Assembly (NCBI GenBank): GCA_017538365.1 | Contig: JAFYIZ010000014.1 | Span: forward strand, 1 to 41,470 | Direction: 5' to 3' | DNA length: 41,470 nucleotides | From: a bacterium | GTDB lineage: Bacteria; UBP6; UBA1177 | In this document: positions 1 through 41,470 of the stretch, piece after piece | Position numbering within the stretch: position 1 is the first letter of the stretch | Layout: each line of letters starts with the position of its first letter | Program-made: the position numbers and the translations under genes | Notes under the pieces: model-generated | What the model was told of the DNA's origin: nothing | Databases searched by the model: none | What the model saw: only the letters and a program-made list of their open reading frames with translations

Positions 1-638
1 CGGAAGAGTGCGATTATTACAATTGTCGAAATGGCAAAACTATAGGCTTTACCTGTTGAAATCACGTCTATTATCCTTTGCAGATACGGAATTTTCTGTG
101 CGATATTTCCTGCAAACGAAAGAAAAATGCCGGAAAAATACTGAACGAAAAACAGAATTATCGTGAGAGTAAGGAGAAAAACGACGCCCATTAGTCTCGA
201 AAGGATGAAATTTATCGATTTGCCGCCGAAAATCTTGAAAAAAGAGTAGTGCAGAGTTGAGAAAAGAAGTGTTGCAGAGATAAGGAGCGAAAGGACACCG
301 ACAGTCGTGAGTCCCGCTTTGTAGTTGGCGATGTCGACCAGACCGGAAACATATTTTTCACTTAAAAAAGGGATTGCGATATGGAGCGAATTCATTATGT
401 AAGAAGTGAGCTCCTCTGATGTAAAATTCTGAATATCCTTAATGTAATCAAGTATATAGCCAAGAGATGCGCCAAGAAGGATTAGAAACGGAATGAAACT
501 CAGCATGAAGTAAAAACTTATAGCCGCCGTGAAAGTGAAGCAGTCATCGTTGTAAAAACCGAAACAGGTTTCCCAGACGATTTTCAGGAATCTGTTTTTC
601 TCGACTGTATCGAAAAATTTCTTTTTCAGGTCGTCCAA
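1..638 (-). CDS. YihY/BrkB-type inner membrane protein, 3' end cut off by window
   Basis: Reading the minus strand from a TTG at 638 gives 212 codons with no stop before the window edge, so the C-terminus is missing. The product starts MDDLKKKFFDTVEK and continues with CFTFTAAISFYFMLSFIPF, then several long hydrophobic segments. A short charged N-terminus followed by a TAA.SFY..LS..P motif at the first membrane helix is the hallmark of the YihY/BrkB (formerly RNase BN) family of polytopic inner membrane proteins, whose function is unsettled. The TTG start is chosen because GGAG lies six bases upstream; another in-frame TTG at 650 lacks a ribosome-binding site. The family is usually 270-420 residues, so about half is present. 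A palindromic repeat lies just upstream of the gene. Confidence 0.75.
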   Translation of the reverse strand, partial: MDDLKKKFFDTVEKNRFLKIVWETCFGFYNDDCFTFTAAISFYFMLSFIPFLILLGASLGYILDYIKDIQNFTSEELTSYIMNSLHIAIPFLSEKYVSGLVDIANYKAGLTTVGVLSLLISATLLFSTLHYSFFKIFGGKSINFILSRLMGVVFLLTLTIILFFVQYFSGIFLSFAGNIAQKIPYLQRIIDVISTGKAYSFAISTIVIIALF

Positions 639-669
639 AGTGCACTCCAAAAAAACGCAGGATTTAATT

Positions 670-775
670 CCCCCTCTAAGTTAGAGGGGGTGTCGCAAAG
701 CGACAGGGGCGTGTGTTAAAAAATCGACACACTCCACAGTCTGCTTCGCAGCCAGCTCCCCTAACTTAGGGGAGC
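670..775. repeat. Composite palindromic repeat (REP/MITE-like)
   Basis: Two perfect 10-bp inverted repeats bound the unit: CCCCCTCTAA/TTAGAGGGGG (670-690) and GCTCCCCTAA/TTAGGGGAGC (755-775). Between them lie the hairpins TGTCGC-AAA-GCGACA (691-705), GTGTGT/ACACAC (711-716 with 727-732) and CTGC-TTC-GCAG (741-751). The layered symmetry is typical of small non-autonomous palindromic elements dispersed in intergenic DNA. It sits downstream of the efflux operon and upstream of the YihY gene, both on the minus strand, so it could also fold in RNA and act as a terminator or mRNA stabiliser. No other copy is present in this window. Confidence 0.7.
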
Positions 776-823
776 AGTAAAAGCGGCGGCGCAATAATAA
801 TCAATTTGAAAAAAAATGCGATA

Positions 824-2209
824 TTACAGTTCGCTTCCGGTGATTATCGCAAGTTCATCGAGTGCGATTTTGTATTTGTAGAGGTTTGCGATCTCTTCGG
901 TCTTTGATTTTTTGACCATGAGCTGCGCGTTCAAGAGTTCTGTTTCGGTGGTCATCTGCTTTTCGTATTTCGCTTCCTGGATTTTCTGCGTAACCTCGGC
1001 AGATTCGATCTGGGTTCTGTTCTGTTCTATCGCTTTTTCGAGAACTTTGATGTCGGCCATGAGCTTTTTGACCTGAAGCGTCATATCCTTTTTGAGTTTG
1101 ACGCTTTCAAGTTCGGTCGAAACAGACGACGCCTTTACCGCCTGATATTCGTAATACTGACGAGCTGTGTCGAAGCCGAATTCCCAGCGTGCGACTGCGC
1201 CGAAGAACATTACTCCTTCGGGGTTGATAAGCGTTGAATCCCAGTTTTTCTTGAATCCGAAAGTGAGCCCGACCTGCGGAATGAAATTCTGTATTGCCCT
1301 TTTGTTGAGGCGCTCCTGAATCTCCACATTTTTGTTGAGCATGAGCATTTCGGTGCGGTTGCTTTCCTGCGCTTTGATGATCTCGTCTTCGCTTTTTGTG
1401 ATTTCGTGAAATTCGGGTTTGTCGTATTTGATTTCAAAACTATCTTCATCGCGGTTCATGAACATCGCCAGAGCCGCCTTGATGACTGACTGGTTTCCGA
1501 GATATTTCTCTTTTTCAACTTCGAGAGCCGCCCTTTCTACCTTGATTTTGTAGAGCGCGGTCTCGTCGATAAGCCCTGCTTTGTGGAATTTTTCGGCATT
1601 TTTCTCGTAGCGGTCAAGCTGTTCGAACGATTCGTCTAAAAGTTTCAGGATGTCGGTCAGCATGTTGTAGGAGTTGTAGACTTTGATGATTTCGAGCTTG
1701 ATCTTGTCTTTTGTGAGCTCCGATTTCAGTTTTGAAATTTCAGATTTCAGCTCAAGTGCTTTGTAGCCCTGATAAATTCCCCAGAGCGGAGTGAGCGGCT
1801 GGACGACTGTGAGATCGAGTGTTCTCTGGTGTGTCGGGATTCCGAGGTCGATCTCCATCGGAGGAAGCTCAGTCGGGAGCGTGATGCTGATGGGAAGTCC
1901 CGCCATCGATTCGTCGAGAGACTGCTGGAGCAGTCCGAGAACGGGCGAAAGATCGACTGAGAGTTTGTCGGGTTCGGGGAAGTATTCAAGTTTGAGCAGT
2001 TTGGCTTCGAGTGAAATCGTCGGGAAAAAGCGCATAAACGTAGCCTTTTTCTCGTATTCGTCTTTGCCCGATTTGGAATCTTCCGCTTTTATCGCTTCGC
2101 TGTTTTCGACTGCGATCGAGATTATCTCATCAATGCCGAGTTCTTCGGCAAAACATGATAAATTCAGCAAAAGTGCCACACAAAGTATAGAAATTATTGA
2201 TTTTTTCAT
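824..2209 (-). CDS. TolC-family outer membrane efflux protein
   Basis: This 461-residue exported protein would form the outer-membrane channel of the tripartite pump encoded upstream. It begins MKKSIISILCVALLLNLSCFA, a Sec signal with likely cleavage after CFA. The rest has the two-fold OEP pattern: long amphipathic helices rich in Lys/Glu (for example EQLDRYEKNAEKFHKAGLID and KIQEAKYEKQMTTETELLNA), the second ending in the family-typical 'LLNAQL' and 'KIALDEL..ITG'. Normal TolC-family length is 420-500. The frame is open 26 codons further upstream, but the ATG at 2209 has a perfect GGAGG seven bases before it and starts one base after the stop of the preceding gene, so this start is preferred. 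It is the last gene of the efflux operon. Confidence 0.88.
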   Translation of the reverse strand: MKKSIISILCVALLLNLSCFAEELGIDEIISIAVENSEAIKAEDSKSGKDEYEKKATFMRFFPTISLEAKLLKLEYFPEPDKLSVDLSPVLGLLQQSLDESMAGLPISITLPTELPPMEIDLGIPTHQRTLDLTVVQPLTPLWGIYQGYKALELKSEISKLKSELTKDKIKLEIIKVYNSYNMLTDILKLLDESFEQLDRYEKNAEKFHKAGLIDETALYKIKVERAALEVEKEKYLGNQSVIKAALAMFMNRDEDSFEIKYDKPEFHEITKSEDEIIKAQESNRTEMLMLNKNVEIQERLNKRAIQNFIPQVGLTFGFKKNWDSTLINPEGVMFFGAVARWEFGFDTARQYYEYQAVKASSVSTELESVKLKKDMTLQVKKLMADIKVLEKAIEQNRTQIESAEVTQKIQEAKYEKQMTTETELLNAQLMVKKSKTEEIANLYKYKIALDELAIITGSEL

Positions 2210-2210
2210 C

Positions 2211-2531
2211 TTATTCCTCCTTTTTCTCATCGGAATAGACATAATCTTCGCATTCCCATGACGCGGCAAGAATACGCTCGTTTTCATTTACGATCTCCGT
2301 ATTCATTCTGCGGACAGTTGCAAGCAGTTCCCTGCATTTTTCAGGTGTTACCTGCAGGAAAATTACGGCGTTCGTTCCGGGCCATACCGAAGTGTTCATT
2401 CTCGGGTTGCCGTTTTCGAAAGAGCCCGCCGTGTCTTCAATAATCTGGAAAGTCTTTATTCCGAGATTTTTTATCTCGTCTGTAGTCTGTTCGAGTTTGG
2501 AAATGTTACAGCTTATATAAACGAATTTCAT
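2211..2531 (-). CDS. Small P-II-like, transporter-associated protein (PG0541-like)
   Basis: A 106-residue cytosolic protein without signal or membrane segment. It starts MKFVYISCNISKLEQTTDEI and contains a central 'TNAVIFLQVTPEKCRELLATV' stretch. Alternating beta strands and helices with a short conserved 'NTSVWPGTNAVIF' segment fit the small P-II/ferredoxin-like proteins that accompany RND pumps in some anaerobes (the PG0541 type). Its start overlaps the end of the RND pump gene by four bases (ATGA), and its 3' end carries the ribosome-binding site of the TolC gene, so the three are translationally coupled. A plausible role is sensing or modulating pump activity, but this is inference from context. 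Family assignment is by recall of size, position and pattern. Confidence 0.55.
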   Translation of the reverse strand: MKFVYISCNISKLEQTTDEIKNLGIKTFQIIEDTAGSFENGNPRMNTSVWPGTNAVIFLQVTPEKCRELLATVRRMNTEIVNENERILAASWECEDYVYSDEKKEE

Positions 2532-5500
2532 TTTGCACCTCCTTCAGCCTCTGCCGCAACTTTTGCAGACGCGGCTTCTTTTATCATCTCTCTAGTGTGC
2601 ATTATCGCATAGATCGCAGGGATAAGAAGCAGTGTGACAAGTGTCGAAACTGTAAGTCCGCCGATAACAGTGATACCGAGCGGCTTCCAGATTTCAGATC
2701 CCGCGCCGCTATTGAGTGCCATCGGGAACATACCGATGATGGTCGTGATCGCCGTCATCAGAACAGGGCGAAGCCTCGATCTGCCGCCTTCCTTGATCGC
2801 ATCAACTATTGAATAGCCTCTTCCGCGCAGAAGGTTCGTGTAGTCAACAAGAACGATACCGTTGTTTACGACGATACCCAGAAGCATGATGATACCGACG
2901 AAAGTTACCGCGCTAAGAGTCGTTCCGGTGAGGATGAAAGCCCAGATTACACCGATGATCGAAAGGGGAACGGTGAACATGATGATGAACGGGTCTCTGA
3001 GAGACTCGAACTGGCTTGCCATGATCGCATAGATGAGGAAAAGGCTGAGCAGGAAGAGGAGTTTCATGTCGCCGAAAGTCGACTGCTGGTCAACGACCTG
3101 ACCGCCGAGCTCGATGTAGACGTCGGGATCGATCTCTTCGTTTTTGATGATCTCCATGACGTTTTTCGTCGCTTCACCGAGCGAAATGTCGTTGAGGGTG
3201 AGCTTCAGATAAACGATTCTCTGCTGTGTTTCGTGAAGGATCTGCGTAGGGCCGTTACTCTCTTCGATTATACCGACAGCGCTCAAAGGAATAAGCTCGC
3301 CGGTAGCCGAAGTGAGCATGATGTTTTTGAGATCACTTATTTTGCTGCGTTTTTCCTTGTCGTAGCGGATGACGATGTCGTATTCATCGTTATCCTGCTT
3401 GTAATTGCCGGAATCTGCTCCGTAAAGGCTCTCACGCACTGCAAGGGCAGCCATTCCCGCGTTTATTCCGAGACGCGCGAGTTTGACTCTGTCGAATTTG
3501 ACGGTGACTTCTGGTTTGCCGCGGTCGACTGTCGATTCTACATCCTGAAGATAAGGCTGTTCCTCGAGCACTTTCTGGAGTTTGTCGCCTGTTTCTGCAA
3601 GTTTTTTGAGGTCGTTGCCCTTGATCTTGATCTCGATCGGTTTGCTTGAACCGAGCATCGCGCTCTGGAGAAGCGAACCTGCCGTCATATTGAACGAAAC
3701 GACTTCGGGGATCTCTTCAACTTCCTTCCTTATTTTTGCCGCAACAGTCTTGATGTGGTAGCTGCGCTGGTTGCGGTTGACGATTTTTACCATTATCGTC
3801 GCGATATTCTTGCCTTCCGAAAATCCAAACATCGAAAGAAGACCGTTGTCGGTTTGTCCCGTGATCGTGTAGTAAGTTCTTATATCTTTATCATCGATGT
3901 TTCTCTTGACAATCGCTTCGATCTTTTTTGCAACTGCCTCACTCTGTTCCGCATCAACGCTTGATTCAAGCTCCGCCGTCGCAACTATATCGCCCATATC
4001 GAATTCTGGAATGTAGTCGGTTCCGGTGTTTAAGCCTGCCTTTACAGTGAAGAAGAATACTGCGGCGACCGCAATGACTACGAACCATCTGAATCTTATA
4101 TTGAGTCCGAGCAGTGATTTGTAGAGATTTTCAACGAAAACAAAGAGCTTTTCTGAAAGGTTGTACAAAAATCCGTGTTTTTTCTCTTTTATTTTACGCT
4201 TCATAAGGACTGAACTCAGCATCGGAGCGAGCGAAAGCGAAACAAGAAGGGAGGCTGCGATCGTGATTGAAGCGACAAACGCCAGCTGTTTGAAGAGAAG
4301 TCCGACGATACCGCTTACAAATGCGAGCGGAATGAAAACGGCGATGGTTGTGAGAGTCGAAGCCGAGATCGCCGAAGTCATTTCTCCAGCGCCGAAAATA
4401 GCCGCTTCAGCCGGACGCGCACCTTCCTCAATGTGACGCGTGATGTTCTCGAATACGACGACCGTGTTGTCGACGACCATACCGAGTGTGATGGAAAGCG
4501 CCATAAGTGAGAAGATGTTGATCGTGTAGCCGCAGACATACATGAAAATGAGACCGATGATGAGCGAGAACGGGATGGTAAGCGTGATGATGAGGCTTCC
4601 ACGCCATTCACGCAGGAAAAACAAAATTACCAGAATGACGAAGATCATCGCGTAAGCCGCAGTCGTTCCGAGGTTGGATATCGAAAGATTGATGACTTCC
4701 GAAGCATCGTTGAGTTCTTCGATGACAACATCTGCGGGGACGTTTTTACGGATCTCTTCCATAGCCGCCTTGATGTTCTGCGCTACTTCGAGAGTGTTCG
4801 CGCCGCTCTGTTTCTGCGTCATTATGACAGCCATCGTCTTTCCTTCAGCACGCACCGAAAGGTCCTGATCTTTGAGCTTGTCTCTGATCTCTGCAATAGA
4901 GGAAAGTTTGACCATGCTGCCGTCTTTAGCCGGGATCTGTATTTCGCCGATCTCGTCTACTGATTCGAATTCAGCCGGAACACGAACCGAAAGATCCATT
5001 CCGCCGGTCTTTATGCTGCCGCCGGGAACTGAAATATTCTGCGTTTCAAGAAGTTTTGCTATCATTGCGACCGAAATTCCGCTCGAACGGAGTTTTACCG
5101 GATCGACTACGATCTCTATCTCTCTTTTCGGAGCTGCCAGAGTTATAAGACCGCCGATACCGTCAACCTGTTTCAGTCTTCCTTCGATTCGGTCGTCGAT
5201 GATCTTTGCAAGTCCGGGCGCACTTTCTTTAGCCGAGACGCCGTACATTATTACAGGTACCATCGAGCTGTCGACTTTAAGAATAAGCGGGTCGTAAGCA
5301 TAGCTTGGAAGAATCTTTTTGACAGGCCCGATCCTGTCTCTGACATCGTTGGTCGCATCGCTGATAAGTGTTCCGAAGTTGAACTCAAGCATGATGAAGC
5401 TGACATTTTCCTTTGAAACGGACTTCAGCGATTTGATCTTGGGAACGCCGGCAAGCTGCTTTTCAAGCAGTTTGGTTACCTGCTGCTCGACATCTTCCGA

Positions 5501-5665
5501 AGATGCTCCGGGAAGGACTGTAACGACAGTGAGCGAAGGATATTCGGCCTCAGGCAGGATATCGAGTTTCAGTGCGGAGAACGCGAGCAGACCGAAAATC
5601 AGAATACCCGTGAATATCATCGATATCGTGACGGGCTTTTTAACAGCAATCTGTGAGAGTCTCAT
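2528..5665 (-). CDS. RND efflux transporter permease (AcrB/MdtB, HAE1-like)
   Basis: The 1045-residue length is standard for the inner-membrane trimeric pump that drives substrates out with the proton gradient. It opens MRLSQIAVKKPVTISMIFTG, the usual N-terminal helix, followed by 'LDILPEAEYPSLTVVTVLPGASSEDVEQQV', a signature of the family. Two sets of transmembrane helices flank two large periplasmic loops (roughly residues 35-335 and 555-855). The TM4 proton-relay motif reads 'LGMVVDNTVVVFEN' with Asp399 followed by Asn instead of the Asp-Asp pair of AcrB, a variant common in the broader HAE1 group. The second half repeats the motif as 'GIVVNNGIVLVDYTN'. The start lies eight bases downstream of the adaptor gene, and the end overlaps the P-II-like gene. 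Drug versus metal or lipid specificity cannot be read from sequence alone. Confidence 0.92.
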   Translation of the reverse strand: MRLSQIAVKKPVTISMIFTGILIFGLLAFSALKLDILPEAEYPSLTVVTVLPGASSEDVEQQVTKLLEKQLAGVPKIKSLKSVSKENVSFIMLEFNFGTLISDATNDVRDRIGPVKKILPSYAYDPLILKVDSSMVPVIMYGVSAKESAPGLAKIIDDRIEGRLKQVDGIGGLITLAAPKREIEIVVDPVKLRSSGISVAMIAKLLETQNISVPGGSIKTGGMDLSVRVPAEFESVDEIGEIQIPAKDGSMVKLSSIAEIRDKLKDQDLSVRAEGKTMAVIMTQKQSGANTLEVAQNIKAAMEEIRKNVPADVVIEELNDASEVINLSISNLGTTAAYAMIFVILVILFFLREWRGSLIITLTIPFSLIIGLIFMYVCGYTINIFSLMALSITLGMVVDNTVVVFENITRHIEEGARPAEAAIFGAGEMTSAISASTLTTIAVFIPLAFVSGIVGLLFKQLAFVASITIAASLLVSLSLAPMLSSVLMKRKIKEKKHGFLYNLSEKLFVFVENLYKSLLGLNIRFRWFVVIAVAAVFFFTVKAGLNTGTDYIPEFDMGDIVATAELESSVDAEQSEAVAKKIEAIVKRNIDDKDIRTYYTITGQTDNGLLSMFGFSEGKNIATIMVKIVNRNQRSYHIKTVAAKIRKEVEEIPEVVSFNMTAGSLLQSAMLGSSKPIEIKIKGNDLKKLAETGDKLQKVLEEQPYLQDVESTVDRGKPEVTVKFDRVKLARLGINAGMAALAVRESLYGADSGNYKQDNDEYDIVIRYDKEKRSKISDLKNIMLTSATGELIPLSAVGIIEESNGPTQILHETQQRIVYLKLTLNDISLGEATKNVMEIIKNEEIDPDVYIELGGQVVDQQSTFGDMKLLFLLSLFLIYAIMASQFESLRDPFIIMFTVPLSIIGVIWAFILTGTTLSAVTFVGIIMLLGIVVNNGIVLVDYTNLLRGRGYSIVDAIKEGGRSRLRPVLMTAITTIIGMFPMALNSGAGSEIWKPLGITVIGGLTVSTLVTLLLIPAIYAIMHTREMIKEAASAKVAAEAEGGAK

Positions 5666-5673
5666 GTTTGCAC

Positions 5674-6723
5674 CTACTTGTTGCTGACAGTAACTGAAAC
5701 GCCGTCTCTGAGTTTTGTTTTGCCGGCGCTGACGACTGCTTCGCCGCTTTCGATTCCTTTAACTGCGTAAAAATCACCAAGATCTTCGATGATCTCAACA
5801 TTTTTAAGGATAGCCGTGTTGTTTTCAACGACGAAAACGTGGAACTGGTTCGTTCCAGCCTGACGTATCAGCGAAAGACGCGGGATCATGACAGCCTTGA
5901 CTTCGGGAAGAGAGATCTTAACTCTGCCGAACATGCCTGGCTTTATAAGCTTTTTCGCGTTGTTGATCTCGATTTTGACTACCGCCGTCCTCGAAATGAC
6001 CGAGACTAACGTTTCAGTAGAGTAGATTTTTCCTTTTATTTTCGTGTCGGGGTAAGCATCCGCGACGACTTCGATATCTTTTATCTTTTGTATAAGCGGA
6101 AGTTCCTTTTCATCGACCTGAATCTCGAGGAAAAGCCTGTTAAGATCCATAAATCTTATGATTCCGTTGGCGTGGGAGAAACCGGGAGTAAGTCCGGGGT
6201 TTAGGAGCATGAATTCTTCGCCCTCACGCAGCATGTGTTCTGCGACCATGCCGTCAAAAGGAGCGATGATCTCCATATTTTCTTTTGTCATTTTGACTTT
6301 CGCCTTTGACGCGTTGAGTTTTGCTTCAAGGTGGTCCAACTGCTGCTGCGGAAGAACGCCCGAATCGACTAAGTCTTTAACTCTTTCGTAGTCTTTTTCG
6401 ACTGCTTCAAGCTCGGCTTCAGCAGCTTCAGCCATTTCACCAGAAAGCGTAACTATTACTGATCCTTTCGGAACGGTAGCACCTTCGCGGTAGTGAATCT
6501 TTTTGATTTTTCCGGGCATTCTCGCCGAAAGGTTCGCCTCTCTGAAAGGCTTGAACGAACCGCCGAATTCAAGAACTGGGGAGTAAGCCTCTTCTTTTGC
6601 TTCAACTGTCGCTACAACAGGTTTTTTTTCAACGGGAGCCGACTGCTCCTGCGTCTCCTCTTTTTCAAGGCAGGCGGTGAGAAGAAAAACCGAAACAGAT
6701 AACAAAATCAATAACTTTTTCAT
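5674..6723 (-). CDS. Periplasmic adaptor (membrane fusion) lipoprotein of RND pump
   Basis: A 349-residue HlyD/AcrA-type adaptor that would bridge the RND pump and the TolC channel. The N-terminus MKKLLILLSVSVFLLTAC is a lipoprotein signal with Cys18 as acylation site. Domain order follows the family: the first lipoyl half ('LSARMPGKIKKIHYREGATVPKGSVIV', about 65-92), a short alpha-hairpin (about 95-150), the second lipoyl half ('APFDGMVAEHMLREGEEF'), a beta-barrel, and a membrane-proximal domain ending 'VSAGKTKLRDGVSVTVSNK'. The hairpin is short, as in the MexA-like/RND_mfp group. It is the first structural gene after the TetR regulator (eight-base gap) and precedes the pump gene by eight bases. 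Confidence 0.9.
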   Translation of the reverse strand: MKKLLILLSVSVFLLTACLEKEETQEQSAPVEKKPVVATVEAKEEAYSPVLEFGGSFKPFREANLSARMPGKIKKIHYREGATVPKGSVIVTLSGEMAEAAEAELEAVEKDYERVKDLVDSGVLPQQQLDHLEAKLNASKAKVKMTKENMEIIAPFDGMVAEHMLREGEEFMLLNPGLTPGFSHANGIIRFMDLNRLFLEIQVDEKELPLIQKIKDIEVVADAYPDTKIKGKIYSTETLVSVISRTAVVKIEINNAKKLIKPGMFGRVKISLPEVKAVMIPRLSLIRQAGTNQFHVFVVENNTAILKNVEIIEDLGDFYAVKGIESGEAVVSAGKTKLRDGVSVTVSNK

Positions 6724-6731
6724 GATGACCT

Positions 6732-7325
6732 CTATTTATTCAACAATCCGTAATTGAAAATATTTACAAAAGTTTCTTTGACGCGCACGTAATCGTCAGC
6801 TTCAGGCGAAATGTCTTTCGTAAGGCAGAAGCTCTGCGAAACGAGGTTCAGCATCTTGACCAGAATTTCAAGATCGACATTTTTAACTTTTCCCGCTTCG
6901 ACACCGCTCTGGAGTTTGTCGAGGATGATTTTCATCTTTTCCTTGTGAAGCTCGTGAAAGAAATTGATGGAGTTCTGCGGCATCTGCAGAATCGCGTTTG
7001 CAACGAGCATATAAGTCTCTTCATGTTCGCGGTAGTAGTCCATGTGGGCATCGAAAAGAACGCCGACGAAATCTTCGTAACGGACGTTTTCGAGCTTTTT
7101 TCCGATCTCCTCGTACATTTCATCCATGCAGTATTTGACCGATTCAAAGAAGAGATCCTCTTTATTCTGGAAATAGCGGTAAAGCGTTCCTTTTCCGACA
7201 CCTGCATTCTTCGCGATTTTGTCGATATCGGAAATGTGAAAACCGAAAGTGGCAAAACTTACGGCAGCCGCCTTTAAAATCTTGAGCTTGCGCTCCAACT
7301 GGTTTTTTGTCATCTTGAAAAACAT
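6732..7325 (-). CDS. TetR/AcrR-family transcriptional regulator of the efflux operon
   Basis: A 197-residue protein with an N-terminal helix-turn-helix: 'AAAVSFATFGFHISDIDKIAKNAGVGKGTLYRYFQNKEDLFFE' spans roughly residues 19-60 in pieces, with the invariant recognition-helix pattern G-GKGTLYRYF-NKEDL. The C-terminal two thirds is all-helical and variable, as expected for the ligand-binding and dimerisation domain. It is the first gene of the operon and lies behind a promoter containing clear palindromes, so it probably represses its own operon and is released by a pump substrate. ATG at 7325 is preceded by GAGG with six-base spacing. A second ATG four codons later is possible but has a weaker site. 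Confidence 0.9.
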   Translation of the reverse strand: MFFKMTKNQLERKLKILKAAAVSFATFGFHISDIDKIAKNAGVGKGTLYRYFQNKEDLFFESVKYCMDEMYEEIGKKLENVRYEDFVGVLFDAHMDYYREHEETYMLVANAILQMPQNSINFFHELHKEKMKIILDKLQSGVEAGKVKNVDLEILVKMLNLVSQSFCLTKDISPEADDYVRVKETFVNIFNYGLLNK

Positions 7326-7352
7326 TGTAAACCTCGCATTTTGACACGAACA

Positions 7353-7411
7353 AGTTCCGTAAAATGGAACTGAACAGTTCTGCTTTTTAGTACCAACCGG
7401 TCATTTGTCAA
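7353..7411 (-). promoter_or_regulatory. Promoter and palindromic operators of the tetR-RND operon
   Basis: On the minus strand a consensus -35 TTGACA (7411-7406) is followed, after 16 bases, by TAAAAA (7389-7384). The spacer contains ACCGGT (7396-7401) within GACCGGTTGGTA, a core common to TetR-family operators. Just downstream are GAACTG-AA-CAGTTC (7367-7380, perfect) and AGTTCC-N7-GGAACT (7353-7371), two overlapping palindromes. Operators placed between the promoter and the regulator's own start codon suggest autorepression. The -10 is only a partial match. Confidence 0.6.
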
Positions 7412-7456
7412 GAGAAAAATAGAAAAATTTATATGTTTTTGAATTTACAAAGGATT

Positions 7457-10400
7457 CTATTCGGCTTTGTCGCTGCATTTCTTTTTAGTCAGCTTCTCAT
7501 ACATCTTGAAAAGCTCGGCTACTACCTCAGATTCACCCATTTTCGGATTGAAGCCGTAAGCCTGCATTACAGCTTTGTCGTTTTCTTTGTGGGCTTTGCG
7601 GAGTTCAGGCGGCATAAAAGTCTCGTCGTACAAATCCGCAAGAGATGAATCGGGATATTTGGCTCTGGCATCAAGGATCGCCTGAGCGGTCTGCTCAATT
7701 TTGGCTTTCTGTGCATCTGTCGGATAGCACCACGGGAAATTGTTGTAAACCAAAGAAGCTGAATAGCGGTATCTGCTTTCAAGTCTGCCACAGACAGCCC
7801 GCATCCAGGCATTATGAACGCTGCTTGTCATAATTCCGAACTCGTAAAGCGTTACATCGGGTATAAGAAGAGTTGCATCACTTGCTATCACTTCACTGCT
7901 TGTAAATCCGATCGGAATATAAATACGATTTTCCGATGAAACTCGGGGAACCAAAAGGTAGTTTCCTTTTTCCGGTTGGCGGATTTCGCCGAAAAGCCAA
8001 GGCGTTTCCGCAAGTTTCCGCGTTGCTGCGCGGGCGCTTGATTCCCTTAATTTTCGAACAGCCCCGATTCTTTGAGCAACGAGCGGCATCCTGCGCAATT
8101 CAGCAGGAGTAGCATCAACAAGCCAGAGGCAGTAACGGATTTTGGAATTTATAAATTCATCAGCACCCAAGAATCGATGTATATATTTTTGAGAAGCAGG
8201 ATCATTTTTAACAAAATCATCGTATTCATCCGCTTCAATAATGAGATTCTGTCCGTCATTCGGCATACTTCCGAAAACCATTTCCGGCACTTCACAAAGC
8301 GGCTTTTTCCGGTTTTCAATAAACAACTCAGGCAAATCCATCAGATATCCATTTATGTTTTTTGCCTCTATTTTCTCATGCTCATTCTCAAAAATTATTT
8401 TCGGTTTTGTATTTTCAGCAACACTGAATCCGATTATCACGCAGTGAACAGTCGCCATATTTTTCTTATCAGTTGTTTCATTCGCCCATTTGAATGTCCG
8501 CCATGCAAAATCAAAATGAAGCCCTTCGGCAAAAAGAGGCTTCCACAAATTTGCGACAGATGCTCCCTGCGTAACGGAGTTCGTCGAAACAAACGCGCAA
8601 CGGGTATTTGTGCCTTTTATCAAATCAAACGCTTTTTTATACCAGCAGCAGACATAATCGAGATCTCCCGCTCCGTGCCAATCCCTGCCGAAAGTAAAAA
8701 TCAGATCTTCCTTCTGGCGTTTTTCCATAAATCTTGCACCGACAAACGGCGGATTTCCGATAATGTAGTCGTAATTCACGAACTTTTTAGCATCTTTTTC
8801 AGGGAATTTCCTTTCGGTGATTTCAGGAGTTACGACATTCAATTCCGTATAATGAGCATTGTATGGAACTTCAGGTTCATGTACACTGTGCGTTCCAAAC
8901 TTTTCATCGATTTTATAGACATTCAGCCTGTCGGCAAAGACACAATCGTTCTTTGCTTCGTTTTCAAGCGTCAACCAGTCCATACGGAGAGCGTTGCCTT
9001 CAACAATAGTTGCACTTGTGGAAAGCGGCAGAAAATCAAGATTCTGTTCGACGATTTCTTCAGTTTCCTTCATCATCTGGCTTTCGGCAATCCAGAGCGC
9101 AGTTTTTGCGACAGTCACCGCGAAATCGTTGATTTCAATGCCGTAAAACTGCGAAATTTTCACTTTTATCGGTGAAAAATCCTCGCTTGAAAGAAGCATC
9201 TGAGAACCGTGAACAACTTTCAGGCATTCGTTTTCCAAGCGTCTCAGCGAAATATAAGTTTCCGTCAGAAAGTTTCCGCTCCCGCAGGCGGGATCAAGGA
9301 ATTTCAAGTTGGCGAGTTTATCGCGGAACTGCTCAAGACGATTTTTTGTTTTCGCCGTCATGTTGAACGAATGTGAAACATCTCTTTGAGATTCAACGCT
9401 CAGCTCAGAATGCCGCGTTCCGACAATTTTCGCAAATTCCGCTTTCAGATCATCCAGAAACAGCGGATCAATCACTTTGTGGATATTTTTAATCGAAGTG
9501 TAGTGCATCCCGCCTTTGCGCCGCGTTTCAGGATTCAAAGTCGATTCAAAAACAGCTCCGAAAATAGTCGGCGAAATTTCCGACCAGTCGAAAGGAGCAC
9601 AGTAATTTACAATGACATCAACTATTTCTTTGGTAAAATTAGGAATTTCTATGCTGCTGTCGGCAAAAAGCCCGCCGTTTACATAAGGAAAAGAGTTCAG
9701 CGTCAAGTCATATTTGTCACGGTTTTCCAATTTTGTATCCAGTGCCTTAAACAGCTTTATGATTCCGTCTCTCACATTAGGCAGGTTGAAGGATTTTATG
9801 TAGTCTTCAAAAGCTGTACGCGTCTCGAAAAGCCCTGCATCTTCGGCGTAAAGGCAGAAAACTATGCGGACGCACAGAATATTGAGACTGCGCAACTGTA
9901 AGTCAGACAGTTTGTCATCTTGAGCATAAGCGAAAGATCTCTCAGATTCTTCGCTTCGCTCAGAATGACGGCTAAGACGGGTTGGCGGAATATATTCTTT
10001 TATCAGCGCGTCATAGAGTTTGCCTACAAGCTCGCCCGCTTTGAGTGAGACCTGTTCTTCAGGCGAAATCGAAGTCTTTTTGGAATCAACCATAAACTGC
10101 AGGCATTCGAATTTATCCGGCAGATCCTCAAGCAGAACCTGAACCGGCTCATCGTGCGGCTTTTCCATGTCGTAGATCAGAAATTCACGGAAATTGCAGA
10201 CAACGATCCAGTCCGGACGCAGCGAATTCGGCATCTCGTCGGCATAACGCTTTGCCTGACGGTAAGGCGTGAGCATTGCGCCGTCTGACTGTTTAACCTC
10301 TTTACGAAGGTCTGTATCAACGCTTTTCTGCTCGATTAAAACCTTGGTTTCGGGAATATAGGCATCAATAAAACTCGTGTGCTTGAGCTGGACTTTCTTT

Positions 10401-10558
10401 TCAAACTCGATGCGCTCTGCAGGATTTTCCATCCCGAGAACTTTTTCTAAAAGTCCTATCCAGAAACGGGCAGTTTCCTGCCTTTCATCCCCTTTGTTTT
10501 TCCAGAAATCCGCAAATTCTTTAGCCGCTTTTCTGCGGTTTGTTGCCGCTTTAGCCAT
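7457..10558 (-). CDS. MmeI-like single-chain restriction-modification enzyme (Type IIL/IIG DNA methyltransferase)
   Basis: A 1033-residue protein combining nuclease, adenine methyltransferase and target recognition. Near the N-terminus 'FIDAYIPETKVLIEQKS' gives a PD-(D/E)XK-type signature, Asp65-X10-Glu76-Gln-Lys78, as in MmeI. A helical connector follows. The SAM-binding motif I 'FLDPACGSGNFL' is near residue 423 and the catalytic motif IV NPPF at 602-605, the gamma-class order expected for N6-adenine methylation. The C-terminal part (about 750-1000) has MmeI-type recognition-domain features such as 'SSVHNAWMRAVCGRLESRYRYS' read in pieces. No separate R, M or S gene is nearby, consistent with an all-in-one enzyme. 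Two in-frame repeat insertions (residues about 197-215 and 382-401) are described separately; both fall between recognised motifs, so the enzyme may be active. A GC-neutral flank and an isolated position fit horizontal transfer. Confidence 0.88.
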   Translation of the reverse strand: MAKAATNRRKAAKEFADFWKNKGDERQETARFWIGLLEKVLGMENPAERIEFEKKVQLKHTSFIDAYIPETKVLIEQKSVDTDLRKEVKQSDGAMLTPYRQAKRYADEMPNSLRPDWIVVCNFREFLIYDMEKPHDEPVQVLLEDLPDKFECLQFMVDSKKTSISPEEQVSLKAGELVGKLYDALIKEYIPPTRLSRHSERSEESERSFAYAQDDKLSDLQLRSLNILCVRIVFCLYAEDAGLFETRTAFEDYIKSFNLPNVRDGIIKLFKALDTKLENRDKYDLTLNSFPYVNGGLFADSSIEIPNFTKEIVDVIVNYCAPFDWSEISPTIFGAVFESTLNPETRRKGGMHYTSIKNIHKVIDPLFLDDLKAEFAKIVGTRHSELSVESQRDVSHSFNMTAKTKNRLEQFRDKLANLKFLDPACGSGNFLTETYISLRRLENECLKVVHGSQMLLSSEDFSPIKVKISQFYGIEINDFAVTVAKTALWIAESQMMKETEEIVEQNLDFLPLSTSATIVEGNALRMDWLTLENEAKNDCVFADRLNVYKIDEKFGTHSVHEPEVPYNAHYTELNVVTPEITERKFPEKDAKKFVNYDYIIGNPPFVGARFMEKRQKEDLIFTFGRDWHGAGDLDYVCCWYKKAFDLIKGTNTRCAFVSTNSVTQGASVANLWKPLFAEGLHFDFAWRTFKWANETTDKKNMATVHCVIIGFSVAENTKPKIIFENEHEKIEAKNINGYLMDLPELFIENRKKPLCEVPEMVFGSMPNDGQNLIIEADEYDDFVKNDPASQKYIHRFLGADEFINSKIRYCLWLVDATPAELRRMPLVAQRIGAVRKLRESSARAATRKLAETPWLFGEIRQPEKGNYLLVPRVSSENRIYIPIGFTSSEVIASDATLLIPDVTLYEFGIMTSSVHNAWMRAVCGRLESRYRYSASLVYNNFPWCYPTDAQKAKIEQTAQAILDARAKYPDSSLADLYDETFMPPELRKAHKENDKAVMQAYGFNPKMGESEVVAELFKMYEKLTKKKCSDKAE
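9357..9414. repeat. Mobile palindromic repeat inside the MmeI-like gene, copy 1
   Basis: The stretch begins GTCATGTTGAACGAATGTG and ends GCTCAGAATGCC; its ends form an imperfect inverted repeat. Translated in the gene frame it reads RHSELSVESQRDVSHSFNMT (residues about 382-401), the kind of peptide known from small dispersed palindromic elements that insert into reading frames without stopping them. It lies just before methyltransferase motif I, in a likely linker. Confidence 0.65.
9914..9969. repeat. Mobile palindromic repeat inside the MmeI-like gene, copy 2
   Basis: A 56-bp unit with left end GTCATCTTGAGC and right end GCTCAGAATGAC, inverted repeats differing at two positions. In frame it encodes RHSERSEESERSFAYAQDD (residues about 197-215). 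This peptide is widely seen as an inserted repeat in unrelated bacterial proteins. It lies in the helical connector between nuclease and methyltransferase and keeps the frame open. It belongs to the same general class as the copy at 9357-9414 but is a different subtype. Confidence 0.75.
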
Positions 10559-10591
10559 ATTTTGCTCCGCTAATCACAATTAAAGCGCAAA

Positions 10592-10620
10592 ATTATATCA
10601 GATAGAAAAACCGAAAACAA
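10592..10620 (-). promoter_or_regulatory. Promoter for the MmeI-like gene
   Basis: On the minus strand TTGTTT (10620-10615), a 17-base spacer and a perfect TATAAT (10597-10592) lie 34 bases before the start codon at 10558. The -35 matches the consensus at three of six positions. Confidence 0.5.
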
Positions 10621-10696
10621 GTTTTAGATGAAATTTTATTTGTAAAACTTTTTTCCGGTGAGTTTTCATGCTGTTTTTTGCCGGATTTCATAATTT

Positions 10697-10724
10697 TTGC
10701 CGTAAAAAAGAAAATCGCTATAAT
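10697..10724 (+). promoter_or_regulatory. Promoter for ridA
   Basis: TTGCCG (10697-10702), a 16-base spacer and perfect TATAAT (10719-10724) precede the ridA start at 10767 by about 43 bases. Confidence 0.55.
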
Positions 10725-10766
10725 TCAGCGTTTTTTTGTGTTTATAATTGTTTTTTGGAGGGAAAA

Positions 10767-11144
10767 ATGAAAAAAATCATCAGTTCGCCGAACGCTCCGG
10801 CTGCGATCGGTCCTTACAGTCAGGCAGTGGAAGCAAACGGCACGGTCTATGTTTCGGGTCAGCTTCCGGTTGATGTCAAAACGGGAAAATTCGTTGAAGG
10901 CGGCATCAGAGAACAGACCGAGCAGTCGCTCAAAAATATCGGTGAAATACTCAAAGCTGCAGGTTGCGGCTATGAAAACGTCGTAAAAACCACGGTGTTC
11001 TTAAGTGATATGAACAATTTCAAGGATATGAACGAAGTTTACGCGAAATTCTTCACTTCCGAATGCCCCGCAAGAGCCGCTTTTCAGGTTGTGAAACTTC
11101 CGCTCGGCGCAATGGTCGAGATCGAGTGCGTTGCCGTCAAATAG
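10767..11144 (+). CDS. ridA: RidA/YjgF-family enamine/imine deaminase
   Basis: A 125-residue protein of standard RidA length. It should hydrolyse reactive 2-aminoacrylate and related imines released by PLP enzymes such as serine/threonine dehydratase. Family signatures are all present: '[15 protein letters not shown]' near the N-terminus, '[10 protein letters not shown]' and '[17 protein letters not shown]' in the middle, and '[21 protein letters not shown]' at the end, where the Arg of PAR-A binds the substrate carboxylate. The ATG at 10767 is preceded by GGAGGG with six bases; the frame extends upstream to 10668 but that part is unlike the family. The lipoprotein gene begins 10 bases later. 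Confidence 0.95.
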
Positions 11145-11154
11145 CGTGATGTGC

Positions 11155-11913
11155 ATGAAAAAATTATTTTTATCCTTTTTCGCCTTTTTTCTTCTGATTT
11201 CCTGTTCGACTCTTCCGCAGAAAACGGTGGACGAGAAGGGAAGTTACGTCTGGAAGCCTGAAAAATTCGAGCTTAATCCGCAGAATGCAGCGTTTTCGGC
11301 TGAAGGCGCCGTTACAATGTGGATTGATGTCGAGCAGTTCAAAGGCAAGTTTGAGGGCGACTATCAGATTCTTTCGTCAGACCCTGAAAAGTGGCGGATG
11401 ATAATAACCGGTCCTTTCAATATTTCGGTCGCAACTGTGATAATAAACGGTGAAACCGCGAACATTTTCCACGAAGGTGTTTGGGACAGCGGCCCGTGGA
11501 GCGAAATTTCGAAACAGCTTTTCAACGCATCGGTTGACGGTGACCTTTTTTCAGTGATGCTTGGCGGCAGATTCCGCTTCGAAGGGGAGTGTGCCGAACT
11601 CGGAAACGGTGATAAACTGTGCAGGAAAAACGGGATTTATTACAAAATTTTCAAAGATAAAGTTGTCGAAATCGCAAGCGGCGACCTTTACATCGTTTCC
11701 GAAAAGAAAACCAGAATGCCTGCCGGAAAAGGGAGAAGGAATAAAAACAGAACCGAAAACGCCGTTAAGAATGTTCAGCGTTGGATCGGAGTGAGCCGCG
11801 GAAAACCCGCTTTTGTCTTTGAAAACAAATACTTGGATGCTTCGGCAGAACTTCCCGAATCTCTTTTCGAAATGCCGAAATCGGACGAACCCGACATTTT
11901 TGACGAACTTTAA
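11155..11913 (+). CDS. Lipoprotein of unknown function, LolB/DUF4292-like pattern
   Basis: A 252-residue lipoprotein with signal MKKLFLSFFAFFLLISC and acylated Cys in 'LISC'. After it comes a region reading as successive beta strands ('SAEGAVTMWIDVEQFKGKF', 'WRMIITGPFNISVATVIING', 'GVWDSGPWSEIS'), which resembles the half-barrel lipid-binding fold of LolA/LolB and DUF4292 proteins; the resemblance is one of pattern only. The C-terminal third is basic ('KGRRNKNRTENAVKN') then acidic. The gene starts right after ridA without a strong ribosome-binding site, so coupling to ridA translation is likely. An ATG two codons earlier (11149) is an alternative start. A role in outer-membrane lipoprotein handling is possible but unproven. 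Confidence 0.6.
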   Translation: MKKLFLSFFAFFLLISCSTLPQKTVDEKGSYVWKPEKFELNPQNAAFSAEGAVTMWIDVEQFKGKFEGDYQILSSDPEKWRMIITGPFNISVATVIINGETANIFHEGVWDSGPWSEISKQLFNASVDGDLFSVMLGGRFRFEGECAELGNGDKLCRKNGIYYKIFKDKVVEIASGDLYIVSEKKTRMPAGKGRRNKNRTENAVKNVQRWIGVSRGKPAFVFENKYLDASAELPESLFEMPKSDEPDIFDEL

Positions 11914-11928
11914 TTCTCTATATTATCA

Positions 11929-11956
11929 TTGACTTATAATCCCGAAAATATATTAT
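11929..11956 (+). promoter_or_regulatory. Promoter upstream of the TPR gene
   Basis: TTGACT (11929-11934), a 16-base spacer and TATTAT (11951-11956) end 27 bases before the start at 11984. Both hexamers match the consensus at five of six positions. Confidence 0.55.
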
Positions 11957-11983
11957 ACCGCGTTTTTGTTGAGTTGAGGTTCT

Positions 11984-13021
11984 ATGGCATCGAAACTTTT
12001 CGGTAAAATAGTCGGCTTCTTAAAAAAAGATGTCGGAGAGATTTTTTCGGCAGAAACGCTGAAAAATCTCGGCAAACTCGCAAACACCGATGTCTCCGAC
12101 ATTATGAGTGACGCCAGGGCATCCAAACTTCTTTCCGAGATCGAAAAAAATCCCGACAAAGTTGAAAATTATATCCAGCTTGCAGAGCTTTACCGCTACA
12201 AAAACAAGATTGACAAGGCTGTGGATGTCTATCTCGGCATGGCACAGCGCGAACTGGACGCAAAACACCTCGATCTTGCTGCAAGTTATGTTAAAATGGG
12301 GCTTAATGTTGCGCCGGATAACGGTATTTTGAACAAATTCAGCGCCGATATCGATATCAGAAAAGGCAAATTTTCGGATGCCGCCGACAAATACCGCGCT
12401 GCTGTCAATTACTACATTAAAAAGAACGACAGAATGACAGCGATCTATCTTCTTCACACGATAAAGGAGATGAACAAGGCGACAGTGCGCGATCTTCTCA
12501 ATCTTTCAAGCATTCTGATACGCGAAAACATGACCGATGAGGCAGAAAAAATACTGATGTCAATCAGGGAAAGCCACAACAAAGGTGAAATCAGCAACGT
12601 CAGAGATCTTGAAGCGTGCCTGATGATGCTATATTCGATGAAAAAGGACGACGATGTTATTCTGGGTGAGCTGATCGAGGCGAGAATCGAAATGGGACAG
12701 TATGAAAGTGTCATGGTCCTTTTGAAAAAACTTATCGCCAAAGACCCCGAAAACGTCAACTTCCTCAAACGTCAGGCTTTTGTCTACAAACAGATGGGTG
12801 ACATCAATAACTGCGTGAAAATATTCAAAGTTATTGCCAATATATACACAAAGCAGAACAATCTTATCTATAGAAACATCTACTATCACAAAGTTCTGAA
12901 GTATGCTCCTGACGATGTCGAAGCGCTTGCCGTTCTGAGAATGGATGATCAAATCCGCGAAAAACTCGACAGCAAGATCGAAAATACAGATTCAAAAATC
13001 AAAATTTTCGACCGTCTGTAA
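11984..13021 (+). CDS. Cytosolic tetratricopeptide-repeat protein
   Basis: A 345-residue protein without signal peptide. Helix pairs with TPR spacing run through most of its length, for example 'NPDKVENYIQLAELYRYKNKIDKAVDVYLGMAQ' in pieces near residues 55-85, 'GKFSDAADKYRAAVNYYIKK' near 130, and 'MGDINNCVKIFKVIANIYTK' near 275. The N-terminal 50 residues (MASKLFGKIVGFLKKDVGEIF) are amphipathic and not TPR. Such proteins act as protein-binding scaffolds; no partner can be named. The start ATG has GAGG with five-base spacing and its own promoter. It is separated from the vWA gene by 101 bases, so it may be a single-gene unit. Confidence 0.75.
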   Translation: MASKLFGKIVGFLKKDVGEIFSAETLKNLGKLANTDVSDIMSDARASKLLSEIEKNPDKVENYIQLAELYRYKNKIDKAVDVYLGMAQRELDAKHLDLAASYVKMGLNVAPDNGILNKFSADIDIRKGKFSDAADKYRAAVNYYIKKNDRMTAIYLLHTIKEMNKATVRDLLNLSSILIRENMTDEAEKILMSIRESHNKGEISNVRDLEACLMMLYSMKKDDDVILGELIEARIEMGQYESVMVLLKKLIAKDPENVNFLKRQAFVYKQMGDINNCVKIFKVIANIYTKQNNLIYRNIYYHKVLKYAPDDVEALAVLRMDDQIREKLDSKIENTDSKIKIFDRL

Positions 13022-13122
13022 AAAAATCACTTTTTTTAAATTTTTTTCACTTTTGAGTCAGAAAAATCGGCACTTGGTGGAACTAAACAGATGTTATTAA
13101 CTTTCTTTGTCGAGGTCTTTCT

Positions 13123-14883
13123 ATGAAAAAGTCGGTGATTTCAATGCTTTTTGTTGTTTTGTTCCTTTTTATGGCTGCTTGTGACGGCGGTGCCACCAAA
13201 AATTCAATTGACGGAGAGATTGGTGAAAACGGCGATTATTCTGACACAGGCAGTTACAATGACAACTATGACACTACTGATTCTGAAGCCTATGAGCCTG
13301 GGTATGACAACGGCGATACCGGAGCTCCTTATGAACCGGGTGATCCTGCCGATACTGCTTATGAAGACTGGGAAAATGATGACAGCGAGATGTCGGGAGA
13401 CGATATGCCGACTGAACCCACTGAAGAACCCAAGCCGGGAGAACTCATTGAGAACGAATGGGTCGAAACAAAAACTGAAAACACTTCGACTTTCTCGATT
13501 GACGTCGATACGGCAAGTTACACGCTTATCAGAAACTACCTTATGAGCTACAATTACATGCCGCCGAAAGATCAGGTCAGAATTGAAGAGATGGTGAACT
13601 ATTTTGACTACGACTATCCGCAGCCGGAAGAGGGAAAACCGTTCTCGGTAACGATGGAAATGGCCGATTCGCCTTGGAGAAGCGACACCAAACTCGTTAT
13701 GTTCGGGCTTCAGGGAAAAGAACTTGAGCCGGACAAAGTTCCAGCGCACAATCTGGTTTTCCTTATTGATGTTTCCGGATCAATGTACGGTGACGACAGA
13801 CTCGGTCTTCTGCAGAAATCGTTCAAAAAACTCGTCGAAAAGCTCGACAAGGACGACAAAGTTTCGATCGTAACGTACGCAAGCGGTGTCAACACTCTCC
13901 TCGATTCGGTCAGCGGTGACAAAAAAGATGAGATAATCGCGGCGATAGACGATCTCGAAGCTGGCGGTTCGACTGCCGGTTCGGACGGTATACAGAGAGC
14001 TTACGCACTTGCCGAAAAGAATTACAGCAAAGACGCCAACAACAGGATAATCCTTGCTACCGACGGCGATTTCAATGTCGGAATTTATGATACGTCAGAG
14101 CTTGTTTCATACATCGAAGAAGAACGCAACAAAGGCATATATCTCACGATCCTCGGTTTCGGAATGGGCAACTATCAGGATGACAGAATGGAACAGCTTT
14201 CCAACGCGGGAAACGGAAACTACTTCTATGTCGATAACGAAAGAGAAGCTGACAAGATTTTCACCTACGACCTTATGGGAACGATGTTTACTATCGCGAA
14301 AGATGTAAAACTTCAGGTCGTTTTCAATCCTGCGAAAATCGCAAAATACCGCCTTATCGGTTACGAAAACCGCGTTATGGCGAACGAAGACTTCAACGAC
14401 GATACCAAAGATGCAGGTGAAATCGGCGCAGGTCACAGAGTTACGGCGTTCTACGAAGTATTTTTAACTGAAAAACCGGCGGAAACTCCTGAAACCGAGA
14501 CTGACGCTGAAGAAGGCGAAGAACCTGCTGAAACCGATCCGAATGAAGGCGAAGAGGAACCTGCGGCAGAGCCTGAAACCGAATTCGGTGAAGACGATTT
14601 CCTCGTTCTCAAGATGCGCTACAAAGAGCCGGATGCTGATGTCAGCAAATATATGGATACCGTCATGACTTCGGCGAATATCCTTGCTGAAATGAGCCAG
14701 AACATGGGATTTGCTTCGGCAGTAGCAGAGTTCGGAATGCTTCTCAGAGATTCTAAATTCAAGGCTGATTCGAGCTATGATTCAGTTTCGACCCGCGCAA
14801 AGGCGAATATCGGCAAAGATCCGTTCGGTTTCCGCGGCGAATTCCTCGAAATGGTCGACAGAGCTAAATCTCTTGACCACTAA
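13123..14883 (+). CDS. YfbK-like von Willebrand factor A domain lipoprotein
   Basis: A 586-residue exported lipoprotein. The signal MKKSVISMLFVVLFLFMAAC ends in a lipobox with Cys20, followed by an Asp/Tyr/Glu-rich linker (about 25-105). Then comes the domain found in front of vWA in YfbK proteins ('TFSIDVDTASYTLIRNYL', 'VRIEEMVNYFDYDYPQP'). The vWA domain begins 'NLVFLIDVSGSM' with a complete metal-ion site (Asp216-X-Ser218-X-Ser220), followed by 'GGSTAGSDGI' and 'ILATDGDFNVG'. A C-terminal YfbK-type region ends the protein, interrupted by a strongly acidic insert (about residues 450-490). It probably binds a protein ligand at the cell surface or periplasm. GAGG seven bases upstream supports the start. 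Its stop lies five bases from that of the convergent neighbour. Confidence 0.85.
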   Translation: MKKSVISMLFVVLFLFMAACDGGATKNSIDGEIGENGDYSDTGSYNDNYDTTDSEAYEPGYDNGDTGAPYEPGDPADTAYEDWENDDSEMSGDDMPTEPTEEPKPGELIENEWVETKTENTSTFSIDVDTASYTLIRNYLMSYNYMPPKDQVRIEEMVNYFDYDYPQPEEGKPFSVTMEMADSPWRSDTKLVMFGLQGKELEPDKVPAHNLVFLIDVSGSMYGDDRLGLLQKSFKKLVEKLDKDDKVSIVTYASGVNTLLDSVSGDKKDEIIAAIDDLEAGGSTAGSDGIQRAYALAEKNYSKDANNRIILATDGDFNVGIYDTSELVSYIEEERNKGIYLTILGFGMGNYQDDRMEQLSNAGNGNYFYVDNEREADKIFTYDLMGTMFTIAKDVKLQVVFNPAKIAKYRLIGYENRVMANEDFNDDTKDAGEIGAGHRVTAFYEVFLTEKPAETPETETDAEEGEEPAETDPNEGEEEPAAEPETEFGEDDFLVLKMRYKEPDADVSKYMDTVMTSANILAEMSQNMGFASAVAEFGMLLRDSKFKADSSYDSVSTRAKANIGKDPFGFRGEFLEMVDRAKSLDH

Positions 14884-14888
14884 TCAAA

Positions 14889-17800
14889 CTATTTACAAGT
14901 CATAATATCAAGAATGACCTGATCGGTCTTTTCCATTCCTTCCGAAGCGACAGTCGCTAAGTTTTTGATCGTTTTTTCGATGTCGCGCTCGATTATTCCG
15001 TCAGTTTCAGAAATTTCGATGTTTTCAATAGCCAAAAGTGCGCTCTGCAAAGCTGCGTTTATCGTTGTCGAAACTTTGAGTGCGCAGCCCGCCTTCGCGC
15101 CGTCGCAGATCATGCCGGAGATGTTTCCGATCATGTTTTTGATTGCGTAGTTTATCTGCGGAAGTCCGCCGCCCATGAGGTAGACTATTCCGCACGAAGC
15201 ACCGGTCGAAGCTGTGACTGTGCCGCAGAGAGCAGAAAGTTTCGACATGAATTCTTTCAAGTGTATCGCGATCAGATTGCCCAAATAAAGTGCGCGGATG
15301 AGTTTTTCTTCACTTGCACCTAGTCTTTCGGCAGTTGCAACTATCGGCATCATTACGGTGATTCCCTGATTTCCGCTGCCCGAATTGCTCATTACGGGAA
15401 GTGTGCAGCCTGCCATTCTCGCATCACTTGCCGCAGCGGTGAGAGCCATCGCGTAGTTTGCAAGATCGTCGCACAAAATTCCTTTTTTGACATTTAGACG
15501 AAGGGTTTTGCCGACGCGCAACCCGTAGTCGCCGCTTAAGCCTTCGTGAGCTATCCTTTTATTCATTTCGGCGCCTTCAAGAACGTAGCGGATCTTCTCA
15601 AGCGGCACTTTGTTGATGAAATTCCAGATCCCTTCGACAGTCATGTGGTATTCCTGCGTTTTTTCCTCGCTTTCCTTGTCGAATGAAAAGGCATTGCACG
15701 ATTTCTGCGAAACGATCTTTCCGTTGAGTTCAGTGAGAACTATGTTCGTGTGGCTGCCGCAGATAAGGGTACGCGCGCAGTTTTTGCCGCTGAAGCAAGC
15801 CGCTTCGATGTAGAGTTTGTCGACCTGCTCTTTGAGCGTGATCGCTATTTTTTCTTCTCTTACCATCTTTTTGGCTTCTTCGATCTCTTCGGGAGTAACA
15901 TCGCTCAGCACTTCAAGCTCTTTTGCCGGGTCTCCGCCCGTGATGCCGAGTGCAGCCGCGATCGGTAGTCCTACCATCCCTGTTCCCGGAATGCCGACAC
16001 CGAGGCCGTTTTTGATGATGTTTCCGCTGAGGGCGATCTCCGCTCTTTCGATTTTGCCGCCTAAAAGTTTCGTCGAAGTCGCCGCCGCAAGTGCAACCGC
16101 AATAGGTTCAGTGCAGCCGAGCGCCGGAACAACCTCGCTGTTGAAAGCATCGATGTAAAGCTGGTAATCCATCTCATCCTCTTTTTCTCTATTTTCAACT
16201 ACTTTAAAATCAGTAAAAACGCGGTATTCGTAGGCTTTGAGCTGCATGAAAAAGCCGTGCTCGAAAATATCTTCAGTTTTTATCGTGTATTCATTGCCCG
16301 AGATAAGTTCCTTGAAGTGTACAAAAGTTCCTTTTTCTTGTTTAAGTCCGAGTGCAAAATCGAGATTTATCCGCTTCAAAGCTCCGTCAGATTTATCTAA
16401 CCAAGCGCAGCTCTGCTTGATCCAGCCTGAAGTCTCCGCAAATTTGTTGTGGTAGAAAACAAGCACTTTGCTCTCTCCCCAGCCGTTTGAATATGCGAAA
16501 ACATTCTCATCGACCGAGCCGTCAGCTTTGTAGAAATCGTAGAAGTGGAAGTCGTCAACGTGAGCAAAAAGACGGCGAAGGTGAAGAAGCGGGAAAATCT
16601 CGCGTTCGTGCCGCTCGACGAGAGCCTGATTGACTTCCTCGTTTTTGTAGGCGCGGCGGTATTCCATGCCGTATTTTTCGGAAAATCCTTCGATCTGACC
16701 GTGCCCGAACATCGGAAGACCGGGCATCGTGATCATAAGCAGCGTAACACCGAAGTATTTGTCATTGTCGCCGAACTGCGCGACCGCCGTCTCCTCATCG
16801 GGGTTGTTGAGGAAGTTGACATACCTTTCGAGAATGTGCGGGTCGAATTCGAGAACGCTTTTTACAGACTGCCTGTATTTCGCATTTTCCTCGTTTTTCA
16901 TAAAGTTCATGAACGCGCTGTTGTAGACGCGGTGCATTCCCAGAGTCCGCACGAAATATCCTTCCATAAGCCAGAAAGCCTCGGCCAGAAGCAGCGTTTC
17001 GGGTGCCTCTACTGCGACTCTGTCAACGACTTCGCGCCAGAATTCTTTCGGGAAAAGTTTGTTGAACTCTTCATTCGTAAGACCGTGTTCGGCCCGCGAT
17101 GCAATGTCGCCGCCGCTTCCCGGTTCGGGGAACCAGAGCCTGTGATAGTGCCTTTTTGCAAGCGTCATCGCCGCATCGAACCTGATGACGGGGAAGTTTT
17201 TCGCGATCTTTATTATGGTCTGAATGACCTGTTCGCGGACATCTTCACGCATATAGTTGAGCTGCGCCGTATCGTTCCACGGCATGCATGTTCCGTCGTT
17301 TCCGTGGTAGATGTAGTCGGTCTTTCCCGTTCTGAAATCGACCCGTTTGAATGTGACCGCCGCATCGCTTTTTGAATAGTAGTGGTCTTCGATGTAAATG
17401 CCGATATTCGGGTCGCTCGAGAGGTTTTCGCCGTTGTAGGTGTATGCGGGGAAGGGCGGGGTATCAGTCGAAATGAACCATTCGGGATGCTCGCTCACCC
17501 ATTTTGAATCAATTGCTGTGTGGTTGGGGACCATGTCGCTTGCAAGTCTGATACCGTATCTCCACGCCCTTTCGCGAAGATTCTGCATAGCCGATTCGCC
17601 GCCTAATTCCGCAGCTATCTCGTAGTCGTAAAGCGAGTACGCGCTTGCCGCAGCCTCGGGATTTCCCATTATCTGCTTGATGCGCCTCGATGCCTTGCTG
17701 CGCTCCCAAAGCCCGATGAGCCAGAGAGCCGTAAAACCGCGTCTGGACAAGGTTTCGAGCTCTTCATCGGGAATTCTGTCGAGCGTGTGGATGTCAGCTG

Positions 17801-18746
17801 AATATTTTTTTGAAAGCTGATCTAACCAGACAAATATATTTTTTGCAATCATTACAACGCGCGGCATCCAGAGAGAATCTTCGGAAAAATTTTCGTTTTC
17901 AGGATCCCCGTCGCCCCAGCCTGAAAGCAGCGAATCACGCGTAAGTGCAGGAAAATCTGCGTTTGAGACCGGTCCGAAAACAGGTTTTGTCTCTTCTTTT
18001 ATGATGTCGGCAGAGAGGAGAAGCATTTTCGAAAAACGCGCCGCTATCTTTACTCCCCAGTTTTTGCGGATGAATTCAAGCTGACCCGCCAAAGAGTCAG
18101 GAGAAGCCTTGAACGGAGCGCGCAGAAGTTCGAGAACGGAGATTTTTTCTCCTCTCAGACCGATTTTTGGGCTGCTTTCGAAAAAGTTCTCGGCAACATC
18201 AAAAAACTTGCCGTAAGCGGGATTCTTTTCAAGAGTTTCGTCACCGAAAAGCTCTTCAAACTGCGAAAAAGCGGGGTTTTCATTGGCAATTTTAAGAAGA
18301 ATGAGTTCTTCGAGTTCGGTGAGTTTGTTTTCAGTTCCGTTGGTCGAAGCGGCAAAAAATTCAGCCGCGCTCATTCCGCCTGTCATAACCTCATTAGTCG
18401 GAAATTCTTTGATAAAATCGACCATTAAAGCCTTTGTTGAATCACTGCCAAGCTCATTTTCCGCCTTTTCAAACAGTTTTTTTAAGAAATCGGGAAAAAT
18501 CTCAGTCCTATAAAGATGGAAAATATAGTGCTCGATCTCGTCGATAAGCCCCATCGCATAAAGGTTTCCCGGAGTTATGTGCTTTTTGCTCTTCTCTTCG
18601 GCAAACTTCGTATTGAGTTTGTGGGCAAAATCTTTTGCCGCCGCAAAATCGGCGAAAACGACATTTCCCGAAATCGAAAAAAGTTCTTTTGAAAGCTGAA
18701 AACGCTCTCTCGAAGCGCGTTTTACATGAAAATGATTCGTCTGCAT
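14889..18746 (-). CDS. GH13 alpha-amylase-like enzyme joined in frame to an L-cysteine desulfidase (UPF0597/CyuA)-like domain
   Basis: One uninterrupted 1285-residue frame. Residues 1 to about 855 form an amylase-family protein: an N-terminal helical extension (about 300 residues), then the TIM barrel with region I 'SDMVPNH' (Asp404, Asn408, His409), nucleophile region 'RFDAAMTLAKRH' (Asp524), acid/base Glu589 in 'LLLAEAFW', and Asp662 in 'GDND', where the usual His-Asp is Asn-Asp. Residues 859-1285 match the full 427-residue length of the UPF0597/CyuA desulfidase family ('ALGCTEPIAVALAAA', 'NSGSGNQGIT', 'ICDGAKAGCALKVS'), which uses an iron-sulfur cluster to release sulfide, pyruvate and ammonia from cysteine. 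The junction carries its own ribosome-binding site and ATG, so both a fusion and a separate desulfidase may be made. No signal peptide is seen; the location is cytosolic. Confidence 0.85.
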   Translation of the reverse strand: MQTNHFHVKRASRERFQLSKELFSISGNVVFADFAAAKDFAHKLNTKFAEEKSKKHITPGNLYAMGLIDEIEHYIFHLYRTEIFPDFLKKLFEKAENELGSDSTKALMVDFIKEFPTNEVMTGGMSAAEFFAASTNGTENKLTELEELILLKIANENPAFSQFEELFGDETLEKNPAYGKFFDVAENFFESSPKIGLRGEKISVLELLRAPFKASPDSLAGQLEFIRKNWGVKIAARFSKMLLLSADIIKEETKPVFGPVSNADFPALTRDSLLSGWGDGDPENENFSEDSLWMPRVVMIAKNIFVWLDQLSKKYSADIHTLDRIPDEELETLSRRGFTALWLIGLWERSKASRRIKQIMGNPEAAASAYSLYDYEIAAELGGESAMQNLRERAWRYGIRLASDMVPNHTAIDSKWVSEHPEWFISTDTPPFPAYTYNGENLSSDPNIGIYIEDHYYSKSDAAVTFKRVDFRTGKTDYIYHGNDGTCMPWNDTAQLNYMREDVREQVIQTIIKIAKNFPVIRFDAAMTLAKRHYHRLWFPEPGSGGDIASRAEHGLTNEEFNKLFPKEFWREVVDRVAVEAPETLLLAEAFWLMEGYFVRTLGMHRVYNSAFMNFMKNEENAKYRQSVKSVLEFDPHILERYVNFLNNPDEETAVAQFGDNDKYFGVTLLMITMPGLPMFGHGQIEGFSEKYGMEYRRAYKNEEVNQALVERHEREIFPLLHLRRLFAHVDDFHFYDFYKADGSVDENVFAYSNGWGESKVLVFYHNKFAETSGWIKQSCAWLDKSDGALKRINLDFALGLKQEKGTFVHFKELISGNEYTIKTEDIFEHGFFMQLKAYEYRVFTDFKVVENREKEDEMDYQLYIDAFNSEVVPALGCTEPIAVALAAATSTKLLGGKIERAEIALSGNIIKNGLGVGIPGTGMVGLPIAAALGITGGDPAKELEVLSDVTPEEIEEAKKMVREEKIAITLKEQVDKLYIEAACFSGKNCARTLICGSHTNIVLTELNGKIVSQKSCNAFSFDKESEEKTQEYHMTVEGIWNFINKVPLEKIRYVLEGAEMNKRIAHEGLSGDYGLRVGKTLRLNVKKGILCDDLANYAMALTAAASDARMAGCTLPVMSNSGSGNQGITVMMPIVATAERLGASEEKLIRALYLGNLIAIHLKEFMSKLSALCGTVTASTGASCGIVYLMGGGLPQINYAIKNMIGNISGMICDGAKAGCALKVSTTINAALQSALLAIENIEISETDGIIERDIEKTIKNLATVASEGMEKTDQVILDIMTCK
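16170..16190 (-). promoter_or_regulatory. Internal ribosome-binding site and ATG at the amylase/desulfidase junction
   Basis: On the minus strand AGAGG followed by five bases precedes ATG (16172-16170), codon 859 of the long frame. Translation from here would give exactly one complete UPF0597/CyuA protein (MDYQLYIDAFNSEV...). The upstream amylase domain ends just before ('VFTDFKVVEN'). The arrangement looks like two genes whose separating stop codon is absent. Confidence 0.65.
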
Positions 18747-18774
18747 GCTCCCTCCGGTTAAAAAAGAACAAACG

Positions 18775-18802
18775 AGTATAATTGCATCTTTTTTGATGTC
18801 AA
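18775..18802 (-). promoter_or_regulatory. Strong sigma70-type promoter of the amylase-desulfidase gene
   Basis: TTGACA (18802-18797), a 16-base spacer and TATACT (18780-18775) lie 28 bases before the start at 18746, which itself has GGAGGGAG. The block GTTGACATCAAAAAA is identical to that of the yqeY promoter. Confidence 0.7.
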
Positions 18803-18966
18803 CGCGGGCAGTGAAAGAATGAAAAGTGTAAAATTGTTGTATTTTAATTCTTGAAAATCAAATCATTAAATATAAATAAAACTTGATTTTTTAGATTTTA
18901 TATTCATAATATATTTGTAAAAAGTTTTTTGTAAATTTGAAATGTGGAAGAAAAATATCTGTTATC

Positions 18967-18972
18967 TATAAT
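18967..18972 (+). promoter_or_regulatory. Candidate -10 element for dinD
   Basis: TATAAT lies 22 bases before the dinD start in a very AT-rich tract (18840-18990). No good -35 at 16-18 bases is visible; TTGAAA at 18937-18942 is too far away. I saw no clear LexA-box palindrome here. Confidence 0.35.
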
Positions 18973-18994
18973 TTAAATAAAAGAGAGGAGAGAG

Positions 18995-19828
18995 ATGGAT
19001 TTAGTGAAGTATGACGAAAATTTGTTCGAGAACATTAAGCATGTGAACGAGTACGGGCAGGAATTCTGGTATGCGAGGGAATTACAGCCGTTGCTTGAGT
19101 ATTCACAATGGCGACGTTTTGCTGAGGCGATTGAACGAGCCAAAACCGCGTGTGCCAACAGCGGGCATGATGTCGCCGACCATTTTGCCGAGGTCGGCAA
19201 AATGGTCGAAATCGGTTCGGGAACAAAACGCAATGTTGAAGATTATGAACTTTCCCGCTACGCCTGCTATCTGATTGTAATGAACGGAGATCCTCGAAAA
19301 GAAGTCATCGCGCTCGGTCAGACTTATTTTGCGGTGAAAACGCGTCAGCAGGAACTTATTGAAGATTATGAAAAACTGACTGAGGAGCAGAAGCGTTTAG
19401 CTATCAGAAACGAGATGAAACGGCATAATATCGCACTTGCCGATGCAGCCCACAAAGCGGGCGTTCAGCAGCCGATTGATTACGCTGTTTTTCAGAATTA
19501 CGGTTATATGGGATTATATAACGGACTTAAAGCGCAGGACATAAAGGAACGTAAAGGTTTGAAGAAAAACCAGAACATCCTTGATTTTATGGGAAGCACC
19601 GAACTTGCCGCCAATCTCTTTCGCGCAACGCAAACGGAAGAAAAACTTCGCCGCGAGAATATTCAGAACAAAAACGAAGCCAACCAGACCCATTACGAAG
19701 TCGGCAAAAAAGTCCGTCAGACCATAGCCGATCTGGGCGGCACTATGCCGGAAGACCTTCCGACACCCGAAAAAAGCACCAAACAGATTGAAAAAGAGCA
19801 GGAAAAGAAAAAAATCGAAGACAAATAA
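18995..19828 (+). CDS. dinD: DNA damage-inducible protein D (DinD)
   Basis: A 277-residue protein matching DinD in length and order. The N-terminal BRO-N-like part contains 'NEYGQEFWYARELQPLLEYSQW', the phrase typical of DinD. The middle has 'DYELSRYACYLIVMNGDPRKEVIALGQTYFAVKTRQQE', in pieces, and the C-terminal half 'GLYNGLKAQDIKERKGL' and 'ILDFMGSTELAANLFRATQTEEKL'. In E. coli DinD is SOS-regulated and interferes with RecA-mediated strand exchange; the family is often carried by mobile regions. It ends in a Lys/Glu tail. The ribosome-binding site GAGAGGAGAGAG directly precedes the ATG. It stands alone between minus-strand genes, consistent with acquisition as a single gene. Confidence 0.93.
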   Translation: MDLVKYDENLFENIKHVNEYGQEFWYARELQPLLEYSQWRRFAEAIERAKTACANSGHDVADHFAEVGKMVEIGSGTKRNVEDYELSRYACYLIVMNGDPRKEVIALGQTYFAVKTRQQELIEDYEKLTEEQKRLAIRNEMKRHNIALADAAHKAGVQQPIDYAVFQNYGYMGLYNGLKAQDIKERKGLKKNQNILDFMGSTELAANLFRATQTEEKLRRENIQNKNEANQTHYEVGKKVRQTIADLGGTMPEDLPTPEKSTKQIEKEQEKKKIEDK

Positions 19829-19909
19829 GAATCACAGACAGTAGTTAACGAAATTCATATCGACAAAAATCTCCTGAAAAATCAAGCCCTTGTTTTGTGA
19901 AACCGTGCG

Positions 19910-22228
19910 CTAATCAGCATTGCGGACACAAAGAACGTAGAGAGAGTAAATTGGATCTTTGATGAAATTTCCGACATCGCCGTTTGGGAAGTTCAATGTT
20001 ACAGCGTGTGCCGGAGCTCCTGAGAGAGTTGATGAAGACCAGAAAGAGTTGTTTTGTATATCAGGAAAGTCCGAAAGAGGTTCGCTTTGTTTATCATAAT
20101 TTAATAGTGACGCCAATTCATTTTTATTGGGTAAGCGCCAATCCGAATAGTTGGCATAATTTGAATCATCACAGTATTTGAGCGCTTCCCGCCAACTTTT
20201 TGACACAGACTCTTTCTGCCACATTAGACCTGTTGTAGAATCTTTAACGACCTCCTTTCCGCTCTCTGATGTTGTCGTGAAAATACCTTTTGACATTATG
20301 TCGCCATGGACACAAAGAACTTTAAAACTTCTTGTTTTTTCGGTGTAATAACTTGTTTTCCCGTGAGAAGTCTGAAATTCATAAGCATATTGAGTATTGC
20401 CGAAATATTCTGTTGATGTCCATAGGTATCCGTCATCAGGTATATTGGTAAAATTTGAATTTATTGCAGGTTTGTATCTGCTGTTGTCTACAATAGTCAA
20501 AAGCTCCGAAGGATTCGGAACACGCCAGTTGTTAATTCCTGCGTAATTCGAGCTGTTCAATTCATTGCAGTGTGTCGCACGGTTTGCCCAAGTGTATGTG
20601 CTTGAGGAGGGTGACTGTTCCCAGATAAGTCCGGTATTGTTGTCAATGACTGTGCCTGCCTGCGCTCCAGTTCCCAAAGTAAAACTCTGCGCTACACATT
20701 TGTTTGAGTTGTGCGCATCCTGACCGTAAAAATCGTCACTCGATGATGACTGGCAGGTAATCTCCGAAGATTCGTTGTAGCATTTATTCAGGCCTGTGCA
20801 GATGTTGCCAAGTGTAAGCGGTTTATCAATACAACCCTTTTCTGCTCCACGCCAATAATATCCTGAAACGCATTTGCAGGAGTAATTCTGCCATGAGTGT
20901 GCCGTGCAATTTCCTGTCGAATTTGAAAGACCGTTGCATGGAGCGGATTCGCAGGGATTTACACAAGCCGAACCATTCCAGAAATAACCGTTTTCGCATC
21001 CGCAGGAATAATTTGTTGCACTTATTGCAGAGCATATTTCTGTTGAATTTGAAAGACCGTTGCATGGATCGGATTCGCAGGGATTAACACAAGTTGAACC
21101 GTTCCAAAAAAAGTCTGTGACGCATTTAAAGTGGCATTCTCCTGCGTCTTCGCTGTATACTGTATTTACAGAGGAAGTCCATTCTCCGCTTACATATTCC
21201 TGAGTATACGATGATTCGCCGTTCCAAACAGTATTGGCAGGTTTATCACTGCAAGGAACGGTTTTTGTACACTTGTTTTGCGAGCTGTTCCATGTTCCAT
21301 TTGCCGCGGCGCATTCTTCTTCAGCAGTAATTTGTGTACTGCCGTCGGCGTTTCTGACACAACGGACATTGTAGTTAAGGACGAAGTTGTCGTTGGAGCG
21401 AACGCTTCCGCTGTCGAAATGCACGTCCCATGCGTATCCATACTCATTTGATAGAATAGAGGAAGACCAGAGTACATCCGTGTCTCCGAATTTACTGTAT
21501 TTACCAGTTGAATCCGATGAACAGCCGCTGCATGCATCATTTCGGCAGTCAGTATATGACAGACAGGAATCGGTAACACCGCATGAACTACCTGTCTGAG
21601 TTGCAGAGCAATTCTGAATAAGTGTTCTCAGCTCGCTGATATTCGGTAGGTGCCAGCCGCTGCTGTAACCGCCGTAATTTGATGAATTTAAACCCGAGCA
21701 GTGATCTTTTGCCGCCTGCCAAGCCATAGTACCGGATGCCTTTTCTGACCAGATGTAGCCGGTTGATGAATCCTGGCACGGGAATGATGTCGTTGACGCG
21801 CTGCACTCGGGAAGTGTTGTCTGACCGCTGATATTGTCTGAATCATCCATTTCGTCTTCATCCGACTCGTTATCAGTTTCAGTGTCGGTATCTTCAACAG
21901 GCTTTGTATCTGTGTCGGAATCATCCGAACCGGTATCCGTATTGTCATCATGAACGGAGTCGCCTTGATCCGGTGCGGTATCTGTCGAATCATTGTCGGT
22001 TATGCCGGAATCTGATGAATCATCAGTGTCAGTTTTTTCATCTTCGTCGTTACCTGGCTCAGTGTCGGTTTTATCCGAATCGTCGTCAGTTTCATCAGAA
22101 TCGCTGTCGTTATCCGGAATGTATGCTTCGGAATTTTTATCGTACGGATTATCAAACTTGGTGTTCAGATCGCATGAAAGCAGAAAGAACAATGAAATAA
22201 TAAATAAAATCAAAAATTTGATTCTCAT
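19910..22228 (-). CDS. Surface lipoprotein with three DUF1566 (Lcl-type) domains and EGF-like repeats
   Basis: A 772-residue lipoprotein: signal MRIKFLILFIISLFFLLSC with Cys19, then an Asp/Thr/Ser/Glu-rich spacer (about 38-140) that should extend the protein from the membrane. DUF1566/Lcl C-terminal-type domains are seen at about 145-300 ('GYSSGWHLPNISELRTLI', 'DVLWSSSI', 'VRCVRN'), 515-645 ('NTGLIWEQ', 'NNWRVPNPSELLTIVDN') and 655-772 ('TGLMWQKE', 'YSDWRLPNKNELASLL', 'VLCVRNAD'). Between the first and second are Cys-rich EGF-like modules (about 355-470) with 'NPCES.PCNGLSNST' twice. The Lcl domain is linked to collagen-like adhesins in Legionella, so adhesion or ligand binding is plausible. 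AGGAGG five bases before ATG supports the start. It follows the CsgG-like gene by nine bases and is probably co-transcribed. Confidence 0.8.
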   Translation of the reverse strand: MRIKFLILFIISLFFLLSCDLNTKFDNPYDKNSEAYIPDNDSDSDETDDDSDKTDTEPGNDEDEKTDTDDSSDSGITDNDSTDTAPDQGDSVHDDNTDTGSDDSDTDTKPVEDTDTETDNESDEDEMDDSDNISGQTTLPECSASTTSFPCQDSSTGYIWSEKASGTMAWQAAKDHCSGLNSSNYGGYSSGWHLPNISELRTLIQNCSATQTGSSCGVTDSCLSYTDCRNDACSGCSSDSTGKYSKFGDTDVLWSSSILSNEYGYAWDVHFDSGSVRSNDNFVLNYNVRCVRNADGSTQITAEEECAAANGTWNSSQNKCTKTVPCSDKPANTVWNGESSYTQEYVSGEWTSSVNTVYSEDAGECHFKCVTDFFWNGSTCVNPCESDPCNGLSNSTEICSAISATNYSCGCENGYFWNGSACVNPCESAPCNGLSNSTGNCTAHSWQNYSCKCVSGYYWRGAEKGCIDKPLTLGNICTGLNKCYNESSEITCQSSSSDDFYGQDAHNSNKCVAQSFTLGTGAQAGTVIDNNTGLIWEQSPSSSTYTWANRATHCNELNSSNYAGINNWRVPNPSELLTIVDNSRYKPAINSNFTNIPDDGYLWTSTEYFGNTQYAYEFQTSHGKTSYYTEKTRSFKVLCVHGDIMSKGIFTTTSESGKEVVKDSTTGLMWQKESVSKSWREALKYCDDSNYANYSDWRLPNKNELASLLNYDKQSEPLSDFPDIQNNSFWSSSTLSGAPAHAVTLNFPNGDVGNFIKDPIYSLYVLCVRNAD
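20914..21165. repeat. 126-bp tandem direct repeat encoding EGF-like modules
   Basis: The sequence starting CTGTCGAATTTGAAAGACCG at 20914 recurs as CTGTTGAATTTGAAAGACCG at 21040, an offset of 126 bases (42 codons). The first roughly 60 bases of each unit are nearly identical, including TTGCATGGA.CGGATTCGCA; the rest has diverged. Recent internal duplication of one EGF-like module is the simplest explanation. Confidence 0.75.
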
Positions 22229-22237
22229 GTTAACCTC

Positions 22238-23323
22238 CTACCATCTCAACGCGAACTGAATTGTTCCGTCTGCCGGATTTGCTCCAAGCGAGAGGTTGTA
22301 TTTTTTATTAACCTCTTTTTCACCTTCAAACTCGATGCTGTAAAAAGTTATGCCTGTTGCAATCAGGGCAACGCCGACACCGATTCCGACACCACCTAAA
22401 ATCAGGTAGGTTTTGTATTTGCTTTCGGCATCAGAAGTCTTTTTGCGGAAATGGTCTATCGTTTCCTGATCCCGCGCGTTTCGGTATTCTTCCAGATATT
22501 TGTCGTGGTCTTTTTTCGCTTTGCTCATCCCGTAGAATGAAACGCCGCCGAGAGCGCCGACAACGACCCCGGCAACAAGTGTGGAAGTTGCAATTGCAAG
22601 CCTTTTGCTTCTTCCGGCCTGGTTGAGTTCGTCTTTGATTTTACGGGTTTCTTCTTCTGCCTTTCTTTTTTCTTCCTCAGCTTTCTGTTGTTCCGCAGCT
22701 TTCTGCTGTTCTTCAGATTTTCTTTTCTCTTCTTCGGCTTTTATTTTTTCTTTCTTTTCTTTTTCATCGTTGCTTGTGTCAGGTTTAACTGTTTCAGGCT
22801 GTCTGTTTTCCTGAACCGTCACTGTTCCGGCATGGCGGCTGATTGTCGTTCCGACAATTTGTTCCACGATTTTGTCGAGAGCCAGGGCAAGCGATCGTTC
22901 AGAACCGTCGAAAGTCTGCTTCGCTCCGACGATGGTTGCTTCTTTTGCAAGGTCGATAAGCTCGGAAGTTATTGTGTAAAATCCGCCGAAAAAACTTATT
23001 GTTGTTCTCAGAATCGTATCTGCCGACAAAGCCTGACCGAGCGGAATCTGACAGTTTTTGTCATTGCATGCTTTGTAGGATTCCTTTTTCATCTCCTTGA
23101 TCATTGCCTTTTCCTGGCGCTCTTTTGCGATAACGATATACTTGTTTGTACTGACAAACGCGCCGCGGATATATTCTGTTGCACCTGCAAGAGTTTCCGG
23201 AGAGAGTGTTCCGCTCAGATCCTCAAACTCCATAACGGCCAGCTTCTGCTTGTCATCATCACCGTCGGCAAAAAGCTGTAACGAGAGCAAACAGAACAAG
23301 AAAACCAAAGACAATTTTTTCAT
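22238..23323 (-). CDS. CsgG/LpoB-like exported protein with coiled coil and two membrane helices
   Basis: A 361-residue protein starting MKKLSLVFLFCLLSLQLFA, a Sec signal. Residues 25-165 ('LAVMEFEDLSGTLSPETLAG', 'YIVIAKERQEKAMIKEM', 'ADTILRTTISFFGGFYTITSELIDL' in pieces) follow the CsgG/LpoB/TolB-N pattern of a small periplasmic domain that scores activity as 'CNDKNCQIPLGQALSAD'. A highly charged Lys/Glu/Gln coiled coil follows (about 190-235), then hydrophobic helices near 238-262 and 304-328. This architecture recurs in deltaproteobacterial genomes next to surface lipoproteins; its function is unknown. ATG at 23323 with GGAG is chosen over an ATG ten codons upstream because it directly starts the signal peptide. 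It lies nine bases upstream of the DUF1566 lipoprotein gene. Confidence 0.65.
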   Translation of the reverse strand: MKKLSLVFLFCLLSLQLFADGDDDKQKLAVMEFEDLSGTLSPETLAGATEYIRGAFVSTNKYIVIAKERQEKAMIKEMKKESYKACNDKNCQIPLGQALSADTILRTTISFFGGFYTITSELIDLAKEATIVGAKQTFDGSERSLALALDKIVEQIVGTTISRHAGTVTVQENRQPETVKPDTSNDEKEKKEKIKAEEEKRKSEEQQKAAEQQKAEEEKRKAEEETRKIKDELNQAGRSKRLAIATSTLVAGVVVGALGGVSFYGMSKAKKDHDKYLEEYRNARDQETIDHFRKKTSDAESKYKTYLILGGVGIGVGVALIATGITFYSIEFEGEKEVNKKYNLSLGANPADGTIQFALRW

Positions 23324-23405
23324 TTTCTTCTCCACGAACCCAAAAAACCGCAAAATTGTAGGTGCTTAAAACGTAATGGCAAGAATTTTTGGAAACAAAT
23401 CGATT

Positions 23406-23843
23406 TTATGAAAGAGCTTTTTTAACGAGTCCGCTGGCGGTTTTGCCGTCAAACTGACCGTCGTATTTTTTCTTGAGTTCAGCCATGACTGTCCCCATCT
23501 GACGCGGCGACTTGTCGGGAAGAGTTGCAACAATTTCTTCAATAATTTTTGCAAGTTCAGCTTCGTCAAGCTGTTTTGGAAGAAGTGATTCAAGAATTTC
23601 TTTTTCGCGAAGGACCTGGGTTTTGTCCTTGCCGACTTCTTCCATCAGAGTGAGAGTTTCGTTCACGTTTTTGAGGAATTTTTTGATCATCGCGACCGTT
23701 TCGGCGTCCGTCGTTTCGCGGTTTCCGTCGTTTTTGCCGACCATAACGGCTTCCGCAACCAGAGTCGAAAGGAGATTTCCCTTGACAGTATCTTTCTCAA
23801 GTTTCGCCTTCATCATCATTTTTCTAAGTTCAGCAAGCAACAT
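23406..23843 (-). CDS. GatB/YqeY domain protein
   Basis: A 145-residue soluble protein of typical YqeY length. It opens MLLAELRKMMMKAKLEKDTVKGNLLSTLVAE, then 'DAETVAMIKKFLKNVNETLTLMEE', 'EILESLLPKQLDEAELAKII' and the C-terminal 'DKSPRQMGTVMAELKKKYDGQFDGKTASGLVKKAL' in pieces. The two helical halves match the tRNA-binding tail domain of GatB, and stand-alone YqeY proteins are thought to aid tRNA-dependent amidation, although this is not firmly shown. ATG at 23843 has GAGG with six-base spacing; the frame runs 22 codons further upstream but that part lies within the promoter. It is divergent from rpsU, a common neighbour of yqeY in bacterial genomes. Confidence 0.92.
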   Translation of the reverse strand: MLLAELRKMMMKAKLEKDTVKGNLLSTLVAEAVMVGKNDGNRETTDAETVAMIKKFLKNVNETLTLMEEVGKDKTQVLREKEILESLLPKQLDEAELAKIIEEIVATLPDKSPRQMGTVMAELKKKYDGQFDGKTASGLVKKALS

Positions 23844-23881
23844 TTTACACCTCGCATTTAAAACCAATAAAAAAACGAAAA

Positions 23882-23909
23882 AGTATAGTTGGAAGTTTTT
23901 TGATGTCAA
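23882..23909 (-). promoter_or_regulatory. Promoter of yqeY
   Basis: TTGACA (23909-23904), a 16-base spacer and TATACT (23887-23882) lie 38 bases before the start. The sequence GTTGACATCAAAAAA is shared exactly with the promoter at 18775-18802. Confidence 0.7.
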
Positions 23910-23966
23910 CGTGAAGTCGAGAGCCGATATCGTGATCTCGATATATCGATATAACGATATTTAGTC

Positions 23967-23994
23967 TTGACAATTTTCCTTTTTTCTGTAGTAT
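23967..23994 (+). promoter_or_regulatory. Promoter of rpsU
   Basis: TTGACA (23967-23972), a 16-base spacer and TAGTAT (23989-23994) precede the rpsU start by 54 bases. Directly upstream is an AT-rich block of overlapping short palindromes (23924-23960), including CGATATATCG (23939-23948), which could be an upstream element or operator. Confidence 0.65.
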
Positions 23995-24048
23995 CACCGC
24001 GCTTCATGTTGTTTTAACAAATCAGAAGTATGAAAGGTGGTGAAAACC

Positions 24049-24264
24049 ATGCGTAGACAGAAAATCATCGCTCCTTTGGAAGTGTACGTATCCGACGATC
24101 TCGAGAAGGCGATAAAGATCCTCAAGAAAAAAATGGCTCTCGAAGGTCTTTACAAAGAAATCAAAAAACGCCGTCACTACGAGCCGCCGTCAGTCCGTAA
24201 CCGTCTGAAAAAGGAAGAAGCGGAGAGAAGACGCAGAAAAAACATGAAGAAAAAAAGAGGTTAG
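24049..24264 (+). CDS. rpsU: Small ribosomal subunit protein bS21
   Basis: A 71-residue, strongly basic protein. 'APLEVYVSDDLEKAIKILKKKMALEGLYKEIKKRRHYEPPSVRNRLKKEEAERRRRK', read in pieces, is the bS21 pattern: an N-terminal strand, the 'EKAI..LKKK' helix, the 'KRRHYEPPSVRNRLK' motif and a Lys/Arg tail. bS21 binds the 30S platform near the anti-Shine-Dalgarno and helps initiation. ATG at 24049 is preceded by AAGGTGG with eight-base spacing; a GTG four codons earlier is open but overlaps that site. The gene has its own promoter and a classic terminator, so it is a single-gene unit. Confidence 0.93.
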   Translation: MRRQKIIAPLEVYVSDDLEKAIKILKKKMALEGLYKEIKKRRHYEPPSVRNRLKKEEAERRRRKNMKKKRG

Positions 24265-24285
24265 TCTCCTTTTTTTTGGTTGAAG

Positions 24286-24310
24286 CCGCCCGAAAGGGCG
24301 GTTTTTTTTA
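24286..24310 (+). terminator. Rho-independent terminator of rpsU
   Basis: CCGCCC-GAAA-GGGCGG (24286-24301) is a six-base all-GC stem with a GNRA tetraloop, followed by eight T. It ends 46 bases after the rpsU stop. On the opposite strand the stem is not followed by T, so it acts for rpsU only. Confidence 0.93.
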
Positions 24311-24357
24311 TTCTGAAAATTCCGGAAAAATCGGAAATCTGCAAAAAGAAATTTGAA

Positions 24358-25305
24358 TTATTTTTCTTCCGAGAGTGGAAGGAAGCCGCGTCCGTAGATC
24401 TGGTTCGTGTCGAAAACCGAAAGAAAAGCGTCTTTGTCGGTGTCCTGTACAAAATCCTGAAGTGCCGAAAGTTCGCGTCTGCTGAGTGCGGTGTAGATGA
24501 CTTTTTTGTCATCGTGGCCGTACATTCCCTGTGCGAAGAAGAATGTTCCGCCTCTTCTCAGTTTGTGCAGGATGAATTCGCTGATTTCGTCGGGTTTTGA
24601 TGAAACGACGAAGACTGCCTTTCTGTTGCTGCCGCCGAGCATTACCGCGTCAAGCACTTTGCCGGTGAGGTAGATCGTGATGATGGCGTATATTGCGAGC
24701 GAAAAGTCTTTGAAAGCGATGATACCGACCGAAACGATTGCCGAATCGATGAGAATCAGGAGCTGGCCGACAGAAATTTTGGTGTATTTGTTGATTATGT
24801 GCGCGATGATATCGCTGCCGCCGGTTGTCGCTTTCGCCCTGAAAATAAGCGCGAGTCCGACTCCGATGAGAACGCCGGCAACGAGGCTGGCAAGTATCGG
24901 GTCCTGAACGGGGGAAGCAAGGTATTCCTGACCTTCAGCTAAATCTTTCGGGCGGAACCATTTGAAATTTTCTATCATTTCCGACTGCATATCGATGAAA
25001 AACGAAGTGGCGATCGTGCCGACGAAAGTTTTGACGCCGAAACGCGGGCCCAGAATGTAGATGCCGAGTGCGAAAAGCGGGATGTTGAACATGAGACCGA
25101 CCGTTCCTGTATGAAATCCTAAAACGTGGTGAATGACGATCGCGATGCCGTAAACGCCGCCGGGAACGATTTTGTGCGGGTCTGCGAAAAACGAGTATCC
25201 GGAAGCCATTATCATCGAGCCGATAATTATAAGAAAGTAGGATTTGAACCATCTTGCCGAGTAAAGTTTATCGGTAAAGAAGCGTTCTTTTGACAAAAGA
25301 GACAT
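24358..25305 (-). CDS. YitT-family membrane protein with C-terminal DUF2179 domain
   Basis: A 315-residue polytopic inner membrane protein. Five to six hydrophobic helices occupy residues about 20-225, with the family-typical 'GSMIMASGYSFFADPHKIVPGG' in pieces, 'GVLIGVGLALIFRAKATTGGSDIIA' and 'ISVGQLLILIDSAIVS'. The cytosolic C-terminal DUF2179 domain follows ('SSKPDEISEFILHKLRRGGTFF', 'VIYTALSRRELSAL', ending 'QIYGRGFLPL'). YitT proteins are widespread and of unproven function; a transport role is usually assumed. The start at 25305 has GGAG six bases upstream; ATG codons at 25317 and 25338 lack such a site. It is separated from the acyltransferase gene by 86 bases with its own promoter. Confidence 0.88.
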   Translation of the reverse strand: MSLLSKERFFTDKLYSARWFKSYFLIIIGSMIMASGYSFFADPHKIVPGGVYGIAIVIHHVLGFHTGTVGLMFNIPLFALGIYILGPRFGVKTFVGTIATSFFIDMQSEMIENFKWFRPKDLAEGQEYLASPVQDPILASLVAGVLIGVGLALIFRAKATTGGSDIIAHIINKYTKISVGQLLILIDSAIVSVGIIAFKDFSLAIYAIITIYLTGKVLDAVMLGGSNRKAVFVVSSKPDEISEFILHKLRRGGTFFFAQGMYGHDDKKVIYTALSRRELSALQDFVQDTDKDAFLSVFDTNQIYGRGFLPLSEEK

Positions 25306-25347
25306 TGTTTTCTCCATTAAAAAAACACCAAAAAACAAAAGCGGCGC

Positions 25348-25375
25348 AATATACGGAAATTTTGTAAAAAAGCAA
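25348..25375 (-). promoter_or_regulatory. Promoter of the YitT-family gene
   Basis: TTGCTT (25375-25370), a 16-base spacer and TATATT (25353-25348) lie 42 bases upstream of the start at 25305, in the gap after the acyltransferase stop. Confidence 0.5.
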
Positions 25376-25391
25376 GATTTTTTTAATTTTT

Positions 25392-26084
25392 TCAGTGCTT
25401 TTCAGATTCGACATAGTCCGAAATCAGGGCGTTGAGCCTTTCGGCAAGCTCCTGCCTGGTTTCATTTTCACCGATCTGGGTCGGAGGGAAGATTTTGATT
25501 CGGACTTCACCAGGATGGACGTCGAGTTCTCCGGTTTTGAGTATTTTATCGGCTCCGATCAGTGCAACAGGGAGAATTCTGCACCCTTTTTCGGAGAGAA
25601 TAAGCGCTCCCGATTTGAATTTGCCGACATGGCCGTCGCGGCTTCTAGTTCCTTCGGGAAAAACGAGATATGAGCAGTATTTCATCTTCTTTTCGGCGAT
25701 TTCGAGGCTTTTTACCGCGCGTCTCCTGTTTTTGCGGTCGATGGCAACGAAATCGTAAAGCCACATCGCCTGTCCTAATACTGGAATAGCGAAAATCTCT
25801 TTTTTGGCGAGGACTCTGACGTTTATGGGAAGGTTTGCTCCGATTATCGGTATATCGGAGATGCTCTGGTGATTTGCGGCGACGAGGTAGGTTTCGTCGG
25901 GCGTGATGTTTTCAAGCCCTTCGGTTTTGCAGCGGACTCCGCATATTTTCAGCATGACGGCAGAGCAGTGTCTGAAAACTATGCCGCCCAGCTTTCTTCT
26001 CGTGAGCAGATGAATAGGGAACATCAGAAATGAAAGAATGACGTAAAACGCCAGAATCGGAAGTGCGATAAAGAAACGGAACAT
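25392..26084 (-). CDS. plsC: 1-acyl-sn-glycerol-3-phosphate acyltransferase (PlsC type)
   Basis: A 230-residue membrane-bound acyltransferase that would convert lysophosphatidic acid to phosphatidic acid. The N-terminus (MFRFFIALPILAFYVILSFL) is a membrane anchor. The catalytic HX4D motif is 'NHQSISD' (His72, Asp77), and the glycerol-phosphate-binding motif is 'FPEGTRS' (Glu144), preceded by 'DFVAIDRKNRRRAVKSLE'. The block 'GCRILPVALIGADKIL' completes the family pattern. Length is normal for PlsC. ATG at 26084 is preceded by GAGG and five bases; the open frame 22 codons further upstream has no such site. Other glycerolipid or ornithine-lipid acyltransferases share these motifs, so the substrate is likely but not certain. 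Confidence 0.88.
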   Translation of the reverse strand: MFRFFIALPILAFYVILSFLMFPIHLLTRRKLGGIVFRHCSAVMLKICGVRCKTEGLENITPDETYLVAANHQSISDIPIIGANLPINVRVLAKKEIFAIPVLGQAMWLYDFVAIDRKNRRRAVKSLEIAEKKMKYCSYLVFPEGTRSRDGHVGKFKSGALILSEKGCRILPVALIGADKILKTGELDVHPGEVRIKIFPPTQIGENETRQELAERLNALISDYVESEKH

Positions 26085-26261
26085 TGTACCTCGTCCAAAA
26101 AACGGGTTATTGTAACGGAATTTTTGAAATATGAAAGAGGAAAAAGGCAAAAAAATCCCTTTATTTTGCCGGATAGCACTATTTTGACTTGATTTTTATT
26201 AAATAATGTTTAAGAGTACTCAGATTTTTGTTTTTTTTTACTTTTGTTTATGGAGGTTTTA

Positions 26262-28001
26262 ATGCGTAAATTCTTCTTCGCGTTTGCGATTGTTGCAGTG
26301 TTTTTTGCGTTGTCGGCACAGGACAACAGCAATGATCTGTATCAGCAGTATTTGAACCAGTATAATAATAACCAGCCGGCTCAGGCTGAACCGGCAAAAC
26401 CGGCGGAACCGGCTCCGGCACAGCCCGCTGCTGAACCTGAAAAGAAGGAAGAGCCTGCACCTGCTGCAGCTCCGGAAAATAAGGAAGAAGCGGCTCAGCC
26501 CGAGGAGAAGAAGGAAGAGGCTGCACAGCCTGCAGAAGAAAATAAGGAAGAAGCGGCACAACCCGAAGAGAAAAAGGAAGAGGCTGCTCCTGCTGCGGAA
26601 GGTGATGACAAAATCGCTCCTTTCGAGACGAAACCTTTCTTTTCGGCAAACGCTTTCATGGCTCTTTCAAACTCGATTTACACTTTCGGCGGTGACGTTA
26701 TGCCGCACAGCAGCTACAGATTCAGCATTGACAACGCTGTTGTCGATCTTAAAGGCGGCAATCACATGTTCAACGGAAGAATCCTTTTCGATCTTGCAAA
26801 AGGCTTGAAAACGACGAAAGAAGTTGAATTCAATTACGACCACGACAGCACCCTTCCGACGGACGGCACGAATCCGCTCGAATTCGTAGAAACAAGCGAT
26901 TCTCCGAACGCTCTCGATATTCTCAAGGATGTTTCCGTAAACATGGTTCATCCTTCATACAGAAACGCAGCCGGCTCGTTCGGTCTCAATGTTGAACTTC
27001 AGGCAGGTCTTTTCGGTATGCCTTTCGGAATCGAAGGCGGATATGACCACGAAATCACGTTCGCTAATTCGGCGATCAAAAGTGATTTCCTGGGCGGCGC
27101 TTTCAGAGATGTCGGTGTTTCTCTCGGTTTTGATTTCCTGATCGGCAGCAAGATGGATCTTGACCTCACCCTTTTTGTTTTCAACGGCAAAAACGAAACA
27201 ATGCTTGACGGCGAAGACAGATTCAAAGATCCGGCATTCGGAGTCGACCTCAGATACAACTACAACAGCAGATTCTATGCAACGGCTGCATTCTCCCTGG
27301 TTGTCGGCAGCGCATACATGGGCTATGACGAAGAGACCGAAGGCGGAATTTTCCAGACGACGAACGGAACCTATCTTGATGAAAAGAACAAAATCGACGA
27401 AAACCTCATTCTTAAAGACGATACCGGCAGAAACGATTACGCTGTAAACAAAAAGAACATAATATTTGCAGTCGGTGCCGATCTCGGATATCAGATCAAC
27501 GACGATGTCAATGTCGGTTTCACAGGTGAATTCGTTTATTCGAACAGATCTATCTTCAACCCGTATGCAAACATTTATATCGGCGGAGACTACTACGAAA
27601 ACGCACGTTTCATCCGTGACGGAAACGACGGAATGATCTGGGGCAAGAGCTCATACAATCCCTGGGGATTCTTTGCAATGCCTTACGCTCATGTTTACTG
27701 GTTTGACATGATGGCAAGATTCTCCTACTTCAAACAGCCTTACCTCTACACCTTCATTCAGGACAGCGAAAACACGAATATGGGATTCGACTTCACTCTT
27801 ATCTACAATTTCTGCGACTATGCGGGCGTCGAATTCGACTACAACTTCATCAGAGAAACGAGACATCTGTATGATGAAGCTTACAGCAAGGATGAATACT
27901 ACACCAACACCTACAATACTCACATTTTCACCATTGCACTTACCGGCTGGTTCGATTTCCTCTGGGAAGGAAAAGAAGAAGCTGCAGCTGACGGCGAATA
28001 A
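26262..28001 (+). CDS. Porin-like outer-membrane beta-barrel protein with Ala/Pro/Glu-rich N-terminal linker
   Basis: A 579-residue exported protein: signal MRKFFFAFAIVAVFFALSA, a short Gln/Asn-rich piece, then an Ala/Pro/Glu/Lys low-complexity linker (about 35-115) built from 'KEEAAQPEE'-like units. The remaining 460 residues alternate in the manner of a barrel, with many aromatic-ended strands ('FFSANAFMALSNSIYTFGG', 'VNVGFTGEFVYSNR', 'YAHVYWFDMMARFSYF'), and end with an aromatic 'GWFDFLW' segment near the C-terminus. The family looks like phosphate-selective (OprP/O-like) or general porins, but no diagnostic motif is present. GGAGG six bases upstream sets the start. The linker may cross the peptidoglycan layer. 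Confidence 0.7.
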   Translation: MRKFFFAFAIVAVFFALSAQDNSNDLYQQYLNQYNNNQPAQAEPAKPAEPAPAQPAAEPEKKEEPAPAAAPENKEEAAQPEEKKEEAAQPAEENKEEAAQPEEKKEEAAPAAEGDDKIAPFETKPFFSANAFMALSNSIYTFGGDVMPHSSYRFSIDNAVVDLKGGNHMFNGRILFDLAKGLKTTKEVEFNYDHDSTLPTDGTNPLEFVETSDSPNALDILKDVSVNMVHPSYRNAAGSFGLNVELQAGLFGMPFGIEGGYDHEITFANSAIKSDFLGGAFRDVGVSLGFDFLIGSKMDLDLTLFVFNGKNETMLDGEDRFKDPAFGVDLRYNYNSRFYATAAFSLVVGSAYMGYDEETEGGIFQTTNGTYLDEKNKIDENLILKDDTGRNDYAVNKKNIIFAVGADLGYQINDDVNVGFTGEFVYSNRSIFNPYANIYIGGDYYENARFIRDGNDGMIWGKSSYNPWGFFAMPYAHVYWFDMMARFSYFKQPYLYTFIQDSENTNMGFDFTLIYNFCDYAGVEFDYNFIRETRHLYDEAYSKDEYYTNTYNTHIFTIALTGWFDFLWEGKEEAAADGE

Positions 28002-28024
28002 TTCTGACTTTTAATCCGGTCAAT

Positions 28025-29164
28025 ATGACTTTCATTCAGATGCTCACTTTTGCAGCAGTCGTTCTGATTGTTGCGATATTTATGACCCGGTATTTTATTT
28101 TTTCTCTGATTTGCGCTTTTCCGGGGCTGAAACAATTTAAAAAACTGTTGAATTTATTGTATTTTTTCAATCTTGCAGGATTCGCTCTCTTTCAGGAAAA
28201 GACTTTTCTCAACACGAAAGCGTCTGAAATTTTCGCCCTTGCAGTCTATTTTTACTTTACTTTCATGTTTGTATTTGTCGCTTACGGTGTTTTTGCCGAG
28301 ATTTTGATATTCTCCCGCCGTTTTTTCGGTAATTTTTATGAAAAAAAGCTCTCATCAGGCAGACGGAAAGCCGTTTTTACACTCCTTTTTCTCATCGCTT
28401 TCGAAACTGTTGCGGCAGGAAACTTCATGGCCGGCAACATTGTTGTCAAAAATATCGAAGTGAAAAACCCGAAAATCGCGCAGTATACCCGTGTCGTCCA
28501 GATTTCCGATATTCATTTCAGCCGTGTCATAGACGGGCGTTTTGCCGAAAAAATCGTTCCGATGATAAACGCTCTCAAGCCGGATATTCTCTTTTTTACG
28601 GGCGATTATATGGACAAAGGAATCTCTGATCCGCTGAAAATCGCCGAAATCATGAATAAAATAGAGGCTCCGCTCGGAAAATACGCAATAAGCGGCAACC
28701 ACGAATTTTACACGAGCTACTTTGACTGCATCGAATTTATCGAGAAAAACGGTTTCGAGTTCATGGACGGAAGAGTCGTCGAAGTCGGGCGCAATATCGT
28801 GGTCGGCGGCGTCATGGACAGAAGCGCTGAGCAGGCAGACGTTTTTTACCACGAGGACGAAAAAGTGCTTAAACAGTTCAAAAACGAAAATTTCAATATT
28901 TATCTGAAGCACAGACCTGAACTTGAGGACGGCGATTCGTCGCATTTCGACCTTATGCTTTCAGGGCATACGCACGGCGGACAGATTTTTCCGTTTTCGA
29001 TTCTTGTGAAAATTTTCAACATGTATCTGGCAGGGCTTTACGAACTTGAAAACGGTGCAAAACTTTACGTCAGCCGCGGAACCGGCTCGTGGGGGCCTCC
29101 GGTGAGATTCGGCGCAACGCCTGAAATCACGCTGATAGAACTTAAACCTGAGGCGGGAAAATGA
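28025..29164 (+). CDS. Membrane-anchored metallophosphoesterase (YkuE-like)
   Basis: A 379-residue protein with three to four N-terminal transmembrane helices (about residues 1-130) and a calcineurin-like phosphoesterase domain. The metal-binding motifs are complete: 'SDIHFS' (Asp162, His164), 'FTGDYMD', 'ISGNHEF', 'LKHRP' and 'SGHTHGGQ' (His315, His317). The order and the GHTHGGQ ending fit the YkuE group, some members of which act on lipid pyrophosphates (UDP-diacylglucosamine-like) at the membrane. The start at 28025 has only a weak upstream site; an ATG five codons later is an alternative. Its last four bases overlap the acyl-CoA dehydrogenase start (ATGA), so the two are coupled. Confidence 0.87.
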   Translation: MTFIQMLTFAAVVLIVAIFMTRYFIFSLICAFPGLKQFKKLLNLLYFFNLAGFALFQEKTFLNTKASEIFALAVYFYFTFMFVFVAYGVFAEILIFSRRFFGNFYEKKLSSGRRKAVFTLLFLIAFETVAAGNFMAGNIVVKNIEVKNPKIAQYTRVVQISDIHFSRVIDGRFAEKIVPMINALKPDILFFTGDYMDKGISDPLKIAEIMNKIEAPLGKYAISGNHEFYTSYFDCIEFIEKNGFEFMDGRVVEVGRNIVVGGVMDRSAEQADVFYHEDEKVLKQFKNENFNIYLKHRPELEDGDSSHFDLMLSGHTHGGQIFPFSILVKIFNMYLAGLYELENGAKLYVSRGTGSWGPPVRFGATPEITLIELKPEAGK

Positions 29165-30705
29165 ATTTTTTCAGCGATAAAATCAAAGATTCTCTTGCAC
29201 TTTTTTCGTCTGATTCCGGAAAATATTCGGATTTTCTTGATGAAATAGGAAAAATCTGCGGCGGAAAAATCGCAGCTAATGCGGCAAAAGTCGATAAAAT
29301 CGGAGTAAAACTCGAAAAAAATTCGGTCATTCTGCCGGCTGAGACGCTTGAAAATATCGGAAATCTCAAAAATTGCGGATATCTCGGAGCGGTGCTGCCT
29401 GAAATTCGGGGAGGAAAATCCCTTCCGAAACTTTTTGACGTTGCGGCAATCGAGATGATCTCGCGTGCCGACGCCTCGCTGATGACGCTGGTTTCATTGC
29501 AGGAAATAGGCCGGATTATAGATTTATACGGTACTGAAGAGCAGAAAAACCGCATTCTTCCCGGGATAGCAGGCGGAAAACTGAGCTGTGCGATGGCTCT
29601 GTCTGAAACTTGTGCAGGAAGCGACCTTCAGGCGGTTGAGACGGTTGCTCGGGAAGAAAACGGCGTCTGGTATCTTTCGGGAACTAAACATTTCGTGACG
29701 AACGCTGATGCTGACATCATGCTTGTTCTTGCCGGAAGCGAAGAGGGGATTTCGGGCGGGAGAAGCCTTTCGCTTTTCATCCGTGAAAAAGGTGCCGACG
29801 ACAACTGCAGAATTCTGAAGACGGCTGAAAAACACGGGATCTGCGGTTCTCCGACATGCGATATCCGCTTTGAAAAGGCAAAGTGCGAACTTCTTGGAAG
29901 AAGAAGATTCGGACTTGTGAAATATACGATGGAACTTCTGCTTTCTGCGAGACTTTCCGTTGCGGCGCAGGCTTTAGGAATCGCTGAAGCGGCTTTGCAA
30001 GAGGCTGAAAAATATGCGGAACACAGGGTTCAGTTCGGAAAAAAGATCGCAGAACTTCCGCAAATTGCGCGAATGCTTGAAGAGATGAACGAAAATCTCC
30101 GCTCGGCGCGTCTGCTTCTTTACTTCACGGCGGCGAAATACGATGAAATGCAGAAATTCCTTGTTTCACCGCAAACCCCGGAAACGGCTGAAAAAGCCCG
30201 CGAAATCCGTTCCCTTGTCGAATTTCTGGTGCCTCTCGTAAAATTTTTTGCTGCAGTTACGGCTGAAAAAGTCGCCCGTGACGCTCTTCAGATTCACGGC
30301 GGAACCGGTTATGTCCGCGGAGTTGCAGTCGAAAGATTTGTAAGGGATTCGCGCGTAACATCTATATATGAGGGAACAAACCAGATTCAGATTTCAGCCG
30401 TAGTCCGGAAAACGGCTGACGGTACGCTTGAAAAATTTGCGGAACAGATTTTGTCGGGAAAAGAAAATTCTGAAACTGACCGGAAAATCGCTTCCCGGGT
30501 AAAACGGCTGACTTTGCTTGCCTCAAATCTCTCCGAAAACGGAAAAATTGAATTCTGCGAAAAAGAACTTGCTTTTTCGTCTGCTTTTCTTTCGGTTGCA
30601 ATTCTTGCTTCGGCATACGAATCCGAAAAATTTTCAAGCGGAAATTTTTTCTCCCGCCTGTTGGCGAAAGTCGATTTTTTTATCTCCGTCATCGAAGCTA
30701 TGTAG
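29161..30705 (+). CDS. Acyl-CoA dehydrogenase family protein
   Basis: A 514-residue FAD-dependent dehydrogenase with an extended N-terminus and C-terminus compared with the usual 380. Family blocks appear in order: 'CAMALSETCAGSDLQAVET', the substrate/FAD region; 'WYLSGTKHFVTNADAD'; 'AQALGIAEAALQEAEKYAEHRVQFGKKI', read in pieces, with the RxQFG FAD-binding motif; 'QIHGGTGYVRGVAVERFVRDSRVTSIYEGTNQIQ' in pieces. Glu404 in 'YEGTNQIQ' is at the position of the catalytic base of short/medium-chain enzymes. The C-terminal 100 residues form an extra helical region. The gene starts within the metallophosphoesterase stop, with GAGGCGGG as ribosome-binding site. Substrate unknown; no electron-transfer flavoprotein genes are nearby. 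Confidence 0.9.
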   Translation: MNFFSDKIKDSLALFSSDSGKYSDFLDEIGKICGGKIAANAAKVDKIGVKLEKNSVILPAETLENIGNLKNCGYLGAVLPEIRGGKSLPKLFDVAAIEMISRADASLMTLVSLQEIGRIIDLYGTEEQKNRILPGIAGGKLSCAMALSETCAGSDLQAVETVAREENGVWYLSGTKHFVTNADADIMLVLAGSEEGISGGRSLSLFIREKGADDNCRILKTAEKHGICGSPTCDIRFEKAKCELLGRRRFGLVKYTMELLLSARLSVAAQALGIAEAALQEAEKYAEHRVQFGKKIAELPQIARMLEEMNENLRSARLLLYFTAAKYDEMQKFLVSPQTPETAEKAREIRSLVEFLVPLVKFFAAVTAEKVARDALQIHGGTGYVRGVAVERFVRDSRVTSIYEGTNQIQISAVVRKTADGTLEKFAEQILSGKENSETDRKIASRVKRLTLLASNLSENGKIEFCEKELAFSSAFLSVAILASAYESEKFSSGNFFSRLLAKVDFFISVIEAM

Positions 30706-30814
30706 CCCTCTTTGAATCAAAAAAAGCGGTATAAAAATTCGCCTCAAGAATAAAGTGCCGAAAAAGCTCAATATTATCAATGATATAAAAAGTTGTCTGG
30801 AGACTTAAAAATTC

Positions 30815-30842
30815 TTGACATTATTTTCAAATCCGCTAATTT
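30815..30842 (+). promoter_or_regulatory. Candidate promoter of the Glt/Nfs-like operon
   Basis: A perfect TTGACA (30815-30820), a 16-base spacer and a weak TAATTT (30837-30842) end 48 bases before the first gene of the operon. It lies in the 185-base gap after the acyl-CoA dehydrogenase. A small palindrome TATCA-A-TGATA precedes it near 30775-30785. Confidence 0.45.
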
Positions 30843-30890
30843 GCTTTCCGACTTTTTGGTGGTTTAACAATTCTATTTAGGTAAGGAGTC

Positions 30891-31751
30891 ATGAAACACA
30901 GTAAATTAGTCGCTTTAACACTTGCTTTTTTCGCATTTGTTTCTTTCCAGGTTTTTGCAGATGATCTTTTCGATTTGGACGGCGGAGCTGCCGGTCCTGA
31001 AGAATCTGCTGCCGAAGCTGCTCCGGCTGAAGACGGTGAGGCACCTGCTGCCGAAGCTGCTCCATCGGATGCACCGAAGACCGCTCAGCTTGATGTAAAC
31101 GCATCTGCTGCCGATTCTGAGTCGGAACAGGAACTCAGAGATCTTAATGTTGAAAAGAAGAAACAGATTAAAGTCGTTCAGAAGAAAGATTTCATGAAGG
31201 ACAAACGCTTTGAGCTCGGAATCGACATCGGTTTCGCATGCGGCGACTGGGAAGATCTTCTTGCAGTCGGTATCAGAGCGGCTTATCACTTCAACGAATA
31301 CATCGCTTTGCAGGCACGTTTCCTCTACGGCGCAGTTTCGTGGGAAAATGAAACTCTCAAACAGGCTAAGGAAGCAGATGCTTATGTTGCGAAAAGCAAC
31401 CTTATGCTCATGGGCGGTGCAAGTGCCGTTTTCACTCCTTTCTACGGCAAACTCAGCGTTTTCGGCGACATAATTCCGAAGTATGACCTCAACGCTTCAG
31501 TCGGTGTTTACTACTACAGAACAGTTGCTGAAGGCGAAGGCGTAAAGACAATGAAGAACAACAACGTAGCGTTCCAGGTTGGTTTCGCTCCGAGAATTTT
31601 CCTGGGCAAAAACGCAAGTCTCAGCTTGAATTTCGACTGGTTCATCATGAAGGATAAACGCCCGAAACAGGAAGGCGGAAGCTCGGCTTATCTCAAGTCA
31701 GACTTTTTGTTCACGATCAATGCAAGCATGTTCCTTCCCTTTGCTAAGTAG
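30891..31751 (+). CDS. Outer-membrane beta-barrel protein, GltA/GltB or NfsA/NfsB-like
   Basis: A 286-residue exported protein. Signal MKHSKLVALTLAFFAFVSFQVFA, then an Ala/Glu/Pro-rich linker (about 25-80), then a barrel of eight or more strands. The phrase 'VVQKKDFMKDKRFELGIDIG', followed by 'AAYHFNEYIALQARFLYG', is typical of the myxobacterial-type outer membrane beta-barrel family found in the Glt gliding and Nfs spore-coat complexes. The last residues 'INASMFLPFAK' resemble a terminal strand. It is the first gene of a tight operon; AAGGAG lies four to five bases before ATG. Glt and Nfs each have two barrels in this position; only one is seen here. Identity with A or B cannot be decided. 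Confidence 0.7.
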   Translation: MKHSKLVALTLAFFAFVSFQVFADDLFDLDGGAAGPEESAAEAAPAEDGEAPAAEAAPSDAPKTAQLDVNASAADSESEQELRDLNVEKKKQIKVVQKKDFMKDKRFELGIDIGFACGDWEDLLAVGIRAAYHFNEYIALQARFLYGAVSWENETLKQAKEADAYVAKSNLMLMGGASAVFTPFYGKLSVFGDIIPKYDLNASVGVYYYRTVAEGEGVKTMKNNNVAFQVGFAPRIFLGKNASLSLNFDWFIMKDKRPKQEGGSSAYLKSDFLFTINASMFLPFAK

Positions 31752-31763
31752 TGGGGTGGCACT

Positions 31764-33389
31764 ATGAAAAAAATACTGACTCTTGTTCTTATCTCCTTCG
31801 CGGTGATGCTGGTCACGTCCTGCGCGACGCAGCTTACCGTCCGCGAAAAGGAAATGAAAAAATACGAGAAGATCGATGCGTCTCTCGTTGAAGGTATGCC
31901 TGAAGCGATCACGAAAGTCGTAAACGCATACAACAGCGAAGATTACTTCACCTCCGCTGTCGGTTTCTATGCGATTATGAAAAATCAGGAATGGGACAGA
32001 CTGCATGATACCGCAAGATACTACTATGCAGAGTCTCTTTTCAGGATGGGGCTTTATCAGGCTTCTGAATACCAGCTTGCAGAAATCCTTTTCGAAGGTT
32101 CGGAATCTCACTACTTTGTATCGAGCCTTCTGAAACTTCTTGCCGTTACCTACAAAACGGAAGATGAAAAGGTTCTTTTCGCAGTCCTTTCGAACGTTGA
32201 CTTCGAAGCCCTTCCGAAGAAGTTCGCCAACGAGTTGACTTACTACCTCGGCAAAATCAACTTCTACAACGGCCAGGACGAGCAGGCTCTCAAAATGTTC
32301 TCGCAGGTAAAGGACTACAGCTCCTTCTACCCGAAAGCGAAATACTTCCTCGGTGTCATTCAGGTTCGTCAGCAGATGTTCGCGGACGCAATGAAGAGCT
32401 TCACCGAGATCAAAGAAATGCCGGACGACAAATACATCGGCACCGACATCAAAAAGCTGAAAGGTATGGCTGAACTTGCACTCGGCGAACTTTACTACGC
32501 AGCTGCTTGGCAGTCTCAGAACAAGCTCGCGATGTTCAACGTAGCACTTAACTACTTCTCGAACGTCGGAAGAGACAACGCTCAGTGGTTCGAATCACTT
32601 TTTGCAAGAACGTGGGCTTCACTCATGATTGGAAGATTCGATTCGACACTCGGTACGGTCGTAACGCTCAGATCTCCGTTCTTCACCGATATTTATTTCC
32701 CGGAAGTAAACATCGTCGAAGCGGTTACCTACTACAACCTTTGCCAGTACGACGAAGTAAACAATGTCATTGACTATTTCTTCGGCGTTTACCCTGATTA
32801 TCAGAAAAAAATGGCTTCATGGCTTGAAAACGTTTCCACGAAGACCGGTCTCGACATTTATAAGGAACTCCTTGTAATGTACAAACAGGCTCAGGCAGGC
32901 GAGAACACCGAACTTCCGGAAGCTGTTCTCAGAAACATCCTTACCGAATCGCTGTTCGTAAGAAAATACAACCACATCAAGGAGATTGAAAGAGAACTCG
33001 GAATCATCGAAAAATCTCCGGAATCCTTTAAAAACAGCGTAATTGCTCAGGATGTCTCCAAGAAAATGATGTATCAGCTGACTACTCTCAGAAACGAAGC
33101 AGGTGTATGGCTTGTTCAGAGAGTTCAGAATCTCAACAACGAACTCGGTCAGCTCATCGCAGATATGAGAGCAATACGTTTCGAGATGACGGATAGTATG
33201 AAATCTTCTCTCGAAAAAGAAGAGCTTTACGGCAAAGAGGTAAAGGAAGAAGAGGAAACGGTTCAGAAGAAGACCGAAATGAATCCTTCCGTTCCGCAGA
33301 ATTCCTACTACTACCCGTTTGACGGCGAATATTGGGAAGACGAGCTCGGCTACTACTTCTTCAATGTCGACAATTTGTGCAAAGAGTAA
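31764..33389 (+). CDS. TPR-containing lipoprotein, GltC/NfsC-like
   Basis: A 541-residue lipoprotein: MKKILTLVLISFAVMLVTSC with Cys20 as lipid site. TPR-like helix pairs cover most of the mature protein ('YYYAESLFRMGLYQASEYQL', 'ELTYYLGKINFYNGQDEQAL', 'AKYFLGVIQVRQQMFADAM', 'VTYYNLCQYDEVNNVIDYFF'). The C-terminal end carries a distinctive 'YYYPFDGEYWEDELGYYFF' segment that I associate with the GltC-type proteins of the gliding complex. It likely sits on the periplasmic side of the outer membrane and ties the barrel to the large TPR protein encoded next. It starts 12 bases after the barrel gene with GGGGTGG as ribosome-binding site. Length is close to that of the Myxococcus proteins as I recall them. 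Confidence 0.72.
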   Translation: MKKILTLVLISFAVMLVTSCATQLTVREKEMKKYEKIDASLVEGMPEAITKVVNAYNSEDYFTSAVGFYAIMKNQEWDRLHDTARYYYAESLFRMGLYQASEYQLAEILFEGSESHYFVSSLLKLLAVTYKTEDEKVLFAVLSNVDFEALPKKFANELTYYLGKINFYNGQDEQALKMFSQVKDYSSFYPKAKYFLGVIQVRQQMFADAMKSFTEIKEMPDDKYIGTDIKKLKGMAELALGELYYAAAWQSQNKLAMFNVALNYFSNVGRDNAQWFESLFARTWASLMIGRFDSTLGTVVTLRSPFFTDIYFPEVNIVEAVTYYNLCQYDEVNNVIDYFFGVYPDYQKKMASWLENVSTKTGLDIYKELLVMYKQAQAGENTELPEAVLRNILTESLFVRKYNHIKEIERELGIIEKSPESFKNSVIAQDVSKKMMYQLTTLRNEAGVWLVQRVQNLNNELGQLIADMRAIRFEMTDSMKSSLEKEELYGKEVKEEEETVQKKTEMNPSVPQNSYYYPFDGEYWEDELGYYFFNVDNLCKE

Positions 33390-33421
33390 TTTGTTTGTCA
33401 ATTAGTTAGAGGTTTCTGAAG

Positions 33422-36400
33422 ATGTTAAATAACAAAACATTGAGAGTTTTTTTAGCAGTTTTGTTAGTTCTTTCTTTCACTCTGACGCTCTCCGCTCAGA
33501 GAAAGAAAAGAGATGACGAAACGACTGCCTCCAACGGTCCGGCAAAGGCTAGAATCGAAACAAACGATGTCAAGACCGACAGCAGATCGATGGAAAAAAG
33601 AGACGAGGCTATCAAACAGCTTAACGATCTTATAAAGGATTATCCGGAAGGTCCGAGAAAAGCTGAGGTTTACAGACGTCTTGCCGAACTTTACTGGGAG
33701 AAAGCAAGAGGCATCAAGGCCGTTATCATGGACGAGTACAACAAAAAAATCGACAAGTACTACGAAATGAACGACCCGAACGCTCCGATGCCGGAACTTA
33801 ACCTTGAAGCTTCCCTTGACTGGAACAAAAAAGCTATCGAAGTCTGTGACTATATTATAAAGAAGTACCCGACCTTCCAGAACTTGGACGAGGTTTACTT
33901 CTTCATGGCTTCCAACTTGATGGAAACCGGTCAGGCTCTCGCAGCAGTACGTTACTACACACTTGTTGTCGAGAAATTCCAGAACTCGAAGTTTGCTTCC
34001 GACGCTTACTTCGAAATGGGTGAATATTTCTTCAACAACAACAACGTTTTCAAGGCTATTCCGAACTACAAAGCCATCATTGACAAGTATCCGGACAACA
34101 AATTCTTCGGATTCGCTCTTTATAAGTATGCTTGGTGTATGTACAACGTCGGCGAATACGAGCAGTCGGTAAAACTTTTCCAGCAGGTTGTTCAGGTCGC
34201 TGAGAAAATCAACGACCAGTCGCTTAAGGAAGATGCTCTTAACGACATGGTTGCTCCGTATGCTGAAGCAGGTTCGGTTGACGAAGCTGAGAAATACTTC
34301 AAAAATATCGTTAAAGAACAGAAATACTTCATCGCCGTTCTTAAAAGACTTGCTCAGATCTACTTTGATCAGGACAGATCTGAAGAAGCTATCAAAATCT
34401 ACAGAAAGTTGCAGCAGGAAGCTCCGGAAAGACCGGAAGGTCCTACTTGGCAGAAACAGATCGTTGAGTGCTACAAAAAGCTCAACAACAAGGATGCCGT
34501 CAGAAAGGAGATCATCGTTCTCGTTGCCAACTATGCTGACAAAAACGCACGCTGGGTAAAGGCGAACGAAAAAGACGAAGCTACTCTTGAAAGCGCTCAG
34601 CAGACCGCAGAAGCTGCTCTCAGAATTTTGACGGTTGACTACCACAACGAAGCAAGAAAGACGAAATCGGCTGAAACATGGAAGATTGTCGGCGAACTTT
34701 ACCCGACATACCTTAAATATTTCCCGAAATCGGAAGCTTCCTACGACATGCGTTTCAACTACGCTGAGTATCTTTATGACCACAAAAAATACACGGAAGC
34801 CGGTGACCAGTATCAGGCTGTTGCCGACATGAACCCGAAAGGTCATCACTTCGAAGATGCTTCTTTCGGTGCTGTAAGCTGCTTCGGTGCTCTTCTTGAA
34901 GAAGAACAGGAAAAGGCTAAGAAAGAGGCTCAGAACAGAATCGCGAAGGCAAAACAGGAAAAAACCGGTGAAATCAGCGCTGACCTCGTAAAGGCGGCTG
35001 ACGACAAGGATGCCGACAAGAAAGATAAAGTCGCTGATGAGAACAAGGAAAAACCGATCCCCGAGCTTCACCAGAAGTTCATAACCGCTTGCGATACCTA
35101 TATTAAAAACATCCCGAGATCGAAATACCTCGTTGATATCATTTACAAACAGGCTATCACTTACTACGTTTTCAACCATTTCGACAAGGCGGTTCCTGTT
35201 TTCGAAATGATCGTTCAGAAGTATCCGAGACACGAACTTGCAGAGTTCTCGGCTGACCTCATCATGGACTCTCTCAATATGGCGAGAGACTGGGAGGCAA
35301 TCAACAATAAGTCAAGAGAATTCCTTAAGAATTCGGCTCTTCTTTCGGGAAGAAACAGACTTAAAACCGACCTTGAGAAGTTTAAAGAAATGGCAACGTT
35401 CTACTCGGCTGACATTCCGCACAAAAACGGAAAGAGCCTTGAGTCCGCTGACAGATACATGGCTTTCGTAAATGAATTCCAGAAATCGAAGTTCAACGAT
35501 GTCGCTATGTACAACGCGATCGTTTACTATCAGAAAGGCGGCGACCTTTACAAGTCGATCCGTGTTCAGGAACAGTTCCTCAGAGAGTCCGACGATGTTT
35601 ACAAGAAATCTCCGCACAGAGACAAAATCATGTTCGGACTTGCAAAGAACTACGAAGCTATCGCTTACTACGACAAGGCTGCTCAGCTTTACATCGATTT
35701 CGTTGAAAAGTCTCCGAACAGCAAGGATGCAGGCGATGCGGTTTACAACGCTGCAGTTCTTTACGAGAGCTTGGGCGAAACCGAAAAAGCTATCGACAAC
35801 TACAGACTTTTTGTTGACAAGTATGCGAAAGACGACAAAGAAAAGGCTCAGATCGCTCTTCAGTACGGCTACATCTGGATGAGAAAGGGCAAAACTTTCT
35901 ACGACAGAGCTGAAAAAGGTTTTGACAGATTTGTCGCTGACCATACCGATATAAAAGGTCTTAAGGATTACTACTATATTGATGAAGCAGGCAAGAAAAA
36001 ACCTGTTGATGCAGTCAATAAAGTCACTGTAGAAAAGGGCGAACCCAATACTCTGCTTGCTCTTTACGGTGCAAAAGTAAAGATGTACAGAGAGCAGAAC
36101 AATACGAAAGAGTATTACAAGAGCATCGACAAGATTCTCCAGATTTCGAGAGGTGCTGAATTCAAAGAAAAGGCTGAACTTGACGAGATTTCGAGAGATA
36201 TCGTTGCAGAAGCGCTTCTTGAAGAACTTCTTCCGGAATACAACGAATATATGTCGATTAAATTCGACAATATCCCGTTTGCGAAGAAACATAAAGGTTA
36301 CGAACTCCTTCAGCTCGGTTTCGACGTTGAAGACGGCAAGATCATCCATCACGGTGATGCAAATCCCGATGAGCTTTATCCGGATGAAAAGGCTAATTTG

Positions 36401-37051
36401 AAGGCAGCTGCAAAAGTAAAGGACGAGTTCAACAAGATTTCTCAGGAAAGAATGACCAAAAAGATCGAGCTTACAGTTTCTCTTTCGCAGAAATACGAGC
36501 AGATCATCGCGATCACGACTTCTCCGAGATTCACTCCGGCGGTTCTTTACTACATCGGTAAGATCTACAAAGACCTGACTGACCAGATGTTCAATGCTCC
36601 GATCGCTCCGTGGCTCAGCGAAGCTCAGATTTCAGAGTATAAGAACTACCTCGATGAAAAAGCTTTCGGTGCTCAGAAAAACGCTGTTACCTACTTCGAA
36701 ACGGCTATGAAGAAAGGTTACGAAAGCTCCGTTTACAACGAGTGGGTTGCAAAGGCTAAATACGAACTGCGTTTCTTCCAGGAAGTTACCGGTGGAAAAT
36801 ATTACGATGAAAACGAGATCGTTCCTGCTTCCGACATGATCGAAACATCGTCTTTGATCGGAAAGATCGACACCGATTACAAATTCCCGAAGATTTCCGA
36901 TGAAGAAAGGGCAAGACTTAAAAAGAGCGCAGGCCAGCCGAAAGCTGCTCCGGTAGCGGCTGAAGCTCCGGCGGAATCTGCTCCGAAAGCTGAGGAAGCT
37001 GAGCAGCCGGCTGCTGAAAATGTTGAAAACAAAGAGGAACAGGGAGAATAA
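33422..37051 (+). CDS. Large periplasmic TPR protein, GltD (AgnA)/NfsD-like
   Basis: At 1209 residues this matches the unusual size of GltD/NfsD. Signal MLNNKTLRVFLAVLLVLSFTLTLSA with cleavage before QRKK. Many TPR units follow, for example 'DEVYFFMASNLMETGQALAAVRYYTLV' in pieces, 'FASDAYFEMGEYFFNNNNVF', 'FALYKYAWCMYNVGEYEQSV' and 'DAVYNAAVLYESLGETEKAI'. A Lys/Asp/Glu-rich insert (about 495-545) interrupts the array, and the C-terminal 45 residues are Ala/Glu/Pro-rich. In Myxococcus the counterpart is a periplasmic scaffold. The start has AGAGG about nine bases upstream. Arginine is written almost only as AGA, a bias stronger than in neighbouring minus-strand genes. The next gene starts two bases after the stop. 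Confidence 0.75.
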   Translation: MLNNKTLRVFLAVLLVLSFTLTLSAQRKKRDDETTASNGPAKARIETNDVKTDSRSMEKRDEAIKQLNDLIKDYPEGPRKAEVYRRLAELYWEKARGIKAVIMDEYNKKIDKYYEMNDPNAPMPELNLEASLDWNKKAIEVCDYIIKKYPTFQNLDEVYFFMASNLMETGQALAAVRYYTLVVEKFQNSKFASDAYFEMGEYFFNNNNVFKAIPNYKAIIDKYPDNKFFGFALYKYAWCMYNVGEYEQSVKLFQQVVQVAEKINDQSLKEDALNDMVAPYAEAGSVDEAEKYFKNIVKEQKYFIAVLKRLAQIYFDQDRSEEAIKIYRKLQQEAPERPEGPTWQKQIVECYKKLNNKDAVRKEIIVLVANYADKNARWVKANEKDEATLESAQQTAEAALRILTVDYHNEARKTKSAETWKIVGELYPTYLKYFPKSEASYDMRFNYAEYLYDHKKYTEAGDQYQAVADMNPKGHHFEDASFGAVSCFGALLEEEQEKAKKEAQNRIAKAKQEKTGEISADLVKAADDKDADKKDKVADENKEKPIPELHQKFITACDTYIKNIPRSKYLVDIIYKQAITYYVFNHFDKAVPVFEMIVQKYPRHELAEFSADLIMDSLNMARDWEAINNKSREFLKNSALLSGRNRLKTDLEKFKEMATFYSADIPHKNGKSLESADRYMAFVNEFQKSKFNDVAMYNAIVYYQKGGDLYKSIRVQEQFLRESDDVYKKSPHRDKIMFGLAKNYEAIAYYDKAAQLYIDFVEKSPNSKDAGDAVYNAAVLYESLGETEKAIDNYRLFVDKYAKDDKEKAQIALQYGYIWMRKGKTFYDRAEKGFDRFVADHTDIKGLKDYYYIDEAGKKKPVDAVNKVTVEKGEPNTLLALYGAKVKMYREQNNTKEYYKSIDKILQISRGAEFKEKAELDEISRDIVAEALLEELLPEYNEYMSIKFDNIPFAKKHKGYELLQLGFDVEDGKIIHHGDANPDELYPDEKANLKAAAKVKDEFNKISQERMTKKIELTVSLSQKYEQIIAITTSPRFTPAVLYYIGKIYKDLTDQMFNAPIAPWLSEAQISEYKNYLDEKAFGAQKNAVTYFETAMKKGYESSVYNEWVAKAKYELRFFQEVTGGKYYDENEIVPASDMIETSSLIGKIDTDYKFPKISDEERARLKKSAGQPKAAPVAAEAPAESAPKAEEAEQPAAENVENKEEQGE

Positions 37052-37053
37052 TC

Positions 37054-38217
37054 ATGAAAAAAATAGTATTATCTTTCTTGTTGGTATTTTCCTTGATTTT
37101 GACTTCCTGCGGAACGGCTCCGGAAAAATCTCAGGAAGACAAACCCGCACAGGCTAAATCAGAAGCGCCTGTTGCCAAGGCAAAACCGAAAGAACCGGAA
37201 GATTGGGCAAAATATTACACCGAAGAGGGTATAAAAGCTCTTGAAGTCAAAGACGGCAAAGTTAACTTCGATGCAGCTATCAAAAATTTTGAGCTTGCAA
37301 TCGAAGCTTTCCCGACCGCTCCGATCCTTCATTACAACCTCGGTCTGGCTTATCAGCGTAAAGGTGATGACCAGAATGCGGTAAAAAATTACAACAAAGC
37401 TCTCGAACTTGATCCGAAATATTCTATGCCGGTCATCAACAAGGCGGCTATCTATGCCAACAAACTTGAGTACAACCGTGCAATAGAAGTTTGCGAGAAG
37501 TTCCTCGAGAAAGAGAACGACAAGGACAAAGGCGTTCTTTCGGCTGTTGCAGGTTTCTACCTTTTGAAAGGTGACTACATCAATGCGATTCAGTCCGTTA
37601 GAAAGATTCTCATTCAGGATCAGGCTGATGTCGATGCGCTTAAAAACCTCGGTATGATCTACTTCAAAAAGAATGATGCGGGACTTGCTTCGATGGTAAC
37701 GACAAACTCCTACAATTTGAAGTCGGACGATGCCGGTATCGCCAACAACCGCGGTGTTCTTTATTCCGCGCAGAACGACGACTCGCTCGCTATGCTTTAC
37801 TTCACCCGCGCTATTGCTAACGATCCGAAGAACAAAAGCGCTAATTTCAACGTCGGTTCGATCGCTATGAAATACGGCGATGCTGAGACTGCTTACGAAA
37901 GATTTTCTGTCGTTCTTTCTCAGGATCCCGACAATTTGAATGCAAGAATCGGTCTTGCAATGGCTCTGAGAGGTCTCGGAAGATTCGAAGATGCCGAAAA
38001 AGAGTATCTTGCAGTCCTTCAGAAAGATCCGAACAACGCAGTTGCTACTTTCAACCTTGCTGTTCTTTACAACGATCACATGAACAAACAGGTTGAAGCA
38101 AAGAGAAATTTCAGAAAGTATATTTCGATTACCGGCGGCAGTTTACCGGCTGACCACATTGTCAACCAGTATCTGAGCGATAAAGTAAACATCAGACCGG
38201 TTGAAAAAACCGAGTAG
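37054..38217 (+). CDS. TPR lipoprotein, GltE (AglT)/NfsE-like
   Basis: A 387-residue lipoprotein: MKKIVLSFLLVFSLILTSC with Cys19. A short Lys/Glu/Pro linker is followed by about eight canonical TPRs from residue 60 on, such as 'APILHYNLGLAYQRKGDDQNAVKNYNKALELDPKY' in pieces, 'VDALKNLGMIYFKKNDAGLA', 'AGIANNRGVLYSAQNDDSLAMLYF' and 'ARIGLAMALRGLGRFEDAEKEYL'. It ends 'YLSDKVNIRPVEKTE'. The size, lipidation and TPR count fit the GltE/NfsE lipoprotein, which in Myxococcus lies beside GltD/NfsD. GGAG inside the end of the previous gene serves as ribosome-binding site, so the two are coupled. Generic TPR lipoproteins (PilF-like) are the alternative; context favours GltE. Confidence 0.75.
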   Translation: MKKIVLSFLLVFSLILTSCGTAPEKSQEDKPAQAKSEAPVAKAKPKEPEDWAKYYTEEGIKALEVKDGKVNFDAAIKNFELAIEAFPTAPILHYNLGLAYQRKGDDQNAVKNYNKALELDPKYSMPVINKAAIYANKLEYNRAIEVCEKFLEKENDKDKGVLSAVAGFYLLKGDYINAIQSVRKILIQDQADVDALKNLGMIYFKKNDAGLASMVTTNSYNLKSDDAGIANNRGVLYSAQNDDSLAMLYFTRAIANDPKNKSANFNVGSIAMKYGDAETAYERFSVVLSQDPDNLNARIGLAMALRGLGRFEDAEKEYLAVLQKDPNNAVATFNLAVLYNDHMNKQVEAKRNFRKYISITGGSLPADHIVNQYLSDKVNIRPVEKTE

Positions 38218-38285
38218 GAGAAAATTTGATATTTCGAGCTTAATGGCTACACTAGGGCGTTGATTTTAATACGGAGGTCGTTGCT

Positions 38286-38546
38286 ATGAAAAAGTTGGTC
38301 GCTGTTTTGTTTTTGTTGCTTTCCTTCTCGTTCCTGGCTGCACAGGAAACCGATGAAGAGGGACGACTTATCAAATACCGTGAAAAAACAGTCATCGATT
38401 TCGAAGATGTAATGTTGGAAGGTCAGATCAAGAAACCTTCGGGTTCATTCCTTATGGATAGATCCAAAACCAAATTCAACTCTTTGATCAATCTTAAACA
38501 GGATTTCAACAAAGAGTTGGTAAGGTCTGTTGACCTGCTTAATTAG
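38286..38546 (+). CDS. Small exported protein, CglF (GltF)/NfsF-like
   Basis: An 86-residue protein with signal MKKLVAVLFLLLSFSFLAA and a mature part of about 65 residues. 'KTVIDFEDVMLEGQIKKPSG' followed by 'FLMDRSKTKFNSLINLKQDF' matches my memory of the adventurous gliding motility protein CglF and its relatives: a conserved T-DFE-----G---KP-G segment and a KF-SLI-L--DF segment. This is a very compact family, and its finding between an E-like and a G-like gene strengthens the assignment. GGAGG with seven-base spacing supports the start. The 68-base gap upstream is the widest in the operon and may hold a weak internal promoter, though none is clear. Confidence 0.72.
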   Translation: MKKLVAVLFLLLSFSFLAAQETDEEGRLIKYREKTVIDFEDVMLEGQIKKPSGSFLMDRSKTKFNSLINLKQDFNKELVRSVDLLN

Positions 38547-38589
38547 AGTGTTGTTATGTTGATGTTAACCATTATATGAGGCCGAGACT

Positions 38590-39999
38590 ATGCCTGAGAA
38601 ATCAAAAATGAGAAAAAGATTGCTTTACGATTTGTCTCCCATTCCGGGTGTGCCGGTAAATGACGGAGCCAAAGAAAAATTGGAGCCGGAAGTCAGAGTC
38701 GTTTACGACAACAAAGTCCTGCTCGATTTGCAAAAAGTTGACAACAAATTCACCTTGGGAACGGAAATCGGTGCGGATTGTGTCGTAGACGAAGCTTTCC
38801 TGTCCGAAAACAGGTTCGATTTCGCTTCCGTTTCGGGGAAGAATTTTTCAGTAAATCTCAAGAGCGGATTCAAAGGTGCTCTCTACAAAGGAACCGAGAA
38901 GACCGATCTGGAAAAGTACATCGCTGAAGGTCACACGAGTGTTGATATCGACGATACAACGCTTCTTGTTGTTGAGTTCGGTCCGATTTCAGTCTGCGCT
39001 CTTAAGTCACCTGCGGAAAAATACAAGGGCGGTGCTTTGCAGTTCGATTTCGCGTTTGCGATAATCCTGCTTCTCATCTTTATCGCCGGCGGTTTTGTTC
39101 TTAACATGATTATTGAGACTCCGCCTATAGAAGTCGATATTTTCGAGCTCGACAACAGATTCGCAAAACTGATCGTTGAGACGAAAGAAGAAGAGATAAA
39201 GGTCGAAGAGATCGAAGAAGAAAAGAAAGTCAAACTCGAAAAGCCGAAAGAAGGTCTTGTCGAAGCTACTTCGCAGAGAAAGTCTCTCGGTGAAGAAGGT
39301 AGAGTCGGTGACAAAAAGAGCCGTGTTGCAAACGCACAGGGTTCTGCAAGAAGAGGTCTTGACGCGAAGGTTGCTCAGAGCTCCGGTATTATGGGTGCTC
39401 TTTCATCCGGTGCTGCAAGCTTTGACCGAGTATTCGGCGGCGGCGGTCTTGGTGCCGGCATGGAAAAGACCCTCGGTTCAGTAACCGGTCTTGCTGGTGT
39501 TGACCAGTTCGGTTCAGGCGGTCTCGGAACAAGAGGTTTCGGTACAGGCGGCGGCGGTAACGCTCTCGGAATCGGCGGTCTCGGAACAAGAGGACGTGGC
39601 GGCGGCGGTGCCGGCGGAAAATACGGTATGGCAGCTGGTCAGATCGGCAGAAAAGGTCGTTCGGATATTTCTGCCGGCGGCGGTCAGGCAGTCATCATGG
39701 GTGCTCTTGACAGATCCGTTATTGATGCATACATCAGAAGAAACTTGGCAAAGATCAGATGGTGCTATGAGAAGGAACTTAACAAGGATCCGAAACTTTT
39801 CGGAAGAATTGTTATCAACTTCATCATTTCTGCAACAGGTGCTGTAAGCAGTTCCAAGGTTCAGAGAACCACGATGGGCAACGCAACGGTTGAAAGCTGT
39901 GTTGCTGATCAGATCAAAAAGATTCGTTTCCCTGCTCCTAAAGGCGGCGGTATCGTTATCGTAAATTACCCGTTCGTATTTAAGAATTCAGAAAGCTAA
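38590..39999 (+). CDS. FHA-like/transmembrane/AgmX-PglI C-terminal domain protein, GltG/NfsG-like
   Basis: A 469-residue single-pass inner membrane protein. Residues about 15-140 form a degenerate FHA-like beta domain ('FTLGTEIGADCVVDEAFLSE', 'FSVNLKSGFKGALYKG') predicted in the cytosol. A transmembrane helix is at about 152-176 ('FAFAIILLLIFIAGGFVLNM'). A Glu/Lys-rich rod ('VETKEEEIKVEEIEEEKKVK') and a Gly-rich stretch (about 270-365) cross the periplasm. The C-terminal 100 residues ('VIDAYIRRNLAKIRWCYEKE', 'GRIVINFIISATGAVSSSKV') are the AgmX/PglI C-terminal domain, a TonB-C-like fold. GltG couples the motor to outer-membrane parts in Myxococcus. The start has GAGG eight bases upstream. It lies 43 bases after the CglF-like gene. 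Confidence 0.8.
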   Translation: MPEKSKMRKRLLYDLSPIPGVPVNDGAKEKLEPEVRVVYDNKVLLDLQKVDNKFTLGTEIGADCVVDEAFLSENRFDFASVSGKNFSVNLKSGFKGALYKGTEKTDLEKYIAEGHTSVDIDDTTLLVVEFGPISVCALKSPAEKYKGGALQFDFAFAIILLLIFIAGGFVLNMIIETPPIEVDIFELDNRFAKLIVETKEEEIKVEEIEEEKKVKLEKPKEGLVEATSQRKSLGEEGRVGDKKSRVANAQGSARRGLDAKVAQSSGIMGALSSGAASFDRVFGGGGLGAGMEKTLGSVTGLAGVDQFGSGGLGTRGFGTGGGGNALGIGGLGTRGRGGGGAGGKYGMAAGQIGRKGRSDISAGGGQAVIMGALDRSVIDAYIRRNLAKIRWCYEKELNKDPKLFGRIVINFIISATGAVSSSKVQRTTMGNATVESCVADQIKKIRFPAPKGGGIVIVNYPFVFKNSES

Positions 40000-40010
40000 G
40001 GGGGAAAAAC

Positions 40011-40664
40011 ATGAAAAAGTTGTTTGTGTTGCTTATGGCACTTTTGGTCAGTTTTTCGCTTTTGGCTGAGTCCGAAGAAGCTACGGGTGATGTTTCCGGT
40101 AACGATCTTGATCCGATCCTCAGAGGTCTGCATCTTCAGTTCGCCGGCGGTCTCGTAGGTTATGTCGGCAAGGCTGGCGGAGACAATGCCGGAAGTCCTC
40201 TCGGTGCGACTTTGAGGCTCAATTTCGGTTATGATATTCCTGTAAAGGATGTCGTAAACATCGGAATCGCGCTTTCTGTCGGTATGCTCCAGTTCAATGC
40301 GAAAGAAAATGATGCTGAACTTGAGCAGAATCACAAGGATTCTCCATGGGTCGAAGATTACAGCCCGCTTGCAGTAGGTCTTGATCTTGATGTGACATGG
40401 ATGATTGATCCGAGATGGGAATTCGGTGTTCTCGTCAACTTTGATTACTATGCACTCGCTAAAACTTATAAGTCCGGTAAAAATTCGCTTGATAAAGATG
40501 CAACCAACAGCGGAAATATCGCTGTCGGCGGCGGCTTGATTTTCGAGCGTTACACTTTTGCCCGCCATTTCTCGGTAGGTGCTTCCGTTGAGTTCAACTA
40601 TATTGTTGACTTCGACGGCATGAATATCATTTTCACTCCTTTCATGAAGTACACATTCTTCTAA
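40011..40664 (+). CDS. Outer-membrane beta-barrel protein, CglE (GltH)/NfsH-like
   Basis: A 217-residue exported protein: signal MKKLFVLLMALLVSFSLLA, then a short acidic piece, then about eight beta strands ('GLHLQFAGGLVGYVGKAGG', 'LGATLRLNFGYDIP', 'VVNIGIALSVGMLQF', 'LAVGLDLDVTWMIDPRWEFGV'), ending with Phe ('PFMKYTFF'), the terminal residue preferred by BAM-inserted barrels. The size and strand pattern resemble the small CglE-type barrel of the gliding machinery. GGGGG six bases upstream gives the start. It follows the G-like gene by 11 bases and precedes murI by eight, so it is within the operon. Assignment to H rather than B is from position. Confidence 0.65.
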   Translation: MKKLFVLLMALLVSFSLLAESEEATGDVSGNDLDPILRGLHLQFAGGLVGYVGKAGGDNAGSPLGATLRLNFGYDIPVKDVVNIGIALSVGMLQFNAKENDAELEQNHKDSPWVEDYSPLAVGLDLDVTWMIDPRWEFGVLVNFDYYALAKTYKSGKNSLDKDATNSGNIAVGGGLIFERYTFARHFSVGASVEFNYIVDFDGMNIIFTPFMKYTFF

Positions 40665-40672
40665 TAAGTGCT

Positions 40673-41470
40673 GTGTTTTCCTTCAATAAAAATCCTGTAG
40701 GTATCTTTGACAGCGGTGTCGGCGGTCTTACTGTTTTTGATCAGGTAAAGAAAGTTCTTCCCTGCGAAAGTGTTTTTTATCTCGGCGATACGGCGCGTGT
40801 TCCGTACGGAAGCAAGTCGGTCGATGTTGTAAAACACTATTCGCTTGCCAATGTCAATCTGCTGATGGCTTTAGGCGTCAAGGCGGTCGTTGTTGCATGC
40901 AATACAGCTTCGGCTGCGGCGCTTTCATTCCTGCAGGAGCGTTTCCCGAATTTCAACATCATAGGTGTTATCGAACCGGTTGTCGAATATCTGCTGACTC
41001 GGCCTGAACTTAAGCGTATTGGTATAATCGGAACGAATACGACTATTTTGTCGGGAGCTTATCAGAAGGCTTTAATCCGCGGCAACAAAAATCTCGATAT
41101 TTCGGCAAAGGCGTGTCCGCTGTTCGTTCATCTGGTGGAAGAAGGGCTTTTCAATGGAGAGATCACCGAAATGGCGATCGATATGTATCTCTCTGAAATG
41201 AAGAAGAATCCGCCTGATGCTCTTGTGCTCGGATGTACGCATTATCCGATGCTGAGAAATGTCATAAACGATTATTTCGGCAAAAAAGTCGAGATTTTGG
41301 ACACAGCTTTTTACACGGCAAAAAAACTTGCAGGAATTTTATCTGAAAATGGTATGATGAATTGTGAAAGTGTTGAGAATGACAGGTTTTTTGTCACCGA
41401 TGATCCGAATTCTTTCAAGGCTACGGCAGAGCTTTTCCTCGGATATAAAGTCGGCAATGTCTTTCATATA
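40673..41470 (+). CDS. murI: Glutamate racemase, 3' end at window edge
   Basis: The frame from GTG at 40673 runs 266 codons to the window end without a stop. 'PVGIFDSGVGGLTVFDQV' holds the N-terminal Asp-Ser of the active site, 'YLGDTARVPYGSKS' follows, the first catalytic Cys is in 'VVACNTASAAAL', and the second in 'LVLGCTHYPML'. MurI converts L- to D-glutamate for peptidoglycan. Family length is 260-285, so only a few residues are missing. The GTG start follows the previous stop by eight bases and has no clear Shine-Dalgarno, suggesting translational coupling to the barrel gene. Being in the same operon as an envelope-spanning complex is notable. Confidence 0.93.
   Translation, partial: MFSFNKNPVGIFDSGVGGLTVFDQVKKVLPCESVFYLGDTARVPYGSKSVDVVKHYSLANVNLLMALGVKAVVVACNTASAAALSFLQERFPNFNIIGVIEPVVEYLLTRPELKRIGIIGTNTTILSGAYQKALIRGNKNLDISAKACPLFVHLVEEGLFNGEITEMAIDMYLSEMKKNPPDALVLGCTHYPMLRNVINDYFGKKVEILDTAFYTAKKLAGILSENGMMNCESVENDRFFVTDDPNSFKATAELFLGYKVGNVFHI

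Follow-up and report, generated by a model that had tools for sequence, protein, structure and literature searches.

The locus studied here raises the question of whether two unrelated enzymes that share a single reading frame are made as one protein or two, or are an artefact of the sequence. The window (the whole stretch of 41,470 nucleotides that was analysed) belongs to a genome of 2.3 Mb that is 97.6% complete and assembled in 49 contigs, and its genus consists of gut bacteria that are uncultured. A preliminary description, made from the sequence of the window, had placed an amylase-like enzyme and an L-cysteine desulfidase-like enzyme in one frame. This was confirmed. The ORF starts with ATG and contains 1285 codons without an internal stop, and both Pfam matches are above their curated cut-offs (Alpha-amylase, 42.1 bits against 22; SDH_alpha, PF03313, aa 942-1280, 226 bits against 26.4). 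The features of the locus are shown in Table 1.

Table 1. Features of the fusion gene and its flanks in the window.
Feature	Position	Strand	Remarks
Fusion gene	14889..18746	-	1285 aa + stop; orthologous joined ORF in same-genus species
Residues 1-850	16197..18746	-	N-terminal, GH13-type catalytic and C-terminal beta regions, with homology to a widespread uncharacterised family
Alpha-amylase catalytic match (PF00128)	16650..17759	-	aa 330-699; putative triad D524, E589, D650
Linker ENREKEDE	16173..16196	-	aa 851-858; sequence and length vary among species
Internal GAGG, Shine-Dalgarno-like site	16178..16181	-	5 nt upstream of the internal ATG; unchanged in 12/12 species
Internal ATG (Met859)	16170..16172	-	Invariant in 12/12 species; equals the start Met of stand-alone relatives
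CyuA/UPF0597-type L-cysteine desulfidase unit	14889..16172	-	427 aa; C878, E880, R1110, C1174, C1214, C1221
Ribosome-binding site of the fusion start	18747..18757	-	CCGGAGGGAGC
Sigma-70-type promoter-like site	18775..18802	-	TTGACA-N16-TATACT; 11/12 consensus match only

The same join was looked for in 14 other genomes of the genus. Eight of them have the joined gene over residues 1-1285, and three more span the junction but are truncated by a contig end or a gap. In G007 the gene is interrupted by contig ends, and no match was found in G002 and G010 (59% and 72% complete). With the window included, the joined ORF is present in 12 of the 12 species genomes with an assembled junction, which share ancestry and are not 12 independent observations. 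None of them exhibits a stop at the junction. The break of G001 at aa 239-245 was considered as a frameshift, but it adjoins ambiguous bases (X in the translation) and was read as an assembly gap. The close relatives are gut metagenome genomes from goat, yak, cattle, red deer, reindeer, and other hosts, and two of them are labelled UBP6.

The preliminary description had left room for a sequencing or assembly error at the stop and for the recent loss of a stop codon between two overlapping genes. The second unit starts precisely and has its own ribosome-binding site, as either account would expect. However, the same join is found in separate assemblies from separate projects, down to an overall identity of 66-67% to G005, the most distant member of the genus. 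Synonymous sites are saturated towards G005, and the join is old. The sister genera carry the two genes on different contigs and the first gene has a further domain of ~310 aa, and therefore a single stop loss cannot give the fusion. Both accounts were rejected as extremely improbable. The desulfidase part is 81-95% identical among the same-genus genomes with the join. The dN/dS values are 0.04-0.26 over all parts, where the catalytic and desulfidase parts have 0.04-0.15 and the N-terminal part has up to 0.26. By these ratios, both halves are under purifying selection. The true fusion that had been listed among the options is supported by this selection and by the conservation of the join.

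The origin of the fusion was examined by comparison with its non-fused relatives. The GH13 half is present in 50 of the 386 genomes and, outside the genus, is found mostly in frames of ~1120-1300 aa. The non-fused amylase-like protein of the sister genera and of another family of the order has 1173-1256 aa and ends in a conserved helical domain of ~310 residues. Within the order, the non-fused relatives with a complete gene carry this tail domain, and a profile detects it in 20 of the 28 genomes that come from other parts of the domain Bacteria. It was looked for anywhere in the 15 genomes of the genus and was found in none. The desulfidase of the sister genera is a separate gene on a different contig from the GH13-type gene (433-434 aa, 73-75% identical). 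Desulfidases outside the genus are never joined to another frame among the 386 genomes, where their frames have 402-486 aa and one more is cut by a contig end. The fused desulfidases form one clade against the stand-alone ones with support of 99/96. The first desulfidase tree, with distant outgroups and branch lengths near 10, was unusable and was replaced by the tree that gave this support.

The fused clade, the absence of the tail in the genus, and the separate desulfidase outside the genus together indicate that a single replacement of the tail by the desulfidase took place in the genus ancestor. On these sequence comparisons, the event is a single domain replacement in which a desulfidase stands in place of the ~310-aa helical tail. 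The fusion reading of the preliminary description thus stood as far as the join is real, while the replacement of a conserved C-terminal domain is not visible from the window alone. We regard the fusion as established to be genuine, conserved, genus-specific, and formed by domain replacement. In the common ancestor of the genus, a CyuA-type desulfidase gene, which carried a ribosome-binding site of its own, would have replaced the C-terminal helical domain of the GH13-type protein in frame, and the old 5' leader of the desulfidase gene would have become the linker or part of it. As a mark of the vacated site, the genomes of the genus were scanned for the 560-aa gene that neighbours the desulfidase in the sister genera. 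It is absent there, and the site was not located. No report of an amylase-desulfidase fusion was found in the literature. As far as these tools show, the architecture is new and the component enzyme families are known. The locus offers a clear natural example of how domain replacement can join two unrelated metabolic enzymes. The join is old enough for stable selection to show, and the start signal of the second enzyme has been kept.

The first half resembles the GH13 alpha-amylase superfamily in its PF00128 match, its putative triad, and its region I (DMVPNH). The triad residues occupy the GH13 triad positions without variation among 16 aligned relatives. E589 and D650 were also aligned to GH13 chains, and D524 was assigned by motif. 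The half differs from the superfamily in belonging to an uncharacterised subgroup, in its N-terminal region of ~300 aa, and in region IV, which reads NNPDE. The Asp of NHD is kept there and the His is not, so that NPD is found in place of NHD. The NHD of region IV is usual in GH13 and is not strictly required. From its motifs, the half is predicted to perform hydrolysis or transfer of alpha-glucan. The AlphaFold model of residues 1-857 has a pLDDT of 63, is low in the TIM barrel expected of GH13, and is too poor for a fold search. Within its own GH13-type family, the half differs in that the customary C-terminal helical domain has been replaced. That domain was modelled well in the non-fused relatives (pLDDT 89; L064:1501-2418 and relatives), and it has no match among PDB folds (best E 0.3) or in Pfam. 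The case draws attention to a GH13-type family that is widespread and uncharacterised, has a helical tail that lacks a Pfam or PDB match, and is often found beside YqeY in the order.

The second half had been described as beginning at a full-length family start. This agrees with its alignment, almost from its beginning (residue 866), to the solved L-cysteine desulfidase chains 9he0 and 9fsl. The catalytic C878 and E880 of the N-terminal CTE motif are kept in 12 of 12 species. The catalytic Cys and Glu of this motif are absent in serine dehydratases. The anion-binding R1110 and the cluster cysteines C1174, C1214, and C1221 are found in every species in which this region is assembled. These six residues are the equivalents of the catalytic Cys23 and Glu25, Arg223, and the cluster cysteines Cys287, Cys329, and Cys336 of MmCyuA, respectively (PMC12647591). 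The half has full-length homology to the CyuA/UPF0597 family (Methanococcus maripaludis MmCyuA, PDB 9he0/9fsl; Escherichia coli YhaM/CyuA), and shares with it the catalytic Cys and Glu, the Arg223 equivalent, and the three [4Fe-4S] cysteines. The known members of that family are stand-alone proteins of ~400 aa, whereas the unit described here is preceded by 858 residues of another enzyme. The half is predicted by homology to convert cysteine to pyruvate, ammonia, and sulfide. It is the sole SDH_alpha gene of the window genome. The active-site residues of both halves are kept, and both enzymes look intact. No signal peptide is evident by eye on the fusion protein, and therefore both halves would act in the cytoplasm.

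The join had been said to have no linker. However, the amylase-family homology reaches to about V850 and M859 is the first residue of the desulfidase, which leaves eight residues between them, and the linker has 7-10 mostly different residues among the species. The ribosome-binding site that had been noted before the second part was found, where the coding strand reads AAAGAGG-ATGAG-ATG. Stand-alone relatives start at the Met equivalent to Met859, and two of three have AAGGAG or AAGGAGG before that start. Among the 26 conserved in-frame start-like codons, Met859 is the only one with a Shine-Dalgarno-like core in 12 of 12 species. Its pairing with an assumed anti-Shine-Dalgarno sequence, not read from the window genome, averages -6.35 kcal/mol. 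This is the strongest of the 26 codons and ranks within the highest 2-3% among all codon positions, and the native starts of the window have -2.4 to -10.2. Glu856 is encoded by GAG throughout, which is true of only 3 of the 61 invariant Glu columns. For mRNA structure, the junction ranks between the weakest 0.2% and the weakest 50% of windows, with no consistent signal, and it is not uniformly unstructured. The internal start signal alone is suggestive and not decisive.

One reading of the gene is that only the full-length bifunctional protein is made and that the internal GAGG-N5-ATG is an unused leftover of the old gene start. An open frame throughout and the conservation of both halves agree with this reading. 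Other internal sites also score almost equally, since M594 (-5.9) and M1132 (-5.6) have conserved pairing energies similar to that of Met859 and M1035 has a Shine-Dalgarno-like core in 11 of 12 species. A Glu-rich linker favours GAGG by chance. However, a leftover should decay, and the GAGG, its spacing, and Met859 are unchanged in 12 species while the residues and length of the linker have changed. We consider the full-length protein as the only product to be possible but the less likely outcome.

The preferred reading is that one transcript probably gives two products, the bifunctional fusion of 1285 aa and a free CyuA of 427 aa (probability of about 0.62). Transcription would start at the promoter that precedes the GH13 part. 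A promoter-like site is found directly upstream of the fusion start in the window genome, and none was found on the minus strand near 16170-16200. Initiation at the first ATG would yield the bifunctional protein, and initiation at the retained Met859 site would probably yield the free desulfidase. The fused and free chains could pair because the characterised CyuA is a homodimer. The use of the internal start, the enzyme activities, and the mixed dimers are predictions from the sequence. The programmed dual product suggested earlier thus gains an invariant internal ribosome-binding site and Met859, and falls short of proof.

In-frame genes with two products exist among phage endolysins, where both forms can assemble (PMC9430671). 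If the internal start is used, the fusion gene would resemble them in having one ORF, two products with a common stop codon, and possible mixed multimers. It would differ from them in that both endolysin products serve one function, whereas the short product here is predicted to be an entire enzyme of an unrelated kind, gained through the fusion. A more elaborate proposal is that the fused and free forms assemble together, that these mixed complexes fix how much desulfidase is tethered relative to free, and that the desulfidase now fills the part in structure or oligomerisation that the helical domain played before it was lost. We regard this proposal as speculative and rather improbable. The fusion lets one ask whether fused genes go on making the free partner, and why.

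The reason for the join was also considered. A Rosetta-stone fusion would couple glucan and cysteine metabolism, for example by tying the supply of pyruvate or sulfide to the use of glycogen, and it is not exclusive with either product pattern. Its long conservation in the genus and the purifying selection on both halves agree with such coupling. However, the fusion is found in one genus only among 386 genomes, and glucan and cysteine enzymes have no known common substrate. The desulfidase and GH13 genes are also not neighbours in any non-fused relative examined, which is evidence against a general functional link. Functional coupling is considered doubtful. No functional or metabolic link between the two activities was found, and the join is thus more likely to reflect shared expression than channelling. 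The capture of expression by a rearrangement that kept the old ribosome-binding site would be the simplest account.

The neighbourhood of the fusion gene was compared among the relatives. A YqeY-like gene (23406-23909 in the window; L044, L046, L048, L050, L051, L052, and L058) is immediately upstream of the GH13-type gene in two families of the order, which suggests that both form a conserved operon. YqeY is directly upstream in G006, G005, and the sister genera, whereas the window has 18995-23353 between the two genes. This interval consists of a Bro-N gene, an Lcl_C-domain protein, and an unassigned ORF. The order in G005 (L051:1699-7614) is YqeY, the fusion gene, and CTP synthase. These genes overlap by ~10 bases each, and therefore the fusion gene is in a tight operon there. 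On the other side in the window, the gene of a YfbK-like von Willebrand domain protein (13123-14883) converges on the fusion gene, and the gene ends are 5 bases apart. An MmeI-type restriction-modification gene is found at 7457-10558. It has the same neighbours in G009 (L057) and is missing from that place in G006 (L058).
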